This document shows positions 1-64,000 of a stretch of 64,000 bases of DNA, one piece after another. The position numbers and the translations under genes were made by a program. Within the stretch, counting starts at the first letter, position 1; the number at the start of each line of letters is the position of its first letter. Source of the DNA: Ornatilinea apprima (GTDB lineage: Bacteria; Chloroflexota; Anaerolineae; Anaerolineales; Anaerolineaceae); assembly GCF_001306115.1 (NCBI RefSeq), contig NZ_LGCL01000021.1, forward strand, positions 1-64,000, given 5' to 3'. Below the pieces are notes generated by a model. That model ran no database searches. It saw nothing but the letters and a program-made list of their open reading frames with translations, and had not been told where the DNA came from.

Positions 1-97
1 AGCAGCGCTACCTGGTTCATTACATAGGGCTTAAACACGGGGTGGGCTTGTTTTCTTCTCATTCCTTTATTGAATCATTGCTTTTTAAAAATGTAAA

Positions 98-133
98 GGG
101 GCTGTCCTCTACTTTTTGGACAGCCCCTGTTTT
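98..133. terminator. Rho-independent terminator, probably bidirectional
   Basis: A perfect 10-bp stem (98-107 with 118-127) has a T-rich 10-nt loop. It is followed by TGTTTT on the plus strand, and on the minus strand by a T-rich stretch read down through the 80s. It lies just past the stop of the minus-strand lipoprotein gene ending at 135 and could also end a plus-strand gene outside the window. Confidence 0.85.
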
Positions 134-134
134 G

Positions 135-650
135 TTAATCTTCAACGGCAATCGTCAGCGGGACAAAAAACTGGGTGGAATAGATTTCCAAATCTGTTTG
201 CTGATCGTAAAGCGTGAAAGTGAAGTATTTATCGTAACCCGGGATTCGCCCGTAGCAGTAAAGACGATTCTTCTGATCGGAGATGGGGCTGCATTGATAC
301 GGTTTATTCTGATCCACCTGCGCATAATAGCTGCCCTGGATAGCCTCTGGGAACTCGATGGTGAGGAAATACTGGTAGCCAGGTCTTTCCCCTTGGGCAA
401 AGAGGCGAGCTTTAGCGGCGTCATCGGGCGGGGTGGGTAAGGGTGTTTGGGTTTGGGTTGGCGTAACCGACGGGATAGGTGTTAGGGTGGCGGTTGGCAG
501 TGGTGTGCTGGTTGGCTGGCGGGTGGGCAAGGGCGTAGAGGTGGGCGCGAGGGTAGCTGGCGGCGGGGTTTGAGCCGGCGCGCAGGCGGCCAGCAGCATA
601 GCGATTAGACCCAAAGCAGATAGCATTCTGGTAAACATTTTATTCTTCAT
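135..650 (-). CDS. Small lipoprotein with Thr/Pro linker, unknown function
   Basis: The 171-residue product begins with a basic N-terminus, a hydrophobic stretch and a lipobox ending in Cys23 (LLAAC), so it should be an exported, lipid-anchored protein. Residues about 24-75 are a low-complexity Thr/Pro linker, as in many wall-spanning lipoproteins. The remaining ~95 residues form a small domain rich in Tyr, Phe and Gln, with two Cys about 11 residues apart that could form a disulfide. I recognise no family. It is a single gene followed by a strong terminator. The lipoprotein call is firm; the function is unknown. Confidence 0.8.
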   Translation of the reverse strand: MKNKMFTRMLSALGLIAMLLAACAPAQTPPPATLAPTSTPLPTRQPTSTPLPTATLTPIPSVTPTQTQTPLPTPPDDAAKARLFAQGERPGYQYFLTIEFPEAIQGSYYAQVDQNKPYQCSPISDQKNRLYCYGRIPGYDKYFTFTLYDQQTDLEIYSTQFFVPLTIAVED

Positions 651-753
651 AGCCTACCCTAATATTCTTTGATGATTGACAACTTAGACCTGATTATACT
701 TCGCAATCAGTCTGCACAATCATCTACGCTGGAAAATTCATCGAGTTGCACAA

Positions 754-1641
754 TCATTCGGCCAAAATCCACAGGTCTATGTCCGTCATCATGCAGCGAA
801 ATCCGTAGTCTTTGATGGTGCCAGAATTAAGGGTGAGCCCCAGGTTGCCGGCTGTGAGGTTGGGGTCTTGGAAGCGGACCACTTTGCGTCCGTTAACGAA
901 AAATGTAACGTATTGGTCTTTGACCATGAGCAGCAGTTCCGCGTCTCCGTTGGGCGTGCCGACTTTGCCGTAATAGCCACCCTTCATTTCTGTGAATTTG
1001 TTTTTCAGATTACGGAAGGTATGAACGTTGCCATCCAAGGCCAGGAAGGTCATGTAATGGTTTGATTCATCCGATTCAGAATAAACAAAGTCGCAGCCTG
1101 AAGAAAACCAGTTGGCAGTGTTGCTGGCGGTCTCCCAAGCGGAGTCGACGCGAATGATGAAATTTTGCGGCTGGTAACCGGTGTTCCACCACTGATACCA
1201 GTTGATTTGCGCCCAGGATTCGTCAAAATCGTCCAGCCGGTAAAATTCAGCGGTTTCCAGGTCGTCATCCGAGAGAAGGCCTTCGGCAAAGAGCGGCTGC
1301 AGTTTTTCTCTGGCTTCGGTGGTGATTTCCACCATCTCCGGGTCGGAAGGAATTTCTTCACCCTGATAGTCTTCACCGGCGAATGGGTCTTCCGGCGTTT
1401 CGGTGGGGGCTAGAAGGGTGGCCTGGGCATCGAGGATGGCCTGGTTGGTGGCCTGAATGGCGACGTTCGTGGCTTCAATCTGGGCGGATTGCTTGGCCAG
1501 AGCGGCGGCGGTCTCCGAGGCAGATTGATTGGAGTCCGGGGAACCGGCGGGTGGGTTGGTCAGCTCATTGGAAGTGCCGCAGGCGAGCATGAGCAGGATG
1601 AGAAGGCAAGAGACAATCAGGATTGAGATGCGGGATTTCAT
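754..1641 (-). CDS. Lipoprotein with concanavalin-like (DUF1080-type) C-terminal domain
   Basis: The 295-residue product has a signal peptide and lipobox ending at Cys21 (LMLAC). An Ala/Gln-rich segment at about 43-80 probably forms a coiled coil and is followed by a short Thr/Pro/Glu linker. The C-terminal ~170 residues carry the features of concanavalin-like lectin/glucanase domains: a 'FLALDGN' strand, the 'VKDQYVTFFVNGRKV' hairpin, and 'GNLGLTLNSGT'. Such domains usually bind carbohydrate or serve as structural modules, so I infer a surface binding role rather than a defined enzyme. It is monocistronic, lying 103 nt upstream of the first lipoprotein gene on the same strand. Confidence 0.75.
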   Translation of the reverse strand: MKSRISILIVSCLLILLMLACGTSNELTNPPAGSPDSNQSASETAAALAKQSAQIEATNVAIQATNQAILDAQATLLAPTETPEDPFAGEDYQGEEIPSDPEMVEITTEAREKLQPLFAEGLLSDDDLETAEFYRLDDFDESWAQINWYQWWNTGYQPQNFIIRVDSAWETASNTANWFSSGCDFVYSESDESNHYMTFLALDGNVHTFRNLKNKFTEMKGGYYGKVGTPNGDAELLLMVKDQYVTFFVNGRKVVRFQDPNLTAGNLGLTLNSGTIKDYGFRCMMTDIDLWILAE

Positions 1642-1753
1642 TGGATAATCTCCTTGTTGGATTAAGTGCGGAAGGCTTGTATTGATTATATAGAGAATTA
1701 TTCATTTGAGTTTGACCTTTTGGAATAAAATGAAATGGAAATGAATAATTTTG

Positions 1754-1762
1754 TGGTATAAT
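1754..1762 (+). promoter_or_regulatory. Extended -10 promoter for tRNA-Ser
   Basis: TGGTATAAT is a perfect -10 with an upstream TG, about 30 nt before the tRNA. No good -35 is visible at 16-18 nt spacing, which fits an extended -10 promoter. Confidence 0.6.
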
Positions 1763-1791
1763 GTTGGCCGCTCAACTGAGTATTCAATTCT

Positions 1792-1883
<92 letters not shown>

Positions 1884-1885
1884 AG

Positions 1886-1917
1886 AAACCCTCTCACACC
1901 GAGAGGGTTTTTCTTTT
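1886..1917 (+). terminator. Rho-independent terminator of tRNA-Ser
   Basis: A perfect 10-bp stem AAACCCTCTC/GAGAGGGTTT (1886-1895 with 1901-1910) has a 5-nt loop and then TTCTTTT. It starts 5 nt after the tRNA CCA end, so the tRNA is a one-gene unit. Confidence 0.9.
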
Positions 1918-1933
1918 GCGGGAATGTAAAGAT

Positions 1934-3190
1934 ATGAAAGACGAGAAGATGGCGAAAGCAAGCGATTGGGTAGAAGTAACGGTTGAGAAGGCCGTTTATG
2001 GCGGCGATGGCATGGGGCGGCTGGCCGACGGCCGGGCGATTTTTGTGCCGTTTGGTCTGCCGGGAGAAATCGTGTGGGTTGAGATTGTTGAAGAAAAGCG
2101 CGGGCACGCGCGCGGCATCATCCGCGAGTGGGTAAGCTGTTCGCCGGAGAGGATTGAGGCGCGCTGCCGGCATTATGGGCTGTGCGGAGGCTGCCATTAC
2201 CAGCATCTTCCTTATGAAAAGCAATTGGAATTCAAGCGGGAGGTGGTTCAGGAGCAGTTGGAGCGCATCGCGGGGGTGAAGGATGTGCGGGTGGACGCGA
2301 CGGTGGCTTCGCCCAAAACCTGGAACTACCGCAACACGATTCAATTTCACCTGTCTGAAACGGGCAAGCTGGGTTTTCTGGAAGCCGGTTCGCATCGGGT
2401 GGTGGAGATCAGCGAGTGCCACCTGCCGGAGACGGTGATTGATGAGGTGTGGAAGAAACTGGAGTTTGATTCGGGGGCGGGGTACGAGCGGATCGAGGTC
2501 AGCCAGGGCGCCGATGAGGAAGCCTTAATCACCCTGTACAGCAGCAGCCTGGAGATGCCGGAGATGGAATTGGATTTGCCGGTCTCGGCGGTGCAGATTA
2601 ACCCGGCGGGGAAGGTGGTGCTGGCTGGTGACGACTGCCTGTGGATGGAAGTGCTGGGGCGGACGTTTAAGGTCTCGGCGGGGTCTTTCTTCCAGGTGAA
2701 TCTGGGGGTGGCTGAAAAAATGGTTGAGCATGTTATCAGCCTGATTCCCGCAGACCGGCAGCAGAGCCTGCTGGACCTGTATTGTGGGGTGGGGCTGTTC
2801 AGCGCGTTTGCCGCGTCCAAAGTGGGCCAGGTAACGGGTGTTGAACTTTCGGAATCCGCCTGCGACGATTTTGCCGATAACCTGCAGGAGTTTGACAACG
2901 TGAGTTTATATGTCGGCGCGGCGGAAGATGTGCTGCCCGCCCTCACCCAGAAATATGATATCGTCATCGCTGACCCGCCGCGAGCCGGCCTGCAGCGCGA
3001 GGCGCTGGACGCGCTGGTGAAGGTAGCACCGAAGAAAATTATTTATGTTTCTTGTGATCCATCGACACTGGCGCGGGACGCGAAACGGTTGATCGAAAAA
3101 GGCTACACCCTGGCGCAGGCAACGCCCTTTGATATGTTTCCACAGACGTATCACGTGGAAACGGTGGCGGTGTTTGACCGATCTTTATAA
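1934..3190 (+). CDS. rlmD: 23S rRNA (uracil-C5)-methyltransferase, RlmD/TrmA family
   Basis: This is a SAM-dependent m5U methyltransferase of 418 residues. An N-terminal TRAM RNA-binding domain is followed by an iron-sulfur ligand motif (CRHYGLCGGC, C-x5-C-x2-C). The Rossmann SAM motif is LLDLYCGVGLFS, and the catalytic Cys lies in VSCDPSTLARD near the C-terminus. I chose ATG 1934; an upstream in-frame TTG at 1916 lies in the T-tract of the tRNA terminator and is unlikely. ATG 1949 is also possible. RlmD and its relatives RlmCD and TrmA share this layout, so the exact target uridine is uncertain. Confidence 0.9.
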   Translation: MKDEKMAKASDWVEVTVEKAVYGGDGMGRLADGRAIFVPFGLPGEIVWVEIVEEKRGHARGIIREWVSCSPERIEARCRHYGLCGGCHYQHLPYEKQLEFKREVVQEQLERIAGVKDVRVDATVASPKTWNYRNTIQFHLSETGKLGFLEAGSHRVVEISECHLPETVIDEVWKKLEFDSGAGYERIEVSQGADEEALITLYSSSLEMPEMELDLPVSAVQINPAGKVVLAGDDCLWMEVLGRTFKVSAGSFFQVNLGVAEKMVEHVISLIPADRQQSLLDLYCGVGLFSAFAASKVGQVTGVELSESACDDFADNLQEFDNVSLYVGAAEDVLPALTQKYDIVIADPPRAGLQREALDALVKVAPKKIIYVSCDPSTLARDAKRLIEKGYTLAQATPFDMFPQTYHVETVAVFDRSL

Positions 3191-3246
3191 TGCGCGCATG
3201 GTACGGACAACATTCCACGCCGGATGATCTGTAAAGTGCAATTTCC

Positions 3247-3275
3247 ACGGGCAGGCTTGAGCTTGCCCGTTTTTA
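3247..3275 (+). terminator. Rho-independent terminator of rlmD
   Basis: A 10-bp stem (3247-3256 with 3261-3270, one G-T pair) has a TTGA loop and runs into a T-tract. It lies about 57 nt after the rlmD stop. Confidence 0.85.
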
Positions 3276-3371
3276 TTACCAATGATTAGCAGAAACGACA
3301 ATCTTGGGCAAAGAATTGTCGGATGCGGCCAGCTGTGTTCAGTTATTCTTAAGGGCGAAGGAGCGCAAAGA

Positions 3372-4244
3372 ATGGATTCGATCAAGGCGATGAATGAAGC
3401 TATCCGTTATATTGAAGAGAACCTTACCGGCGAAATTCAAATGAAAGAAATTGCCCGGTTGGCGATCTGTTCAGAGTATCATTTTCAGCATATGTTTTCT
3501 TTTCTGGCAGGGATATCGTTGAATGAATATATTCGCCGCAGACGATTGACCCTGGCCGCTTTTGAGCTTAGCCAGAGCGATTTGCGCGTTCTGGACATCG
3601 CGGTAAAGTATGGGTACAGCTCCGCGGATGCTTTTGCCAGAGCTTTTCAAGCCTTTCATGGCGTACTTCCATCGGAGGCTAGAAAAAAAGGAATCCCCCT
3701 CAAGGCGTTTCCGAGACTGACTTTTCAATTGACGATTACAGGAGGCATCGAGATGAATTTTCGGATTGTAGAGAAAGCAGCGTTCAGGATTGTGGGGCTG
3801 CAAAAACGGGTGCGGATTCAGTTTAACGGTGTCAATGCCGAGATTGCTGAGATGTGGAACAGCCTTACCCCTGATATGATCACACAGCTCAAAGCTATGT
3901 CCAACGTGGAGCCGGTTGGGATGATCAGCGCGTCTACCCACTTCTCAGAAGGACGCATGCAAGAACAGGGCGAGCTGGATCATTTTATTGGCGTGACAAC
4001 CGACAAGGCCTGCCCAGACCATTTTCAATCACTGGAGGTCTCCTCCTCTACCTGGGCAGTTTTTGAAGCGGTTGGGCCGTTCCCAGAGACGCTGCAAAAC
4101 GTTTGGGGGCGGATTTACTCTGAATGGTTTCCCTCCTCGAATTATGAGCTGGCCCCTGGCCCTGAAATTTTGTGGAATGAAAGCAAGGATGTTAGCTTGC
4201 CCAATTATCGGAGTGAGATCTGGATACCGGTGCAGCCAAAGTAA
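3372..4244 (+). CDS. AraC-family regulator with GyrI-like effector domain
   Basis: The 290-residue product has an N-terminal AraC/XylS DNA-binding domain with two helix-turn-helix motifs (residues ~1-110). The second is visible in [18 protein letters not shown]. It is joined to a C-terminal GyrI-like/SOUL-type ligand pocket of about 155 residues (from [16 protein letters not shown]). This Rob-like arrangement typically senses small amphipathic compounds and controls efflux or stress genes. ATG 3372 is chosen because AAGGAG (3358-3363) lies 8 nt upstream; the longer frame from 3282 adds 30 unrelated residues. The gene stands alone between two terminators. The nearby permease gene is a possible but unproven target. 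Confidence 0.88.
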
Positions 4245-4250
4245 TCTGAA

Positions 4251-4285
4251 AATGCCCTCTCTTCTCAATGAGAGGGCATTTTTTT
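4251..4285 (+). terminator. Rho-independent terminator of the AraC-type gene
   Basis: A perfect 11-bp stem (4251-4261 with 4270-4280), an 8-nt loop and a seven-T run begin 6 nt after the stop codon. Confidence 0.92.
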
Positions 4286-4676
4286 GAGCTGAAATGTCAT
4301 CGGGAAGAACAAACCAGTGATTGGTTTCATCGCTGTCCTTTGAATTCGGCGATGGCACCAGGGAGTCTCGCTTGAGCAGATTATGCTGGCTGTCCTCCGC
4401 CGGTATCGCCGTGTCGATCATCGTTCGGGCAGTTCCGGCAGTTGATACAAGCCTTCCTCAACAATTCCCCGTAATTGTTTGTGAGCAAATCAAAATATGG
4501 TTTTAGGTTTGGCGGCCTAAAAGAAAACCTGATCTATCGTTTTTAAGGTGCCGGAATATTCAGAAAATCGTCCAGGCTCCTTTTTTCCCTGGTCAATGGA
4601 AAAAAGCTAAAAACAACGTACGCGAATATGGAAAGAACTGCATAATAGAGGGATATGCAGTGTTGAGGATTTTAGA
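4286..4676. other. Noncoding interval upstream of ykvI-like gene
   Basis: About 390 bases without a convincing gene. A short open frame at 4321-4506 has no ribosome binding site or recognisable product. A 7-bp hairpin (4501-4507 with 4516-4522) has no T-tract. Base composition changes from mixed to clearly AT-rich at about 4440. I saw no clear promoter motif beyond general AT-richness. Confidence 0.5.
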
Positions 4677-5762
4677 ATGGAAAGCCAGAATGTATATCGA
4701 TCAAAGACGATCCTGAAATTTGCCGGCGCCTTTATTGCGTGGGTTATTGGCTCTGGGTTTGCCACAGGGCAAGAAGTGCTTCAGTTTTTTACAAGCTATG
4801 GGTACTTGAGTTATGGCGTTGTATTGTTGAATTTAATTGGTTTCATATTTTTGGGGCAGGTTTTACTCATAACGGGTTATGAACATAAAGCCGAAAAGTC
4901 ATTCAACCAGTTCAAATTCTTTTGTGGTGAAAAGGTGGGAACATTTTATTCGTGGTTGATCCCAATCACTTTAGTATTGGTTATGCCTGTGTTGATTTCA
5001 GGCGCTGGCGCGACACTTTCTGAATATTATGGAATCAACCACTATATTGGTTCAGCCCTAATGGCAGGAATGGTCTTATGTGCTTATTTGATTGGATTTG
5101 AGCGATTAATTAAAATCGTTTCGACGATAGGGCCGGTCATTATTCTTTTTTCATTGATGGTTGGAACGGTTTCGGTGATCCGTGATTTTGATCATTTTGT
5201 GACCGTCTCCAACTCTGAAGGTCTATTAAGAGAATCGCAATCCTCACCGCATTGGGCGCTTAGTTCTATTTTATATTTATCTCTTAATTTTCTGAGTGGC
5301 AGCACATATTTCACAGAACTGGGAAAATCATCAGGTCATCGAAACGATGCAAAGTATGGAGCGTTATTAGGCGCCACAGCCTTGGTTTTGTCTATTGCAA
5401 TTATGAACACCGCGATACTGCTGAATGCAGAAAATACAGCGGTTCTGGCAATCCCTGTGCTTTTTTTAGCAAAAGAGATTTCTTATTCCATTGGTGCAGT
5501 ATTTTCAATCGTTTTGATATTGGGTATGTTTTCTTCCTGCTCGGCAATGATGTGGTCTGTGTGTAATCGTTTCACATGGGGCGGCAAACAGGGTAATCGA
5601 TTATTTGCCATTTTCGTTGCCATTTTCATTTTTGTTTTGGGCTTGTTTTCTTTCAGTGATCTCTTGGGAGTTTTTTATCCACTGGTGGGGTACATGGGCC
5701 TGCTTTATATCGGCTGTGTCATTTACAAAGGAATCAAGCACCAATTTGAAACCCGAAGATGA
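4677..5762 (+). CDS. YkvI-family membrane transporter (APC superfamily)
   Basis: The 361-residue polytopic membrane protein has about ten or eleven hydrophobic segments. Its first transmembrane region carries the YkvI-type motif (AWVIGSGFATGQEVLQFF), with Gly-rich discontinuous-helix residues typical of the LeuT/APC fold. The family includes putative amino-acid or Na+-dependent transporters, but its substrate is not established. A GAGG ribosome binding site precedes the ATG. The gene is visibly AT-richer than its neighbours: two 60-base samples counted by hand gave roughly 37-40% GC. It may have been acquired by transfer. Confidence 0.8.
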   Translation: MESQNVYRSKTILKFAGAFIAWVIGSGFATGQEVLQFFTSYGYLSYGVVLLNLIGFIFLGQVLLITGYEHKAEKSFNQFKFFCGEKVGTFYSWLIPITLVLVMPVLISGAGATLSEYYGINHYIGSALMAGMVLCAYLIGFERLIKIVSTIGPVIILFSLMVGTVSVIRDFDHFVTVSNSEGLLRESQSSPHWALSSILYLSLNFLSGSTYFTELGKSSGHRNDAKYGALLGATALVLSIAIMNTAILLNAENTAVLAIPVLFLAKEISYSIGAVFSIVLILGMFSSCSAMMWSVCNRFTWGGKQGNRLFAIFVAIFIFVLGLFSFSDLLGVFYPLVGYMGLLYIGCVIYKGIKHQFETRR

Positions 5763-5892
5763 AAATAGAAATCGCGGAACCCTCCCCAACCTTTTGATTG
5801 CCCCTGTCTGAACCCTAAATGAACGGGTCTCGCGGTGTTTTGGCAGGTATCCGTTTTTCGTAAAAGCAGAAGAGATCAATGCGGACGATGGA

Positions 5893-6585
5893 TTATGGAA
5901 ACAACCGGCGTGCTTTGACCTCGGCGATGGCGTCCGGGCGGTAGCGGTAGAGTTGGGCCGGGCGGCCTTCGCCGGCGCGACGATGGGGAGTGGATTCAAT
6001 AATGCCGGCTTCCAAAATGCGGCGGCGAAAATTGCGTTTGTCCAGGCTGACCCCCAGGATGATTTCATAGGTGTTTTGCAATTCAGACAGGGTGAAGGTT
6101 TCGGGCAGCAGCTCAAAGCCAACCGCACTGTACTCCAGTTTGTAGCGCAGGCGGCGCAGCGCGTACTCGACGATGAGCGGGTGGTCCAGGGCCAGGCTGG
6201 GCAGGGCGTTAACCGGGAAGCAGCGCAATGCGGCGCGCTTGCGCAGCTCATTCTGGCTGGCATCCGCCGGGATGAGGGCAAAGAAAACCACCGAAACCAG
6301 GGGATACTGCGGGTGGCGCTGGGTGTCTCCGTAGGTGTAGAGCTGTTCCAGATAGGCTTCATCCATGCCCATGTTCTGGCGGAGATATTGGTTGGCGGTT
6401 TCTTCCAGGTTTTGCTCGATATTGGCTGGAACTCCGGGGATTTCCCAAACGTCATTAGCTTGAGGAAGGCTGGATGGAGAAAGAAAGACAGCCAGCTGGT
6501 TGTCTTTCAGTGTAAAAATGACCAGGCGAATTTCGAGGGTATGTTGGGTCGCCTGTGTGGGTGTGGATTTGTCTGGTTGATCCAT
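5893..6585 (-). CDS. NrtR-like regulator: degenerate Nudix domain plus winged helix
   Basis: The 230-residue product has an N-terminal Nudix-fold domain (~15-150) and a C-terminal winged-helix domain with LSELQNTYEIILG and DKRNFRRRILE. This is the NrtR architecture; those repressors sense ADP-ribose or related ligands and control NAD metabolism. The Nudix box begins correctly (G51-x5-E57), but the catalytic REUxEE positions read N65, Q66, R69, Q70, so hydrolase activity is very unlikely and a sensor role is implied. ATG 6585 (MDQPDK) is preferred over an upstream in-frame ATG at 6648 that overlaps the divergent promoter. No NAD genes lie nearby. Confidence 0.82.
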   Translation of the reverse strand: MDQPDKSTPTQATQHTLEIRLVIFTLKDNQLAVFLSPSSLPQANDVWEIPGVPANIEQNLEETANQYLRQNMGMDEAYLEQLYTYGDTQRHPQYPLVSVVFFALIPADASQNELRKRAALRCFPVNALPSLALDHPLIVEYALRRLRYKLEYSAVGFELLPETFTLSELQNTYEIILGVSLDKRNFRRRILEAGIIESTPHRRAGEGRPAQLYRYRPDAIAEVKARRLFP

Positions 6586-6616
6586 TCCGATTATCCTCAA
6601 GACGATTATAGCTTGA

Positions 6617-6644
6617 TTGATTATTAATGCAAACACAATATAAT
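6617..6644 (+). promoter_or_regulatory. Sigma70-type promoter for CBM9-like lipoprotein
   Basis: TTGATT (6617-6622) and a perfect TATAAT (6639-6644) are separated by 16 nt. Transcription should start near 6651, about 27 nt before the ATG at 6678. Confidence 0.7.
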
Positions 6645-6677
6645 ACACTTAACGTTCATGGATGATGAGGAGGAGGT

Positions 6678-7607
6678 ATGAAAAAAAATTCACGGGTGTT
6701 GGCAGCCATTGGAATTTTGATCTTGGTTTCATTGGCTTGCACCGCGCCGATTGCCCTGCCTGGCGGAGGAGATGAGGAACCAACGCCCAACCTGACGATG
6801 ACGGCGCTCTTCTCGGTGCCGGAACTGGCAACTTCGACCAGCGCCCCCGTTGTGGTGGTGACCAACACGCCGGTTGTGTCTACTGCTACCGCGATCCCCA
6901 GCGCGACGGCACTGCCACCGACGGCGACCAGTACGAATACATCTGCTCCAACCGCCACCAGCATCCCGGCGCGTGGAATGGTCGTCTCAGCGGCCTATTT
7001 GAGCGGCGGAATTGACCTGGATGGCGTGTGGGATGAGTGGAACACGAAAGCGTACCCGATGAAAAACGTGGTATACGGAAAATCCAATTGGACCGGTGAA
7101 GAAGACCTGGAAGGGTCTTACCGGATTGGCTGGAACAACTCTTACCTGTTTATTGCCGTTAAGGTACGGGATGAACAATATGAGCAGCACGCGTCGGGCG
7201 CGGATATGTATAAAGGCGACAGTATTGAGCTGCTGCTGGATACCAATCTGTACGATGATTTTTACACCACTGAGCTTTCGCCCGACGATCACCAATTAGG
7301 CATTTCGGCTGGCAAAAACGGGACCGATGACGGCGAGGAAGTGTATTTATGGTTCCCAACCGGCAAGACAGGCTTGCGTGACAGCGTGCAGATCGGCAAG
7401 TCGCTGGAGGACGGCGTTTACCGAATTGAGGCGGCGATTCCGTGGAGTGTGTTTGGCATTACCCCCACATCGGGAATGCACCTGGGGTTCGCGCTATCAG
7501 CATCCGATAACGACGTTTCGTGGGATGAACAGCAAACCATGGTTTCCAGTATCGCCACCCGGCGGCTGACCAACCCGACCACTTGGGGAGAGTTGATTCT
7601 CCAATAG
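6678..7607 (+). CDS. Lipoprotein with CBM9-like carbohydrate-binding domain
   Basis: The 309-residue product has a signal peptide with a lipobox Cys (LVSLAC), a Thr/Ala/Pro linker to about residue 95, and one C-terminal domain of the CBM9/DOMON-like beta-sandwich family. Typical features are 'GIDLDGVWDEW' at the domain start, 'YLFIAVKVRDEQ', 'YKGDSIELLLDTN', and 'YRIEAAIPWSVFGI'. Such domains bind glycans, or heme in DOMON relatives; no His/Met heme ligand pair is obvious, so glycan binding is the likelier role. A strong AGGAGG sits just before the ATG. The gene diverges from the NrtR-like gene, which could therefore regulate it. Confidence 0.82.
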   Translation: MKKNSRVLAAIGILILVSLACTAPIALPGGGDEEPTPNLTMTALFSVPELATSTSAPVVVVTNTPVVSTATAIPSATALPPTATSTNTSAPTATSIPARGMVVSAAYLSGGIDLDGVWDEWNTKAYPMKNVVYGKSNWTGEEDLEGSYRIGWNNSYLFIAVKVRDEQYEQHASGADMYKGDSIELLLDTNLYDDFYTTELSPDDHQLGISAGKNGTDDGEEVYLWFPTGKTGLRDSVQIGKSLEDGVYRIEAAIPWSVFGITPTSGMHLGFALSASDNDVSWDEQQTMVSSIATRRLTNPTTWGELILQ

Positions 7608-7647
7608 GCGCGGGTACATCAAACGGATGGTTTTGAGAAGATCTATT

Positions 7648-7689
7648 CAGCAGCTTTGTGGTTGCGCAAAGCTGCTGGATTATTTTGCT
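7648..7689 (+). terminator. Terminator-like hairpin between lipoprotein gene and dinB
   Basis: A perfect 11-bp stem CAGCAGCTTTG/CAAAGCTGCTG (7648-7658 with 7667-7677) is followed by GATTATTTTG. The T-tract is imperfect, so termination may be partial. Confidence 0.6.
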
Positions 7690-7702
7690 GGAATGATGAA
7701 CG

Positions 7703-8899
7703 ATGGGATTTAGAAAGATCTTGCATCTGGACCTGGACGCCTTTTTTTGCGCGGTGGAAGAACTGCGCAACCCGGAACTGGTGGGCAAGGCCTTCGCGGT
7801 AGGCGGCGCGCCAGACCAGCGCGGGGTGGTCTCTTCGTGTTCTTACGCAGCCAGGCAGATGGGCGTGCATTCGGCCATGCCGATGGCCAAAGCATTGAAG
7901 CTCTGCCCCAACCTGATCGTGGTGCGCGGCAATCACCATGATTATGGGGTTCACTCAGAACGGGTGATGGCCATTTTATGCGATATTTCTCCGCTGGTGG
8001 AGCAGATTTCGATTGATGAAGCCTTTATTGACGTCAGTGATTTGCCTGAAGACGGGGAGAGCATCGCGCGCGGGCTGCAGGCAAGAATCCAGAAAGAAAC
8101 CGGACTGCCTTGTTCGATTGGGGTGGCCAGCAACAAGCTGGTGGCAAAAATTGCCAACAACATCGGCAAGTCGCGGCACCGCGGAATTACGCCTCCGCGG
8201 GCGATTCTGGTGGTGCAGCCAGGCGAAGAGGCGCAGTTTCTGGCCAGCCTGCCGGTGAAAGAAATGTGGGGTGTTGGGCCGAAGACAGCCGAAAGCCTGA
8301 TGCGAATGGGAATTCACACCATTGGCGATCTGGCAGCTGCGCCGGAAAAGCTGTTGGCCCAGCATTTTGGGAAGATGGGCGGGCAGCTTTCGCGCTCGGC
8401 GAAGGGGCGGGATGACCGTCCGGTGGAAGTGGAATATAATATCAAATCTGTCAGCCAGGAGATTACTTTCTCCAAGGACGTTCACGACCTTCGCACCCTG
8501 GAAAAGAAGATGGAAGACCTGGCGGAACAGGTGGGCTACCGGCTGCGTCACCAGAACCTGGCCGCTGGAACGGTGCGCATCAAGCTGCGCTGGTCCGATT
8601 TCACAACCATTACCCGCCAGACGCGCCTGGAGCAGCCCACCAACCAGGACCATGTCATCATTGAAGCGGCCAGACAATTGTTAAGAGCCAACTTTACCAG
8701 CGGCCAACTGGTGCGACTGATTGGGGTGGGTGCCAGTAATTTATGTGAACCGGCTTACCAACTGTCCTTATTTGACCCATCCGGGGAGAAAGAAAGAAAG
8801 TTATTAAGCACCCTGGATGATCTGCGCGACCGCTATGGCGAGAAAGTGATCCGCAAAGGCAGTACGATTTCATCGAAAGGAAAACCCGGGCCTGGATAA
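7703..8899 (+). CDS. dinB: DNA polymerase IV (Y-family translesion polymerase)
   Basis: The 398-residue error-prone polymerase carries the Y-family catalytic residues: Asp10 in LHLDLDAFF, with an aromatic steric gate, and Asp105/Glu106 in SIDEAFID. A helix-hairpin-helix thumb (WGVGPKTAESLMRMGI) and a little-finger domain follow. A beta-clamp binding motif, QLSLF, lies near the C-terminus. Length is slightly above the usual ~350-390 because of a basic tail. It is the first gene of a probable two-gene unit with the membrane protein that starts 2 nt after its stop. No clear SOS operator was seen upstream. Confidence 0.95.
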   Translation: MGFRKILHLDLDAFFCAVEELRNPELVGKAFAVGGAPDQRGVVSSCSYAARQMGVHSAMPMAKALKLCPNLIVVRGNHHDYGVHSERVMAILCDISPLVEQISIDEAFIDVSDLPEDGESIARGLQARIQKETGLPCSIGVASNKLVAKIANNIGKSRHRGITPPRAILVVQPGEEAQFLASLPVKEMWGVGPKTAESLMRMGIHTIGDLAAAPEKLLAQHFGKMGGQLSRSAKGRDDRPVEVEYNIKSVSQEITFSKDVHDLRTLEKKMEDLAEQVGYRLRHQNLAAGTVRIKLRWSDFTTITRQTRLEQPTNQDHVIIEAARQLLRANFTSGQLVRLIGVGASNLCEPAYQLSLFDPSGEKERKLLSTLDDLRDRYGEKVIRKGSTISSKGKPGPG

Positions 8900-8901
8900 G
8901 A

Positions 8902-9435
8902 ATGGAAACGATCCAAAACAGCGCAAAACATAATTGGAAACGTGATTTACGCAGCAAAATCCTGGATGGATTTTTTGCTGGATGGCTGTTGTTATTCCTT
9001 CTGATTGTGTTGAGAATTATCGTAGACCCGATTGGATACCGTTTTGGGCGGCTGGGACTGCTTAATTATGATGTGTTTCTCATTGCGCTGGCTGTTTTTT
9101 GTCTGGAGCGGGCTCTCTCGGCGCGCAGAGCGGATACGACGCTGGCCTGGCTGGGAGCAGTAGGCGGCTTGCTCACCTGGTCGGCGGTGGAGTTGAGCTG
9201 CATGGTGGGGCAGACCCCGCTGGTGGCGCTGACGGGGGTGATGCTGTTCATTTTGATCCTTCTAATTGTGTTTGTGCTGTGGCGCAAGGGATTGAGTGTT
9301 GGGGGTAAATTTTACATGATGGTTGTGCTCATCTGCTGGCTGGTTAAATATATTCTTGCCGGCCAGGAGTTTGTTCGCGTGTGGCTGCCGGCTTTCAGCC
9401 CCGACCTGCACTTGGTGGGATTGCCGCTCTGTTAG
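8902..9435 (+). CDS. Polytopic membrane protein, frameshifted 5' part
   Basis: This frame gives 177 residues with five hydrophobic segments, ending abruptly in a hydrophilic stretch at a TAG. The -1 frame immediately overlapping the end (9381-9563) encodes two more hydrophobic segments and stops just 3 nt before the convergent gene. The simplest reading is one ~220-residue seven-TM protein interrupted by a one-base deletion between about 9381 and 9430, perhaps at the CCCC near 9400. It may be a sequencing error or a real mutation. I recognise no family. Confidence 0.6.
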   Translation: METIQNSAKHNWKRDLRSKILDGFFAGWLLLFLLIVLRIIVDPIGYRFGRLGLLNYDVFLIALAVFCLERALSARRADTTLAWLGAVGGLLTWSAVELSCMVGQTPLVALTGVMLFILILLIVFVLWRKGLSVGGKFYMMVVLICWLVKYILAGQEFVRVWLPAFSPDLHLVGLPLC

Positions 9436-9563
9436 GCGCTGTTTTGGTTGTTGGATGGATTCTTCTTCAATCACAACGCCGCCTGGAGAGAACATGGGCG
9501 GCGCTGTGGCTGTTCTTTTTCTCAGTGCTGGCGCTGGGGTCATTTTTCCCTTTTCTGAGCTGA
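9381..9563 (+). pseudogene. Frameshifted 3' part of the 7-TM membrane protein
   Basis: The -1 reading frame relative to the 8902 start continues with two membrane-spanning stretches (GGIAALLGAVLVVGWILL and ALWLFFFSVLALG) and has no start signal of its own. It is best read as the displaced end of the upstream gene. Confidence 0.55.
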
Positions 9564-9566
9564 AGG

Positions 9567-10844
9567 TTATTCAATGCCGCTAACCGGCTGGCCCAGGCAA
9601 ATCTCATCGTAAAGTTTCTTCATCTTTTCGGCAATAATCTCCCAGGAGTATGCCTGGGCGTATTGGTTTGCCTGATTGCCAAGTTGCTCGCGTAAATGGT
9701 CGTTGCGGATGAGGCGGGTTAATGTTTCGCCGAGGGCGATGGGGTCGCCATCGGGGATGAGAATGCCGGTAACATTATTCTGCACCAGATAGGCCAGCCC
9801 GCCCACTTGCGAAGCTACTACCGGCTTACCGCAGGCCATGGCTTCCAGTGCCACCATGCCAAACGACTCGTAGTGAGAGGGCATAATCACCACTTCGGAG
9901 GCTGAATAGTAATACGGCAGCAAGTTTTGGTCGCGCTTGCCTAAAAATAGAACCAGGTCACCGATTCCCAACGTTTGGCATAATTCCTGAAGACGCTTCA
10001 TTTCTGCGTCCATATTCTCGGGTGAGACGTCTGGTTCGCCGCCTATGATTGCCAGGTAATGAGGGCATTTGCCTAACACGCCCAACTTGCGCATGTGCGC
10101 GATGGCACGCACCAGAGTATCCACGCCTTTCAGTGGTTCAATGCGGCCCACAAATAACAGCATGCGATCCTTTTCGGGGATGCCAACCACCGCTTTGGCT
10201 TCATCGGCGGGAATGGGGTAGAAATGGCTGGTGTCTACGCCGGGCGGAATGCTACACAATTTCTGTGGATCGGCATGATACAGCGCGGTAAGCTGCTTTT
10301 CTTCGGCAGGGGTGGCGGTTACAATGCAGGCGGAGTGCTGGATGACGCGCTCTTCACCGTCAATGCGGTATTGGCCTTCACGCTCTTCCGCTGAGCGGGC
10401 GATCTGGTTCTTTAGCTTTTGCAGGGTGTGGAACATGCTGATAATGGGAACGCGCCACTCTTTCTGCAAATCAATCGAAGCGATGCCAGACATCCAGTAA
10501 TGGCTGTGAACCAGATCGTATTGCAGGTTCTTCTCTCGCGTGAAAGTTAGAATCCCCTCCGCAAATTGTGGAATATGGCTGGCCAATTCCTCTTTGGGAA
10601 GCGGGTGTTCCGGCCCGGCGGGGATATGCACCACACGGTTACCGTAGCCCAGGTCGTGAAGCACATGCGGGACGTGCTCATTTTCTGAGCGGGTGAAGAC
10701 GTCTACATGCACGCCGGCGCGTCCGAGGTAATGGGTCAGCTCGCGAACATAGACGTTCATCCCGCCGGTGTTTTTTCCACCCAGGGTGGCCAGTGGGCAA
10801 GTGTGATAGGAGATCATGGCTATTCTTAATGGTGATTGGGACAT
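9567..10844 (-). CDS. GT4 glycosyltransferase, sucrose-phosphate synthase/MshA-like
   Basis: The 425-residue retaining glycosyltransferase of GT-B fold has a glycine-rich donor loop near the N-terminus (GGKNTGGMNVYV) and an acceptor-domain signature HSHYWMSG. The C-terminal donor domain has GRIEPLKGVDTLV and the EX7E motif in ESFGMVALEAMACGKPVV. These features are shared by MshA (UDP-GlcNAc to inositol-1-phosphate), sucrose-phosphate synthases and related enzymes. The acceptor cannot be assigned from sequence alone. An inositol-1-phosphate synthase gene is present 41 kb away in the window, which keeps an MshA-type role open. It is a single gene, divergent from tRNA-Thr. Confidence 0.85.
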   Translation of the reverse strand: MSQSPLRIAMISYHTCPLATLGGKNTGGMNVYVRELTHYLGRAGVHVDVFTRSENEHVPHVLHDLGYGNRVVHIPAGPEHPLPKEELASHIPQFAEGILTFTREKNLQYDLVHSHYWMSGIASIDLQKEWRVPIISMFHTLQKLKNQIARSAEEREGQYRIDGEERVIQHSACIVTATPAEEKQLTALYHADPQKLCSIPPGVDTSHFYPIPADEAKAVVGIPEKDRMLLFVGRIEPLKGVDTLVRAIAHMRKLGVLGKCPHYLAIIGGEPDVSPENMDAEMKRLQELCQTLGIGDLVLFLGKRDQNLLPYYYSASEVVIMPSHYESFGMVALEAMACGKPVVASQVGGLAYLVQNNVTGILIPDGDPIALGETLTRLIRNDHLREQLGNQANQYAQAYSWEIIAEKMKKLYDEICLGQPVSGIE

Positions 10845-10873
10845 TCCAAATCCTCGAAAATCTGATCAATCTC

Positions 10874-10903
10874 TTGTCGAAATTTTTTAAGTGCTGGTAT
10901 AAT
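10874..10903 (+). promoter_or_regulatory. Sigma70-type promoter for tRNA-Thr
   Basis: TTGTCG (10874-10879), an 18-nt spacer and a perfect TATAAT (10898-10903) lie 9 nt before the tRNA 5' end. Confidence 0.75.
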
Positions 10904-10912
10904 TGTGTGCAC

Positions 10913-10985
10913 GCCACCGTAGCTCAGTTGGTAGAGCAGACGATTCGTAATCGTCAGGTCAAGGGTTCGAGACCCTTCGGTGGCT
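10913..10985 (+). tRNA. tRNA-Thr (anticodon CGT)
   Basis: The acceptor stem is GCCACCG/CGGTGGC. The D arm is AGCTCAGTTGGTAGAGC. The anticodon stem GACGA/TCGTC carries the loop TTCGTAA, giving anticodon CGT (reads ACG). The T arm is AGGGTTCGAGACCCT. The 3' CCA is not encoded, unlike in the tRNA-Ser gene. Confidence 0.97.
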
Positions 10986-11086
10986 CAATCTATTTAATCC
11001 ATTCTTGTTGTAGAATTATATCAGCCGATCGCCTTTTCTCTCACTTTCAATGAGCGAAAATCCTTTTTCAAGGCAGACTCTCCTTT

Positions 11087-11710
11087 ATGAATTATTCGAA
11101 AACTCCTCTGGTTGTGGCAATTGCCGGTGGTTCGGGCAGCGGGAAGACCACTGTCGCGAATGTGGTTCTGCAGCGGGTTGGTCCGCAGCGGATCTCGTTT
11201 CTTCCCCATGATGCTTACTACCGTGAATTAACTGGATTGCCGCCGGCCCAGCGCGCGTTGGTCAATTTTGACCACCCCGATTCTTTGGAGACAGAGCTGC
11301 TGATTGATCACATCCAGCAGCTGAAGAACTGGCAAGCGGTAGACCTGCCGGTTTATAACTTTACCACGCACAGCCGGACGGGTGAGACGGTGCGGGTGGA
11401 GCCCAAGCGGGTGATTCTGGTGGAGGGGATTTTGATTTTTGCCGAGCCCAAGCTGCGCGAATTATTTGACATCAAGATCTTTGTGGATACCGATTCAGAT
11501 ATCCGCTTTATTCGCCGCTTGCAGCGCGACATTGCCGAACGCGGGCGGACAACTGAGTCGGTTGTCCAGCAGTATCTCACAACGGTGCGGCCGATGCATC
11601 TTGAATTTGTAGAGCCATCCAAGCGGTACGCGGATGTGATTATTCCGGAAGGCGGGTTAAACGCGGTGGCGCTGGATATGGTCATTGCGCGGATTGAGTC
11701 TTTACTTTAG
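11087..11710 (+). CDS. udk: Uridine kinase
   Basis: This 207-residue cytoplasmic kinase phosphorylates uridine or cytidine for pyrimidine salvage. It has a P-loop at residues 14-22 (GGSGSGKTT), the PHDAYYREL substrate motif, the NFDHPDSLE motif and the lid region RRLQRDIAERGRT. Length is standard for the family. It is followed after 8 nt by the VTT-domain gene on the same strand, a likely two-gene unit. Confidence 0.94.
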   Translation: MNYSKTPLVVAIAGGSGSGKTTVANVVLQRVGPQRISFLPHDAYYRELTGLPPAQRALVNFDHPDSLETELLIDHIQQLKNWQAVDLPVYNFTTHSRTGETVRVEPKRVILVEGILIFAEPKLRELFDIKIFVDTDSDIRFIRRLQRDIAERGRTTESVVQQYLTTVRPMHLEFVEPSKRYADVIIPEGGLNAVALDMVIARIESLL

Positions 11711-11718
11711 GAAGATAA

Positions 11719-12264
11719 ATGAATGATGAACGTAGGCAATTGATCCTGCGCGTTTTGATTTTGCTGCTGGTAACAGGGCTGTCGATTTACATTTATACCA
11801 TCCGGGACCAATTGGCGGGGTTTGAAGCCTACGGTTATCCGGGCATTTTTTTAATTTCCATTCTGGCCAACGCCACCGTGATTTTACCGCTGCCGGGGGT
11901 GGTAATCACTTCGGCGATGGCGGCGGTGTTTAACCCGTTTGGTGTGGCGCTCGCGGCGGGCAGCGGGGCGGCGCTGGGCGAGATCTCGGGGTACCTGGCC
12001 GGGTACAGCGGGCGGGCAGTGATTGAGCGCAAAGAGTGGCATAAAAAAATGGTGGATTGGATGCAAAAATACGGCGACATCACCATTTTGGTGCTGGCCT
12101 TTATCCCCAATCCGCTGTTTGATATGGCGGGAATTACCGCGGGCGTGTTGAAATTGCCGCTGTGGCGCTTTTTGCTGTGGACAACGTTCGGGAAAATTTT
12201 GAAGATGTTGATTTTCGCGTATGGAGGAGCTTCAATCATTCGCGGGTTGGAGCGCATTTTCTAG
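11719..12264 (+). CDS. VTT/DedA-family (SNARE-associated) membrane protein
   Basis: The 181-residue product has about five hydrophobic segments. Its core carries the VTT features: a re-entrant region with ATVILPLPGVVITS, the Gly-rich GAALGEISGYLAGY helix and FIPNPLFDMAGITAG. DedA/VTT proteins act in membrane homeostasis and lipid transport or flipping; the substrate here is unknown. It probably shares a transcript with udk upstream and the M20 peptidase downstream. Confidence 0.85.
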   Translation: MNDERRQLILRVLILLLVTGLSIYIYTIRDQLAGFEAYGYPGIFLISILANATVILPLPGVVITSAMAAVFNPFGVALAAGSGAALGEISGYLAGYSGRAVIERKEWHKKMVDWMQKYGDITILVLAFIPNPLFDMAGITAGVLKLPLWRFLLWTTFGKILKMLIFAYGGASIIRGLERIF

Positions 12265-12293
12265 TCTTAATGAAAGGACTCTGTGGTGACAGC

Positions 12294-13664
12294 ATGGACG
12301 AAAAAGATGTGAAAATTGATCAATATCTGGATGCCAATTTGGACGGCAGCCTGGCAGAACTGGCGGCGTTGTGCGCGCAGCCAAGTGTTTCGGCGCAGAA
12401 CCTGGGGATTGATGACTGCGCGAATCTGGTGGCGGAGATGCTGAAAAAGCGCGGGTTCGCGACCGAGGTTCTGCCTACTGGCGGCGCTCCGGTGGTGTTT
12501 GGTGAGCGTAAGGGAAGATCAGGTAAAACGCTTTTATTCTACAACCATTACGACGTGCAGCCTGGTGAGCCGCTGGAGTTATGGGAAAGCCCGCCGTTTC
12601 AACCTGAAATCCGCGATGGGGTAATGTACGCGCGCGGCGTGGTGGATGACAAGGGGCACTTTACCAGCCGTCTCTTCGCGGTGGACGCGCTGCTGAATGC
12701 CAATGGTGGCGAGCTGCCCTGTACGGTCAAATTTGTGCTGGAGGGCGAAGAAGAAACCAGCAGCCTGCATTTGCATGATTTTGTGGTTAACAACAAAGAG
12801 AAATTGGCCGCGGACGCGTGCGTGTGGGAATACGGCGGGGTGGATCACCTGGACCAGCCGACCCAATCGCTGGGGCTGCGGGGGATTTGCTATGTGGAGC
12901 TGTCGGTGGAAACAGCCAATCAGGATGTCCATTCGGGGCTGGGTGGCTCGATATTCCCGAACGCAGCCTGGCGGCTAGTATGGGCGCTGAACACCCTCAA
13001 AGATGAAAATGAGCGCATTTTGATCCCCGGTTTTTATGACGACATTGTGCCACCCACCAACCGCGATTTGGCCTTGTTGGATCAACTGCCTGACCCGGCA
13101 GAGCAATACCGCACGCAGTATGGCTTGAAGGGCTTTCTCAAGGGATTGACCGGCGGTGTGGCGTTGAAAGCCGCGCAGGTATTTGAGCCTACCTGCACGA
13201 TATGCGGTTTAACCTCTGGCTACCAGGGTCCCGGATCGAAGACGGTGCTGCCGGCTAAAGCCAGCGCGAAGATCGACTTCCGTCTGGTACCCAACCAGCG
13301 CCCTGAAAAAGTGCTGCAGCAGCTGCGCGCGCACCTGGACCAGCACGGTTTTGAGGACATTCAGATTGAGTTTATGGGCGGGGATACCCCGGCGCGCACC
13401 GACCCTGATGATGATTTTGTGAAGCTGGCGGTTGCTACGGCGGAAGAGGTGTATCAGAAAGCGGTGCAGATTGAACCGATGTCCGGCGGTTCGGGCCCCA
13501 GCTCGATCTTTATGGAGCATCTGAACCTGCCTGTGATCTCGGCGGGGGTGGCGCATCCTGGCGCGCAGATGCACGCGCCCAACGAAAATATGCGTGTAGA
13601 CCTTTATTTGCTGGGCGCCAAACACATTGCGCGGTTGATCAAGCGCTTTGGCGACGGAGAATAA
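12294..13664 (+). CDS. M20-family metallopeptidase (dipeptidase)
   Basis: The 456-residue zinc aminopeptidase or dipeptidase belongs to the M20/ArgE/DapE superfamily. Metal ligands appear in order: NHYDVQPGEP (His), GVVDDKGHF (bridging Asp), EGEEETSS (catalytic Glu and metal Glu) and a C-terminal VAHPGAQMHAPNE (His). A dimerisation domain is inserted between about 200 and 340. I chose ATG 12294, which starts with an acidic helix typical of the family; ATG 12270 or a GTG between them are alternatives. It is the last gene of the udk unit and converges on a bidirectional terminator. Confidence 0.9.
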   Translation: MDEKDVKIDQYLDANLDGSLAELAALCAQPSVSAQNLGIDDCANLVAEMLKKRGFATEVLPTGGAPVVFGERKGRSGKTLLFYNHYDVQPGEPLELWESPPFQPEIRDGVMYARGVVDDKGHFTSRLFAVDALLNANGGELPCTVKFVLEGEEETSSLHLHDFVVNNKEKLAADACVWEYGGVDHLDQPTQSLGLRGICYVELSVETANQDVHSGLGGSIFPNAAWRLVWALNTLKDENERILIPGFYDDIVPPTNRDLALLDQLPDPAEQYRTQYGLKGFLKGLTGGVALKAAQVFEPTCTICGLTSGYQGPGSKTVLPAKASAKIDFRLVPNQRPEKVLQQLRAHLDQHGFEDIQIEFMGGDTPARTDPDDDFVKLAVATAEEVYQKAVQIEPMSGGSGPSSIFMEHLNLPVISAGVAHPGAQMHAPNENMRVDLYLLGAKHIARLIKRFGDGE

Positions 13665-13684
13665 CCCCAATTCAGGTTGCAAAA

Positions 13685-13719
13685 AAACCCGCCCCCAACG
13701 TTATATTGGGAGCGGGTTT
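13685..13719. terminator. Bidirectional terminator between convergent operons
   Basis: A long stem (13685-13698 with 13706-13719, one mismatch) is flanked by A7 on the left and T4 on the right. It serves both the M20 gene on the plus strand and the seven-gene minus-strand run. Confidence 0.88.
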
Positions 13720-13723
13720 TATG

Positions 13724-14380
13724 TTAATGTTCGGCTCCAGCTTGGGAGCCGGGGTACAGCTCGTCGCGATTGGTGCCCAGCATGCCCGACTGCATGGATC
13801 GTTCATCGAGCAAGTTGAGTTGAATGGGCAAATCCGGCAGCACCGGGACCATTTTGCGGAGGTAAAAGGCGCGCGCCAGGCGGGCAACAGCGGTCTCGTC
13901 GGTAAGCCAGTCCATGGGGTAAGGACTGGAAATGCGCATCGGGCGAGTGTACCCGCGCAGGGTCTTCTGGCCGTGCTCGTTGAAAAAGACCTCAAAGTAA
14001 GACATGACCAGCTCGCGCAGGCCGCGGAAAACCGGCTCGCGAAAGCGCAGGCCAGAAAAGTTGGATTTGGCGACGGCGCCGAAAAGTCCGTTCTGCTGGA
14101 AAATAGCCAGCATATGATCATCATCGGTACCCGGTTCGGGCACTAAATCCAAAATAAGGGCGGGAAATCCAATGCGGTGCAGGGCGGCGGCGGCAAACAG
14201 CCCGCCGTCAAGGCAGTGCGACTGGTTGTCGCGCAGGACATTGAGTGGAGAGCGGTCACGCTCTTCTCGGCGGTAGGGAATCTGGTCAAGATACTGCTGG
14301 ATGCGGTATGGCGTGTCCAGACTGTTCCATAGATTCAGTTGTTCGGCAGTCAGTTGGGCTTCAAAATGGGCGAGGTTCAT
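13724..14380 (-). CDS. Transglutaminase-like protein coupled to AcnX, unknown function
   Basis: The 218-residue soluble protein resembles the transglutaminase/cysteine-protease core. Cys56 lies in SHCLDGGLFAAAALHRIGFP, a helix typical of the nucleophile, and His89 in DDDHMLAIFQQNG. The usual third-residue Asp strand is not obvious (AVAKSNF). ATG 14380 is chosen because it overlaps the preceding stop by one base (TGATG) and has GGAG about 8 nt upstream on the minus strand. An in-frame ATG at 14401 would overlap the small AcnX gene. It is the last gene of the AcnX/UbiD unit, so translational coupling suggests a related role, which I cannot name. Confidence 0.65.
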   Translation of the reverse strand: MNLAHFEAQLTAEQLNLWNSLDTPYRIQQYLDQIPYRREERDRSPLNVLRDNQSHCLDGGLFAAAALHRIGFPALILDLVPEPGTDDDHMLAIFQQNGLFGAVAKSNFSGLRFREPVFRGLRELVMSYFEVFFNEHGQKTLRGYTRPMRISSPYPMDWLTDETAVARLARAFYLRKMVPVLPDLPIQLNLLDERSMQSGMLGTNRDELYPGSQAGAEH

Positions 14381-14796
14381 CAGGTAGTCTCCTGCAAGCA
14401 AGGGGATTGGGTAATGGTAACGATGCCCTCGTCGGCGTTGACCGCAACCTGCATGCCGGTTTGGATTTGATCAATGGCGAGTAGATCGACACAGGGGATG
14501 TCCGAAATGATGCAGCCGACGGCGGTGATGGTTTCACATTCGCGGTTCAGGATGGCGCAGGGGGCCAGCCCGTTGGCTTTTAGGCGGTAAAGCGTATAAG
14601 AACCCACCGTTGAGCCTTTGCCGGTGGGAAACACGAGCACTTTCCCGGCGATGGACTGGCCGTATAAATCGTGGCCGGTTTCGGTAACCAGGCCGGTTTC
14701 CGGGTCTACCCCGCCGAAAAAGGAGATGCCCATCTGCGATACCAGCGCGGACCCTTGCGCCTGGCCGTTGGAAATGGTTCTGCCGGTAAGGTTCAT
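14380..14796 (-). CDS. Aconitase X small (swivel) subunit; phosphomevalonate dehydratase-like
   Basis: This 138-residue DUF126/AcnX swivel-domain protein carries the conserved FPTGKGSTVGSY loop, in which Ser62 is the expected catalytic residue. In archaea the two-subunit enzyme dehydrates (R)-5-phosphomevalonate; bacterial AcnX relatives, often fused, act on cis-3-hydroxyproline. Here it is a separate subunit, as in archaea. Its start overlaps the large-subunit stop by 4 nt, so expression is coupled. Family assignment is strong; the substrate is inferred only from the UbiD neighbour. Confidence 0.88.
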   Translation of the reverse strand: MNLTGRTISNGQAQGSALVSQMGISFFGGVDPETGLVTETGHDLYGQSIAGKVLVFPTGKGSTVGSYTLYRLKANGLAPCAILNRECETITAVGCIISDIPCVDLLAIDQIQTGMQVAVNADEGIVTITQSPCLQETT

Positions 14797-15989
14797 CGGG
14801 TGGCCTCGTTGACAACTTCTTCAAAGGAGCGGTAGAGGGTATTGAATTTGTTTTTTCCACGCGCGTAATAACAGGCTTTGGCGCTGTCGGTGAGCAGAGT
14901 TTTGAAGCGGCCCTGAATGGGCGCGACCACACAGCAGGTGTCGGCAGCGAATTTCGCGCCGGCTTGTTCAATGATACGAGTGTACCCCATGCGGTCGGCC
15001 ATTTGCTTGATGGGCCGGGCGGTGGTGATCCAGAATTCTTTGCGCACCTGGCGGCCGACGAGCAGCTGTGCCAGATGGGCAATTTCGTCAATGGACAGGT
15101 GCGGGCAGCCCAGGCTAATAAAATCGGGCTCATCAGCGGCGTTGGAGAGATGCTCAATCGCCTGATGGATCTGTTGGGATGAAATGGTTATGGATTCAGC
15201 CGGAACGGCAAAGAGCGAGGCTTCGGGCGTTACACCCTGAATGTGGAATAAACCTGCTCCACCGTAGGTGGCGATGCTGGCGCAGAAGGATTTGAGCTCT
15301 TCCAGGCTGGCCTGGGGGATGCCGGTGAGGTATGGCACCGGGCGGGTAGCGCGTTTTTCGATGATTTCACCGATCACTTTGCCCAACGCGCCAAATTGAA
15401 AGGTGCCAGAGAGCGGCGCTTCCACGTGGAAGTGCAGCCGCGGCACGCGTTGTTCGTCAAGGTGCAGGCCGTACGCGGGGGAAAAGCCGGTCAGCGCGGA
15501 GGCCAGTGCCGATGGGCCGCCTTCGCGGTTGGTGCGCGCGCCGAGTACGGAATTGGCAAAACACACCGCGCTGCTCTCTGACCAGGCAATGTGCTGACCA
15601 TAGAGCGGCACGTTGCCCACCAGGTAGGGCGTGCAGGAGCAGGTGGCAACCACGCCCATGCGCGAGAAGGCCTCAATGACACGCGTCTGGTCTCGGGCAA
15701 ATTCGGGGCTGATGCCCAACGCCTGCCAGTTTTCAATGTCCATGCCCGCCGGGTTGAGGGTGGTAAGCACGCGGGTTTTGCCGCCGCCGTCCGCCATATC
15801 AGAAAGAAATGCCAGCCCCGCTTCGCCCAGGTTGGCATAGCTCACGCCGGCAATCTGCACGGATGTAACCGGGATCAGTTCTTCGGCGCCGTAGATTTTG
15901 CCCAGAGCGGCGAGAATCTGCATGCTTTTTTGAGCGGCGCGGCCGTGTGCGCCATCGAGCATGGCGGTTTGGAGTGGCGTCAGGTTCAT
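14793..15989 (-). CDS. Aconitase X large (catalytic) subunit; phosphomevalonate dehydratase-like
   Basis: The 398-residue AcnX catalytic subunit should hold an iron-sulfur cluster. Candidate ligands are Cys117/Cys119 (TCSCTPY), Cys295 (SLGCPHLS) and Cys352/Cys353 (DTCCVV), matching the family pattern of three spaced Cys. Length fits stand-alone large subunits. The gene overlaps both neighbours by 4 nt: the UbiD-like gene before it and the small subunit after it. A dehydratase followed by a decarboxylase matches the archaeal mevalonate steps phosphomevalonate to trans-anhydromevalonate phosphate to isopentenyl phosphate. Hydroxyproline dehydration is the main alternative, but no proline genes are nearby. 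Confidence 0.9.
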   Translation of the reverse strand: MNLTPLQTAMLDGAHGRAAQKSMQILAALGKIYGAEELIPVTSVQIAGVSYANLGEAGLAFLSDMADGGGKTRVLTTLNPAGMDIENWQALGISPEFARDQTRVIEAFSRMGVVATCSCTPYLVGNVPLYGQHIAWSESSAVCFANSVLGARTNREGGPSALASALTGFSPAYGLHLDEQRVPRLHFHVEAPLSGTFQFGALGKVIGEIIEKRATRPVPYLTGIPQASLEELKSFCASIATYGGAGLFHIQGVTPEASLFAVPAESITISSQQIHQAIEHLSNAADEPDFISLGCPHLSIDEIAHLAQLLVGRQVRKEFWITTARPIKQMADRMGYTRIIEQAGAKFAADTCCVVAPIQGRFKTLLTDSAKACYYARGKNKFNTLYRSFEEVVNEATR

Positions 15990-17296
15990 TGGGTGTCCTT
16001 CACAAACTGATTCAGGTCGACTTGCGGAAAAGCAGCCCGGTCAAAGGATTTGCCTTGCGTCTCCAGCGGTTTGGTGAGGTCAAAGCCGACGCGGGTGGTG
16101 TTCTTGGTGCCCGGTTCGGCGCTGGGGTCGAGGCTGGAGCCGGGAGAGGGTGGTTTGATGATCAGATCACGGTCGCCCTGAAAGCGGGTCGCCATAGCCC
16201 ATTCCACTTCCAGGGGATTGTAGATGTCAATATCGCTGTCGACGACAAAAACATGCTTGCAGGAGGTGTGCCCAGCAAAAGCGGCTTCAATGGCTTTCCT
16301 GCCGTCATCTTCGTGCTGTTTGTCGATCTGGACGATGGCGTGCAGCCAGGAGGTGCCACCGGGGCTGATGTTGACATCCAGGCAGCGGGCAACCTGGTTG
16401 ACTTTGCGGAAGATGGTTGGCTCGCGGGGCATGCCCATGAGCAGTTTGTGTTCCAGTGCGCCGGGCAAAAGGGCGTGCCAAATGGCATCCCGCCGGTGGG
16501 TGATGGCTTTTACTTCCAGCACCGGCTGCTGGCGGACGATGTCATACGTTTCGGTGAGATCGACAAACGGCCCTTCTTCACGCAGGCGGTCAAGGTGGAC
16601 GGTGCCTTCAATCACGAATTCGCATTCCGCTGGCACCCAAACATCCACCGTTTTGGCTTTGACTACCTGGAGCGGTTCGAGGGCATTGGCAATTTCCAGC
16701 TCATCTACACCCAATTCAACAGAAGTGGCGGCAGCGGCCAGCACATTGGGGGCGTTGCCTATGCAGATGGCCACGTCCAGGTCGCGCAGGTCTTCCAGAA
16801 AGGCGTCAAAATGGCGGGACTTAACCACGCGCACCGACATCTCGGTTTTTGAAAGCTGCATGCAGCGGTGAAAATCCAGGTTTTGGCCGTATTGGGGGTG
16901 GCGAGTGACGAAGACACCTGAGCTGATGTAATTGCCGCCGTCTTTTTCGCAGTGTCTCAAAATGGGCAGCTCATCCAGGTCGGGGGAGAGGTTGACCACT
17001 TCCTGGCAAGGGGCTGCGCTGACGCGCTCGCAGGCAGAGCGATTTTCAATCGCGCCAGCCAGCAGCGGAATGATCTGATGGACTGGAACGCCGAAATAGC
17101 TGGCAAAACTGGCTTTGGAACAGAACAGGTTGCCCATTACCGGGAACTTTGATTCGATGACGTGGGAAAAAATAGCCGGGCGCGGCTCAATTTGCTTGAG
17201 CACCCCGGCTATCTGGTAGGTTTTGGAAATGGGCGCGCTCACTTCGAGAATGCGCGCCTCAGATTTTAGATTTTGGAGATGCGTGCGTAAGGTCAT
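15986..17296 (-). CDS. UbiD-family decarboxylase; anhydromevalonate phosphate decarboxylase-like
   Basis: The 436-residue UbiD-fold enzyme is expected to need prenylated FMN made by UbiX, which is absent from the window. Family marks include CQEVV, the Arg/Asn-rich FMN region around QLSKTEMSVRVV, the acidic EGPFVDLTETYD segment (catalytic Glu region), and the metal/cofactor stretch VVDSDIDIYNPLEVEWAMATR. The compact length is closer to archaeal anhydromevalonate phosphate decarboxylase than to longer aromatic decarboxylases. It lies 12 nt after brkB and overlaps acnX large by 4 nt. The decarboxylase family is clear; the substrate is inferred from context. Confidence 0.88.
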   Translation of the reverse strand: MTLRTHLQNLKSEARILEVSAPISKTYQIAGVLKQIEPRPAIFSHVIESKFPVMGNLFCSKASFASYFGVPVHQIIPLLAGAIENRSACERVSAAPCQEVVNLSPDLDELPILRHCEKDGGNYISSGVFVTRHPQYGQNLDFHRCMQLSKTEMSVRVVKSRHFDAFLEDLRDLDVAICIGNAPNVLAAAATSVELGVDELEIANALEPLQVVKAKTVDVWVPAECEFVIEGTVHLDRLREEGPFVDLTETYDIVRQQPVLEVKAITHRRDAIWHALLPGALEHKLLMGMPREPTIFRKVNQVARCLDVNISPGGTSWLHAIVQIDKQHEDDGRKAIEAAFAGHTSCKHVFVVDSDIDIYNPLEVEWAMATRFQGDRDLIIKPPSPGSSLDPSAEPGTKNTTRVGFDLTKPLETQGKSFDRAAFPQVDLNQFVKDTQ

Positions 17297-17308
17297 GGCG
17301 GTTCATCC

Positions 17309-18271
17309 TTATTCTGATTCGTCGTCTTCATCAAAGTTTACCATGCTGGAGCGGGTAATGTTGTCTTTTCTGGTCAATCGGGCGATGGCCGCGCTGAGAT
17401 GATTGCCAAAGACCAGAATGTAGTTGCCAAAATAAAACCACAGCATAAGGGTGATGGTGCGCCCTAGCGAGCCGTAAACCAAGTCGTAATGGGCAAAGCC
17501 GCTGTTGAGATACCAGGTGAAGGCATTGTTGAGCAGCCACCAGCTCACGGATACAAATACCGCCCCCGCCAGGGCAGAAAGGCGCGGAATCTGGGTGTTG
17601 GGAACCCAATAATAAAGCGACCACAACAAGGCCAGGCGCACAATCTGAGGCAAAAACTGCGATAGGAAAGACCGTAAGGTAGTTTGGGCCAAAAACTCCC
17701 GCCACAGGGGAAAGTTGATCTTATTGAGCATTTCAAACCCGGTGGTTGAGAGGATGGATACGAGGAACAGGGAACCCAGCACCAGAACAATGGAAAGCGC
17801 CTGCAGGCGGGTCTTTACGAAATGGCGGGGTTTCATGCCGATCCAGGGGCGGTTGATATTGCGTACCAATAAGTTGAAAAATCCGGAGGATGACCAGACC
17901 AAACTGCCCAGGCTGATGAGGGTAAACGCCCCGCGGCGATGAACGACTTCTTTAATGACATTAAAGATCAGATCTTGGGAAATGGGGATGATTTCGGAAA
18001 TATACTCGATGACGCGCTGTTGGGCGGTTTGAGCGGTGAGCCAGTTGCTGGCAACCGCGATCAGCAGCAGCGCCAGGGGAAAAATGGAGAATAAGGAATA
18101 ATAGGCCAGACTGGCGGTCGTCTCGCCAGACATGGTGATATTAAAACTGCGGTAAGCGGTGCGCAGCACGAGGAAAAGGGAGCCCAATCCTTTTTTGGTA
18201 AGGCGGTAAGCATCCTCCAGGGTGGAAAGGATATGAGCGGTTTTGATTGCGTTCAAACTTTTCATGGGCAT
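17309..18271 (-). CDS. YihY/BrkB-family inner membrane protein
   Basis: The 320-residue membrane protein has about six hydrophobic segments. It carries the YihY/BrkB signature: an amphipathic start, then MSGETTASLAYYSLFSIFPLALLLIAVAS, and later GSLVWSSSGFF and YGSLGRTITLMLWFYFGNYILVFG. The tail is short and acidic. Family members are often annotated as virulence factor or 'RNase BN', but no nuclease activity is supported. It sits 32 nt after chrA and 12 nt before the UbiD gene in the same orientation, inside the seven-gene run. Confidence 0.88.
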   Translation of the reverse strand: MPMKSLNAIKTAHILSTLEDAYRLTKKGLGSLFLVLRTAYRSFNITMSGETTASLAYYSLFSIFPLALLLIAVASNWLTAQTAQQRVIEYISEIIPISQDLIFNVIKEVVHRRGAFTLISLGSLVWSSSGFFNLLVRNINRPWIGMKPRHFVKTRLQALSIVLVLGSLFLVSILSTTGFEMLNKINFPLWREFLAQTTLRSFLSQFLPQIVRLALLWSLYYWVPNTQIPRLSALAGAVFVSVSWWLLNNAFTWYLNSGFAHYDLVYGSLGRTITLMLWFYFGNYILVFGNHLSAAIARLTRKDNITRSSMVNFDEDDESE

Positions 18272-18303
18272 GCTTTCTTATTGGACCAGGGGGAGATTGC
18301 CGC

Positions 18304-19464
18304 TCAACCCAAAGATGTTAGCAGCCATCCGGCCAGTCCGCCAGCCAGGATTAACCAGGTCGCGTTCACTTTCCATTTCACCAGGAAGAGGGCTGCAATG
18401 GCCAGGATGAACCCCGCGGGCAAGTTTGGCAGGGAGGTTGGTACGAGTGTCAAGATAACTGCGGCCATTAAGCCCAGCGAAGCAGCATTAAGTCCGTCGA
18501 GAAGGGAAGATGTCCAGGGCGAGCTTCTCAGAACTGGAACAAGGGGATTGACCACCCAAACTAAAAGGACTGCCGGTAGAAAAAATGCCAGGGTTGCCAG
18601 CAGTGCACCGGGAATGCCGTCCATCAAGAAGCCAATAAAGGTGGCGGCGGTGGAAAGCGGGCCGGGGGTTACCTGACCGACAGCCACCGCGTCCAGGAGC
18701 TGCTGGTCGGTGATCCAGCCCAAGCGCTGGACAAAGTCGGAATGTAGAAAAGCCAGCAAAACGTATCCGCTACCGTAGAGAACCGCCCCTATTTTCAGAA
18801 AAGTAAAAAAAAGCGTCTGAGGCGTGTAAGGTATTTTACTGGCGAGTGAGACGGCAGGCAGAAACGAATCCGGAAGGGCGGCCAGCCAGATAGATGAAGC
18901 CGCTTTTCTCCAGTTGCGGTACAACATGAATCCGATTCCACCCACAGCGAGCAGAACAAGCTCGTTGATTCCCAATAAGTACAAGGTCATCACAGCAAGA
19001 CCGATGGCTGTTAACTTCCAATTGTTCAGAATTTTTGGCGCAAAGGAGAGGAACGCATTGAAAATAATGGCAATCACAACTGGTTTGATGCCATAGAGCA
19101 CACCGTTTATTTGCGGAAGCGCGCCGAACTGAACATACAACCAGGCGAACAGCATGGTCATCATCATGGAAGGGAATATAAAGCCTGCTCCGGCCAGGAG
19201 CGACCCAGGTATGCCGGCGCGCAGGTAGCCGATGTGCATGGCCATTTCTGTGGAATTTGGCCCCGGAATGAGGTTGGTGATACTCAACAAATCCAGAAAC
19301 TGCCGGTCGTCTGCCCATTTTCGGCGGCGGACAAATTCATCTTGCATAATACCGATATGTGCTGCCGGTCCGCCAAAAGCGGTCAGGCCTAACCAGAGGA
19401 ATGCGGAGGCTATCTCTGCCCAATGGGCGGGCGCAACCTTTACGGGAAAAAGATTCTTGCTCAT
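18304..19464 (-). CDS. chrA: Chromate transporter (CHR family, two-domain)
   Basis: The 386-residue transporter has two homologous CHR halves of about five or six helices each. The first half shows FGGPAAHIGIMQDEFV and NLIPGPNSTEMAM; the second shows SGYVLLAFLHSDFV and VGQVTPGPLSTAATFIG. Long-chain CHR proteins export chromate in some bacteria, though many may move other anions. It starts 9 nt after the ferredoxin gene, so the two are probably co-transcribed. Confidence 0.9.
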   Translation of the reverse strand: MSKNLFPVKVAPAHWAEIASAFLWLGLTAFGGPAAHIGIMQDEFVRRRKWADDRQFLDLLSITNLIPGPNSTEMAMHIGYLRAGIPGSLLAGAGFIFPSMMMTMLFAWLYVQFGALPQINGVLYGIKPVVIAIIFNAFLSFAPKILNNWKLTAIGLAVMTLYLLGINELVLLAVGGIGFMLYRNWRKAASSIWLAALPDSFLPAVSLASKIPYTPQTLFFTFLKIGAVLYGSGYVLLAFLHSDFVQRLGWITDQQLLDAVAVGQVTPGPLSTAATFIGFLMDGIPGALLATLAFFLPAVLLVWVVNPLVPVLRSSPWTSSLLDGLNAASLGLMAAVILTLVPTSLPNLPAGFILAIAALFLVKWKVNATWLILAGGLAGWLLTSLG

Positions 19465-19473
19465 GCCGGGTGA

Positions 19474-19818
19474 TTAATGGTCTCCGGCGGGTTTGCTTTT
19501 GCGAAAGATATATTCTTCCACCGGCTGGTCGTGGAGGATGTGTTGATTGAAAATTTGAGCCAGAACCTGGGGAGTTACCCGCTCATACCAGATGCCGTCC
19601 GGGTGAACCACCATCACCGGGCCGTTGATACAGCGGTCCAGGCAGCCAGAGAGGGCGCATTTCACCTGGCGAGGTGCGTCAAAAGAATCCAGGCCGTGCT
19701 CCTGAATCAGGCTGGTGAGCTGGGCGTAAATATCTCTCGACACGGAAGAGTCGATACAACTGCCGTTGGAGCAGATGAAAATCTTGCGCTTTGGATAGCC
19801 GGTGTTTTGATCAGACAA
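19474..19818 (-). CDS. Thioredoxin-like [2Fe-2S] ferredoxin, TTG start
   Basis: The 114-residue soluble protein has four Cys in the pattern of thioredoxin-fold ferredoxins: CSNGSC near the N-terminus and CALSGCLDRC with INGPVMVVHPDGIWYE downstream. It should carry one [2Fe-2S] cluster for electron transfer. I chose TTG 19818 because AAGGAG lies 6 nt upstream on the minus strand. The longer frame from 19911 would read through an inverted repeat and adds unrelated sequence. It heads the run ferredoxin-chrA-brkB-ubiD-acnX, suggesting that a redox function is co-expressed with those genes. Confidence 0.82.
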   Translation of the reverse strand: MSDQNTGYPKRKIFICSNGSCIDSSVSRDIYAQLTSLIQEHGLDSFDAPRQVKCALSGCLDRCINGPVMVVHPDGIWYERVTPQVLAQIFNQHILHDQPVEEYIFRKSKPAGDH

Positions 19819-19862
19819 ATTTGTCTCCTTGTATGAGGATGCGCCGATTAGGGCTTGAATCA

Positions 19863-19926
19863 ATCGCCTGGTTTGAACCAACGAAACGGAGGTGTGTTTC
19901 CTCTGCCACAAGTCAAACCAGGCGAT
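19863..19926. repeat. 14-bp perfect inverted repeat between asd and ferredoxin gene
   Basis: ATCGCCTGGTTTGA (19863-19876) and its exact complement (19913-19926) enclose 36 nt that contain a smaller GAGG/CCTC hairpin. It lies downstream of asd and upstream of the ferredoxin start on the minus strand. It lacks a convincing T-run, so it could be a processed terminator, an attenuator or a protein-binding site. Confidence 0.7.
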
Positions 19927-19967
19927 GCTTTTCTTATCGTGTTTTCATGATTATCGCGGCTCTGGTG

Positions 19968-21023
19968 CTACTTTACAAACCCGGTTTTCACCAGGAGTTC
20001 TGCGTTCATCAAGGAACCGCCTGCGGCTCCACGAATGGTGTTGTGTGAAAGCACAACCATTTTGATGTCCAGCAAGGGATCAACACGCACTCGGCCAACG
20101 GTGGTGGTCATGCCGTCACCTCTCATGCGGTCCAGGCGCGGTTGGGGACGGTTGGGCTCGTCCATTACAACAATCGGCGGCTGGGGAGCGGATGGCAGCC
20201 CCTGACAAAGTTCGGGAAGCTGGTAGGCGCGCAAGGCCTGGATGACCTCATCGGGAGAGGTTTTCTTCTCCAATTCCATGGATAAGCAAACCAGATGACC
20301 ATCGACAACCGGCACGCGGTTCACCTGAGCGGAAACGCGAAAATCGGCCAGGGCAATTTGATCTCCCTGCACTTTTCCAAGCATTTTGCGCGGTTCCCAC
20401 TCAATTTTTTCTTCTTCGCCGCCGATATAGGGCACAACATTGTCCAGAATATCCATTGAGGCCACGCCGGGGTACCCCGCGCCAGAGATAGCCTGCAAGG
20501 TGGTAACAAAGACACGTTTCACGCCAAACTGGTCAAGAATGGGTCGCAGGGCGATGGTCATGCCGGTGCTGGAGCAGTTGGGGTTGGTGGTGATGAAGCC
20601 GTCCCAGCCGCGGTTTTTGCGCTGGGCGGGAATCAGGTGGATGTGCTCGGCGTTGATCTCAGGCAGCAAAATGGGCACGTCTGGCTCTCGGCGGTAGGCC
20701 GCTGCGTTGGAGCAGACCGCCATGCCGGCACGGGCAAATTCAGGCTCGATGTCTTTGGCTGAAGAAGCAGGAAGAGCAGAGAAAGCGATTTTCGCCTGAA
20801 TACCGGTGGGGTGGGTAGGCAGAACGGGCATGCTGCGCGCCCAATCGGGCATGGGGGTTGAGAGCAGCCAGTTGCAGGCTTCCTGGTAGGTTTTTCCTTC
20901 AGAACGCTCGGAGGCGGTCAGCGCGACGACTTCAAACCAGGGGTGCTGGTCGAGCAGTTGGACAAATCGCTGGCCAACACTGCCAGTAGCCGCCAGGACA
21001 ACAACAGGGATTTTTGATGCCAT
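19968..21023 (-). CDS. asd: Aspartate-semialdehyde dehydrogenase, archaeal/fungal type
   Basis: This enzyme reduces aspartyl phosphate to aspartate semialdehyde with NADPH, the second step toward Lys, Thr and Met. The 351-residue product has an N-terminal Rossmann motif ([11 protein letters not shown]) and the catalytic Cys in [10 protein letters not shown]. It also has [10 protein letters not shown] and the [13 protein letters not shown] region that distinguish the archaeal/eukaryotic branch from typical bacterial enzymes. It lies 17 nt after lysC on the same strand, forming a two-gene unit. The branch call rests on motif recognition only. Confidence 0.92.
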
Positions 21024-21040
21024 GAAAATTCCTCCAGAGG

Positions 21041-22456
21041 TTATGCGATGAGCGAGTGCAGGGTAACGACAGCGCGCTTGATCTCTTCTTCGGTTACCAT
21101 CAGACTGATGGAGACTTCGGATGAACCCTGCGCGATGGCGATGACGTTAACTTGATTGCTGCCTAAGGCGCTGAAGACCTTTCCAGCGACGCCCGGCGTG
21201 GAACTCATGCCCGCGCCGACGACGGTAATGGTGCCCACATTGTGGGTGGCCCAGATGCGGTCAATATCTCTGCGCTCAATTTCGCGAGCAAATGTGTTTT
21301 GCAAGGCGGCAACCACTTCGTCGGCAGACTCGGCGGGAACGGCAAAGCAAATGGACTGCTCGGAAGAGGCCTGCGAGATGAGCGGAACACTGATCCCCGT
21401 GGCAGCTACAGTGCCAAAGGTGCGCGCCGCAACACCAGGCACACCCAGCATGCCGCGCCCATCAACCGTGATCAGGCGCAAGCCTTTGATTGCGGTAACC
21501 GCTTTGATGACTTTGCCTGAGTCGGTTTGCATATCGCGCACAATTTCGGTGCCGGGGTTGGCAGGATTAAAGGTGTTGAGCACTCGCAGCCCTACACCCG
21601 CTTCCACAACCGGGCGAATGGTCAGCGGATGTAAGACTTTCGCACCATAATAAGCCAACTCGGCCACTTCGCGGTAGGAAAGGGTGGGGATGGTGTGCGC
21701 GTCGGGCACCAAGCGCGGATCGGCAGTCATGACGCCGTCAACGTCGGTCCAGATCCAGACTTCTTGTGAGGGGAGGAGCGCGCCCACCAGCGCGGCGGAG
21801 TAATCGGACCCGCCGCGTCCGAGGGTGGTGATGATGCCATCTTCGGTGGCAGCTATAAAACCGGTAACCACAGCGATGGCACCTTCATCGAGGATCGGGT
21901 TCAACACCGCGCGCATTTTTTCCCGTGAAGCTTCCATGATGGGGTGAGCAGATTGAAACTGACGGTCGGTTACGATCAATTGAGATGCTTCAACAAACTG
22001 GGCCGGCTGCCCGGCAGACTCGGTAGCAGCGGCCAGAAGGCGCACCGACATGCGTTCTCCCAGGGCAGCTACCGCGTCCAGCGCGCGCGGAGAAGCCTCT
22101 CCTAAAACAGAGATGGCGTGGCAAAGATTGGAAAACTCGCTGATCAGGTGATTAATTTCTTGTTTCACCTGGTCGCGGCGGGCCAGATTGGTGATGAGCT
22201 GGTCGGCAATTTCAAAATGCTTTTGGCGCAGGTTAAAAACTGCCTGGGTGTAGGTTTGCGTGTCACCATTAACGGCCTGGCTGGCACTGTCGAGCAGCAG
22301 GTTGGTTACCCCAGATAAGGCCGAGGTTACCAGGATAACTTTTGACCAGGATTTACGCGCCTCTAAAGCGATTTGAACGACCTGGGCCATGGCGTCTGCG
22401 CTTCCAACGGAAGTGCCGCCAAATTTCATCACGAGGGTTTCTTGATTGGATTGCAT
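21041..22456 (-). CDS. lysC: Aspartate kinase with two ACT domains
   Basis: This enzyme phosphorylates aspartate to start Lys/Thr/Met synthesis. The 471-residue product opens with the kinase signature [12 protein letters not shown] and has [12 protein letters not shown] and [13 protein letters not shown]. It ends with two ACT regulatory domains (from about residue 320, for example VPGVAARTF and [13 protein letters not shown]). The length and the long helical insertion near 90-130 resemble the ThrA/class III type, which usually responds to Lys or Thr. The 77-nt gap before it is too short for a full lysine riboswitch. It is co-directional with asd. Confidence 0.94.
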
Positions 22457-22533
22457 TGGACAGGACTTTCTTTAACGTTCGATTTCTTTCTCAAGAATCC
22501 ATAACTACGAAGGATTCTACTTATAAGGCGGGG

Positions 22534-23376
22534 TTATTCCGGACAGAAGAAACTGGCAGCTATCACACCAGGGCCAACGTGCACGACAATCGAGGCGCAC
22601 TGCTCATAGACGGGAACATCGGGAATGCCCAATTTTTGAGAAAATTCTGCTGCGTATTGGCGGGCTACTTCTTCTGCGTCTGAGTGGATGACGCACAGGT
22701 ATGAGTCGGGGGTGGGCGGGCATTCCTCAAGCACCAATTCTTTGAAGCGGCTGATGGCGCGCTTTTTAGTGCGCTGTGATTCGACCGGCGTGTTGACTCC
22801 GTTCTCCATGGTGAGAATGGGTTTTAATTGCAGCAAGCCGCCCAGTAAGGCCTGGGCGTTGCCAATGCGGCCGCCCTTGGCCAGGTATTCCAGGGTGTCG
22901 ACTACAAAGTAGATGCGCTCGCGCTTGCGCCAGCTTTCTAGGCGGGTTTTGATGGTTTCTACATCCAGGCCCTGTTTGGACCATTGAGACGCCAGGATCA
23001 ACAGGCGGCCCAATCCTCCAGCAATCAGACGGGTATCCATGATGTGAATATCGGGGGAGTTGAATTCTTGCGCGGCCAACTGCGCACTGCGGAAGGTGCC
23101 GCTGGTGTCGGCAGAAGGGCACAATACCAACACCTGGTCGCCCGCGTTCAGCGCCTGCTGGTAGACCGGGGTGTAAAGACTGGGTGGGGGTGCGGCGGTT
23201 TTAGGCAGATCGCGCGAGGACCTCAACAAGCGCAGGAATGTGGCTGTATCCAGCTCGGTGTCGTCTCGATAAGATTTGCTGCCAAAATTGATGATCTGCG
23301 GCATGATGGTAATGCCGTGTTCTGCGCTGATTTTGGGAGGGAGGACGCTTGTGGTATCGCCAACGATTCGGAGCAT
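22534..23376 (-). CDS. DegV-family fatty-acid-binding protein
   Basis: The 280-residue DegV-fold protein has an N-terminal nucleotide-like domain starting DTTSVLPP, the ligand motif KTAAPPPSLY and the conserved SADTSGTFRSAQLAA. A C-terminal domain follows with EYLAKGGRIGNAQALLG. FakB-type members bind a fatty acid and present it to the kinase FakA; no fakA is in the window. It ends 77 nt before lysC on the same strand, but the pairing is probably incidental. Confidence 0.9.
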   Translation of the reverse strand: MLRIVGDTTSVLPPKISAEHGITIMPQIINFGSKSYRDDTELDTATFLRLLRSSRDLPKTAAPPPSLYTPVYQQALNAGDQVLVLCPSADTSGTFRSAQLAAQEFNSPDIHIMDTRLIAGGLGRLLILASQWSKQGLDVETIKTRLESWRKRERIYFVVDTLEYLAKGGRIGNAQALLGGLLQLKPILTMENGVNTPVESQRTKKRAISRFKELVLEECPPTPDSYLCVIHSDAEEVARQYAAEFSQKLGIPDVPVYEQCASIVVHVGPGVIAASFFCPE

Positions 23377-23484
23377 AGAAAACCTTCTTGAAAATTATGC
23401 TAATTATATGGGGATTTGATGATCCGTCTAGCCGAAATTGACCGCGCCCGTGAAAAAACAGAATTGCGGCGCCTTACCGTAGTT

Positions 23485-24267
23485 CTATGTTGGGTTGTTC
23501 ATTTCGCCGGTATTTTCCGATGAGGCAATAGCCGCGAGGATGGGTTTTAGATAATAAGGGAGCTGTTTTCTCCACCACGACCAGTCGTGGTCCGCTTCAA
23601 AGCCCCAGAAGTCCACACGGCAAGAAATGTCTTTTTCTTGAAGGACGCGTTTAAGGGCATGGGCGTTGGCCACCATCTGGCGTTCCCACATGCCCTGCCC
23701 GGTGCACACCACCAGATGAGACTGGCGGTACAGGTCCAGATACCAGATATCGGTTAAGCGCGGCAGATAGTGCAAGGGCGAATTGTAGTAAATGGTTTCA
23801 TCGACAAAGTTATCGGTGAAGCGCTGCAAATCGAAGAATCCGCTGAGGCAGATAAATCCGGCAAACAGGTCTGGCCGGCGAAAGAAGAAATTAGCGGCGT
23901 GGTAGCCGCCCATGTCGCAGCCGGTGAGCAAGATTTTGACCTGGTCCGTGGACTGCCGGTGGATAAACGGAACCACTTCTTCAAAAATGTAAGTGGCGTA
24001 CTGCTCATGCAGCCGGGCGCGTTCAGCCGGTTCAAGGCTGGTATTCAACCATGATTGGTGATCAAAACTATCGACAGTGAAGCAGGTGAGATTGCCCGCC
24101 TCGATCTGGTCCTCGACAGCGGCGATCATGCCAAAATTTTCAAAATCATAGAATCGACCGCCCAGGGTAGGGAATGCCAGCAAGGCCACCCCTTTCGAAC
24201 CGTATACTTTGATTTCCATATCCTGATTGAGGTTTTCACTGAACCAGCGGTGATATGAAATGTTCAT
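23485..24267 (-). CDS. Esterase-like alpha/beta hydrolase with Asp at the nucleophile position
   Basis: The 260-residue product matches the putative esterase family that includes esterase D-like and small cytoplasmic hydrolases. An early FPTLGGRFYDFENFGM resembles the oxyanion region, and a C-terminal EADHDWSWW supplies the His. At the nucleophile elbow the expected GxSxG reads G116-C-D118-M-G120, so Ser is replaced by Asp (GAC codon). It may be a non-hydrolytic binding protein, or use Asp or the adjacent Cys117. No signal peptide is seen. It is monocistronic. Confidence 0.78.
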   Translation of the reverse strand: MNISYHRWFSENLNQDMEIKVYGSKGVALLAFPTLGGRFYDFENFGMIAAVEDQIEAGNLTCFTVDSFDHQSWLNTSLEPAERARLHEQYATYIFEEVVPFIHRQSTDQVKILLTGCDMGGYHAANFFFRRPDLFAGFICLSGFFDLQRFTDNFVDETIYYNSPLHYLPRLTDIWYLDLYRQSHLVVCTGQGMWERQMVANAHALKRVLQEKDISCRVDFWGFEADHDWSWWRKQLPYYLKPILAAIASSENTGEMNNPT

Positions 24268-24361
24268 TACCCCGTCCTTCTCCTTATCGGTCTATTGGCC
24301 GTCTTTTTTTCCATTATACTTGTTTCAAGCGATAATCCAATACAGCACAGGCCGATATGAA

Positions 24362-24390
24362 AGACACCCCGGCCGGCGGGGTGTCTGTGG
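24362..24390 (-). terminator. Terminator-like hairpin after slyD
   Basis: A 9-bp GC-rich stem AGACACCCC/GGGGTGTCT (24362-24370 with 24378-24386) is followed, on the minus strand, by TTCATATC. It lies about 25 nt past the slyD stop. The weak T-run lowers confidence. Confidence 0.55.
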
Positions 24391-24411
24391 TCTTAGATCG
24401 GTGTGTGCGGT

Positions 24412-24912
24412 CTAGTGTTCGTGCCCGGCGTCGTGTACGTGCCCGTGTTCCAGTTCTTCCGCAGTGGCGGCTCGCAGTTCCAGGATGGTTACATGGAATT
24501 GCAGAGTTTCACCGGCCAACGGGTCGTTGAAGTCTAACACGACAACGTCGTCGGTTACATCCAAAATTGTGGCTTCGTGAAGTTCGTTTTCTTCGTCGCG
24601 CACTTCCAGTTCCATGCCCGGTTCTGGTGTGAAATCATTCGGAAATTCGCTGCGAGGCACTTCAATGACCGCGTCATCGTCGTACTCTCCGTAGCCGTCT
24701 TCCGGTGAAACTGTGACAGAAACGCTATCACCCACTTTAAGGCCGTACAGCTCGCGTTCCAATCCGGGGACAATATTCTCATGCCCTTGCAGAAAATCAA
24801 TCGGACCGTTTTCTTGCGAGGAATCGATTAATTCACCATCGACCAGTAGTTCGTAGTCCATGGTAACGACCACATCATTTTCAATAACGGTGGGTACGGA
24901 TTTGTTATTCAA
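24412..24912 (-). CDS. slyD: FKBP-type peptidyl-prolyl isomerase, SlyD-like
   Basis: The 166-residue cytoplasmic prolyl isomerase and chaperone has an FKBP domain with an IF insert: MDYELLVDGELIDSS, FLQGHENIVPGLERELYGLKVGD and SPEDGYGEYD. A His-rich tail (HGHVHDAGHEH) resembles SlyD metal-binding tails that handle nickel. Length lies between FkpB and long SlyD proteins. It is a single gene with a likely terminator downstream and is divergent from the histidine phosphatase. Confidence 0.92.
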   Translation of the reverse strand: MNNKSVPTVIENDVVVTMDYELLVDGELIDSSQENGPIDFLQGHENIVPGLERELYGLKVGDSVSVTVSPEDGYGEYDDDAVIEVPRSEFPNDFTPEPGMELEVRDEENELHEATILDVTDDVVVLDFNDPLAGETLQFHVTILELRAATAEELEHGHVHDAGHEH

Positions 24913-25074
24913 TTCAAGTCTCCATTCTCGTATACGCCAATTTCTGAGCTTGATTCTATCATGAATGCAGCGTGATCGGGGAAGCTTTTCTTTTGAGTTT
25001 GCGAGGGAAAAATTGGGGTACTGGCGGCTCTGGGTGCTGGTAAAATTAGAAGTTCATGTTCAAAGGAGCCAACC

Positions 25075-25797
25075 ATGCAAGTTTATTTCATCCGTCACGC
25101 GCAATCCTCCAATAACGCCTTATGGGTTAACACCGGAAGCAGCCTGGGCCGGAGCGAAGATCCAGAACTGACCGATCTGGGCTGGAGACAGGCCAGGATC
25201 GTCGCCGATTTTGTCAACTCTACTCCAGGCGGGGCAGTTCAAGACCCGGCGGATATTCAAAACCTGAACGGTCTAGAGATAACCCACCTGTATTCGAGCT
25301 TGATGACCCGTGCGTTGAGCACAGCGCATTGCATTGCTGAAGAAATTGGCCTGCCGGTGCGCGGGTGGGTTGATTTGCATGAATGCGGCGGCATTTACCT
25401 GGATGATGAGATCAGCGGCGAGCGTGTGGGCCTGGCCGGGAAGACCGCGAAAGCCCTGGCAGAGCGGTTTCCGCTGCTTCAACTGCCCGATGGGCTGCCA
25501 GAAAGTGGCTGGTGGAGCCGTCCGTATGAAAACCAGGAGTTGTGGTATGGTCGGGCGCGGCGAGTTTATGAGCAGCTTATGCGCTTGCACGGTGATGGAG
25601 ATGACCGGGTAGCATTGGTCAGCCACGGGTGTTTCTTCCGTTATTTTTTGTGCGCCGTGTTTGGGTTGGAGGACAGCGATGGCCTTTGGTTTGAGGTCAA
25701 CAATGCGGCGATTTCGCGGCTGGAGATCACCCCCGACAGCCGCAGAATTTTTTATTTGAACCGGGTGGACTTCTTACCTCGCGAGATGATTTCTTAA
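25075..25797 (+). CDS. Histidine phosphatase family protein
   Basis: The 240-residue phosphoglycerate-mutase-like enzyme has the phosphohistidine motif RHAQSSNN at residue ~7, an Arg in SSLMTRALSTAH, and the second His in VALVSHGCFFRYFL. Substrates in this superfamily range from sugar phosphates to adenosylcobalamin precursors, so none is assigned. AAGGAG sits 6 nt before ATG 25075. It is followed directly by a strong terminator. Confidence 0.88.
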   Translation: MQVYFIRHAQSSNNALWVNTGSSLGRSEDPELTDLGWRQARIVADFVNSTPGGAVQDPADIQNLNGLEITHLYSSLMTRALSTAHCIAEEIGLPVRGWVDLHECGGIYLDDEISGERVGLAGKTAKALAERFPLLQLPDGLPESGWWSRPYENQELWYGRARRVYEQLMRLHGDGDDRVALVSHGCFFRYFLCAVFGLEDSDGLWFEVNNAAISRLEITPDSRRIFYLNRVDFLPREMIS

Positions 25798-25808
25798 CTC
25801 CCCAAATT

Positions 25809-25840
25809 GAAAGCGGCGCTGAGAGAGCGCCGCTTTCTTT
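25809..25840. terminator. Bidirectional terminator
   Basis: A perfect 12-bp stem GAAAGCGGCGCT/AGCGCCGCTTTC (25809-25820 with 25826-25837) has a GAGAG loop and TTTC after it. It separates the histidine phosphatase from the convergent ftsZ cluster. Confidence 0.88.
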
Positions 25841-25861
25841 CAACTGTGTCAGATCATTTTT

Positions 25862-26551
25862 TTAAGGAATGGAAATGACTTCACAAAACGGGGCTGGGCT
25901 GGCCTGCAGCAGCTGGTCTCCAATGCCGGTGAATTGGGCGGCGGGGAGATCGGTTTTCAATCCGCCGCTGAGCAGCAATTCCCAGGGAAGGCTGGTTTGC
26001 GGTCTTTCTACGTTTGGAACAGTCAGAAAAGCGCAGATGGACTGCGGCAAGCTGGTGGATGAGAGCGCTTCCGTGTTGGTCAGGCCGCGTTCCAACCAAT
26101 TCCGAAGAATCGTCGCGGCAGACTCGTTGATCAGGATGGTGCCGTTCCAATTGACATTCATTTGTTTGAGCGCGCTGGAAAAGCGGGGGTCTACTGCGCC
26201 GTCTTGCGAAATGTTGAACTGGGATGCCAATCCATAGGTGTCGGCCGCGTGTGGATTGTAAATTTCCTTGAAGGTGAGGTTTGACCGGTCGCCAAAGCTG
26301 ATGAATACCCCCCAAACGGCGGCTAATTGCGGCTGGCTGCTGCCGTCTTCCGATACAGCGACAACAACCCACTTCTGATCTTCTCTGATAATGGGCTGGC
26401 TCTCTGGTGTGGTGTTGAGCGGCACGGGCGTTATATGAACCGCCTGAGGCACCGGTTTTAGCAGAGGCATGATCTGGCTGGAGAGCAGCATTCCCGGCAA
26501 GGCGCAAGCGGCGAAAAAAACGGCGAGAACCATGTTGCGAAATCGGATCAT
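25862..26551 (-). CDS. Exported protein of unknown function, end of ftsZ cluster
   Basis: The 229-residue product starts with a signal peptide or anchor (MIRFRNMVLAVFFAACALPG). A short Pro-rich stretch leads to a ~170-residue domain with segments such as WVVVAVSEDG, WGVFISFGDRSNL and INESAATILRNWLERG. The AAC in the signal is a possible but weak lipobox. I do not recognise the domain. It is the last of six co-directional genes with short gaps that include ftsZ, 31 nt after the preceding gene, and ends at a strong terminator. Confidence 0.65.
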   Translation of the reverse strand: MIRFRNMVLAVFFAACALPGMLLSSQIMPLLKPVPQAVHITPVPLNTTPESQPIIREDQKWVVVAVSEDGSSQPQLAAVWGVFISFGDRSNLTFKEIYNPHAADTYGLASQFNISQDGAVDPRFSSALKQMNVNWNGTILINESAATILRNWLERGLTNTEALSSTSLPQSICAFLTVPNVERPQTSLPWELLLSGGLKTDLPAAQFTGIGDQLLQASPAPFCEVISIP

Positions 26552-26582
26552 TTTTGAGTTATCCTTCCATTTGCATGGACTT

Positions 26583-27641
26583 CTATGGAACGGCAGTTGT
26601 CAGCCATTCCTCGGGAGCGTTTTGAAAGATTAATTGGCGCAGAACCTGGATGAGCTTGTCGGCGTGGCTCAAATTATAGATCAGCGCTCCATTTGAGCCT
26701 GCCTGACTAGCCGCGGTGGATGGGATATCGATAAATACGGCGCCCATATACAATTGAGAGCGCAAAAGCTTGCAGGCGTTTTCAATCCAGGCAATCGGGT
26801 CGGCGGTAGAAATCGGGGTGGCAAGGCGGGTGATCCACAACAATCCGGATGAGTGATCGTGGGCCAACATGATGCGGCGCACCTCTTCATAATAGCGCAG
26901 GGTTGTTTGGCCGCTTTGAACGGGGTCGAGCGGATCACCGGCAGTGGATTGGTATTGCAGGCTGAGGACAGGCATGCTGGCTTGAATGCCGCTCTGATAA
27001 AGCCCAGTCAAAAAGTCCAGTGCGTCTATGTCCAGACCGTGACGGTTTGCCGGGTCGGTGATCTGTAATCCGGCCGCGACCAGAAATACTTTCCCTTGTG
27101 TAGATTGGCTGATGGACTGACTCAGGCTGCTGAAGAGGCGGGTGTAAGCGGCTGGGTCTGGCAGCGCGCCCCAACCGGCAAGAGTGTTGGCGCCCGGAAA
27201 GACTTCGATGGCTTGCAGCACCCCGGGGTAGCGGTCGCAAAGCTCGCGGAGCAGCGCTTCCGTCAGCTGCGGTTCGGGACCATAAGCGGTTTGTGCCCAG
27301 GGCGGGGCGTTAACCAACCTGAGCAGTACGGGCAACTGGTTCTCTGCGGCCAGATTCATCAGCGCGTCCATTGAGTCGAGTGCCAACGGATGACGCGCTT
27401 CTGGTTGAATGGCCGACCAATCAAAGTCAATGGCCACCCAATCCGGTTTCAGTTGTTGGGCGTAATTTTGAAACGTGGAGAAGTTCGCGTTGTTCGCCAT
27501 CGGACCGGCGGCCGAAAGAGTAATCCCGTAGCCAAATTCGGGATTTCCGGGCTCACCGCGGGCAGCATCCACGGTGGTTGCCGGGAAGGCCGCCAGCAGC
27601 AGGGCGAGAGCAAGCGCGAGATAAACGACTTTACGGGTCAT
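26583..27641 (-). CDS. Secreted TIM-barrel (glycoside hydrolase-like) protein
   Basis: The 352-residue product has a signal peptide ending near TVDAA. Its body reads like the barrel of GH39/GH5-type proteins: FGYGITLSAAG at the start, KPDWVAIDFDWSAIQPE, LPVLLRLVNAPPWAQ and LQAIEVFPGANTLAGWG. The strand-4 position where active enzymes show Asn-Glu-Pro reads differently (IEVFPGAN), so catalytic activity is uncertain. It is a wall-side member of the ftsZ cluster, 7 nt after the small membrane protein gene. Carbohydrate binding or cleavage at the septum is a guess from context. Confidence 0.65.
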   Translation of the reverse strand: MTRKVVYLALALALLLAAFPATTVDAARGEPGNPEFGYGITLSAAGPMANNANFSTFQNYAQQLKPDWVAIDFDWSAIQPEARHPLALDSMDALMNLAAENQLPVLLRLVNAPPWAQTAYGPEPQLTEALLRELCDRYPGVLQAIEVFPGANTLAGWGALPDPAAYTRLFSSLSQSISQSTQGKVFLVAAGLQITDPANRHGLDIDALDFLTGLYQSGIQASMPVLSLQYQSTAGDPLDPVQSGQTTLRYYEEVRRIMLAHDHSSGLLWITRLATPISTADPIAWIENACKLLRSQLYMGAVFIDIPSTAASQAGSNGALIYNLSHADKLIQVLRQLIFQNAPEEWLTTAVP

Positions 27642-27648
27642 GGTTCCT

Positions 27649-27879
27649 TTATTTCATACCCCATTGCAGCAGGATGAGCAGCGCGCCTAAGACAGCTCCG
27701 GTAAAAAAGCCGGCGGCACCAACCCAGGCAAAAGTCAAAATAAGTTTTTCTGGTGGTTGTTGGTGGAAGAGATGGTAGAAGTGATAAACAAAATAGCGAA
27801 CCAGGCGGGACTGGCTGAGTGATTGGGTAACCAGGTCCCAAAAGGCGATTTCAAATTGCTGGGTAAGGCGAACGTTCAT
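27649..27879 (-). CDS. Small single-pass membrane protein in ftsZ cluster
   Basis: The 76-residue product has an N-terminal ~45 residues rich in aromatic and basic residues that could lie along the membrane. One clear transmembrane helix follows (TFAWVGAAGFFTGAVLGALL) near the C-terminus. No homologue is recognised. It lies 24 nt after the 72-residue gene and 7 nt before the TIM-barrel gene. Its size, topology and position next to ftsZ make it a candidate membrane partner of FtsZ, by inference only. Confidence 0.65.
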   Translation of the reverse strand: MNVRLTQQFEIAFWDLVTQSLSQSRLVRYFVYHFYHLFHQQPPEKLILTFAWVGAAGFFTGAVLGALLILLQWGMK

Positions 27880-27903
27880 TCAGACTCCTTTTTACCATTT
27901 AGA

Positions 27904-28122
27904 CTACCGCGAAGTGGTTGTTTTGAGGACTTTACCGTTAGAAGATACCAGCACGCGGACGGTGCGCGGAATGGAATGACCATCGGATGTTTTTGCCACT
28001 GCGGAAAAGACCAGCAAGACCTGTTCATTGGGCTGAGACTTGACCGTGGGCTTTTTTCCATTCACCTCAGGAAAGCGGCGGTAAATTTGTTCGCAGATTT
28101 TGTCGAGGAGTTGTTTTTCCAT
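27904..28122 (-). CDS. Small soluble protein downstream of ftsZ, unknown
   Basis: The 72-residue product has an N-terminal helix (MEKQLLDKICEQIYRRFPEV) and then beta-strand-like segments ending in VRVLVSSNGKVLKTTTSR. ATG 28122 is chosen: it follows the ftsZ stop by 22 nt, whereas the longer frame would overlap ftsZ. No family is recognised. Being immediately after ftsZ in the same transcript suggests a role with it. Confidence 0.6.
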   Translation of the reverse strand: MEKQLLDKICEQIYRRFPEVNGKKPTVKSQPNEQVLLVFSAVAKTSDGHSIPRTVRVLVSSNGKVLKTTTSR

Positions 28123-28144
28123 GTCTGTTTTCTCGCGGCGCGAA

Positions 28145-29293
28145 TTAATGCATGCGGCGGCGCATGAAAGCGGGGATGTCCAGGTCTGATTGGGCAGCGG
28201 CCAGCTGCATTTCTGGTACGGGTGTTTTCGCCGGACGGCTGCTGGGGAATACACTGGCTGCCGGACTGGCGGCGGCCCGTTGGGTCACTTGCGCGGGAAC
28301 GTTTTCTACCGCGGTGGCGCCCAGGCCGGTGATGACCAGGATCACCTGGCAGCGGTCGTGCAGGTTCTCGTCGCTCATCACGCCGGGGATGATCTCAATG
28401 GCTGCGCCCGCCATTTCTTGCAGGTGGCAGAGCGCTTCAGAAACTTCGATGAAAGAGAGGTCGTTTGCGCCTGAGAAGTTGGCAATGATGCCGCTGGCGT
28501 TTTCCACGGGGATGGAATCGAGAATGGGATGGTGAAGCGCCTGATGAACTGCTTTCAAGGCTTTATTTTCTCCCTGTCCATAGCCAATCGAGAGGATGGC
28601 ACCGCCGCCATTGCGCATGAGGTTCTGGATATGTGAGAAATCCACATTAATCACACCAGTTTGGGTGATCAGCTCGGTGATGCCCTGAATTCCCTGGCGG
28701 AGAATATCATCGGCAAGGCGAAAAGCCAATTCCAGGGTCAGGTCGCGCGGGGCAACCTGCAAGAGGCGGTCATTGGGGACTGTGATGAGGGTATCGGTGT
28801 GCGGGCGAAGCATGTTGAGACCATTGCGGGCATTGGTCTGCCGGCGGCCAACCTCAAACCCGAAGGGAGTGGTTACCACGGCGATGGTTACCGCGCCCAG
28901 GGAGCGGGCGACACGCGCGGCCACGGAAATTGAACCGGTGCCGGTTCCGCCGCCCATCCCGGCGGTAAGGAACACCATATCCGCGCCAGTCATGGCTTCT
29001 TTCAACTCGCGCACACTCTCTTCAGCCGCCGCCGCGCCAATCTCAGGGTTTCCGCCCGCGCCCAGTCCGCGAGTGAGGGATGGGCCGAGCTGGATTTTTC
29101 GCGGGGCGAGGGATCGGCTGAGCGCCTGCGCGTCGGTGTTGGCGGCGATAAAATCCACGCCAGTCAGACCCAGCTCTATCATGCGGTTGATGGCGTTGGA
29201 ACCTCCACCGCCCAGACCAATGACTTTCAGGACGGGCTGGCGGGCGACAAGCGGTGTTCGTTCAACAGGATTTGTAGACATGGTCATAGTCAT
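28145..29293 (-). CDS. ftsZ: Cell division GTPase FtsZ
   Basis: The 382-residue tubulin homologue forms the division ring. It has the Rossmann start KVIGLGGGGSNAINRMI, the tubulin signature GMGGGTGTGS (residues ~112-121) and the T7-loop region GVINVDFSHI. A disordered linker of about 40 residues leads to a C-terminal peptide, DLDIPAFMRRRMH, which resembles the conserved tail bound by FtsA, ZipA and SepF. GAGAGGTG precedes ATG 29293. No ftsA, ftsQ or sepF is adjacent; instead the gene sits between unknown and TIM-barrel-like genes with gaps of 3 and 22 nt. Confidence 0.97.
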   Translation of the reverse strand: MTMTMSTNPVERTPLVARQPVLKVIGLGGGGSNAINRMIELGLTGVDFIAANTDAQALSRSLAPRKIQLGPSLTRGLGAGGNPEIGAAAAEESVRELKEAMTGADMVFLTAGMGGGTGTGSISVAARVARSLGAVTIAVVTTPFGFEVGRRQTNARNGLNMLRPHTDTLITVPNDRLLQVAPRDLTLELAFRLADDILRQGIQGITELITQTGVINVDFSHIQNLMRNGGGAILSIGYGQGENKALKAVHQALHHPILDSIPVENASGIIANFSGANDLSFIEVSEALCHLQEMAGAAIEIIPGVMSDENLHDRCQVILVITGLGATAVENVPAQVTQRAAASPAASVFPSSRPAKTPVPEMQLAAAQSDLDIPAFMRRRMH

Positions 29294-29296
29294 GGT

Positions 29297-30652
29297 TCAC
29301 CTCTCTGCCAGAATCGTTGCAATAGTTGTGCCATCTCCCTGAATACGCTCGACCTGACAGCCGGTTGAGCGCAGTTGGTTTAAGACCTTTTCAGGAAAGA
29401 CATCTTCATTGCCGATGACAGTTACTTTGCAAGCCAAAACAGCTTCTTTGAGTGAAAATCCGATGGTGGCTTTGTGTTTGCGGACAAACGGTTTAATCAC
29501 TTCCAGGTGCCATTCGGCGATGCCCCATTCCTGAACCGGCAGGAGCAGGTAATGTTGGATCGGCCGGCGCTGTACAGTTTTTTCTTCTTTGACGAAAAAT
29601 TCTTGCTGCATCCAGGCGGGTGTTTCGTCTGCCGGGGTAGGGGCAGCCGTGGTGATGTTCTGGCACAGATGGGCGGCTGGCAGCGGCTCACCTTGGGTTG
29701 AGAACCAGGTGTCAGACGCGAATTCTCCCCCGGGCTCATCTGCCAGCAGCCAGAAGTTGCACGCGATGATGGATTCTGGCAGGGGATCGAGCTTGATGTC
29801 TGTATCGGCGGGGTCAACAGCTGGCAGCCCCAACAGGTTTTTTAACAGTTCCTGCTGAACCAGCGAAGTTTCCACGGCGGCGGCAGATGAGGAAGTAACA
29901 CCCTTCGCGCCGGCTTGCAGCAGCAGGGTGGGCGTCTCTTTGCCGGTAACTGCCCGTGCAATGGTTTGCACCCAATCGAAGTTGTGGTAACCAAGCTGAT
30001 CTTCCTCGTTGGGAGTGGATTGATAGGGCTTCGCGGCCGGCCAGCGTTCCGGCCCGCCAGCGCCCCAATTGAGGTGGCGGTCGTGCGTCCAGGCATAGGC
30101 GGTTAAAACGAGGTGATCTAACTGCTCAACCTGGCGCCGGCGCTGCAGCGATTCCAGTAAGGAACGCAGGAATGCAGTATCCCAATAACTGCCGCCCGGC
30201 GTCAGCGGCGGTAAGACTGGCTGCAGACCTTCCTGGAGGGCCAGGTTGGCGGCCGGCAGGTAGCGGTCCAAGAACCGTTCAACCAGGTCTTCTTGAACCC
30301 AGGCGGAGGTGTTCCAAGCGGCGCGATTGTTGGGCTGGTCTGCCAGGATGATATAGCGCGCGCCCCAATGGGCGTAAGCAGTGAATAGGGGCTTGATTTC
30401 CTCCAAAGCCGGTGGCTTCTGCAGGTCCATGGGAGAAAAGATGACAGGTTGGATGCCGCTTGAGAGTAGCCCCCGCAGAAAAGTTTCGGGCACTGCCCGG
30501 TTGAGGGTCGCTTGCAAAACCAGCCAGGAGGCATTGAGTGATTGGAGGCGGGGCAGCCATTCGCACAGGTCAAATTCACGGTAGTGGTTCTGATCCTGGA
30601 AGTAGTGAAAACCAATTCGGCTGGAAGAAGTGGGATGGATTTGTTCACTCAT
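29297..30652 (-). CDS. Cytoplasmic TIM-barrel-like protein heading the ftsZ cluster
   Basis: The 451-residue product lacks a signal peptide. Its first ~300 residues look like a glycoside-hydrolase-type barrel (RIGFHYFQDQNHY, ASWLVLQATLNRAVPE, GARYIILADQPNNRA, HLVLTAYAWTHDRHL). A linker of about 60 residues and an ~80-residue C-terminal alpha/beta domain (IGFSLKEAVLACKVTVIG to the end) follow. I cannot assign a family or an active-site pair. It stops 3 nt before the ftsZ start, so the two are almost certainly co-transcribed. Confidence 0.65.
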   Translation of the reverse strand: MSEQIHPTSSSRIGFHYFQDQNHYREFDLCEWLPRLQSLNASWLVLQATLNRAVPETFLRGLLSSGIQPVIFSPMDLQKPPALEEIKPLFTAYAHWGARYIILADQPNNRAAWNTSAWVQEDLVERFLDRYLPAANLALQEGLQPVLPPLTPGGSYWDTAFLRSLLESLQRRRQVEQLDHLVLTAYAWTHDRHLNWGAGGPERWPAAKPYQSTPNEEDQLGYHNFDWVQTIARAVTGKETPTLLLQAGAKGVTSSSAAAVETSLVQQELLKNLLGLPAVDPADTDIKLDPLPESIIACNFWLLADEPGGEFASDTWFSTQGEPLPAAHLCQNITTAAPTPADETPAWMQQEFFVKEEKTVQRRPIQHYLLLPVQEWGIAEWHLEVIKPFVRKHKATIGFSLKEAVLACKVTVIGNEDVFPEKVLNQLRSTGCQVERIQGDGTTIATILAER

Positions 30653-30749
30653 ATTCGGTCAACTTTCTGGAGTTATTGGGTGCCAGTGAATTAACAATCT
30701 CTAATGTAGCAAGATGCATGCCAAAACAACGCGAAAAGTTCACCTCTGC

Positions 30750-30755
30750 TATAAT
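30750..30755 (+). promoter_or_regulatory. -10 element implying a leaderless SDR transcript
   Basis: TATAAT ends 8 nt before the ATG at 30764, so transcription would begin at or within 1-2 nt of the start codon. No ribosome binding site can fit. A good -35 is not obvious. Confidence 0.55.
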
Positions 30756-30763
30756 TTGTCCGT

Positions 30764-31654
30764 ATGATTCTTGTAACCGGCGGGACCGGGTTTGTGGGGC
30801 GATCTCTTGTGCGGCATCTGGTGGCTTCAGGGCGGCCAGTGCGAATATTGCTGCGCCCATCGGCGGAATCTCCCAATTTACCGCGCGGCCTGTCTGTGGA
30901 AGTGGCCGTGTGCGGTTTGTCGGATGAGCGCGGTCTGCGGGCCGCGATGAAAGATGTTGACACCGTGTTCCACCTGGCAACCGCAGAGCACAAGGGTGGG
31001 AAGGCAGACCTGAACGGCGTGGATGTGGAGGGCACCGAACATCTTGCGCGGGCAGCTCAGCAGGCTGGCGTGGAGCGCCTTTTTTACCTGAGCCATCTGG
31101 GCGCAGACCGCCTGTCGGCGTATCCTGTGTTTCGAGCCAAGGCGCTGGCTGAGAGTACTATTCAGCAGAGCGGCGTTCCCTACACCATTTTCCGCAGCGG
31201 TTTGCTGGTGGGTGAAGGCGATCACTTCACCACCGCGATGCTGCGCCTGATCAAAGCCTCTCCATTTTTCCTCTTTGTCCCAGAAGACGGGGAAACGGTG
31301 ATCCAGCCTTTATGGGTGGAAGACCTGGTGGTGTGCCTTGAACTGGCGCTTAGCGATGAGAGTCTGGTGGGCCAGACCCTTTCTGTTGGGGGATCGGAGT
31401 ATTTGAGCTTTCGAGAAGTGATGGAAAAGATTCTTGGAAAAATTGGCAAGCGGCGCGGTTTTATCTCTGCGTCACCGGCTTATTTGCGCCTGCTTGGTTT
31501 ATTTTGGGACCAAATTGCTCCAAAGCAATCGATTTCTTATTATTGGCTGGATTATCTGGCGGCAGACCGTACCTGCGCCGTGGACACACTGCCGCGCTTG
31601 TTTGGACTGATGCCCGCCAGATTTACGCAATTATTAGGTTATTTGCAAAAATGA
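30764..31654 (+). CDS. NAD(P)-binding SDR/NDUFA9-like protein
   Basis: The 296-residue atypical short-chain dehydrogenase has the N-terminal dinucleotide motif VTGGTGFVGRSLV and downstream features LFYLSHLGAD and TIFRSGLLVGEGDHF. It lacks the standard YxxxK: the region reads YPVFRAKALAE (Tyr-x5-Lys), as in NmrA/NDUFA9-like SDRs that act as isomerases, regulators or complex I accessory proteins. It is divergent from the ftsZ cluster and co-directional with the GH57 gene 43 nt downstream. Confidence 0.85.
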   Translation: MILVTGGTGFVGRSLVRHLVASGRPVRILLRPSAESPNLPRGLSVEVAVCGLSDERGLRAAMKDVDTVFHLATAEHKGGKADLNGVDVEGTEHLARAAQQAGVERLFYLSHLGADRLSAYPVFRAKALAESTIQQSGVPYTIFRSGLLVGEGDHFTTAMLRLIKASPFFLFVPEDGETVIQPLWVEDLVVCLELALSDESLVGQTLSVGGSEYLSFREVMEKILGKIGKRRGFISASPAYLRLLGLFWDQIAPKQSISYYWLDYLAADRTCAVDTLPRLFGLMPARFTQLLGYLQK

Positions 31655-31697
31655 CGATATTATTAGTATATACGGATGATAAGGAGCAGCTTTTCGC

Positions 31698-33128
31698 ATG
31701 ACAGGGAAAAAAGCGGTTTGCATTCATGGACATTTTTACCAGCCGCCAAGAGAAGACCCATTGACCGGAGAAATTCCGCTAGAGCGGGGCGCTGCGCCTT
31801 TTGAAAACTGGAATGAAAAGATTTATGCCCATTGTTACGAGCCGAATGCCGCTGAAGGCAATTTTGGTCGGGTCAGTTTTAATATTGGGCCAACACTGAA
31901 CCTCTGGCTTGAGGAGAAGCACCCCGAATTTTTTACGCCGGTAATCCAGGCCGATCAGGAGAATGTTCGCCGTAATGGGGTGGGGAACGCCATTGCCCAG
32001 GCCTATAACCACACGATCCTGCCGTTGGCTTCTGATTATGATAAAGTGACCCAGGTGCGGTGGGGAATCGATGAGTTTGAATGCCGTTTTGGCCGCAAGC
32101 CGCAGGGGATGTGGCTGCCGGAGACCGGCGCGGACTTGAAATCGCTGCAGGTGCTGGCCGACCACGGATTGGAGTTTACGATTTTAGCTCCCTGGCAAGC
32201 CGACAGCGAGAACCTGGACGTCAGCAAACCGTATTGGGTTCAGCTGCCTGACGGCAAGCGCTTTACCGTGTTTTTCTATGACGCAGAACTGAGCATGCGG
32301 GTGAGTTTTGATCCGGGCGCCACACGCAACGCGGATGGGTTCGCCATTAATTATGTGCAGCCTCGGTTTTTCAACGGCCCGGAAAAATCTCAGAAAGACC
32401 AGCTGTACATGATCGCGTCAGATGGCGAGCTGTACGGTCACCACCAGCGCTTCCGTGACAAATTTCTCCAGTATCTGACGAGCGAGTCGTTTGATAACCT
32501 GGGCATCGAAGTAACCTACCCGGCTTTGTGGCTTAAAAATCATCCGGCGGTGGATGAAATTCGCATTCGAGAAAACACATCGTGGAGCTGCCATCACGGG
32601 GTGATGCGCTGGAAGGGTGTCTGCGGGTGTGCCGCTCACGGTGATTGGAAGGCTTATTTGCGGAATGCGTTTGACGCGCTTTCGGTGGAATTGGATGATC
32701 TTTACACCAGCGCGTTGGCGCCTTATACGCAAGACGCCTGGGAACTGCGCCACCGGTATTCGCGGGTGCTGTGTCAGAAACAGAGCCTGGACGACTTTGT
32801 CCGCGCTGAATTGGGGGGCGGGCTGACACAAGTGGAAAGCGAGCGAATTCATCTGCTGCTGCGGGCGCAATATGAACGGCAGCGCATGTACACTTCTTGT
32901 GGGTGGTTCTTTGACGATTTTGACCGGATTGAGCCGGCCAATAATGTGGCGTATGCGGCCCAGGCCATCTGGCTGACGTACCAGGCCACGCAGGTGGATT
33001 TAAGTGAAAAAGCGCGCGGTTATCTGCGCGCGGTTCAAAGCTGGCGCACCGGGCTGCGCGCCGACGTGGTTTTTGATGAACGCCTGCAACGCGCCCGGTC
33101 GGGCAGCCCTATTTCTGAAAAAGCCTGA
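31698..33128 (+). CDS. GH57-family alpha-glucan hydrolase or transferase
   Basis: The 476-residue GH57 protein opens with CIHGHFYQPPRE, the family's HxHxxP-type motif. The predicted nucleophile is Glu142 in WLPETGADL and the acid/base Asp242 in ASDGELYGHH. A C-terminal helical region follows (DUF3536-like, partly retained). GH57 enzymes are 4-alpha-glucanotransferases, amylases or branching enzymes; this subgroup is not assigned. No signal peptide, so it is intracellular. It is convergent with a giant GH13 gene, with one nucleotide between stop codons, suggesting a shared glycogen or maltodextrin function. Confidence 0.88.
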   Translation: MTGKKAVCIHGHFYQPPREDPLTGEIPLERGAAPFENWNEKIYAHCYEPNAAEGNFGRVSFNIGPTLNLWLEEKHPEFFTPVIQADQENVRRNGVGNAIAQAYNHTILPLASDYDKVTQVRWGIDEFECRFGRKPQGMWLPETGADLKSLQVLADHGLEFTILAPWQADSENLDVSKPYWVQLPDGKRFTVFFYDAELSMRVSFDPGATRNADGFAINYVQPRFFNGPEKSQKDQLYMIASDGELYGHHQRFRDKFLQYLTSESFDNLGIEVTYPALWLKNHPAVDEIRIRENTSWSCHHGVMRWKGVCGCAAHGDWKAYLRNAFDALSVELDDLYTSALAPYTQDAWELRHRYSRVLCQKQSLDDFVRAELGGGLTQVESERIHLLLRAQYERQRMYTSCGWFFDDFDRIEPANNVAYAAQAIWLTYQATQVDLSEKARGYLRAVQSWRTGLRADVVFDERLQRARSGSPISEKA

Positions 33129-33129
33129 T

Positions 33130-36100
33130 TTACTCGCCCGCCTGTTCCAAAGCATCGATCAGACCGGCCACCTGATAGCCGGATTGATCTTTCGCGTCCA
33201 GTAGCTGCTGGATGAACTGGCTGGTTTTCACCATTTCTTCCACAAACCGGTTGGCATCCACCTGCGGATTGGCGGCATTCTGGATGGCTTTCAGCACCAG
33301 CAGCCACCAGCACCATTCCTCATAGGCTTCTTTATTGAACCATAATACTTCTTTGAATCGGTTGACGTCCAGGAAGCGCCGGATGTCTTCTTCGGCCAGC
33401 CAGGCTTTCACCGCCTGCGCGGCGGTTTGATCGGCTGGGTCCAGCTTCCAACCGCTCAATAAGATCAGTAAACGCACACGCGCCACCATGGCCCAGGCAG
33501 CGGATTCCTCTTCACCCATCTGCTGGTAGGCGGAGGCCAGCATTTTGCCAAATTGCCACTCATCGAAGCGGCTCAGGCACAGTGTGGTATTGGGCAATTG
33601 GGGGTTCAGGTCGGCCAAATGGTTGACAAACAGCCAGCCAAAGAGAATTTTCCAATATTTCTCATCCTTCAGCCGGGTTTGCACCAGCTTAAGCGCAGCC
33701 TGGTATTTCTTCGCGCCGGGCAGGGGGTAGAGGGCTTCTAGTTTTTCGAGGGAGAGAATGACTTCCATCTCGCGCGCCAGTTGATCCAATGATTCAGGGT
33801 AGCCGTTGAATTCACTTGTGTGGGTTTGAATGCCTTTCAGCAGTCCGCTTTGTTTTTCAACAGCTTCATTGATGAGCGCCAACCGGTTCTCTTCCTCAAA
33901 TTCGGCAGCGCGCTGATCAAGCAGGTATTGTAGGTAGGCCGGGTGGGCAATTTCGCGATAAGGGATTTGCACCGCTTTGAGCAGCATGGACTGCAGAGCT
34001 TCTTCGATGCTGGGGACTCCGCGCCCGTTAAGAAACTCGCAAAGGTGGCGGTACGACTGCGCCGCGTCGTCTTGCACTTCCGAAATATCCATGAAGACCA
34101 GGTATTTGTACCCATCCAATTCCAGGTAGAGGCCGTTCTGCGCCAGTTCCTGCGAGGGGCGGATATATTCGAGGTGATGGGGTGAGTCACGCAGGATGAC
34201 ATAGCGGTCGGCCTGGGGATGGAGATTGAGACCTTCTACCAGACTGCGCTGCACGAGGCGGCGCTGGTCGGATCCGTCTTGTTTGATGGATACCGCCGCC
34301 GAGAGGCGAATCCAACCCTGGGTGCTGTTGAAGCTGTTGTTATACACCACCAGGCTGCGGGAATCGCCCAATCCATTCGTGTAGGCATACACATTCTCGT
34401 TGACCCCGCCGCCGGTGGTGAAAAAGTCAAACAGATTGAAATTTACCACATCGGCGAACTGCGCCCGGCGGTGCAAGATGGGGAAGATTTCGCGCTGATG
34501 GCGGTCTACCAGGTATTCTTTGACGGGTTCGTTCCAGTAATCGCGCTTAAATTCCATGCCGTACTTTTCGGCATAGCCTTCGATCTGCCCGTGTCCGAAC
34601 ATGGGCAGGCCCGGCAGGGTGGACATCAGCGCGCAGATTCCGAAGTACTTGTCGCCGTCACCGAACTGGTCAATGGCAGTACGCTCATCGGGGTTGTTCA
34701 TAAAGTTGACGTAGCGGCGCAAGATCTGCGGATCAAATTCCAGGGTGTTCTTAATCAACTGGCGGTATTCGGCGTTCTTTTCGTCACGCAGCATGTTCAT
34801 AAAGGCGCTGTTATACACGCGGTGCATGCCCAAAGTGCGCACAAAGTAACCTTCCATCAGCCAAAAGGCTTCGGCCAGCAGGAGTGTGTCGGGGGTTTCT
34901 ACGGCTACCCGATCTACCACTTCGCGCCAGAATTCCTGCGGGAAAGCCTGGTCAAACTGCTCTTTGGTGAGGCCGTACTCAGCGCGGGAGGGGATATCTC
35001 CACCAGAGCCGGGCTCGGGGAACCACAGGCGCTGATAATGCTTTTTCGCCAGGGTCATGGCGGCGTCGAAGCGGATGATAGGGAATTTGCGGGCGACGTG
35101 CAAAATGGTCTGGATGACGGCTTCGCGCACGGCCGGAATGAGATAATTTAGCTGGGCAGTGTCGTTCCAGGGCATGCTGGTGCCGTCATTGCCGTGGTAG
35201 ATGAAGTGGTGGCGTCCGGTATGGTTTTCGATGAGCCTGAACACAACCGCGGCGTCGGTGCGGTTGAAATAATGGTCCTCAAGCTGGATGGTTACGCGGT
35301 CATCCGAAGAGAGATTCGGCCCGTTGAAAGAGTAGGAAGGGAAGGGGCTGTAATCGAGCTGAACAAACCACTCAGGGTGTTCGGCGACCCAGTTGGAGTC
35401 GATGCCCATGTGGTTGGGAACCATATCACTGGCCAGACGGATGCCGCGCTGCCAGGCGCGGTCGCGCAAGTTCTGGTATGCCTCTTCACCGCCCAGATCG
35501 TAGGCAATTTCGTAGTTTTTCAAGGAGTAGGCTGATGCGATGGCTTCGGGGTTGCCGCACATGCGCTTGATACTGGCGGAAGCGTGGCTGCGCTCCCACA
35601 AGCCGATCAGCCACAATCCGGTGAAGCCGGCGCGCGCCAGACGGTCCAGTTCTTCATCGGGTACCTGGTCGAGGCGGTTGATATCTTCTTTATACTGGCG
35701 AGAAAGCTGGCTGAGCCAGACGTAGGTGTTTTTTGCCAGCATCACCAGGCGGGGCATCCACTCGCGGTCGGGGCTGAAGCGCTCAGCGTCTTCCAGCATG
35801 GATAGATCGTAGATGGGCACCGGCACTTCTCCGGGGCCAAAAAAGCGCATTTTCTCTTCCTCACGGATGAGGTCCAAACTGGAGAGCAGCCGGTAGAGGT
35901 ATTTGCCCAAGAAAACGGACCAGCGCTCACGGATGTATTCAAGCTGGCCGGGAAGCGAATGGGGCACGGCAATCGCGGGGATGCGAAGAAGTTGGATGAG
36001 GTGCTGGTTTTCTGGGCCAAAGGCTGGCTGGGTGTTGAAGAAATCGCTGGCGCTTTCCATCACCTGGCGGTAGGCGGTGTTTAAGGAGAGGTCGCTGTCG

Positions 36101-36597
36101 TCAAACAGTTCCAGGTAAGGTGAAATGGCCGGGTTGCGGTTGGTGACCCACAACATGATCATTTCTTCCAGGACGATTTCGCGATTGGGCACACCATCGG
36201 TTTCGCCTTCCAGGTAGGCTTTGGGGGTGATCTGGCGCTGGTAGACGGCCACCGCGGGGAATTCGGAGGCAAAATAAAGCAGCACGCGGTCCAATTGTTC
36301 GGCGCCCACGGCGCTCTCAATGAACAACAACGCCTGGCGCATGGCCTGTGGGTTCTTCTGCTGGCGGTACAATGCGATGACGAAATGTAATATCTCATCG
36401 ATCAGCCCCATGGCGTTGATGTTCCCGGCTTTGACAGCGGTTTCAGGGTAATTCACCAGGTCGCGTTTCTGGTTCATTTTTTGGGTGAACTTACGCACGG
36501 CGTGAAAATTGGCAAAAATTACATTGCCATTCAGTTCAAATAAGGATTGATCAAACTCATACCGGTCACGAGCCTGGCGCGAAATATGAAACTCCAT
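33130..36597 (-). CDS. Giant GH13-family alpha-amylase-like enzyme with terminal extensions
   Basis: The 1155-residue cytoplasmic protein has a GH13 barrel in its middle third. Motif I is SDMVPNHMG (391-399), motif II IIRFDAAMT with nucleophile Asp511, and motif III LLLAEAFW with Glu576. Motif IV is FMNNPDERT with Asp637; the usual His of NHD is Pro here, a form I also associate with GlgE-type enzymes. About 280 residues precede the barrel and about 350 mainly helical residues follow it; neither is recognised. An AT-rich TATAAT lies at 36672-36677 on the minus strand, about 75 nt before the start. Intracellular glucan processing is likely; specificity is unknown. Confidence 0.85.
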   Translation of the reverse strand: MEFHISRQARDRYEFDQSLFELNGNVIFANFHAVRKFTQKMNQKRDLVNYPETAVKAGNINAMGLIDEILHFVIALYRQQKNPQAMRQALLFIESAVGAEQLDRVLLYFASEFPAVAVYQRQITPKAYLEGETDGVPNREIVLEEMIMLWVTNRNPAISPYLELFDDSDLSLNTAYRQVMESASDFFNTQPAFGPENQHLIQLLRIPAIAVPHSLPGQLEYIRERWSVFLGKYLYRLLSSLDLIREEEKMRFFGPGEVPVPIYDLSMLEDAERFSPDREWMPRLVMLAKNTYVWLSQLSRQYKEDINRLDQVPDEELDRLARAGFTGLWLIGLWERSHASASIKRMCGNPEAIASAYSLKNYEIAYDLGGEEAYQNLRDRAWQRGIRLASDMVPNHMGIDSNWVAEHPEWFVQLDYSPFPSYSFNGPNLSSDDRVTIQLEDHYFNRTDAAVVFRLIENHTGRHHFIYHGNDGTSMPWNDTAQLNYLIPAVREAVIQTILHVARKFPIIRFDAAMTLAKKHYQRLWFPEPGSGGDIPSRAEYGLTKEQFDQAFPQEFWREVVDRVAVETPDTLLLAEAFWLMEGYFVRTLGMHRVYNSAFMNMLRDEKNAEYRQLIKNTLEFDPQILRRYVNFMNNPDERTAIDQFGDGDKYFGICALMSTLPGLPMFGHGQIEGYAEKYGMEFKRDYWNEPVKEYLVDRHQREIFPILHRRAQFADVVNFNLFDFFTTGGGVNENVYAYTNGLGDSRSLVVYNNSFNSTQGWIRLSAAVSIKQDGSDQRRLVQRSLVEGLNLHPQADRYVILRDSPHHLEYIRPSQELAQNGLYLELDGYKYLVFMDISEVQDDAAQSYRHLCEFLNGRGVPSIEEALQSMLLKAVQIPYREIAHPAYLQYLLDQRAAEFEEENRLALINEAVEKQSGLLKGIQTHTSEFNGYPESLDQLAREMEVILSLEKLEALYPLPGAKKYQAALKLVQTRLKDEKYWKILFGWLFVNHLADLNPQLPNTTLCLSRFDEWQFGKMLASAYQQMGEEESAAWAMVARVRLLILLSGWKLDPADQTAAQAVKAWLAEEDIRRFLDVNRFKEVLWFNKEAYEEWCWWLLVLKAIQNAANPQVDANRFVEEMVKTSQFIQQLLDAKDQSGYQVAGLIDALEQAGE

Positions 36598-36833
36598 TTT
36601 GCTGTCTCCTGGTGGTTAAAAAGTGTGCAGGTGCTAGCCAATGAAAAGACTTAACGAACAAATGTATTTTGATTATAGTATATCCCCCTTTGAATCGAGT
36701 AATCGCTGCAAGATGGTCATTTGCAGCTTTCAGCAAGAAATCCAGCAGTGGGTAACGTTCCTATACTGCCGGGTTCAATTGTGCCGCAGATGGCATGGAA
36801 AGGAAAGGGGACAGTGTTTTTTGCAGCCCGCTC

Positions 36834-37694
36834 TCATTCGACCAGCGCGGGCAAAGCCAGCCATTCACCTTTTTCGGTCGGATGGGAACAAGCGATCAGT
36901 TCTGGATCGGTGGCTGCCAGGCGTTGAAGGGCGCGGGCGGCGTCTGCCGGGCTCCAGCGGAAAAGGTGCACCAGGTCTCTGGCGCGGAGGGCTCCCACGG
37001 AATGCAGGTAGACGGCTGCCAGGGTTTGCTGGGCTTCCAATTCCGAGATGTAGCGGGCCTGCTCCTGAAGCTCGGGGTGATAACGCGGGACAATGTCATA
37101 GATGAAGGCGTAATTCCAGCCGCCAACCCGGCTTACGCCAACCGGTAGGATTTTGAATTCCTTCTGCAGGTCATCCAGCGAGCGGGAAAAGCGCGCGCTG
37201 CTGGTCTCGCTGGAGAGACGGGCCGCGCGGCGCAGTGAGAGAGTGTCGAGCGGGCCTTCGTGTAGCAGGGCTTCATAAATGGATTTGGCTTCAAAGGTCA
37301 TTACGCCTTGCTGGTATTGGTCCAGGTAGTCGTGTTCGGGATCGCCGTAATTAGGGGACAGCGCGTAGAAGGAAGGGAGTAGATTCAGGGCGATCATGGC
37401 GTTGCGGCGGCGAATGACACGCCCGTAAAACCAGACGCGCTTATCCAAGAGGTCATCTTTCCAGCCCCAGGTTACATGCCCGGGGTCATCGTGGTTGTCA
37501 GGCACCGGGCGGTCTCCCACGGTGGCATTCCAGATGCTGGGCAGGATGGTGCCTTGATTAGGCCAGAAGAAGACAAAACCGCGCTGGTTGACAAATTCGA
37601 GCGCGTCTTGGGCGGAGTGGAGGCGCGCTTCTGGCCGGAGGCGGAAAGTCTCTTCGCGGTGGGCTTGCAGTTGCCGGAGGGAAATGACGGGCAT
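36834..37694 (-). CDS. Winged-helix protein, AlkZ/YcaQ-like
   Basis: The 286-residue protein resembles the HTH_42 (AlkZ/YcaQ) family of tandem winged-helix DNA glycosylases: LQAHREETFRLRPEAR at the start, GFVFFWPNQGTILPSIW, WKDDLLDKRVWFYGRVIRR, and repeated winged-helix-like units toward the C-terminus. The QxQ/QxD catalytic motif of true AlkZ was not identified, so repair activity is unproven. ATG 37694 lies 13 nt after the thiolase stop; the longer frame overlaps that gene. It is probably co-transcribed with the thiolase. Confidence 0.6.
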   Translation of the reverse strand: MPVISLRQLQAHREETFRLRPEARLHSAQDALEFVNQRGFVFFWPNQGTILPSIWNATVGDRPVPDNHDDPGHVTWGWKDDLLDKRVWFYGRVIRRRNAMIALNLLPSFYALSPNYGDPEHDYLDQYQQGVMTFEAKSIYEALLHEGPLDTLSLRRAARLSSETSSARFSRSLDDLQKEFKILPVGVSRVGGWNYAFIYDIVPRYHPELQEQARYISELEAQQTLAAVYLHSVGALRARDLVHLFRWSPADAARALQRLAATDPELIACSHPTEKGEWLALPALVE

Positions 37695-37707
37695 GGCTGG
37701 CTCTGAA

Positions 37708-38871
37708 TCAAGATTCGCGCTGCAGAATGTGGGTGATGATATTGGAGCCGCTGCCACCGATGTTTTGGGTCATGCCAAAACGGGCGTTTTCTATCTGGGT
37801 GGGGCCGGCTTCGCCGCGCAATTGGATAACAGTTTCTGCAAGCTGGTACATGCCCGTCGCGCCAACCGGGTGGCCGCGGCCTTTCAGGCCGCCCATGGTG
37901 GCAATTGGTATGCGCCCGGTGGGCGTGATTTCATTCTCCAGCGCAAGGCGCACGCCCTGGCCGCGCTCCGCGAAGCCGCAGGCTTCCAGGGACAACGTGG
38001 CCATGATGGTGAAGGCGTCGTGGACTTCAAAGAAATTAATTTGTTCAGGGCCAATACCGGCTTGCTGATAAGCCTGTTTGGCCGATTTTTCCGCTGCGCT
38101 CAGCCAGAGCGGATCGCGGCGGTCATGCACAGCGAGCGCGTCGGTCGCGGCGCCTGAACCGGCCACGCGGATCACCGGGCGGTTGATGCGGCGCGCCATT
38201 TCGGCCGGCACAATGACCAGAGCGGCGGCGCCATCGCCCATGGGAGAGGCGTCCATCACGCTGATTGGCTCACAGATCATGGGTGATTTTTGATAGGTGG
38301 AAAAGGAAATGGCTTTGCGAAAGCGCGCGTTGGGGTTGTGAACGGCGTTGGCATGCGCGTTGATGGAGAAATTGGCAAAGTCGTCATGCTTCCATTGGTA
38401 TTCGTACATATAGCGCTGCATCACCAGAGCGTTGAGGGCAACAAATGAAATGCCTATCTCACCTTCCCAATCGGCATCGGCGGCGGTGGCCAGTTCGGCG
38501 GTGATTTCGGCGCCGGGTGAATCGGTCATCTTTTCCACGCCAATTGCCAACGCTGAATCGACTTCTCCGGAAGCGACTGCCATGATAGCGGAACGAAAAG
38601 TGGCCGCGCCCGAACTGCAGGCGGCTTCCACGCGCACGGCTTCGGTGTAGCGCAAGCCAATCCAATCGGCGATGTAAGCGCCAAGGTGTTGCTGGTGGTT
38701 GGCAGACCCGGACATCATATTGCCCACAAATACCGCTTCCACACCGGATACACCGGCATCATGGATGGCGGCCAATGCCGCATCTCCAGCCAGCACACGC
38801 AGCGAAGAATCCCAGTGCTCGTCAATTTTCGTCTGCCCGATTCCAATCACAGCCACTTCACGCATGGTCAA
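37708..38871 (-). CDS. Thiolase-family acyltransferase, archaeal type
   Basis: The 387-residue thiolase-fold enzyme has the nucleophilic Cys85 in EAACSSGAA, the catalytic HDAF (EVHDAFTIM) and the Gly-rich GGLKGRGHPVGATGMYQ near the C-terminus. The sequence style matches archaeal acetyl-CoA C-acetyltransferases, which work with a DUF35 partner and HMG-CoA synthase in the mevalonate route. Neither partner is adjacent here. SCP2-type thiolases or other acyl-CoA thiolases are alternatives. It starts divergently from the CapA-like pair and precedes the AlkZ-like gene. Confidence 0.85.
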   Translation of the reverse strand: MTMREVAVIGIGQTKIDEHWDSSLRVLAGDAALAAIHDAGVSGVEAVFVGNMMSGSANHQQHLGAYIADWIGLRYTEAVRVEAACSSGAATFRSAIMAVASGEVDSALAIGVEKMTDSPGAEITAELATAADADWEGEIGISFVALNALVMQRYMYEYQWKHDDFANFSINAHANAVHNPNARFRKAISFSTYQKSPMICEPISVMDASPMGDGAAALVIVPAEMARRINRPVIRVAGSGAATDALAVHDRRDPLWLSAAEKSAKQAYQQAGIGPEQINFFEVHDAFTIMATLSLEACGFAERGQGVRLALENEITPTGRIPIATMGGLKGRGHPVGATGMYQLAETVIQLRGEAGPTQIENARFGMTQNIGGSGSNIITHILQRES

Positions 38872-38990
38872 CCTCTTTGAAAGAAGATTTAGCTGAATTA
38901 TAGAACAAAATTCTATCAGAAACTATCAATCTTATCCGCCGCCTAAAGTATAATACAGCCATCCCCAGCATCGATAGAAAGTCTAACTGT

Positions 38991-40649
38991 ATGAGGTCTC
39001 GATTTATTCGAATTGTCTGTATGTGGCTGTGGGTCGGATGCCTGACTGGCTGCGCGCCGCAGCCGGGGGAGCCTTTAAGCGCACCCACAGAACCGGTGGT
39101 AGCCGCTCCGCTGCCGGCTGCGACAGAGAGCGCTGAAACCAGTCCGCTGCGTGTGTGGGTTGACGCCCAGACACCGCCAGAGGTGAGCGCGTTGCTTGTT
39201 GGCAAACCGGGGTTTGAAACGACCACGGCAGCCGGCGAGGCCGATGCGATGCTGACTGTGCTGCCACGCGGAGAGGGCGTTGAAATCGCTAACCGGGTTT
39301 TTGCGCTGACGGCGGCTTTCCCGACCATCGCGGATGAGTTGGCGTTGGAAGCGTTGAAAGATATTTGGCGAGGTTCTGCCAGCAGTGGAGAAACCGTGAT
39401 TTTTACGACCGAAGAGGGACTTCTCGCCTTCAACCAGATATGGGGAGAAGCGGGCCCTTCCAGTGTGCAGCAAGTGGATGGGCAGGAGGAAATGATTTCC
39501 ATGCTGTGGGAAACGAGCGGTTCATTGGGCCTGGTGCCTTTCGAAGCGCTTGACCCGCGCCTGAAGGTGCTGGCGGTGGATGGGATGAATCCGTTGGACA
39601 AGGGCTTGAACAGCGAGGCTTACCCGCTGGTGATTCGCTATGGTCTGCTGGAAAACCCGGGCGCGGCAAGGTCCGCGCAGGTAACATGGCCACAGCCGCC
39701 CGTGATCACCAACCGGGATGAAAACCGGCTGACTTCGGTGCTACTGACCGGCACCACGGCGCTGTCGCGAACGACCGCCTTTGTGATGGAAGAGAAAGGC
39801 ATTACCTACCCGGCCAGGGACATTCGCAAGTGGCTGACATCAGCGGATATTACGCACATCAGCAACGAGGTTCCGCTGTTTACTGGCTGCCCGCCAGCCG
39901 TGCCGCTGCGGGAAGAAGCCCGCTTCTGCAGCGATCCGCGCTATATTGAGCTGCTGGAATATAGCGGGGTGGATGTGATTGAGCTGACGGGCAATCATCT
40001 GCTGGATTGGGGCCCCGAGGCATTTTTGGATACGCTGGCACTCTACGACGAAAAGGGATATGCTTATTATGGTGGGGGAATTAATCCGCAGGCTGGAAGA
40101 GAGCCGCTGCTGCTGGAGGAAAACGGGAATAAAATTGCATTCTTGGGCTGCAACGCGGTTGGTCCACAGCAGGTGTGGGCAACCGATACCCAGCCGGGGC
40201 CGGCTGAATGCAATCTGGATGAAATGGAAAGCGAAATTCGACGCTTAAAAAATGAGGGGTATGTGGTGATCGCCACTTTTCAGCATTTTGAACTGGATGA
40301 ATATAAACCCCAATCCAGCCAGCGGATTGACTTTCAACGCGCGGCGCGCGCTGGCGCGGATATTGTCAGCGGATCGCAGGCGCATTCCCCACAGAGCATG
40401 ACCCTGATTGGCAGGCGTTTCATCCATTACGGTCTGGGAAATTTGTTTTTTGACCAGATGTTCGCCGGATATGACCGTGAATTTCTGGACTTGCATTTCG
40501 TGTATGACGGCAGGTATATCAGCACGCGGCTTTACACGGCGCGCCTGGAAGACGCTGCCCGCCCGCGGCCGATGACTTCCAAAGAGCGCAGCGAACTGCT
40601 GAGCGCCGTCTTCCAGGCGGCGGATTGGAGCTTCTATGCGGAAGAATAG
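38991..40649 (+). CDS. CapA-like lipoprotein with N-terminal substrate-binding-like domain (paralogue 1)
   Basis: The 552-residue lipoprotein has a lipobox Cys in CLTGC and a short Pro/Thr linker. A ~190-residue PstS-like segment follows (ALKDIWRGSASS, SLGLVPFEALDPRLKVLAVDG). A C-terminal CapA/PgsA metallophosphatase-like domain retains ELTGNHLLDWG, ADIVSGSQAHSPQ and HYGLGNLFFDQ. The first CapA motif, normally GD, reads TGTTALS, so one metal ligand is missing. CapA proteins belong to polyglutamate synthesis, but no capB/capC genes are present. It overlaps its paralogue by 14 nt. Confidence 0.82.
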   Translation: MRSRFIRIVCMWLWVGCLTGCAPQPGEPLSAPTEPVVAAPLPAATESAETSPLRVWVDAQTPPEVSALLVGKPGFETTTAAGEADAMLTVLPRGEGVEIANRVFALTAAFPTIADELALEALKDIWRGSASSGETVIFTTEEGLLAFNQIWGEAGPSSVQQVDGQEEMISMLWETSGSLGLVPFEALDPRLKVLAVDGMNPLDKGLNSEAYPLVIRYGLLENPGAARSAQVTWPQPPVITNRDENRLTSVLLTGTTALSRTTAFVMEEKGITYPARDIRKWLTSADITHISNEVPLFTGCPPAVPLREEARFCSDPRYIELLEYSGVDVIELTGNHLLDWGPEAFLDTLALYDEKGYAYYGGGINPQAGREPLLLEENGNKIAFLGCNAVGPQQVWATDTQPGPAECNLDEMESEIRRLKNEGYVVIATFQHFELDEYKPQSSQRIDFQRAARAGADIVSGSQAHSPQSMTLIGRRFIHYGLGNLFFDQMFAGYDREFLDLHFVYDGRYISTRLYTARLEDAARPRPMTSKERSELLSAVFQAADWSFYAEE

Positions 40650-42327
40650 GGGCGTATTATGGTTGTTGCTGGCCGGTATGTGCCTGGCGGGCTGCGCCAG
40701 CAGTGCAGCAGGGCGGGCGGAAGACTTGGGAATCGAGATTTCACGATCAAGCACGCTGACGCCGTTCCAGCCATCCGTGCCAACTTTAACACCCACCCCT
40801 CAGGTTGTGCGGTTGGGTGTCGACGGCAGCGTTCCGGCGGCTCTGCAAGACAGCATTCAGCTTAACGGCGGAGTGGCATGGGTGCCAGATGGGCAGCCTG
40901 CTGAAGCCGTGATCTCGGTTGTGGGCGCGGATGAGAGCTTGAGCGCGTGGGTTTACGCGCTGGTCGCGCCGTTCCCGACGGTGCGGGATGGTGTCTCGCT
41001 GGAGGAGTTGAAAGGATTATGGCGCGGTGAGCCGCTGGATGATCTGCAAGGGCAGCCGCTACATGTGGATGAGGCCACCCGATTATCTTTGGAAGCGCAG
41101 TGGGGCGAACCTGCCAGCGGTCTGGTTGAGACTGCGGCGGCAGATGCCCTTTTAGACCTGGCGTGGCAGGCCAAAACCGCCTGGGCGATTGTGCCGTTTG
41201 AGCGGTTGGACCCGCGCTGGAAGGTGTTGCGCGTGGACGGCGTTTCTCCATTTGACGCGGATTTCTCGGCGCAGGCGTACGCCCTGACCGTTCATTACGG
41301 CCTACTGCCCGGTCCGCGCGCGGTGGCGGCTGGTTCCATTCAATTGCCGCCCTCCAACCGCGACACGCAGAAGATGACATCCCTGTTGATGACCGGGGTT
41401 ACCGCGTTAACGCGCGCCACAGGCAAGAAAATGGAAACCGAGGGGATGACCTACCCGGCGGTGGATGTGATTGGCTGGTTTGAACAGGCCGACCTGGTGC
41501 ATATCAGCAATGAAGTGTCTTTTACCGATACCTGCCCGCCGGCCAACCCTGGCCAAACAGCGCTGCAGTTTTGCAGCCGGCCTGAGTATCTGGAACTGCT
41601 GGATTATATCGGCGTGGATATTATGGAGTTGAGCGGTAATCACCTGATGGATTGGGGTTGGGACCCGTTCACGCAGTCGATGCAGATCTACCAGGAACGC
41701 GGTTGGAAAACGTTCGCGGCTGGGGCCAACCTGGAAGAGGCGCGCCAACCGCTGCTGCTGGAGCATCACGGCAACCACCTGGCTTTCATCAGCTGTAACC
41801 CGGCGGGGCCGGCGCGGGTGTGGGCAACTGAGGAATTTCCGGGTGTGGCAACCTGTGATTACGATTGGATGGCTGCCGAAATTCGCCGTTTGCGTGAGGA
41901 AGGTTATCTGGTGATTGCCACCCAGCAGTTTTTTGAGTCGTATGGGTTTGAGCCGGGCGCGGAGCAAATTCGGGTGTTTAACATGCTGGCCGACGCGGGC
42001 GCGGTGATCGTCAGCGGCAGCCAGGCGCATCACCCGCAGGGGATGGCGTTTACCAATGAGGGTGGATTCATTCATTATGGATTGGGCAACCTCTTCTTTG
42101 ACCAGATGCGCATGCCGGATGGCGCCGCGCCTGAGTTCTTCTCGGCCGGCCTGCCGATTGCCGGTGTGCGGTTGGAATTTTTGGACCGCCACATTTTCTA
42201 TGAAGGAAGATACCTGGGCACGGAACTGTACACGGCGGTGTTGGAAGATTACGCCCGCCCGCGTCCGATGACAGACGAAGAAAGAGACCAATTTTTGAGA
42301 GAAGCATATAAACGAAGTGGTTGGTAG
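40636..42327 (+). CDS. CapA-like lipoprotein with N-terminal substrate-binding-like domain (paralogue 2)
   Basis: The 563-residue lipoprotein is a tandem duplicate of the preceding gene with the same layout: lipobox CLAGC, a PstS-like region (ELKGLWRGEPLD, AWAIVPFERLDPRWKVLRVDG) and a CapA domain (ELSGNHLMDWG, VIVSGSQAHHPQG, HYGLGNLFFDQM). Here too the first motif lacks Asp (TGVTALT). It contains a longer insert near the C-terminus. The 14-nt overlap and shared orientation imply co-expression. A cyclase-family gene follows 30 nt later. Substrate and role are unknown; a surface ligand-binding or non-catalytic function is possible. Confidence 0.82.
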   Translation: MRKNRGVLWLLLAGMCLAGCASSAAGRAEDLGIEISRSSTLTPFQPSVPTLTPTPQVVRLGVDGSVPAALQDSIQLNGGVAWVPDGQPAEAVISVVGADESLSAWVYALVAPFPTVRDGVSLEELKGLWRGEPLDDLQGQPLHVDEATRLSLEAQWGEPASGLVETAAADALLDLAWQAKTAWAIVPFERLDPRWKVLRVDGVSPFDADFSAQAYALTVHYGLLPGPRAVAAGSIQLPPSNRDTQKMTSLLMTGVTALTRATGKKMETEGMTYPAVDVIGWFEQADLVHISNEVSFTDTCPPANPGQTALQFCSRPEYLELLDYIGVDIMELSGNHLMDWGWDPFTQSMQIYQERGWKTFAAGANLEEARQPLLLEHHGNHLAFISCNPAGPARVWATEEFPGVATCDYDWMAAEIRRLREEGYLVIATQQFFESYGFEPGAEQIRVFNMLADAGAVIVSGSQAHHPQGMAFTNEGGFIHYGLGNLFFDQMRMPDGAAPEFFSAGLPIAGVRLEFLDRHIFYEGRYLGTELYTAVLEDYARPRPMTDEERDQFLREAYKRSGW

Positions 42328-42357
42328 ACCAGCAAATTTTCATTGGGAGGCATGATC

Positions 42358-42996
42358 ATGGCCAAATTTTATGATGTAAGCCTGTCTATTCAGCCGGGGA
42401 TGCCGGTCTGGCCGGGAGATCCGCTGGTGTCGCTGGATTTAATCTCCCGAATTGAGGATGGTGAAAATGCCAACGTGTCGCGGATGAGCATGGGGGTGCA
42501 TACTGGCACGCATGTGGACGCGCCGTTCCACTTTGTCGCCGGAGCCGCCACGGTAGAGTCGCTGGCGCTGGATGTGCTGATCGGCATTGCCCAGGTGATC
42601 GAGATTGATAGGGCGGTAGGGCAGATCACGGCGGATGTGCTGCGTGGCGCAACCATCAATCCCGGCGTCAGGCGCGTGTTGTTCAAAACGCGCAACTCCG
42701 ATCTTTGGGCGCGAGGTGAGACCCGTTTTCAAAAAGATTTTGTGGCGTTGAGCGAAGACGCGGCTTTGTTTCTGGTGGATGCAGGCATTCAACTGGTGGG
42801 GATTGATTACCTCTCCATCGCTCCGTTTGACGCGGGTGTGCCAACTCATGTGGCATTGTTGACCCGGGGGGTAGTGATCGTTGAGGGTGTCAACCTGGCT
42901 GAAGTGCCCGCTGGTATGTATCGCATGATTTGCCTGCCCATGAAGCTAAAGGCGGCTGATGGCGCGCCTGCCCGGATGGTATTGGAAGCAATGTGA
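42358..42996 (+). CDS. Cyclase-family (kynurenine formamidase-like) hydrolase
   Basis: The 212-residue metal-dependent hydrolase has the hallmark HTGTHVDAPFHF metal motif, with GMPVWPGDP near the N-terminus and GIDYLSIAPFD later. The family includes kynurenine formamidases and isatin hydrolases; no tryptophan-degradation genes are nearby, so the substrate is open. ATG 42358 is chosen since GGGAGG (42345-42350) lies 7 nt upstream; earlier in-frame ATGs are too close to it. It is likely part of the CapA pair's transcript. Confidence 0.88.
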   Translation: MAKFYDVSLSIQPGMPVWPGDPLVSLDLISRIEDGENANVSRMSMGVHTGTHVDAPFHFVAGAATVESLALDVLIGIAQVIEIDRAVGQITADVLRGATINPGVRRVLFKTRNSDLWARGETRFQKDFVALSEDAALFLVDAGIQLVGIDYLSIAPFDAGVPTHVALLTRGVVIVEGVNLAEVPAGMYRMICLPMKLKAADGAPARMVLEAM

Positions 42997-43084
42997 TTGC
43001 TGGATTAATGTGGATTGGCCTGGCTGGGATGGTATGATGATCCTGTGAGAATTTCAATCTGGTTCTATCTCAAAAGGATTTGAA

Positions 43085-44434
43085 ATGGACAAAGATGAAG
43101 TTTTAGCGACCTGCATGAAACACAATTTCTGGACCTGGTCGGCGCAAAACCACGCGCACCCCATCGCGGTGGAGCGGGCGGAGGGCGTTTACTTCTGGGA
43201 TATGGACGGCAAACGCTACCTGGATTTCAACAGCATGGTGATGTGTGCCAATGTGGGGCATGGCGAGCCGCGCATTCGGCAGGCGATGATCGAGCAGATT
43301 GAAACCTTGACCTTTGCCGGCCCGCACATGGCCACACTGCCGCGGGCGCGGATCTGCCAAAAGCTGTTGGAAATTGTGCCTGCCGGGCTGGAGAAATTTC
43401 TCTTCACCCTGGGGGGCGCGGACGCGAATGAGAACGCGGTCAAGCTGGCGCGTGGATATACTGGCAAGTTCAAGATTTTGAGCCAGTACCGCTCATATCA
43501 CGGCGCGACCTTTGGCGCGCTGGCGCTGACCGGCGATCCGCGGCGCACAAGTTGGGAGCCAGGGGTGATGCCCGGCGTGGTGCATTTTTCTGGTCCATAC
43601 CGCTACCGTTCCGCGCTGCACGCAAGCGGAGAAGTAATATCGGATGAGCAACTCTGTCGGGACTATCTGCATCACCTGGAGAACATCATCCGCTTTGAAG
43701 GCCCAGAAACCATCGCCGGTATTTTGATGGAAAGTGTTACCGGAACCAACGGCGTTCTGATCCCACCGGACGGTTATCTGGCCGGGGTGCGTGCGTTGTG
43801 TGACCGCTACCATATCTGTCTGATTTTGGATGAGGTGATGGCCGGGTTTGGTCGCACGGGAAAATGGTTTGCCTGCCAGCATTGGGGCGTAACTCCGGAT
43901 ATCATGACCATGGCGAAAGGGCTGACAGGCGCGTACGCTCCGCTGGGGGCGGTGGCTATGAAAGCCGAGGTGGCCGCGGCGTATAATGAAAAAGTGTATC
44001 AGGGCGGGTTGACGTTTAATGGGCATCCGGTCTCGCTGGCGGCCGCGATTGCGACCATTCAAATGATGCAGGATGATCATATCGTGGATCGGGCAGCGCA
44101 GACCGGTCAGGTCTTCGCGCAAGAATTAAAACAGTTGATGGAGAAGCATCCCTGCATTGGCGAAGCGCGCAGTATCGGATTGTTTGGGGCGATTGAATTG
44201 GTTAAAAATCGTTCATCCCGGGAGCCGCTGGCCGACTATAACGCCTCCAGCCCCACGATAAAAACCTTGGTAAATGACCTGGAATCGGCAGGTTTGTATA
44301 TACATGCGCATTGGAATGTTCTTTTGTTGATACCACCGCTGATTATCCGGCCTGAAGAGCTGCGCGAGGGATTCGCGCTGATCGATAAGGCGTTGACGAA
44401 GGTCGATCACGAAATCGTGAAATTGAATATGTAA
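43085..44434 (+). CDS. Class III PLP-dependent aminotransferase
   Basis: The 449-residue fold-type I aminotransferase has the substrate-domain start YFWDMDGKRYLDFNS, the PLP-phosphate region LFTLGGADANENAVKLAR and the cofactor Asp motif LILDEVMAGFGRTG. The Schiff-base Lys lies in TMAKGLTGAYAPLGAV. The family covers taurine, beta-alanine, omega-amino acid and acetylornithine enzymes; the sequence looks closest to the taurine/beta-alanine type, but that is only an impression. AAAGGAT precedes the ATG. It is followed by trxB after 60 nt. Confidence 0.88.
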   Translation: MDKDEVLATCMKHNFWTWSAQNHAHPIAVERAEGVYFWDMDGKRYLDFNSMVMCANVGHGEPRIRQAMIEQIETLTFAGPHMATLPRARICQKLLEIVPAGLEKFLFTLGGADANENAVKLARGYTGKFKILSQYRSYHGATFGALALTGDPRRTSWEPGVMPGVVHFSGPYRYRSALHASGEVISDEQLCRDYLHHLENIIRFEGPETIAGILMESVTGTNGVLIPPDGYLAGVRALCDRYHICLILDEVMAGFGRTGKWFACQHWGVTPDIMTMAKGLTGAYAPLGAVAMKAEVAAAYNEKVYQGGLTFNGHPVSLAAAIATIQMMQDDHIVDRAAQTGQVFAQELKQLMEKHPCIGEARSIGLFGAIELVKNRSSREPLADYNASSPTIKTLVNDLESAGLYIHAHWNVLLLIPPLIIRPEELREGFALIDKALTKVDHEIVKLNM

Positions 44435-44494
44435 CTTTTCCGAGGTAATTTGAATCCAATTACCTGAATACAGATTACGCAGGAGCGAATGATC

Positions 44495-45469
44495 ATGGAA
44501 TTTAATTTGTCCAATATTTCTTCAGAAAGCAATAAACAAGAAAAAGTACATACCAGTGTGCTGGTTTTGGGGTCCGGGCCGGCAGGGCTTTCGGCGGCGT
44601 TATACGCGGCGCGCGCTGAATTGAATCCGGTGGTGTTGGGCGGCATGGAATTTGGCGGTCAGGCTGCTCTGACACACATCATTGAGAATTACCCCGGTTT
44701 TCCGGATGGGGTTGGCGGCAGCGACCTGGCAGAACTTTTTAAGAAACAAGCCGAGCGTTTCGGCGCGCGCTTTGAATTTGACGTGGCGACCGAGGTGGAT
44801 CTCTCCAAACGGCCTTTTTATTTAAAAAGTTACAATAAGGAATATCTGGCGGATACGCTGATTATTACGACCGGAGCCAGCCCGAATCATCTGAATGTGC
44901 CGGGCGAGAAAGAACTGACCGGGCGCGGCGTTTCTTACTGCGCCACATGTGACGGCTGGTTCTTCAAGGACAAGGACGTGGCCGTGGTGGGTGGCGGTGA
45001 CAGCGCCCTGGAAGAAGGTCTGTTCCTGACCCGTTATGCAAAGAGCGTAACGATTATTCACCGCCGCGATCAATTGCGCGCCGGGGCGATCCTTCAGGAG
45101 CGGGCAAAAAAGAACGAAAAAATGCGTTTCATTTGGGATTCCATTGTTACCCGCATCAACGGCTCTGAGAAAGTGAATTCCTTGAATCTCAAAAACGTGA
45201 AAACTGGTGAGGAATCGGACTTTCCGGTGGACGGCGTGTTCATTTTTATCGGACATACCCCCAACACGCAGTTGTTTAAGGGCCAGTTGGAGATGGACGA
45301 GAAGGGATATATTGTGCCGGATTTATTGATGCGCACCAGTGTGCCGGGCGTTTTCGCTGCCGGTGAGATCAACGACCCCAATTACCGTCAGGTGATTACT
45401 TCGGCGGGCATGGGCGCGGCAGCGGCCATTCAGGCCACGCGCTTCCTTGAAGATCACGAATCCGCGTAG
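44495..45469 (+). CDS. trxB: Thioredoxin reductase
   Basis: The 324-residue FAD/NADPH enzyme reduces thioredoxin. The FAD motif is GSGPAGLSAALYAARAE, the redox pair is in YCATCDGWFF, the NADPH motif is VVGGGDSALEEGLFL, and the C-terminal FAD contact is AAGEINDPNYRQVITSAG. I prefer ATG 44495 because AGGAG (44481-44485) is 9 nt upstream; ATG 44489 would leave only 3 nt. The N-terminus is extended by about 18 residues relative to short TrxB. A strong terminator follows. Confidence 0.92.
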   Translation: MEFNLSNISSESNKQEKVHTSVLVLGSGPAGLSAALYAARAELNPVVLGGMEFGGQAALTHIIENYPGFPDGVGGSDLAELFKKQAERFGARFEFDVATEVDLSKRPFYLKSYNKEYLADTLIITTGASPNHLNVPGEKELTGRGVSYCATCDGWFFKDKDVAVVGGGDSALEEGLFLTRYAKSVTIIHRRDQLRAGAILQERAKKNEKMRFIWDSIVTRINGSEKVNSLNLKNVKTGEESDFPVDGVFIFIGHTPNTQLFKGQLEMDEKGYIVPDLLMRTSVPGVFAAGEINDPNYRQVITSAGMGAAAAIQATRFLEDHESA

Positions 45470-45493
45470 ATCGGTTTGAAAAGCAGAATCAAG

Positions 45494-45528
45494 AGGCTGG
45501 TCTGATGTTTACCAGACCAGCCTTTTTT
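45494..45528 (+). terminator. Rho-independent terminator of trxB
   Basis: A perfect 11-bp stem AGGCTGGTCTG/CAGACCAGCCT (45494-45504 with 45513-45523) is followed by a T-run. It lies 24 nt after the trxB stop and just before the convergent lipoprotein stop. Confidence 0.93.
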
Positions 45529-45530
45529 AT

Positions 45531-47048
45531 TTAAGGAAGAGGGCCAAGCGATTGGACGAGACTTTCCTGGTTGGAGCAGTCGCAAGCGATAACGGTGCGC
45601 CCGTATTGCACTAACAATCCCTGGTAGGGGGCTTTTCCATCCTTTGTGATCCAGCCTTCCATGTTGAAGGGAACGGGGCTGTCTGCGGGGACCCATTCAC
45701 CGTTGTATTTGCGGGCGATATGCACATGCGTGCCGGTCGAGGTACCGCCATCGCAAGAGGGTTGTCCAATCGGATCACCGGCCTTTAGCGCGGTGCCAAC
45801 TGGCGGTATGGTTTTGGTGGAAAGGTGCAGGTAAAAGATGACCCAACCGGTGCGCTCGTCCTGGTCACCGTCCAGATCGAGGACGGCCACGCCGGTATCT
45901 GTGCGCACAATGGTACCGTCAGCCATGGCGATGGCCCACTCTTCGGTGGGCGAGCAGCCGCCAACCACGTTGGGCGGGGCAAAATCGATGGCGGCGTATG
46001 GCTGGTCGCTTCCCCATCCCGTGTGCGGGCCGCCGGTATACGCCCAGGCTTTTCCGGGCAGGAAGGGCAATCGAAAGGCGGGCTGCTGTAGGCTGCCGGG
46101 AATGTGGGGGGTGGTGTCTGCCCAGGGGTCACCAAACAAATTCGCGTAGGTCTTTTGCAGACCTTCGCCGTGAGTGGCGGTGAAATACTGATCTTTATCC
46201 AGCATAGTAGAGAAATACACCTGCAGGGCTACCGTGGCGGCATTTTGCCAGGGGTCGGGGCGCTCAAGGCGTCCGTCGAGGTGCTCAAAGGATGTCAATT
46301 TCCCCAGGCGATAGCGGTAAAACTTATCGTTCAAAAAGTTGGCGGCCCAGAGCAGCTGCTGGTAAAGGCCCGGATGCTTGCGATCCTCGTAGCCCAGAAC
46401 ATACGGATTATCCGGGTCGGGCTGCTGCGGATTGGTCAGCCCACCTGTTTGGTACTCAATCAATGCCAGAAGCAGGCGCGGGCTGATGCTGAAATTGGTG
46501 GCCACAATTTCAACCAGCTCACCTCCCGATTTCGGCAATCCCCCCGCCACGCCGGTGTAGTCTTTCAGCCAGCCTGGCTGGCTGTTGACAAACTCAACCG
46601 TATCAAAACCAACCTGCGCTGGCCCGTAGCCAAACAACCGGTCGGGCAAAATCTGGTACGAACTGCCCCACAACGGCTGGTAGTAGATTGGAATTTGCAT
46701 GGGCATGCCAGGGGGGAGGGTAGACAGCTCGGCAGGCAGAATGGGGTTGGCTTCGCGGATTTCGGCTTCGGTGGTGTTGAAGCGCACGGCCAGGGCTGGC
46801 AGGGTGTCTCCGGGCTGGACGGAATACTCAACCAATTCGCCGGGCTCGTATGCCGGGCGGGTGGGCAGCGGGGTGGGGCTGATACTCTCGGCTTGAGCGG
46901 CCTGCTCGGTTTGTTCCTGAAGCAAGTCAAAGGAAATGCGCGGAGAACTGGGGGCGCAGGCGGAGATCAAAACAGGGATCGCGAGAAGAATCTTGAGACC
47001 GTTATGTCTCAGGCGTTGAGGGAACCAATAAGGTAAGTTGAATTTCAT
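45531..47048 (-). CDS. LysM/lysozyme-like/M23 lipoprotein (paralogue A)
   Basis: The 505-residue envelope protein has a lipobox Cys (LISAC), a Thr/Pro linker and a LysM domain (VEYSVQPGDTLPALAVRFN). A middle lysozyme-like region has a candidate Glu (SPRLLLALIEYQTGG). A C-terminal M23/LytM-type domain has TGGPHTGWGS followed by AAIDFAPP, an FYLHLS segment and the HxH motif THVHIARKYNGEW. A DLDGDQDE stretch inside the M23 domain resembles a calcium loop. It should bind and possibly cut peptidoglycan or a related wall polymer. It is the last of three tandem copies, 6 nt after copy B. Confidence 0.85.
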   Translation of the reverse strand: MKFNLPYWFPQRLRHNGLKILLAIPVLISACAPSSPRISFDLLQEQTEQAAQAESISPTPLPTRPAYEPGELVEYSVQPGDTLPALAVRFNTTEAEIREANPILPAELSTLPPGMPMQIPIYYQPLWGSSYQILPDRLFGYGPAQVGFDTVEFVNSQPGWLKDYTGVAGGLPKSGGELVEIVATNFSISPRLLLALIEYQTGGLTNPQQPDPDNPYVLGYEDRKHPGLYQQLLWAANFLNDKFYRYRLGKLTSFEHLDGRLERPDPWQNAATVALQVYFSTMLDKDQYFTATHGEGLQKTYANLFGDPWADTTPHIPGSLQQPAFRLPFLPGKAWAYTGGPHTGWGSDQPYAAIDFAPPNVVGGCSPTEEWAIAMADGTIVRTDTGVAVLDLDGDQDERTGWVIFYLHLSTKTIPPVGTALKAGDPIGQPSCDGGTSTGTHVHIARKYNGEWVPADSPVPFNMEGWITKDGKAPYQGLLVQYGRTVIACDCSNQESLVQSLGPLP

Positions 47049-47054
47049 GGGTGT

Positions 47055-48638
47055 TTATTCGATGATATCACCGTTCGGCCGTTTTATGCGTGATTCAAAT
47101 GAGCCGAAAACCGAAGCGGTGCAGGTGTTGTCTGCGTTGGTCATACTGCCCTCATAGGGCTTGCCGCCGGCATGGGCGATCCAGCCGCTGAGATTCATTG
47201 GCATGGGGCCGTCTGCCAGAATCCATTCCCCATTATACTTACGCGCGAAGTGAACGTGCGTACCGGTCGACACGCCGCCTTCGCAGGATGGGTGGCCAAT
47301 GGGATCGTTCAGGTCCAGGAAGGTCCCCACGCTTACGCGACCTTCGCTGGCAACATGCATGTACAGTAAAGCCCATCCGGTTTGCTCGCGGCCGTCACCA
47401 TCCAGATCCACGATCACCGCGCCGTTTTCCGCCCGCACCACCAGGCCGGGCGCGGATGCGACAATCCATTCATCCGAAGGGACACAACCGGAAGTAACCG
47501 ACATGGGGGCAAAATCCACGGCCGCCAGGGCGCCGTCGGGTCCCCAGGCGGAATGCGGCCCACCGGTTAACGACCAGGTGTGCCCGGGCGTGAAGGGTAA
47601 TTCCAGCAAGGGCTGTTTCAGGTTTGGCGGGTAAAGCGGTTCCACGGTTTGGGCGCGCACCCAGGGGTTGCCAAACATCTGCTCGTGGACGGCTGGCAGG
47701 CTCTCCTGCCCGTATAAATAGGCGTTCCAATCGTCCTGGTTGTGCAGTTTTGAGAAGAGAACCTGGAGAGCGACACTGCCGGCATTTAAATCCGGCGAAA
47801 TGCGCAGCATAGTCTTATCGGGAAAGGTCAGGTCGTTAAGAATGCCAGCGCGCCAACCGTAATAGCCGATGGAAAGCTGCTGCACGGCCCAACTGAGCTG
47901 TTTGTACAGACCTTTCGTGCGGTAATCAGTCCAGCCCAGCGGGTAATCTTCCTGGGCAAGGTTGGTGGGCTGGCCAAAAACCCAGCCTGATTGAACTTCC
48001 AGAATGGAAAGCAGCAGGCGCGGATTGATGGAATTTTCAATGGCGACGCGCTCTATGACCTGCGCGCCAGACAGCCAGCCGGTGGTTAATTCCTGGCGAT
48101 ATTCGCTCAGATATCCACCGGCCTCATTGACATACGCCTGCACATCGAAATCCACGGCGGAAGGTGAAAAAACAATTTCGCTGTCAGGCAATAGCTGAGC
48201 GGACGGGCTGGTTTTTTCAAATATCGCCGGAATGATGAGCAGCTGGCCCGGATTGAGCAAAGCATCAGGGGGCAAGGCTTCGGGCGAGGTAATCTGATTG
48301 GGTAGGACGCCAAAGCGGGAAGCTAAAGATGGCAGGGTGTCGCCGGATTGAGTGTAGTACAACTGCATGGAGGGGGTGTATTCCGCGAGAGGGGTAGCCT
48401 CGGCAGCCCCGCCGGTGCCCAGCGAAGAAGGCTGGGTGGGTTGAAGCGGATCTGGTGTGGGGGTGGACGTGTCCACCGGGGTGGGGGTGAGGGCAACGGC
48501 CATTGGCGCAAAGGTGGGCGTTGGCAGCAGGGTGCGGTTGGCAGAGGGATTAAACACACCACAAGCCAGCAGTGTCAGACCGGCGCTGAGGAGCAGGCAT
48601 ATTTTCAGGAAGGGTTTAACGCCAGATTTGGTTTGCAT
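47055..48638 (-). CDS. LysM/lysozyme-like/M23 lipoprotein (paralogue B)
   Basis: The 527-residue product has the same layout as its neighbours: lipobox LLACG, Thr/Pro linker, LysM (LYYTQSGDTLPSLASRFG), lysozyme-like helix pair (INPRLLLSILEVQSGW) and M23 domain (TGGPHSAWGP, LAAVDFAP, YMHVAS, THVHFARKYNGEW). The calcium-loop-like DLDGDGREQTGW is present. Predicted zinc ligands are kept, so a peptidase role is plausible. Its start overlaps the end of copy C by 23 nt. Sequence differences between copies are spread over the whole length, pointing to old duplication. Confidence 0.85.
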   Translation of the reverse strand: MQTKSGVKPFLKICLLLSAGLTLLACGVFNPSANRTLLPTPTFAPMAVALTPTPVDTSTPTPDPLQPTQPSSLGTGGAAEATPLAEYTPSMQLYYTQSGDTLPSLASRFGVLPNQITSPEALPPDALLNPGQLLIIPAIFEKTSPSAQLLPDSEIVFSPSAVDFDVQAYVNEAGGYLSEYRQELTTGWLSGAQVIERVAIENSINPRLLLSILEVQSGWVFGQPTNLAQEDYPLGWTDYRTKGLYKQLSWAVQQLSIGYYGWRAGILNDLTFPDKTMLRISPDLNAGSVALQVLFSKLHNQDDWNAYLYGQESLPAVHEQMFGNPWVRAQTVEPLYPPNLKQPLLELPFTPGHTWSLTGGPHSAWGPDGALAAVDFAPMSVTSGCVPSDEWIVASAPGLVVRAENGAVIVDLDGDGREQTGWALLYMHVASEGRVSVGTFLDLNDPIGHPSCEGGVSTGTHVHFARKYNGEWILADGPMPMNLSGWIAHAGGKPYEGSMTNADNTCTASVFGSFESRIKRPNGDIIE

Positions 48639-50178
48639 CGCTGCGGTAATCCAATGCCTCTACGCTTTGACCACTCTTGACCAATGATCCGTTATATTCA
48701 ACACCCGCGCCCTGCGAGATCCAGCCATCCAGGTTAAAGGGCAGGTCGCCGTCGGCAGCTATCCACTCACCATTATACCTTCTGGCGAGGTGTATATGGG
48801 TGCCGGTGGAAAAACCGCCTTCACAGGAGGCGTGTCCAATTCGGTCACCTGTCCGCAGGGTGTCGCCGGCATTGACCCGATCATAGGACGCGATGTGTAA
48901 ATAAACTACGGTCCAGCCGGTGTGTTCCAGACCGTCGCCATCCAGGTCGAGCAGAACGAGCCCGTTTTTCGCATAGGTAACCACGCCATCGGCAACAGCG
49001 GTTACCCAGGCATCATTCGGCACGCAGCCCTGCCCACCGCCGGGAGGGGCAAAGTCGATGGCAGCCCAAGCGGAACCGTCACCCCAACCGCCGTGCGGCC
49101 CGCCGGTGAAAGACCAGACTGCCCCGGGTTCAAACGGAAGCTGCATGGGCGGCTGGATGAGATCGGCGGGAAGCAGAGGATCAATGGAAAAATCAAAAGG
49201 ATAGCCGTACAATCCCCGGTAGGTTGAGAAAAGGCCATTTTCAGACACGGCAGCCAACCAGCCGTCGTAGTTGTATAAGTGGCTGAATAAATTCTGCACC
49301 CCGGCCGTGGCCGCGTTGATGGCTGGCGAGGGGGGAACCACCGAGCCATCGGTGAGCACATATCCTGAAATGGCATTGATTTTCCAAAGATAGTAGCCGC
49401 GGTTGAGCAGGTTGGCCGCCCAGGCAGCCTGGTGATACAAGCCGCTTTTTTGTGGGTCAAAATACCCAAAGGGGTAATCTTCAAATTCGGCGGGTGGGTT
49501 GGCGTTGGTCACCCAACCGCTCTGGTATTCGAGAATCGCGGCCAGCAGGCGCGGGTTGACGCTGTATTCACGCGCGATACGCAGCAGCACTTCCGCGCCG
49601 GTGTAGGGCTCCTCGTCCAATATCATCTGGTAACTGCTCAAGCGTCCGCCCTGGCGCTCGACCCAGGCAGAAAAGTCAATGATGGCTTCCAGCGGGCCGT
49701 TGACCAGCTCGGAGTCGGGGATGATTTTGAAGGATGGGCCTTCGCCGCGCGGGGTTGGGGGCGGAATCAGGATGAGCTGCCCAACCTCGATGACGTCTGG
49801 GTTGAGAAGCTGGTTGGCCTGGATCAGCGCCTCAACCGAAACGTTATGCGCCCAGGCGATCTGCGCCAGCGAGTCGCCGGGCTGGACGTAATAAGAAAGG
49901 GTCTCGATGCGCAGGGTGGGCTGCTCACGGGTGGGGTCTGGCGTAGGGGTCAGATATGGCGAACCAGGTACGCGGGTGGGGGGCAGCAAGGTGCTGAGGA
50001 TGGAGTGCGCAACATCGGGCTGGATGGGCTGCAAGTTGGCCGGTGTGATTTGCAGCGTGGCTTGCCATTGAGGATCAATCTCATCCGGTCCGGTGGTACA
50101 GCCAGCGACGCCGCTGACCCCGAGAACGGTCAGGGTAATGAAGGTAATCGCACGCTGGAGGAAGTATCCTGTTTTCAT
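48616..50178 (-). CDS. LysM/lysozyme-like/M23 lipoprotein (paralogue C)
   Basis: The 520-residue first member of the trio has lipobox VAGC, a linker, LysM (LSYYVQPGDSLAQIAWAHN), a lysozyme-like region (VNPRLLAAILEYQSGW) and an M23 domain (TGGPHGGWGD, WAAIDFAPP, VYLHIAS, THIHLARRYNGEW). DLDGDGLEHTGW is again inserted. Its ATG overlaps the stop of the HIT gene by 4 nt, so the order HIT-C-B-A is probably one transcript. The product acts outside the cytoplasmic membrane; the HIT protein is cytoplasmic, so co-expression need not mean direct contact. Confidence 0.85.
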   Translation of the reverse strand: MKTGYFLQRAITFITLTVLGVSGVAGCTTGPDEIDPQWQATLQITPANLQPIQPDVAHSILSTLLPPTRVPGSPYLTPTPDPTREQPTLRIETLSYYVQPGDSLAQIAWAHNVSVEALIQANQLLNPDVIEVGQLILIPPPTPRGEGPSFKIIPDSELVNGPLEAIIDFSAWVERQGGRLSSYQMILDEEPYTGAEVLLRIAREYSVNPRLLAAILEYQSGWVTNANPPAEFEDYPFGYFDPQKSGLYHQAAWAANLLNRGYYLWKINAISGYVLTDGSVVPPSPAINAATAGVQNLFSHLYNYDGWLAAVSENGLFSTYRGLYGYPFDFSIDPLLPADLIQPPMQLPFEPGAVWSFTGGPHGGWGDGSAWAAIDFAPPGGGQGCVPNDAWVTAVADGVVTYAKNGLVLLDLDGDGLEHTGWTVVYLHIASYDRVNAGDTLRTGDRIGHASCEGGFSTGTHIHLARRYNGEWIAADGDLPFNLDGWISQGAGVEYNGSLVKSGQSVEALDYRSDANQIWR

Positions 50179-50519
50179 TGGCCAGAAAAGGACAATTTGC
50201 GACCGCCGATGATATGCAGGTGGAGGTGAAATACCGATTGCCCGGCGTCGGGGCCGGTGTTGATCACCAGCCGGTAGCCGGATTGATCCAGTTTCATTTG
50301 AGCGGCCATTTGCCGGGCGACCAGCAGCATGTGACCGAAGAGCTGTTCATCCCCGGCCTGGGCCTGGTTCAGCGATTCAATGTGGTGGTTGGGAACGATA
50401 AGGATGTGCACCGGCGCGATTGGAGAGCGGTCTTCGAACGCGGTTACCAGCTCATCGTGATAAAAGCGGCGATGAGGAATTTCGTTCGCGACAATTTTGC
50501 AGAAAACGCAGGTGTCCAT
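50175..50519 (-). CDS. HIT-family nucleotide-binding protein
   Basis: The 114-residue histidine-triad protein has the catalytic HLHLHIIGG near the C-terminus and a zinc-type N-terminus (CVFCKIVANEIP). HIT/HinT enzymes hydrolyse AMP-lysine, adenosine phosphoramidates or related nucleotides. Length is standard. It overlaps the downstream lipoprotein start by 4 nt and follows the deacetylase gene by 33 nt. Confidence 0.93.
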   Translation of the reverse strand: MDTCVFCKIVANEIPHRRFYHDELVTAFEDRSPIAPVHILIVPNHHIESLNQAQAGDEQLFGHMLLVARQMAAQMKLDQSGYRLVINTGPDAGQSVFHLHLHIIGGRKLSFSGQ

Positions 50520-50552
50520 TTGTAAAAATGTGCAAGATCTATGCCGGTGGTT

Positions 50553-51755
50553 TTATTCCGGCTCAACGGAAAGAGCCCCGTATTCTTCCTGACAAACAAT
50601 CTGGTAATACTCCATCTCCACCGCGTGGGTTTCCTGGGCGGCCAGAGCCGCGTCTTGCCCAATTCTGCGGACTATATCGATATAGCGGGAAGCGTCCGCG
50701 TCCCAAAAGCGAGGAAGAACCATCAGCGGGTTGGCAACGTCCCCTTCGGGAATGAGCGCGGGGCGGTTGGCGTCTTTTTCTTGCGCGTTGGGAATCCAGT
50801 TATACATCAACGGACCGCGCGGGTTGGTGGTGAAGCCCACCTTATATCCCAATTCCAGGGCAATTTCGGCAGCCTGGGGGGTGAAGCCGCCGCCCGGCCA
50901 GATGTAAGCAACCGGGGCCTTGCCAAAGGTTGCCAGAATCGAATCGCGGGAGCCCTGCAGTTCGGAACGAATAAAGGCTTCATCAGAGAGGGCGGAAATA
51001 TTGATATTGTGCACAACGCCGTGCGCCTGGTGATCCACCCAGCCCTCGGTTTGCAGGCGCTGGTTTTCCTGGATTACCTGCGGGTTGGGGTCTGTTTTGC
51101 TGATCCAGGCGTTAACGACCACACCGCCGCTCTCCGCGAGAAATGGTTTGAAATGACTTTCATAGTAATCAGCAAAGTGGAGGTCGTCTGAGATCAAGAC
51201 AACCGATCGGGGCGGTATCCATTCGTTTTCATATAAAAATTCGACCAGTTGATCCATACTGATAATTTCAAAATCCTGATCTTTCAGGTCGCGCATCAAG
51301 CGGTCCAGGGTCTCATGGGAGATCTGATAAACTTTATCGGCCGGGCCGTCGGTGATGGAGTGGAACATGATCGGCATCACCACGGTGCCGGGTTGGGCTT
51401 TGGCAGGGTCGAGGCGGTTTTTTAAGTACGCGCACACGTCCTGTTCGTAGGAGCGGGGAGCGTCTGCTTTGTTGAGCAGGCTGGTCTGAAAGACACCCGG
51501 CAAAGCGGGCGGCGTTCGCACAACGGTGGGAGTTGGCTGAGGGGTGGGGGTTTGAGTCGGCAGGGGTGTGGCTGTCGGCACCGACCAAGTCGCCGTCAGC
51601 AGCGCCGATTCAAAGACCTGCGTTGCAGTCAGGTCCGCGCTGGCCTGGCTGGAGGAAGCAGAGCAGGCGGCCAGCCCACCTGCCAGTAAGCATACTGGCA
51701 ACGCGAGAAGCCGCCTGATCCAAGTGCTCTGTGGAAATCGCATTAAAGATTTCAA
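50553..51755 (-). CDS. Polysaccharide deacetylase lipoprotein (CE4/NodB-like)
   Basis: The 400-residue lipoprotein has lipobox LAACS and a Thr/Pro linker to about residue 90. A NodB-homology domain follows, with motif 1 as VLISDDLHFADYY (catalytic and metal Asp pair), motif 2 as DHQAHGVVHN (His pair) and motif 3 as IWPGGGFTP in place of RxPxG. The enzyme would remove acetyl groups from GlcNAc-containing wall or surface polymers. It sits upstream of the HIT and LysM/M23 genes in the same orientation, supporting a cell-wall theme. Confidence 0.85.
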   Translation of the reverse strand: MKSLMRFPQSTWIRRLLALPVCLLAGGLAACSASSSQASADLTATQVFESALLTATWSVPTATPLPTQTPTPQPTPTVVRTPPALPGVFQTSLLNKADAPRSYEQDVCAYLKNRLDPAKAQPGTVVMPIMFHSITDGPADKVYQISHETLDRLMRDLKDQDFEIISMDQLVEFLYENEWIPPRSVVLISDDLHFADYYESHFKPFLAESGGVVVNAWISKTDPNPQVIQENQRLQTEGWVDHQAHGVVHNINISALSDEAFIRSELQGSRDSILATFGKAPVAYIWPGGGFTPQAAEIALELGYKVGFTTNPRGPLMYNWIPNAQEKDANRPALIPEGDVANPLMVLPRFWDADASRYIDIVRRIGQDAALAAQETHAVEMEYYQIVCQEEYGALSVEPE

Positions 51756-51778
51756 AAATAGGAACCGTTAATCTCTAC

Positions 51779-52864
51779 TTACTCGCTGACCTCGCCGCGG
51801 ATAAAGGCTTCAGTCATATCGCGGGCAATTGAGTCTTTGAACTGTTTGGGTGGAGTCTTCATGAAGTAAGACGCGGGGGCGTAAATGGGACCGGACATGC
51901 CGCGGTCCAGCGCCAGTTTGGCGCAGCGGACGGCGTCGATGATCACGCCGGCAGAGTTGGGCGAATCCCACACTTCAAGCTTGAGTTCGGCGTTGAGCGG
52001 CACCTCACCAAAGGTCGTGCCTTCCATGCGGATGTAGCACCATTTTCGGTCAGTCAGCCACGGCACGTAATCGCTAGGGCCAACATGAATGTTGTTGTGG
52101 TCAATCTCGTAAGGCAGCATGCTGGTTACCGCGCCGGTTTTGGAAATTTTCTTGGATTCTAGGCGCTCGCGCTCGAGCATGTTGAGGAAGTCGGTGTTTC
52201 CGCCAAAGTTGAGCTGGTAAGTGCGGTCGAGGCGCACGCCGCGGTCTACAAAGAGGCTGGTCAGCACGCGGTGGGTGATGGTGGCGCCAACCTGGCTCTT
52301 AATGTCGTCACCGATGATGGGCAGTCCGCGCTCAACAAAGCGCTTCGACCAGTATTCCGAGCTGGAAATGAACACTGGAATGGCGTTCACAAACGCACAG
52401 CCGGCTTCCAATACCTGCTCAACGTACCATTTGGTGGCCATCTCGGAGCCAACCGGCAGGTAGTTGACCACCACATCGGTTTTGGTGTCTTTGAGAATTT
52501 GCACAATATTGTCAGTGGGGCCAGGCGCCTTTTCTACCACTTCCGATAAATACTTTCCCAAACCATCATGGGTCATGCCTCGGTTGACTTTAACACCCAT
52601 GTGCGGAACGTCGCAGAATTTGTAAGTGTTGTTTGGGTAAGCGTATATCGCCTCAGACAAGTCTTTGCCCACTTTGGTAGTAACAACGTCAAAGGCAGCT
52701 GAAAACTCGACGTCGCTAATATGATACCCGCCCAGGTTAACATGCATTAAACCGGGAACCTGATCGGTGTCTTTGGCATTGCGATAAAAATGGACACCTT
52801 GCACGAGCGATGAGGCACAGTTACCAACCCCAATGATCGCTACGCGTACTTTTTTGTTGCTCAT
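51779..52864 (-). CDS. ino1: Inositol-3-phosphate synthase
   Basis: The 361-residue NAD-dependent enzyme converts glucose-6-phosphate to inositol-1(3)-phosphate. It has the Rossmann start [16 protein letters not shown] and core motifs [39 protein letters not shown] and [11 protein letters not shown]. Length and motifs match the shorter actinobacterial/archaeal form. Products may feed phosphatidylinositol-type lipids or inositol-containing solutes and thiols. AAGGAG lies 11 nt before the ATG. It has its own upstream noncoding region of about 500 bases shared with the divergent regulator. Confidence 0.95.
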
Positions 52865-53126
52865 ATTGAATTACGCTCCTTTTCTTGGGAATTACTTCAT
52901 TTCAACTGAAAGTAAATAATACCTGATGGGGTTTGCCTCCCCTGGATGAAAATGGATGAAAGCATATCTCCCATTGAGGAGAATTATACTCTTTAAGAAA
53001 GCAGATTTCCACATAAAAGGGCATGTATTTGAACGGCGTGTAGATTTGAACATGGAATCTTACTATGGGGTGGTTACAGGATATCGGGTTGGCATGTAGA
53101 GAAGAGGATTGGTTGTGGTGAAAAAG
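52865..53126. other. Divergent noncoding interval upstream of ino1
   Basis: About 260 bases without a gene. On the minus strand TATAAT lies at 52983-52988 with no strong -35, giving ino1 a leader of roughly 110 nt. A GGGG/CCCC hairpin (around 52927-52941) lies in that leader. Nothing else stands out. Confidence 0.5.
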
Positions 53127-53155
53127 TTGACAATTATTGGTTGCGTTTGTATAAT
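53127..53155 (+). promoter_or_regulatory. Perfect consensus sigma70 promoter
   Basis: TTGACA (53127-53132), exactly 17 nt, and TATAAT (53150-53155). Transcription should start near 53162. It is the best promoter match noticed in the window. Confidence 0.85.
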
Positions 53156-53161
53156 TTTTTT

Positions 53162-53331
53162 ATAATTGATTTATTATTTAACAGGTAAAAATTTGCTAAT
53201 CACATAATTAGTAAACCCCTGCATTTCATTACAGGATGCGTCGATCCAGACATTTTAATTGGTCGCTTTGCTCACATTGAGCGGAGTGTCTGGGGAGCAA
53301 AGTAGCGAAACCGGCCTTAGCGGCCGTTTTT
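53162..53331 (+). ncRNA. Candidate structured leader or small RNA ahead of response regulator
   Basis: About 170 nt run from the expected start of the consensus promoter to a terminator. Visible pairings are CTAAT/ATTAG (53196-53200 with 53207-53211), CCTG/CAGG (53218-53221 with 53232-53235) and CCAGACA/TGTCTGG (53246-53252 with 53287-53293). CTTTGCTC (53266-53273) can pair with GAGCAAAG (53295-53302), which together with the previous stem makes a pseudoknot. The same segment can instead form a local GCTC/GAGC hairpin (53270-53273 with 53279-53282). I could not match it to a known riboswitch class. Confidence 0.55.
53312..53331 (+). terminator. Terminator within the response regulator leader
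   Basis: CGGCC/GGCCG (53312-53316 with 53322-53326) with a TTAGC loop is followed by TTTTTG. It lies 38 nt before the response regulator start, so it either ends a small RNA or acts as an attenuator. Confidence 0.7.
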
Positions 53332-53368
53332 GTTTAATTCAGCATATCTTTGAGGAGGGAAACACTGC

Positions 53369-54139
53369 ATGGAAGAATTGACATCCAAAGAGGTAAAACA
53401 AGAAGTATCGAGTGGTATTGGCGTCGACTTGGACCAGGTTGACGGTCAGGAGCGGCAGCGAATTCTGGTGATTGACGATGAGGCCGATACCAGCTATCTC
53501 TTAAAACAAATTTTACGGATTGCCGGGTACAACGTTTTATCGGCGGCAAATGGCGCCGAAGCCATCAAGAAGACCATGGAATACTCTCCAAACTTGATTT
53601 TGCTGGACATCATGATGCCGGAGATGGATGGATGGCAGACTTTTGAGTATTTAAAGCGCATGACCAATGTACCGGTGATTGTCGTTTCCGCGCTGACCTC
53701 CAAAGATCATATTGTTGATGGGCTGCGGCAGGGGATTGATGACTATATTCCCAAACCGTTTTATAACGCTGAGGTGATTGAGCGGGTGAACGCCGTATTG
53801 CGCCGCACCAACCGGCCGCAAGAAATTACGCGCCTGGTCTTTCCGTCGGTGGGCCTGACGATTGACCTGATTAATCAGGAAGTTGAGCTTTTGGGCAACA
53901 GTATTCGCCTGACACCCAAAGAATTTTCGGTGTTATCGGTGTTGGCAAAAAACGCGCCGGCGATTGTGCCGTACGAAAAGATCTCCCACCTGGTATGGGG
54001 AGAAGATTCATCGGACGTGCGCAAGCGCACCAAATATCTGATCTATCTTTTGCGCCAAAAATTTGATAAGATTTCATCTGGATCCCAGCTGATTCTCAAT
54101 GTGGACCGCCTGGGATACAAACTGCAAACGGAGAATTAA
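53369..54139 (+). CDS. Orphan response regulator, OmpR/PhoB-like
   Basis: The 256-residue product has an N-terminal extension of ~30 residues and a receiver domain with Asp36/Asp37 (VIDDEAD), phospho-acceptor Asp80 (LILLDIMMPEMDG), Ser107 and Lys129 (IPKPF). A C-terminal winged-helix domain follows (RLTPKEFSVLSVLAKN to DRLGYKL). No histidine kinase is adjacent. A strong GAGGAGGG (53352-53359) precedes ATG 53369 by 9 nt, downstream of an attenuator-like terminator. The sortase gene follows after 48 nt and may be co-transcribed. Confidence 0.92.
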   Translation: MEELTSKEVKQEVSSGIGVDLDQVDGQERQRILVIDDEADTSYLLKQILRIAGYNVLSAANGAEAIKKTMEYSPNLILLDIMMPEMDGWQTFEYLKRMTNVPVIVVSALTSKDHIVDGLRQGIDDYIPKPFYNAEVIERVNAVLRRTNRPQEITRLVFPSVGLTIDLINQEVELLGNSIRLTPKEFSVLSVLAKNAPAIVPYEKISHLVWGEDSSDVRKRTKYLIYLLRQKFDKISSGSQLILNVDRLGYKLQTEN

Positions 54140-54187
54140 TCGTTATCCTGTCAGGAATCTGCCGCGTGTGGAGTTAAAGGTGTCAAA

Positions 54188-54973
54188 ATGAAAACGCCCA
54201 GGCAATTCAGCATCAACGAAAACTGGCTGGTCATGGTTGGCTTAGTGCTGGTCGTTTGGGGGGTGATTGGCGCGGCAGGGGTGTTTGAATCGGGAGGGTT
54301 GCAGAATATCTTCAACGGCGGCGTGCAGGCCGATGGCGAGGGATTTGTGCCGTATTCTGTGCCGTTGGACGAAGAATCCCTGGCTATTCTGGAAGAAGCT
54401 ACCAAACTCGAAGGCGGCTCGGGGCTGGCGCCTATGATCGAAAAGGCGGATATCCGCCTCTCAGGGAAGGAAGATGACCAGGCAACGCCGATGCCTACAC
54501 CTACACCGCCACCGCCCGCTGATCCCAACCGTGTAGTGATTCCAAAAATTGAACTGGTTGCCCCAGTGATTGAGGCAAAATCGCGGAAAACCTGGATGGC
54601 AGCCGAGCAGTATGAACAATGGCTGGCCCCCGATGAGTTCGCGGTTGGCTGGCATGGCGATTCGGCCCGTTTGGGAGAGGTTGGAAACACGGTTCTGAAT
54701 GGTCACCACAACATCCACGGTCAAGTTTTTCGCGACCTGGAAAAATTGGAGACCGGTGATGAAATTATAGTGTACGGGAATGGAATTCCTTTTTCTTATG
54801 TGGTGGTGAATAAGATGATTTTGCCTGAAAAGAACGCGGCGCCTGAAGTTCGTTTGGAAAACGCTCGCTGGATTATGAAATCCGACGATGAGAGGCTTAC
54901 CCTGGTTACTTGCTGGCCGTTTGAATCGAACACACACCGTTTGATTATTGTGGCTGTTCCCGCGCAGAAATGA
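54188..54973 (+). CDS. Sortase family transpeptidase
   Basis: The 261-residue product has an N-terminal membrane anchor (~12-32), a Pro/Thr-rich spacer near 100-112 and a sortase domain. The catalytic His173 is in LNGHHNIHG, Cys242 in LTLVTCWPF and Arg251 in THRLIIVAV. Sortases attach proteins bearing a C-terminal sorting signal to the wall or to each other. I found no protein in the window with an LPxTG-type C-terminal signal, so substrates must be elsewhere. It follows the response regulator gene. Confidence 0.9.
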   Translation: MKTPRQFSINENWLVMVGLVLVVWGVIGAAGVFESGGLQNIFNGGVQADGEGFVPYSVPLDEESLAILEEATKLEGGSGLAPMIEKADIRLSGKEDDQATPMPTPTPPPPADPNRVVIPKIELVAPVIEAKSRKTWMAAEQYEQWLAPDEFAVGWHGDSARLGEVGNTVLNGHHNIHGQVFRDLEKLETGDEIIVYGNGIPFSYVVVNKMILPEKNAAPEVRLENARWIMKSDDERLTLVTCWPFESNTHRLIIVAVPAQK

Positions 54974-54976
54974 AAA

Positions 54977-54997
54977 GCCCTGCCTTGAGGGCAGGGC
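54977..54997. other. Hairpin after the sortase gene
   Basis: GCCCTGCC/GGCAGGGC (54977-54984 with 54990-54997) begins 3 nt after the stop. There is no T-run on the plus strand; a TTTTCATTT tail exists on the minus strand. Termination of the sortase transcript here is possible but weakly supported. Confidence 0.45.
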
Positions 54998-55232
54998 GAG
55001 GAGTGTTGGCTTGGATAGTGCAATGAAGCGGCAGCGTCTGGCGGGGTGTTAAAACTCCTCAATACCGTTATGATGACCAGAAAAATTGTTTAATAATGAT
55101 CGTTACCAAAATCACTGTGGTGATACCAGTAAAAGGTGTGAATTTCAGGTAATGAACTGGTTTGATTGTAATACGAAATCAGTAAAATAGCCAGCGAATC
55201 CGGATGATATTTATGCAAAATTTAGGTGGGCG

Positions 55233-56465
55233 ATGCGGGTAGGTGTGATTGGAGCCGGTCCGGCAGGAATGATGGCCGCCTGGCAGGCCGCAAAGCACGG
55301 CACGCGGGTGGTGCTTTTTGATTCCAACGCACGGCCCGGTAAAAAACTGCTGATTACAGGCAGTGGACGATGCAACTTATCCAATACGAAATGCGCCCCA
55401 GAGCGTTATACCTGCGACGAATCGGATTTTTTAAGCCGGGCTTGGGCAGAGTTTTCTCAAGCTGATTTAGTCAATCTGCTTGGTGAGTTGGGCATTCCGC
55501 TTTACGCAACAGACGACGGCTGGTATTACCCACTTTCCAATTCGGCCGCGAATGTGGCGGAAATTTTGATCGAGCTTCTGGTGGCGGCCGGGGTGGAGTT
55601 CGTCCCTGAATCCAGAGTGGTTCAGATTTCTCCGGCTGGTTACGGTTTCAAGGTTTATTGTGGGAATAAAGAGAAGCCGGTGTACGTGGACAGCCTGGTC
55701 GTGGCGAGCGGAGGGAAGGCTTATCCGCAAACAGGGTCCGACGGCAGCCTCTTTCCCATCATTCGCGGGCTGGGACACCGAATTCTACCTACCCGTCCTG
55801 CGCTGGCTCCTGTGCTGCTGGAAGGCGGGACAACTAGCTTGTTGAAAGGGGTTCGCCTGGACGCCGGCTGTATGCTGGTGAAGAATGAAAAGGTCGTTGA
55901 GTCCACGGTTGGCAACGTCATTTTCACCGAGTGGGGCATGAATGGACCCGGCGTGATGGACCTTAGCCACTGGATAGAAAAACCTGAGCAGGAAGATTAC
56001 CGGCTTGTCGTTAATTTTCTGCCAGGCAAGGAATCGCTTCTTTTTGATTTTCTTCAACAAGGAGCGCAAAATGGATTGAGCACCCGCGCCGTGTTGTTGG
56101 GACTGCTGCCTGAGAAGGTCGTTAGCTGGGCAATGGATGGCCTGGATATCGAACCCAACCAGTTAGCAGGTGATTTGTCCCCAGAGCAGGCTAACACGTT
56201 GGCCCGGAAGCTCACCTCCACCTCGCTGAAAGTGCTGGGGGTAAAGGGCTATTCTCACGCGCAATGTTCGACTGGCGGTGTGGCCGTGTCTGAAGTGAAT
56301 GGAAGCACGATGGAGTCAAAAATCGTCCCGGGGATATTCTTTGCCGGAGAAGTGCTGAACGTGAACGGCCCGTGTGGAGGGTATAACCTGCATTGGGCGC
56401 TCACCAGCGGACGGATCGCCGGCAGGGGGGCGGCGTTGAGAGGGAAGATGTCCAGTCTGGATTGA
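55233..56465 (+). CDS. HI0933/YhiN-family flavoprotein
   Basis: The 410-residue FAD-dependent oxidoreductase has the N-terminal dinucleotide motif GVIGAGPAGMMAAWQAA, the family motif GKKLLITGSGRCNLSN, and TGGVAVSEVNGSTMESK with FAGEVLNVNGPCGGYNLHWA at the C-terminus. The family includes BaiN-type bile-acid reductases, but most members have unknown substrates. AGGTGG precedes the ATG. It is followed by yebC after about 90 nt. Confidence 0.9.
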   Translation: MRVGVIGAGPAGMMAAWQAAKHGTRVVLFDSNARPGKKLLITGSGRCNLSNTKCAPERYTCDESDFLSRAWAEFSQADLVNLLGELGIPLYATDDGWYYPLSNSAANVAEILIELLVAAGVEFVPESRVVQISPAGYGFKVYCGNKEKPVYVDSLVVASGGKAYPQTGSDGSLFPIIRGLGHRILPTRPALAPVLLEGGTTSLLKGVRLDAGCMLVKNEKVVESTVGNVIFTEWGMNGPGVMDLSHWIEKPEQEDYRLVVNFLPGKESLLFDFLQQGAQNGLSTRAVLLGLLPEKVVSWAMDGLDIEPNQLAGDLSPEQANTLARKLTSTSLKVLGVKGYSHAQCSTGGVAVSEVNGSTMESKIVPGIFFAGEVLNVNGPCGGYNLHWALTSGRIAGRGAALRGKMSSLD

Positions 56466-56556
56466 GACGCTTAACGAAGAGGTGCGCCGCCGGATTGCAT
56501 GGTATAATTTGTTCAATCATATTCATCCTGTTTAGGATCTTTGTGGAGAAAAAGGT

Positions 56557-57312
56557 ATGTCTGGTCATTCTAAGTGGTCAACCATTAAACGGAAGAAGGG
56601 TGCAGCTGACGCAAAACGTGGTCAGATCTTCACCAAACTGGCACGCGAAATTGTTATGGCAGCCCGCGAAGGCGGGGGAGACCCGAACGCCAACTTCCGG
56701 TTAAGGCTTGCGGTTGATAAAGCGCGCCTGCAGAACATGCCCAAAGACAGCATAGACCGGGCCATCAAACGTGGCACGGGTGAGAGCAAAGACGGTGAGA
56801 CTTTCGAGCAGATCACCTATGAAGGCTACGGTCCTAACGCTGTGGCGTTAATGATTGAATGCTTCACAGAAAACCGAAACCGCACGGTGGCTGAGTTACG
56901 CCATGTGCTCTCACGGTCGGGTGGCAGTTTGGGCGAATCGGGTTCTGTCGCGTGGCAATTTGATCGCGTCTCGTTTTTTGAAATCCCCGCGGAAGGCGTT
57001 GATTTTGACAAGATTTTCGAGATCGCGGTGGAAGGCGGAGCCGATGATGTTACCATGGAAGACGACCTCATTGAGGTGATTGCCCCAGTCGAATCATTCA
57101 AGGCGCTCAGCATCCTGCTGGATAAACAGGGCATTAAATTCAACGAAGCTGGTCTGAAAATGGTGCCGAAACAAGAACTCACTCTGGGTGTTGAAGATAC
57201 GCTGCAAGTGATGCGCACCATTGAAGCTGTGGAAGACCTGGACGATGTGCAGAATGTGTACTCGAACATGCGCATTTCCGAGGAGGCCATGGCGGCGCTG
57301 GAAGAGGATTAG
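56557..57312 (+). CDS. yebC: YebC/PmpR-family DNA-binding or translation factor
   Basis: The 251-residue product starts with the family hallmark MSGHSKWSTIKRKKGAAD, followed by FRLRLAVDKARLQNMP and YEGYGPNAVALMIE. Members were described as transcription regulators and more recently linked to translation at proline runs. It begins a compact unit: ruvC starts 3 nt after its stop, then trmH and ruvA. This yebC-ruvC-ruvA association is widespread. Confidence 0.96.
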   Translation: MSGHSKWSTIKRKKGAADAKRGQIFTKLAREIVMAAREGGGDPNANFRLRLAVDKARLQNMPKDSIDRAIKRGTGESKDGETFEQITYEGYGPNAVALMIECFTENRNRTVAELRHVLSRSGGSLGESGSVAWQFDRVSFFEIPAEGVDFDKIFEIAVEGGADDVTMEDDLIEVIAPVESFKALSILLDKQGIKFNEAGLKMVPKQELTLGVEDTLQVMRTIEAVEDLDDVQNVYSNMRISEEAMAALEED

Positions 57313-57315
57313 TCC

Positions 57316-57822
57316 ATGCGCGTTCTGGGGATAGATCCGGGAACGGCGACCACCGGTTTTGGCCTTGTGGATGAAACCGAGCGCGGTGAACTGGTTGTAG
57401 CCGATTACGGTGTGATCGAAACCCAAGCCGGTACTCCCATGGAGCTGCGTCTCTTGGAGCTGTACCACAAAATGCAAGAATTATTGTTTCTCCACCGGCC
57501 GGAGCGCGGCGCGGTGGAGAAACTTTTTTTTCAGCGCAATGTAACTACGGCGATTTCAGTGGGGCAGGCGCGCGGTGTGATATTGTTGGCGCTGGCCGAA
57601 TCCAATATTCCCGTTGCGGAATACGCGCCTCTGGAAATCAAAATGGCGATCACTGGATATGGCGTGGCTGACAAGAAACAGATGCAGCAAATGGTGCAGT
57701 CGCTGCTGCGCATGCCCAAATTACCCAAGCCAGACGATGCCGCTGACGCGCTGGCGGTGGCGATTTGTCACCTACACCGCTACCGGCTGGATGATTTGTC
57801 TCTTATGGGCGGGGCTGAATGA
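57316..57822 (+). CDS. ruvC: Holliday junction resolvase RuvC
   Basis: The 168-residue endonuclease resolves recombination junctions with RuvAB. The acidic residues are in LGIDPGTATTGFG (Asp7 region), GAVEKLFFQRN (Glu) and PDDAADALAVAICH (Asp pair). Length is standard. It is translationally coupled: its stop overlaps the trmH-type start by 4 nt. Confidence 0.96.
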   Translation: MRVLGIDPGTATTGFGLVDETERGELVVADYGVIETQAGTPMELRLLELYHKMQELLFLHRPERGAVEKLFFQRNVTTAISVGQARGVILLALAESNIPVAEYAPLEIKMAITGYGVADKKQMQQMVQSLLRMPKLPKPDDAADALAVAICHLHRYRLDDLSLMGGAE

Positions 57823-58628
57823 CTGAAATCATCACCAGCTTATCCAACCCGCGTATCAAGCAAATCCGCAAGCTGCGCGAGCGCAAAGAGCGCGCAAGTA
57901 GCGGTCTGTTCTTCATTGAGGGCTTGCGGATTGTGGGAGACGCGTTTGACCATGGCAGCCCCATCGAGAGCCTGGTGTGCGCGCCAGAGCTGTTGGAGAG
58001 TGAGTTTGGCTTGTCGCTGGTAGAGAAAGCGCGCAGCCAGGGCATTGCCGTGCTGGAAGTCAGTGCCGATGTTTTTCAATCGCTTTCCACCAAAGAAGGT
58101 CCGCAGGGACTTGCTGCTGTCGCGCGGCAGGTTTGGAGCTCCATCGATGAAATCCAAATGGACAGCAAAGACTTGTGGGTGGCGTTGGATTCCGTGGCAG
58201 ACCCTGGCAATCTTGGCACGATCCTGCGCACTCTGGACGCGGTGGACGGCAAAGGCGTGATTTTGCTCGACCACTGTACTGATCCGTTTGATCCATCTTG
58301 TATGCGCGCCAGCATGGGTTCGATTTTCACCATGCGGGTGGTAAAGTGTACGTTTGAAGAATTTGCCGGTTGGAAGCAGCGCCAGCCGTTCTTTCTGGTG
58401 GGTACATCGGATCGCGCCGAAACCGATTACGAAGCAACCACATACCCGCTGCCGCTGGTGCTGCTGATGGGCAGCGAGCGGATGGGGCTGCAGAGCCACC
58501 ATGTTTCTTTGTGTGATCAGATGGTCAGCCTGCCCATGCGCGGCGCGATGGATTCGCTTAATCTGGCTGTGGCAACGGGCGTAATGCTGTACCAGATACA
58601 TTCTTACCAACGGAAACTTCAATCATAA
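57819..58628 (+). CDS. SpoU/TrmH-family RNA 2'-O-methyltransferase
   Basis: The 269-residue SPOUT enzyme has an N-terminal L30e-like substrate-binding domain (ITSLSNPRIKQIRKLRERKE) and a C-terminal knotted SAM domain. The three motifs are DSVADPGNLGTILRT, LLMGSERMGL and LPMRGAMDSLNLAVATG. It modifies a ribose in rRNA or tRNA; the target cannot be told from sequence. It lies unusually between ruvC and ruvA, overlapping ruvC by 4 nt. Confidence 0.92.
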   Translation: MTEIITSLSNPRIKQIRKLRERKERASSGLFFIEGLRIVGDAFDHGSPIESLVCAPELLESEFGLSLVEKARSQGIAVLEVSADVFQSLSTKEGPQGLAAVARQVWSSIDEIQMDSKDLWVALDSVADPGNLGTILRTLDAVDGKGVILLDHCTDPFDPSCMRASMGSIFTMRVVKCTFEEFAGWKQRQPFFLVGTSDRAETDYEATTYPLPLVLLMGSERMGLQSHHVSLCDQMVSLPMRGAMDSLNLAVATGVMLYQIHSYQRKLQS

Positions 58629-58654
58629 CCGTAATTGGAACGGGCTGAGGGACT

Positions 58655-59227
58655 ATGATCGCAAGCATAAGCGGAAAAGTGTTGTCGCATGATGATGAGA
58701 GCCTGGTGGTAGACGTTGGCGGCGTGGGTTTGCGCGTTTACTCCACACGGGAAGTGTGCAGCCAGGCGCGCGCGGGGGAGCCAATTTTCTTGCACACGCA
58801 TCTGGTAGTGCGGGAAGACGCCCTGACCCTGTTTGGCTTTGAATCTGAAAAAGAACGCGATTTCTTTTTGCTGCTGCTGGGGGTCAATGGAATTGGCCCG
58901 CGAATTGCTCTGGCAACACTGTCCACCCTCTCCATTGACGCCATTCGCCGGGCAGTGCTCAGCGAGCAGCCAGAGGTGTTCAGCCGCGTGCCAGGGATTG
59001 GCAAAAAAGGGGCGCAACGTGTGTTCCTGCACTTGCAGGGCCGGGTTGGAGAAGGCGAGGCCTTTGCCGCTTCGAGCGCGCCCGACATTGACGCGATGGT
59101 GCTGGAGGCGCTCACGGGATTGGGTTACAGCGTAGTCGAAGCGCAGACAGCGATCCAGTCCTTGCCGAAAGACGCGCCTGAAGATGTGGAAACGCGGTTG
59201 ATGCTGGCGCTGCAATTCTTTAGCTGA
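58655..59227 (+). CDS. ruvA: Holliday junction DNA helicase subunit RuvA
   Basis: The 190-residue junction-binding protein has domain I (MIASISGKVLSHDDESLVVDVGGVGL), helix-hairpin-helix motifs (LLGVNGIGPRIALATLS and VPGIGKKGAQRVFLHL) and a C-terminal RuvB-binding three-helix domain (DAMVLEALTGLGYSVVEAQ). ruvB is not in the window. It ends the yebC unit at a terminator. Confidence 0.95.
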   Translation: MIASISGKVLSHDDESLVVDVGGVGLRVYSTREVCSQARAGEPIFLHTHLVVREDALTLFGFESEKERDFFLLLLGVNGIGPRIALATLSTLSIDAIRRAVLSEQPEVFSRVPGIGKKGAQRVFLHLQGRVGEGEAFAASSAPDIDAMVLEALTGLGYSVVEAQTAIQSLPKDAPEDVETRLMLALQFFS

Positions 59228-59256
59228 GTTAGGAGTGGATTCAAGGGGAAAAAATG

Positions 59257-59283
59257 GAAGACGCACTGAGGCGTCTTCTTTTG
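59257..59283. terminator. Rho-independent terminator after ruvA
   Basis: A perfect 8-bp stem GAAGACGC/GCGTCTTC (59257-59264 with 59271-59278) is followed by TTTTG, with AAAAAA just upstream. It can serve ruvA and the convergent MFS gene. Confidence 0.85.
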
Positions 59284-59309
59284 ATTCACGTCTATCGCTG
59301 GGTGGTCAA

Positions 59310-60620
59310 TCAGCTGGCGGCTTCGGTGGAAAGCTGCATAAACTTATCTTCTTCCACCTCGGCCACGGCGATGGCTTCTTTTTCATCCACGCGCGTTAAC
59401 AGCAGACCACCAGCGGCAAAGAATATGATTAACGAGACAATACTGAGGCGGCTGCCACCCATCAGGCGGCTGACCAGGCCAAACAGCAGCGGCCCAACGG
59501 TTCCCGCGATTTTTTCGGAAATGCTGAAGAAACTGTAAAACTCGGCTGATTTGCTTTTGGGCATCATGCGGCCGCACAGAGACCGGCTGAGCGCCTGGCT
59601 GCCGCCCTGCACGGTGGCAACCGCGAAACCGAGAATCCAAAAATGAATTTCTTTTGTCAGGAAGTAGCCGCCAATCGCAATCAGGGTGTAGATGAACAGG
59701 CTGAGCAGAATGGAACGCTTGGTGCCCAGTTTTTTTGCCAGCCAGCCAAACAGGTACGCGAAGGGAATAGCCACGAACTGCACCATCAGCAGGGTACCGA
59801 TGATGGTGGTGGTGGAGAACTGAAGTTCTGCGCCGTAGATGCTGGCCATGTAGATGATGGTGCCGATGCCGTTGTTGTACAGCCAGAAGGCGGCGATAAA
59901 TTTGCTCAATTGTTTGTATTTTTGAATTTCACTGAAGGTGTGAGCCAAGCGACCAAAGCTGGCCTGGAAGGGATTACTGCCTTTCTCTCCTTCCAGTATG
60001 CGGCGTGTTGGTTCAGGAACGTATTTCCACAGGGGAATGGTAAATATCAGCCACCAAACCGCCACCGACAGAAAAGAAAGCCGCGTCATCAGTTCGGTTT
60101 GTGAATCGGGGGTGAACATAATCATGCCCAGGTTGACGGCCAGCAGCAGACCGCCGCCCAGGTAGCCCATGGCGTACCCGCGCGAAGAAACCTGGTCAAT
60201 CTCTTCGGGACGCGCAATGTGCGGCAAGAGTGAGTCGTAGAAGACATTGGCGCCGGCAAACCCAACGTTGCCGATGATAAAGAATAGTGAAGCCATCAGC
60301 CAGTCGCCGGAGCGGACAAAGAAGAGCAAGGCGGTTCCAGTAACACCGGCCAGCACAAAAGCGGTGAGGAATTTCTTTTTAGCGCCGCTGAAGTCGGCCA
60401 TTGCTCCGAGAATGGGACCCAGGATGGCGACCAGGATCAGCGCGATTGAGGTAGTGAAAGCCCAATTGGAGGTTGCCACATTGGGTTCCAGGTTTGAGGA
60501 CGCGACCGTGGAATAATATACCGGCAAAACGGCGGCGGCGATGGTTGTGGCGAAAGTGGAGTTGGCCCAATCGTACAGGGTCCAGGAAGTGATGGCGCGT
60601 TTGTGTTCTTTCTCGCTCAT
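59310..60620 (-). CDS. UMF1-family MFS transporter
   Basis: The 436-residue transporter has about twelve hydrophobic segments and the UMF1/Atg22-like signature: ITSWTLYDWANSTFATTI at the start, ILGPILGAMADFSGAKKKFL, and later GSQALSRSLCGRMMPKSKSAEFYSFFSISEKIAGTVGPL. Related eukaryotic Atg22 exports amino acids from vacuoles; bacterial substrates are unknown. It is single and convergent with ruvA. Confidence 0.9.
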   Translation of the reverse strand: MSEKEHKRAITSWTLYDWANSTFATTIAAAVLPVYYSTVASSNLEPNVATSNWAFTTSIALILVAILGPILGAMADFSGAKKKFLTAFVLAGVTGTALLFFVRSGDWLMASLFFIIGNVGFAGANVFYDSLLPHIARPEEIDQVSSRGYAMGYLGGGLLLAVNLGMIMFTPDSQTELMTRLSFLSVAVWWLIFTIPLWKYVPEPTRRILEGEKGSNPFQASFGRLAHTFSEIQKYKQLSKFIAAFWLYNNGIGTIIYMASIYGAELQFSTTTIIGTLLMVQFVAIPFAYLFGWLAKKLGTKRSILLSLFIYTLIAIGGYFLTKEIHFWILGFAVATVQGGSQALSRSLCGRMMPKSKSAEFYSFFSISEKIAGTVGPLLFGLVSRLMGGSRLSIVSLIIFFAAGGLLLTRVDEKEAIAVAEVEEDKFMQLSTEAAS

Positions 60621-60775
60621 GGCGGCTCGCTTTCTAAAAAGATATAGGAAGATTATACAGTTATGATGTCAAATTAAGGAAACAAATTGAGTTAAGAGTA
60701 TATTTGGGTTTGGATAAGCAATTGACAAAATTGTGCGATTGAAGGTTAAGAGAACCGGAGATAAGAATTGGGGAC

Positions 60776-60784
60776 TGGTATAAT
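60776..60784 (+). promoter_or_regulatory. Extended -10 promoter for uvrA
   Basis: TGGTATAAT is a perfect extended -10 about 75 nt upstream of the uvrA ATG. A second TATAAT lies at 60799-60804. No clear -35 accompanies either. Confidence 0.5.
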
Positions 60785-60858
60785 AGAAAGTTGACCGATA
60801 TAATAAGAACAGGTATTCTAATATTGAATTAACCTGGCAGCAAAAAGGAACGGTTGGA

Positions 60859-63789
60859 ATGACAAGAGATGTAATCCGGGTGGTTGGCGCCCGCCAACAT
60901 AATCTAAAAAATATCACCGTGGAAATACCACGCGATCAATTTGTTGTGATCACCGGCCTGTCGGGGTCGGGGAAATCTTCTCTGGCGTTTGACACGATCT
61001 TTGCCGAAGGACAGCGGCGGTATGTTGAATCTCTGTCAGCATACGCGCGGCAGTTTTTGGGGCAAATGAACAAACCCGAAGTCGATTCGATTGAGGGGCT
61101 GTCTCCTGCGGTTTCGATTGATCAGAAAGCTACATCTCACAACCCGCGCTCCACGGTGGGGACGGTAACAGAAATTTACGATTATTTGCGCCTTTTATTC
61201 GCGCGGGTGGGCGTACCGCACTGCCCGGTCTGCGGGCGAGAAGTGGTACAGCAGTCTGCTCAGGAGATTGTGGACGCGGTTGAAAGTCTTCCCGATGGCA
61301 GCAAGCTGCTTATCTTATCTCCGATTGTGCGCGGGCGGAAAGGAACCTACCAGGCAGTCTTCGATGAAGTTCGCAAAGCGGGTTTCGCGCGTGTGCGGGT
61401 GGACGGTGAGGTTTACAACCTGGATGATGACATCAAGCTGGACCGGTATAAGGCGCATGACATTGAGGCTGTTGTTGACCGCCTCATTGTGCGCCGCCAC
61501 GAGCAGGCGGATGAAGAGCAGGCGGCACGCTCGCGGCTGACCGACTCAATTGAAACCGCCCTGCGTGTGGGTGAAGGCTATATGAAAGTGTTGAGCCTTT
61601 CAACTGAACCCGCGACAGAGATGTTCTTCTCAGAGCACCTGGCTTGCCCGGAGCATGGAATCAGCCTGCCCGAAATTGAGCCGCGCACCTTTTCTTTCAA
61701 TACGCCGCATGGAGCCTGTCCGGATTGCCAGGGCTTAGGCAGCAAATTGGAGATTGACCCGGAATTGTTGATCCCCAATAAGGACCGCTCACTGAAAGAG
61801 GGCGCGATCATCGCCCTAGAGTGGAACACAACTCGAACCCAAGAATATGGCGGTTATTACTGGCAGATGGTAGAAGCCGTTGCAAAAAATTATGAGATTG
61901 ATCTCAACCGGCCGGTGCGCGAGCTTACGCCCGAACAGCTTAATATCCTGCTGTATGGGACCAATGGGCACGAGATTAAAGTAAACTTCCACGGGCGGAA
62001 TGACCGATTATCCACGGTGCAGACTTCCTTTGAGGGTGTGATCAACAATCTCGAACGGCGGTTCAAGGAAACCCAGTCGGATTACATTCGCAATAAAATT
62101 CAGGAATACATGAGTGACCGTCCCTGCCCCACCTGCAAGGGAGCGCGATTGCGCCCGGAAGCCATGGCGGTAACGGTAGCGGGCAAGAACATCATTGAAG
62201 TAACCAGTTGGGCAGTGATCGATACCTTAAACTGGGTGGATACGCTGGAACAGGACGAAAACATTCTTTCGCCGCGGCAAAAAACTATTGCCGACCGGAT
62301 ATTGAAAGAAATCCGGGCGCGGTTAGGCTTTCTGGTGGATGTGGGCCTGGATTATCTGACCCTTAATCGTTCTGCCAGCACACTTTCTGGCGGCGAGGCA
62401 CAGCGCATTCGCCTGGCGACTCAGGTAGGCTCGCGCTTGATGGGGGTTTTGTACGTTTTGGATGAGCCTTCGATTGGGCTGCATCCGCGCGATAATACCC
62501 GCTTATTGAACACGCTCAAAGGTTTGCGCGACCTGGGAAATACCGTGCTGGTGGTGGAGCACGATGAAGAGACGATCCTTTCCGCGGATTGGATTGTGGA
62601 CCTGGGGCCTGGCGCGGGAGAACACGGCGGAGAACTGATTGCTGAGGGAACCCCGCAGCAGATTTTAACGCATCCCCGCTCGCTGACCGGCGCGTATCTC
62701 TCGCGGCGCATTCAAGTACCTATGCCCGAACAGCGCCGCACTGGCAACGGCAAGCACCTGCGACTGGTGGGAGCGCGGGCTAACAATCTGAAAAACCTGG
62801 ATGTGGATATTCCCTTGGGGAAACTGGTTTGCATCACGGGCGTCTCAGGCTCTGGAAAATCTACCATGATGGTGGACATTCTCTACCAGGTTCTGGCGCG
62901 GGATTTGAATGGCGCGCACACCTATCCAGGCGAGTATGACCGCCTGGAGGGTTTGGAATACCTGGATAAAGTGATTAACATTGACCAGTCGCCGATTGGG
63001 CGCACTCCGCGCTCCAACCCGGGCACCTATACCGGATTGTTCGATGAAATTCGCAAGCTGTTCACCGAACTACCCGAAAGCAAAATGCGTGGTTACAAAG
63101 CCGGACGTTTCTCGTTCAATGTGCACGGTGGGCGTTGTGAAGCCTGCCAGGGCCAGGGGCAACTGAGAATCGAAATGCAGTTCCTGCCAGATGTGTATGT
63201 GCCCTGTGATGTGTGTCACGGCGCGCGTTTTAACCGCGAGACGCTGCAAGTGAAATTCAAAGGACTGTCCATAGCCGATGTGCTGGATTTGACTGTGGAT
63301 CACGCGATGGAAGTATTCTCTGCCTTCCCCTCGATCATGAACAAGCTGGCGACCTTGCAGGATGTGGGGTTGGGATACATCCACATTGGCCAGCCTGGAA
63401 CCACTCTTTCTGGCGGTGAGGCGCAGCGGGTTAAACTTTCCAAAGAACTCTCACGCCGGGCAACCGGAAAAACGCTGTATGTGCTGGATGAACCTTCGGT
63501 TGGGTTACACGCCGCTGATGTGCACAAACTCATTGAAGTGCTGCAAAGACTGGTGGATAATGGCAACAGCGTGCTGATTATTGAGCATAACCTTGACATT
63601 ATCAAAGTGGCAGATTACATTATCGATCTAGGACCTGAAGGCGGTCACCGTGGAGGCAGGCTGGTGGCCGCGGGAACGCCAGAAGAAGTGATGGCGGTTA
63701 AAGAGTCTTACACGGGGCAGTATCTGGTGAAATACCTTGCAGAGAACCACCAGGATGCGTTTCTACCAGAATCGGGCGATATCAGGTAG
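60859..63789 (+). CDS. uvrA: Excinuclease ABC subunit A
   Basis: The 976-residue nucleotide-excision-repair damage sensor carries two ABC ATPase modules. Walker A motifs are GLSGSGKSS (~residue 34) and GVSGSGKST, with signatures [12 protein letters not shown] and [12 protein letters not shown]. Zinc-finger Cys pairs appear in [31 protein letters not shown] and CDVCHGARF. Length is slightly above the typical 940. A leader of about 70 nt with AT-rich promoter elements lies upstream. It is a single gene; uvrB and uvrC are elsewhere. Confidence 0.97.
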
Positions 63790-63886
63790 AATCCAAGGAA
63801 CTGGTCATTCATACAACAATTCAGTGACCTTTGCCAGGGAGACTTATTCCCAATGCAACCGTCACACCCAGAGAATAGGAAATCTC

Positions 63887-64000
63887 ATGAGCGATAAAAA
63901 CGATCCGCAAAATGTGATCAATTCTTTTCAAAGAAGACAGCAAATGATGCCCTTCCTGATTGGAGGATTGGCGGTCATTCTGGTCGTTGTGGGGATCATC
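63887..64000 (+). CDS. Start of a single-pass membrane protein (truncated by window end)
   Basis: Only 38 codons are visible. A charged N-terminus (MSDKNDPQNVINSFQRRQ) leads into a hydrophobic segment (LIGGLAVILVVVGII), so it is probably a membrane-anchored protein. AGGA sits about 7 nt before the ATG. It runs in the direction of uvrA, 97 nt downstream. The function cannot be told. Confidence 0.6.
   Translation, partial: MSDKNDPQNVINSFQRRQQMMPFLIGGLAVILVVVGII

Follow-up and report, generated by a model that had tools for sequence, protein, structure and literature searches.

To our knowledge, a single bacterial case of the archaeal lower branch of the mevalonate pathway has been published, and Kanno et al. 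2024 (AEM 90:e0110624; cited in PMC13001223) reportedly found the archaeal pathway in Candidatus Promineifilum breve, a member of the Chloroflexota. The branch has been described as archaea-specific (PMC10040528). In Aeropyrum pernix it comprises a two-subunit type IIb AcnX with three Cys ligands, the phosphomevalonate dehydratase (PMDh), and a UbiD partner, the anhydromevalonate phosphate decarboxylase (AMPD), and the genome also holds UbiX, isopentenyl phosphate kinase (IPK) and mevalonate kinase (MVK) (PMC10040528). For another archaeal enzyme, TkAcnX of Thermococcus, the structure with mevalonate 5-phosphate (MVA5P) was solved, with C110, C283 and C342 as cluster ligands (PMC8184944). An alternative pathway with ATP-dependent phosphomevalonate decarboxylase (MPD) and IPK is known from Roseiflexus and Anaerolinea (PMC3857490; PMC9254496).

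We analysed a stretch of 64,000 nucleotides of Ornatilinea apprima (contig NZ_LGCL01000021.1), here called the window. All of the A. pernix components named above have counterparts in this genome, and like Candidatus Promineifilum breve the host is a member of the Chloroflexota with an apparent archaeal lower branch. In contrast to A. pernix, the host is a bacterium, the same product can presumably also be formed via MPD, and the window genes lie apart from MVK and IPK, on the same contig. The genome resembles Roseiflexus and Anaerolinea in its MPD homologue, its IPK and the failure of our search to find PMK; it differs from them in the additional archaeal-type dehydratase/decarboxylase set.

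The set consists of three genes (Table 1) that, as originally noted, overlap successively by 4 nt in the order UbiD, AcnX large, AcnX small, and we infer that they are read as one transcript. They sit within a longer gene run. The upstream BrkB gene ends 12 nt before the UbiD gene and is possibly co-transcribed with it; downstream, the transglutaminase-like ORF, called from a TTG start but with a possible internal ATG start, shares 22 nt with the 3' end of the gene for the small AcnX subunit. Neither of these neighbours occurred in the fetched flanks of other copies of the set, for which reason they were dropped as conserved pathway parts and are not thought to belong to the pathway.

Table 1. 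Positions of the UbiD-AcnX genes, their junctions and the adjacent genes in the window
Feature	Position	Strand	Length	Basis
BrkB-family membrane protein gene	17309..18271	-		PF03631
UbiD-family gene	15986..17296	-	436 aa	ORF calling; Pfam UbiD_N/UbiD/UbiD_C
ATGA overlap, UbiD stop / AcnX large start	15986..15989	-	4 nt	junction sequence
AcnX large-subunit gene	14793..15989	-	398 aa	ORF calling; PF04412
ATGA overlap, AcnX large stop / AcnX small start	14793..14796	-	4 nt	junction sequence
AcnX small (swivel) subunit gene	14380..14796	-	138 aa	ORF calling; PF01989
Transglutaminase-like ORF	13724..14401	-	225 aa	ORF calling; weak PF01841, E=0.044

The large subunit matched its Pfam family with 487.6 bits (E=3.2e-146), and the small subunit matched the AcnX swivel family in Pfam (E=9.5e-36) and PRK03955 (173.9 bits, cut-off 163). 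TkAcnX (7cnr/7cns) was the best PDB match of the large subunit (E=9.6e-93), and the small subunit aligned with 7cnr_B (E=1.2e-42). With about 42% identity to this solved MVA5P complex, the AcnX fold can be regarded as already fixed. In the alignment, C119, C295 and C352 of the large subunit correspond to the three cluster ligands of TkAcnX, and the phosphate contacts (G48, V49, S50, N53, N79) and substrate contacts (E138, S139, S140, K371, Y375) are all as in TkAcnX. Ser62, Thr63 and Val64 of the GSTVGS motif of the small subunit are likewise kept; the Cys and Ser motifs noted at first sight thus align with known ligands. The enzymes of structures 7cnp, 7cnq and 7d2r also belong to the AcnX family, but to another clade, and differ in substrate-contact residues and in the third Cys ligand. 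The two subunits are encoded separately by tandem genes, as in PMDh (AcnX type IIb). The pair is best read as the subunits of a type IIb PMDh.

The N, Rift and C domains of UbiD were all matched in Pfam, and the protein scored 347.6 bits against TIGR00148 (cut-off 244.85). R144, E241 and D246, which from general knowledge of Fdc1/UbiD we take to be the E-R-D/E catalytic triad, are invariant in the alignment across archaea and the two bacterial groups described below (groups A and B). The window gene is the only UbiD gene of the genome, and its product is best read as an AMPD, putatively dependent on prenylated FMN.

A family-by-family search of the genome revealed HMG-CoA synthase (HMGS) and HMG-CoA reductase (HMGR), located in an HMGR-HMGS-thiolase group, and adjoining MVK and IPK genes on the same 163-kb contig as the UbiD-AcnX set. 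A single UbiX gene was found on contig C1 at about 142.2-142.8 kb; its product is 61-73% identical to the UbiX proteins inside other group-A sets. Hence candidates for HMGS, HMGR, MVK, PMDh, AMPD and IPK, the gene set of an archaeal-type mevalonate pathway, are all present. A GHMP-type PMK was not found in the genome, nor were IspG and IspE, the two MEP genes searched for (IspE via the GHMP search). Since IspG and IspE are missing while HMGS, HMGR, MVK, IPK and UbiX are present, the genome does not show the combination of a full MEP pathway and absent MVK and IPK that would have spoken against the original prediction. An MPD close to the Anaerolinea enzyme 6n0x (E=6e-123) was found as well, and the archaeal set is therefore not the sole route to isopentenyl phosphate.

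Phylogenetic trees, built without the characterised A. pernix PMDh and AMPD, placed both proteins inside archaeal PMDh/AMPD clades and not among AcnX and UbiD clades outside mevalonate metabolism. In the careful AcnX tree, from which long-branch rows had been left out (the long AcnX of family f38, L054, L002 and type I), the window clade (support 100/98) lay inside archaea within a clade supported by 98/95. In the UbiD tree it (100/99) lay inside Asgard/DPANN archaeal UbiDs, within a clade supported by 100/100. Joining the window AcnX clade with the other Chloroflexota AcnX group was rejected by the AU test (p=0.0025). The nearest Asgard/DPANN relatives share about 62-65% identity with the window genes, and their genes are arranged in HMGS-HMGR-UbiD-AcnXL-AcnXS-MVK-IPK clusters.

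From the observed gene content, gene order, residue conservation, phylogeny and co-occurrence it is very probable that the three genes encode an archaeal-derived lower branch of the archaeal mevalonate pathway, which stands beside a resident MPD with the same net conversion. The proposal that this bacterium may make isopentenyl phosphate by the archaeal route gains support from the clades, the MVA5P residues and the gene content. The AcnX subunits would form a [4Fe-4S] PMDh converting (R)-mevalonate 5-phosphate to trans-anhydromevalonate 5-phosphate, which UbiD, with prenylated FMN provided by the genome's UbiX, would decarboxylate to isopentenyl phosphate; IPK would then yield IPP. The ATP-dependent MPD would carry out the same net conversion from phosphomevalonate to isopentenyl phosphate. 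We infer that both routes are in use, one perhaps saving ATP but sensitive to oxygen, the other oxygen-robust.

A scan of 396 genomes of the class revealed a close UbiD homologue in 141 genomes, suggesting that the archaeal lower branch is common in this bacterial class, in two separate gene lineages. In group B, the second and more diverged UbiD/AcnX lineage, the set mostly takes the place of MPD (only 12 of 125 genomes have a strong MPD), whereas group A, the archaeal-nested lineage of the window, usually accompanies it (13 of 16 genomes; among the bacterial relatives, L100, L103 and L186 carry the set with UbiX, beside MPD, and in G164 the set and MPD are neighbours in divergent orientation). 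Our first hypothesis for the class, simple mutual exclusion of MPD and AcnX/UbiD, was thus broadly true for group B and failed for group A. All sampled genomes of the order contained IPK, and MPD was found in 37 of 37, so that the set appears dispensable for isopentenyl phosphate, which counts against a need for it. Together with the patchy distribution of the set within the family (2 of 11 sampled genomes), the frequent coexistence with MPD in group A would suit genuine PMDh and AMPD enzymes of minor importance, acquired neutrally or transiently while the flux runs through MPD. We consider this rather unlikely, because the three overlapping genes are intact with fully kept active sites, the genome has retained one UbiX and one UbiD, and the clade is diverse, spanning many genera with group-A UbiDs 65-76% identical to that of the window.

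It is improbable that the pair dehydrates and decarboxylates another 3-hydroxy acid, with MPD alone supplying isopentenyl phosphate. MPD apparently suffices in relatives without the set, and other AcnX subfamilies lack an assigned function (PMC10040528), one of them being represented in this genome (L002); however, the window AcnX falls together with PMDh from archaeal mevalonate gene clusters, scored 290 bits against a cut-off of 700 bits for the hydroxyproline dehydratase family and possesses, besides Val354, Ala47, Ser50 and a small-subunit Val where hydroxyproline dehydratase has Asp, Ile and Thr. A binning artefact, with the set or the mevalonate genes stemming from a contaminant, might be suspected from the assembly contamination estimate of 8.7%, but is largely refuted and hardly credible, as the set shares one 163-kb contig with MVK-IPK, relatives with low contamination (G263, G164, G289 and G387; 1-2%) carry both the set and MPD, and every genome sampled in the order has MPD as well as IPK, for which reason MPD was also dropped as a contaminant.

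For the archaeal-derived branch favoured here, we propose that Chloroflexota acquired it from archaea close to the PMDh lineage of Asgard/DPANN archaea and that it then spread patchily. More tentatively, at a little under an even chance, the gain from Asgard/DPANN-like archaea was an event separate from the published Chloroflexota case, and the branch was retained parallel to MPD; there would then be two interchangeable routes, unequal in ATP cost and in oxygen tolerance, between which conditions may switch. A report of the pathway in one other Chloroflexota bacterium already exists; new are the nesting of this lineage in archaea and the presence of two routes side by side. Candidatus Promineifilum breve is expected to fall in a mostly MPD-lacking Chloroflexota group, apart from the window's clade. 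With one lineage largely replacing and one accompanying MPD, it becomes directly testable how mevalonate pathways arose in bacteria and why an ATP-free, oxygen-sensitive route is kept beside an ATP-using one. The bacterial PMDh/AMPD genes are also on offer for low-ATP isoprenoid production.

The genome's other AcnX (L002, contig C42) was considered as the PMDh but rejected, as it has Val, Thr and Asp at the positions of Gly48, Val49 and Asn79 and its branch is very long. Residue 27 of the window's small subunit is Phe, where TkAcnX has Leu; Phe or Tyr is usual at this position in Asgard-related and group-A proteins and occurs in nearly all archaeal members compared.

The UbiD gene and the large and small AcnX genes were found to overlap successively by 4 nt, with ATGA at both joints, and all three proteins scored well beyond the cut-off in domain searches. 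The nearest solved structures to both AcnX subunits were 7cnr/7cns, the two-chain AcnX of Thermococcus kodakarensis (TkAcnX), whereas another UbiD-family decarboxylase, 6h6v, was nearest to UbiD. Given the spacing of BrkB and the overlap by a transglutaminase-like ORF at the other end, a five-gene transcript (BrkB, UbiD, AcnX large, AcnX small, transglutaminase-like ORF) is possible; neither of these neighbours adjoined other copies of the set in the flanks fetched.

Coordinates of the three-gene set and other features (no prefix, window positions; C, contigs of this genome; L, fetched loci)
Feature	Position	Strand	Remark
UbiD	15986-17296	-	ORF in window
AcnX large	14793-15989	-	ORF in window
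AcnX small	14380-14796	-	ORF in window
BrkB			12 nt upstream of UbiD
Transglutaminase-like ORF	13724-14401		overlaps 3' end of AcnX small gene
MVK and IPK	C3:89060-90830		window's own contig
UbiA-family gene	C3:90841-91716 (L016:8841-9716)		directly upstream of MVK-IPK
Second AcnX set	L002:1501-3245		C42, about 157.9-159.6 kb
[LysW]-aminoadipate kinase-type protein	L010:1435-2253		C20; 390 bits
Long AcnX and UbiD, family f38	L177:7520-9310 and L082:2959-4305		AcnX about 596 aa in L177

Contact and ligand positions were taken from the mevalonate 5-phosphate (MVA5P) complex of TkAcnX (PMC8184944), whose numbering is used for both subunits. In the alignment, the phosphate binders Gly48, Val49, Ser50, Asn53 and Asn79, the carboxylate and hydroxyl binders Glu129, Ser130, Ser131, Lys361 and Tyr365, and the cluster ligands Cys110, Cys283 and Cys342 were all identical in the large subunit, and Ser62, Thr63 and Val64 were kept in the small one. 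The three cysteines and Ser62 bear out the original prediction that AcnX keeps its Cys and Ser motifs. No marker residue of hydroxyproline dehydratases was present at the positions compared. In UbiD, the Arg and EGPFxD motif (R144, E241, D246) was invariant across 59/59 bacterial and archaeal homologues.

Besides other Chloroflexota, a scan of named genomes revealed AcnX 55-62% identical to the window's in Lokiarchaeia, Hermod-, Hod- and Thorarchaeota, Bathyarchaeota, Diapherotrites and Aenigmatarchaeota. These relatives lie in mevalonate clusters, in Lokiarchaeia with the order HMGS-HMGR-UbiD-AcnXL-AcnXS-MVK-IPK-UbiX. In careful trees the window genes belonged to a single clade (group A; AcnX 100/98, UbiD 100/99) nested among these archaea. 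A second Chloroflexota group (B) was placed apart in both trees, and joining the two in the AcnX tree was rejected (p-AU 0.0025). The agreement of both trees is consistent with Chloroflexota having acquired the whole set from an archaeal source, after which it spread patchily; transfer in the reverse direction is disfavoured by the nesting, which depends on rooting. The trees single out no one archaeal lineage as donor.

On contig C20 of the assembly (4.34 Mb in 45 contigs; completeness 98.8%, contamination estimate 8.7%), genes for a thiolase and for HMG-CoA synthase of archaeal type adjoin the only HMG-CoA reductase gene found. The genes for mevalonate kinase (MVK) and isopentenyl phosphate kinase (IPK) lie 16 nt apart. 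The UbiA-family gene next to this pair is decaprenyl-phosphate phosphoribosyltransferase-like. Genome searches found one UbiD, that of the window, one UbiX on contig C1, and no IspG. Neither IspE nor phosphomevalonate kinase was among the five GHMP proteins (MVK, ThrB, GalK, an HddA-like kinase and MPD, the phosphomevalonate decarboxylase). All upper mevalonate steps and IPK are present, and the MEP pathway, judged from IspG and IspE, is absent. C20 also encodes a [LysW]-aminoadipate kinase-type protein, which suggests that lysine or arginine is made by a LysW-dependent route.

By analogy with archaeal enzymes already characterised (PMC10040528), we infer that AcnX acts as phosphomevalonate dehydratase (PMDh), whose [4Fe-4S] cluster would dehydrate MVA5P to trans-anhydromevalonate 5-phosphate, and that UbiD with prFMN acts as anhydromevalonate phosphate decarboxylase (AMPD), giving isopentenyl phosphate, which IPK would then phosphorylate. 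Residues, trees and pathway genes agree with the predicted archaeal route. The surprise of the GHMP set was MPD: it matched phosphomevalonate decarboxylase 6n0x of Anaerolinea thermophila (PMC9254496; E=6e-123) and shares with it an Asn (YWGN) in place of the Lys of diphosphomevalonate decarboxylases (Lys21; table of PMC3857490), and the genome therefore encodes another way of converting MVA5P to isopentenyl phosphate. MPD is ATP-dependent (PMC9254496), the PMDh/AMPD route would spend no ATP on decarboxylation, and A. pernix PMDh lost activity in air (PMC10040528). A conditional division of labour between PMDh/AMPD and MPD is plausible.

Kanno et al. 2024 (as cited in PMC13001223) had already reported the archaeal pathway from a member of the Chloroflexota, and Asgard genomes carrying archaeal-type plus decarboxylase-type genes are known (PMC11052028). 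A limited open-access literature search found neither a bacterium whose genome combines PMDh/AMPD and MPD nor a second, archaeal-nested Chloroflexota lineage, the Kanno sequences lying outside the comparison; the system is therefore a known pathway with an added twist.

Of 396 genomes of the class, 5 had IspG and 335 had IPK; MPD exceeded its cut-off in 202 and AcnX in 168, and 141 carried a UbiD closely related to that of the window. By identity to the window UbiD, these 141 divide into 16 group-A genomes (65-76%) and 125 group-B genomes (43-61%, mostly <52%). Strong MPD occurred in 12/125 group-B genomes (111 had no MPD match at all), as compared with 179/255 UbiD-negative (Fisher p=4e-31) and 13/16 group-A genomes (p=3e-9); these p-values overstate the evidence because the genomes are related, but the contrast is still large. 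Gene order was UbiD-AcnXL-AcnXS(-UbiX) in group A, directly adjoining a divergent MPD at three loci (L100, L103, L186), and often UbiD-AcnXL-AcnXS-IPK in group B. MPD, window-type UbiD and IspG were all undetected in 40 genomes, many of them incomplete, although a further type of lower branch may exist in some. Weak MPD-family matches (families f7 and f39, E about 1e-30) may represent a different decarboxylase or kinase subfamily.

In the second two-gene AcnX set of the genome, which follows a gene resembling FAD-dependent oxidoreductases, the large subunit is highly diverged and lacks several PMDh phosphate-binding residues; it is therefore regarded as an AcnX of no assigned function. In some group-B genomes (family f38) UbiD is adjoined instead by a long AcnX, 36% identical to the window's, in which PMDh-like and hydroxyproline-dehydratase-like residues are mixed; it may be a fused form of AcnX or another kind of AcnX partner.

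Follow-up and report, generated by a model that had tools for sequence, protein, structure and literature searches.

A predicted divergent c-di-GMP-II riboswitch upstream of a response regulator and a sortase in Ornatilinea apprima

Promoter, leader and downstream genes

The window, as we call the whole 64,000-nt stretch of Ornatilinea apprima DNA analysed here, contains on its forward strand a promoter, a structured and terminated leader, and genes for a response regulator and a sortase. The promoter is of the sigma-70 type (53127-53155) and matches the consensus at 12 of 12 positions, with a −35 box TTGACA (53127-53132), a 17-nt spacer and a −10 box TATAAT (53150-53155). Transcription would be expected to start near 53162. 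The local scan found two promoter-like sites against 1.6 expected, which is chance level. Among 153 distinct regions 5' of related RNAs, 22 had a 12/12 match and another 22 an 11/12 match; in shuffled upstream regions these occurred in 0 and 0.1%, respectively.

The leader from 53160 to 53340 had a folding energy of −50.6 kcal/mol (z −3.41), which none of 200 shuffled sequences equalled. The best BLAST alignments of its relatives start no earlier than query base 89, near 53228. An AT-rich hairpin of 9 bp, TTTGCTAAT/ATTAGTAAA, is predicted 5' of the aptamer at 53191-53214. It is followed by CCCC at 53216-53219, which pairs with G residues near 53292-53295 in the predicted fold, and the region 53191-53219 might serve as an antiswitch element.

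A ribosome binding site, GAGGAGG, was read from the sequence at 53352-53358, followed by an ATG at 53369. The gene (53369-54139) encodes a 256-amino-acid OmpR/PhoB-type response regulator with the domains Response_reg (PF00072) and Trans_reg_C (PF00486). Its Asp80 is invariant in 21 orthologs and is taken as the phosphoacceptor. The next gene begins 48 bp further 3' (54188-54973) and encodes a 261-amino-acid sortase (PF04203, E 4.3e-24). Both genes probably lie on one transcript, and the regulator may control the cell surface. The first-pass annotation had described a consensus promoter, a structured leader of about 150 nt and a ribosome binding site ahead of a gene, all of which agree with the results above; its description of the regulator as an orphan fits the absence of a histidine kinase among the neighbouring genes scanned for domains.

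An orthologous regulator (about 45-71% identity over nearly the full length) lies 3' of the RNA at 20 other loci among 104 unique downstream ORFs. This share (21/104 with the window included) is biased, since loci L130-L140 were chosen by BLAST likeness to the leader and L141-L170 by top score with R1, the covariance model described below. A simple rule of length and distance selected the ORFs; five hits yielded none. In the reverse test, the RNA was found directly upstream on the same strand in 25 of 30 regulator loci, again including the window; the loci lacking it there were L186, L187, L188, L190 and L193. When 80 regulator loci from named organisms were searched, the RNA was present at three of the five closest and at none of the other 75.

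Eight further loci have a related sortase behind the regulator. Elsewhere secreted repeat proteins follow it, two of which carry, by eye, a LIPVTG-like motif near the end. Other first genes behind the RNA encode DUF11, DUF7507, PKD, MBG, beta-helix and sugar transferase domains. The O. apprima genome itself has a second riboswitch with a regulator copy, 65% identical (G000:C42:118009-118913, locus L112), and the gene after that regulator resembles, by eye, a sugar transferase for exopolysaccharide. Judged from its sequence, the genome encodes c-di-GMP synthesis, with 25 GGDEF matches above cut-off.

Aptamer helices and class assignment

A c-di-GMP-II-like aptamer was located at 53225-53324. 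The Rfam model RF01786 (cyclic di-GMP class II riboswitch) scored 41.5 bits there, with E 1.1e-7 in the 536-base stretch searched. R1, a covariance model of 43 sequences, covered 53222-53328 with 86.2 bits, a score to be read with the window RNA being one of those 43. Its matches elsewhere in the window were weak, the best reaching 14.3 bits at 36159-36223 on the minus strand. The Rnk leader, also considered, gave 14.6 bits at E 9.1 and was rejected as a chance match.

For covariation analysis, 74 hits (the window and 73 others) gave 60 of the long type, of which 43 were aligned (alignment A1); the 17 left out had long inserts or low scores. The P1 5' strand AGG (53233-53235) pairs with CCT (53315-53317); P1 has 3 bp here and is longer in many relatives, and it was paired in 67.4% of cells of A1. 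P2 joins TGC (53237-53239) to GCA (53297-53299), with 96.1% paired. P3 joins CCAGACA (53246-53252) to TGTCTGG (53287-53293), with 93.0% paired and double changes in 7/7 pairs. The pseudoknot strand GGTCGCT (53261-53267) pairs with AGCGA (53304-53308) and CC (53311-53312), with 98.7% paired. An accessory hairpin, P4 (GCTC/GAGC, 53270-53282), is variable in sequence; it was paired in 66.0% (MAFFT alignment) and showed double changes in 5/5 pairs.

Taken together, these five helices (29 pairs) were paired in 84.0% of cells against 70.1% after shuffling. Their covariation score was 0.429, compared with 0.171 for shuffled and 0.085-0.121 for slid versions, and 20 of the 29 pairs change on both sides, so the covariation check on homologues proposed in the first-pass annotation supports the stems. 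The pseudoknot is almost invariant within A1, and its covariation was seen in a wider set of 154 unique RNAs: pair 40-68 is T-A in 145, G-C in 5 and A-T in 1, and pair 42-66 is G-C in 135 and A-T in 14. Thus P1, P2, P3, P4 and a class II pseudoknot are all supported by covariation. The pseudoknot first proposed for this leader interleaved two helices. One of them, CCAGACA/TGTCTGG, stands as P3; the other, CTTTGCTC/GAGCAAAG, was rejected, being paired in 52.8% of the 43 sequences versus 51.3% after shuffling and 24-48% for slid versions.

In the covariance-model alignment, P1, P2 and P3 appear in the order of RF01786, and a pseudoknot joins the P3 loop to the strand of A69 and A70. Like RF01786, the aptamer also has A69, A70, C71, C72, G73 and the GGAG joint. 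It differs from RF01786 in a U-A pair at 40-68 where that family has G-C, in the accessory P4, in the 3-bp P1 and in its score, which at 41.5 bits lies below the gathering score of 53.5. For this last reason a default Rfam scan misses the leader; run on the window at gathering scores, it returned two tRNAs only. Because of this score and the absence of C68, we file the RNA as a divergent variant of the c-di-GMP-II class instead of an ordinary RF01786 member. The earlier statement that the leader matched no known class is superseded by the Infernal/Rfam comparison, and of the forms then offered (riboswitch or attenuator, or small RNA) the class II match, the covariation and the placement favour the riboswitch, whereas nothing in the evidence calls for a small RNA.

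Ligand-site core, variant families and distribution

According to PMC7288161, the ligand contacts in structure 3Q3Z are A13, A14, U37, G39, U60, A61, C68, A69, A70, C71, C72, G73 and A74. With this numbering the core A69-A70-C71-C72-G73 lies at 53309-53313. The window has the contact bases U37, G39, A69, A70, C71, C72 and G73, each kept in at least 149 of the 154 RNAs (U37 as T in 149, G39 in 151, A69 in 154, A70 in 149, C71 in 153, C72 in 153 and G73 in 152). C68 is missing: the window has A68, paired with U40 in place of G40, and 147 of the 154 RNAs likewise have A there, with C in 6. Position 13 is A in the window, A in 102 of the set and C in 44. The column taken as A61 is A in at least 90% of A1, the merged 154-RNA alignment being unreliable there. 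The core reads GAAA in the window and in 141/154 RNAs. The aptamer is predicted to bind c-di-GMP.

Rfam holds two variant families, RF03169 (c-di-GMP-II-GAG) and RF03170 (c-di-GMP-II-GCG), which were reportedly first described by Weinberg et al. in PNAS in 2017. PMC12452182 only lists them. The RF03169 consensus is GGC-GAG-ACC, and we take G69, on our own reading of the name, as its distinguishing base. The window locus shares the GGUCGC/GCGA pseudoknot and A68 with RF03169, but scores 35.1 bits against a gathering score of 40 and has A at position 69 where the GAG consensus has G. RF03170 (cut-off 47.9) gave no match to the window locus at E 0.01; two paralogs scored 34.8 and 33.9 bits. On its sequence, therefore, the core is of neither variant type: A69 and A70 are canonical, and U40-A68 replaces G40-C68.

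RF03169 has matches above cut-off in 50 of 121 genomes of the family, and the RNAs at L171-L180, chosen as its best above-cut-off matches, have A69. In the 36 genomes of the same order within the phylum sample (1 own, 9 of the family, 26 of the order), a G69 pattern had no match and an A69 pattern matched in 14. Aptamer-like G69 matches occur in other lineages of that sample. One genome, G409, has both types, three RNAs with A69 and one with G69 that are otherwise alike (e.g. C165:3582-3619 and C58:1323-1360), and these look as if GAA preceded GAG.

A change of A70 to C occurs in 4 of the 154 RNAs (L101, L159, L199 and L224). The first is a paralogous aptamer of O. apprima itself (G000:C23:220638-220753; L101:3539-3654, minus strand; GCGAACCC), at which no overlapping terminator was seen. 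Short relatives of canonical type, with GGGCGC/GCGCAACC and no space for P4, were found in another family of the order (L063:298-390, L064:3482-3573, L065:3523-3614 and L094:3473-3563); their core sequence is nearer to RF01786.

Among sampled genomes of the order, RF01786 had matches in 39 of 151, above cut-off in 2, and it matched none of 14 control genomes. With R1, the RNA was detected in 70 of 121 genomes of the same family, most often as multiple copies. In a sample of 400 genomes from across the phylum, 77 had it. The R1 matches listed from outside the order are mostly about 90 nt, with no space for the extra hairpin. Literature searches pairing c-di-GMP-II with Chloroflex, Anaerolineae or Anaerolinea, and with GAG or GCG, found this RNA undescribed in open-licence papers, which is weak evidence of absence.

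Terminator and proposed switching

An intrinsic terminator, CGGCC-TTAGC-GGCCG-TTTTT, lies at 53312-53331, where the first-pass annotation had placed a terminator with five T residues. Its stem pairs 53312-53316 with 53322-53326, and the 5' arm consists of C72-G73-G74 of the aptamer (53312-53314) together with the 3' strand of P1. The relatives generally show the pattern AAACCGRCC...GGYCGGTTTT. Terminator tests used 115 hits, made up of 90 of 92 (the two lowest-scoring, L129 and L114, were dropped) and 25 of 35 (ten duplicates were dropped). The core could not be placed in L127 under the strict rule, nor in three hits under a laxer one, leaving 114 and 112. A 3' arm able to pair with the aptamer core, with T residues after it, was found in 87/114 hits, compared with a mean of 5.8 and a maximum of 14 in 200 shuffles; the overlapping terminator was absent under this rule in 27/114. 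Under the laxer rule a hairpin beginning in the core was found in 98/112 hits. In both A70C cases read (L159 and L224) the terminator arm was altered together with A70C. Of the three other copies in the O. apprima genome, the one on contig C42 has an overlapping terminator, and none was seen on contigs C34 and C23.

Some loci carry two or three copies in a row. In L137:3450-3849 and L135:265-493 each copy has its own terminator, while in L070:186-404 and L160:1391-1607 two aptamers 3-4 nt apart have one terminator in common.

Because the 5' arm of the terminator is the aptamer core itself (ACCGGCC), aptamer and terminator should be mutually exclusive, and a ligand-dependent 'on' switch is therefore the most likely arrangement. 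RNA polymerase would start near 53162 and transcribe a class II aptamer composed of P1, P2, P3, an H-type pseudoknot and P4. When no ligand is bound, the nascent core ACCGGCC (53310-53316) would pair with GGCCGTTTTT and transcription would end near 53331. With ligand present, A69, A70 and G73, as well as the pseudoknot and P1 strands that share this core, would be held in the aptamer; the terminator would be blocked, and the response regulator and sortase would be transcribed. The sequence suggests c-di-GMP as the signal in the 'on' direction, and the riboswitch probably turns on a gene regulator together with an enzyme of the cell surface. We put the probability of the whole reading, a transcriptional c-di-GMP 'on' switch for regulator and sortase, at about 0.87. 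Its basis is homology, covariation, the ligand-site bases, the overlap of terminator and core, and gene linkage.

In a pseudoknot-free fold of the 119-nt RNA alone, the minimum-energy structure (−37.5 kcal/mol) contained P2, P3 and the terminator as well as an extended P4. When the 5' leader was included and the terminator 3' arm left off, pseudoknot-free modelling gave P3 a probability of at most 0.03, which counts partly against the aptamer. Such folding leaves both directions and sequence alone cannot give one, so that an 'off' switch, in which ligand favours termination, could be proposed; it is quite unlikely, since the terminator 5' arm uses the pseudoknot strand and ligand-site bases and thus excludes the aptamer, and since the class II switches of C. 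difficile are uniformly 'on' according to PMC6200980. That the class II fold here serves another ligand, such as a different cyclic dinucleotide, through U-A at 40-68 and the lineage-wide GAA core, seems unlikely too. Rfam does separate sequences changed at this spot as the GAG and GCG families, and the GAAA core is nearly fixed (141/154), but A69 and A70 are canonical, pair 40-68 stays Watson-Crick and is G-C or A-U in some relatives, and the genome has its 25 GGDEF matches.

A broader form of this idea combines C or A at base 68 with A or G at base 69, giving canonical GCA, GCG, GAG and the GAA seen here. The Anaerolineales aptamers would then be a fourth specificity type, preferring another cyclic dinucleotide or binding c-di-GMP with shifted affinity, from which GAG arose; the A70C offshoot of GAA, one copy of which is in the O. 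apprima genome, would be covered as well. We regard it as doubtful. The strong promoter and terminator would suit a terminated RNA of about 170 nt that is itself the product, with the regulator served by another promoter, but this is very unlikely for an RNA that shows aptamer-type conservation, precedes varied genes in many genomes and stands directly upstream in 25/30 regulator loci. Chance structure without function is contradicted by the covariation, the homologs, the promoter and the gene linkage and is hardly credible.

A c-di-GMP 'on' switch of this kind would resemble known systems of C. difficile. There the class II riboswitch Cdi-2-2 precedes cmrRST and raises response-regulator expression (PMC8844915), and the regulators are of the OmpR family according to the abstract of PMC12548384. 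That operon belongs to another phylum and includes a kinase and an invertible DNA switch, whereas the window has no adjacent kinase and a sortase next. Other C. difficile class II switches precede sortase-dependent adhesins, so that c-di-GMP raises sortase-dependent surface proteins (PMC6200980); here the sortase gene itself is behind the switch.

Taken on the whole, the leader RNA is, as far as sequence comparison can tell, a divergent c-di-GMP-II variant below the Rfam threshold that would work like that class and has a conserved regulator-sortase target. Much of the c-di-GMP regulon in this little-studied phylum thus escapes default annotation (RF01786 above cut-off in 2/151 genomes versus R1 in 70/121), and Rfam calls in this lineage may carry the GAG name though the consensus G69 is absent. 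The aptamer offers a testable intermediate between the canonical class II aptamers and their variants. Its targets, namely the regulator, the sortase, repeat-rich surface proteins and sugar transferases, point to control of the cell surface by c-di-GMP, a parallel to C. difficile in a different phylum.
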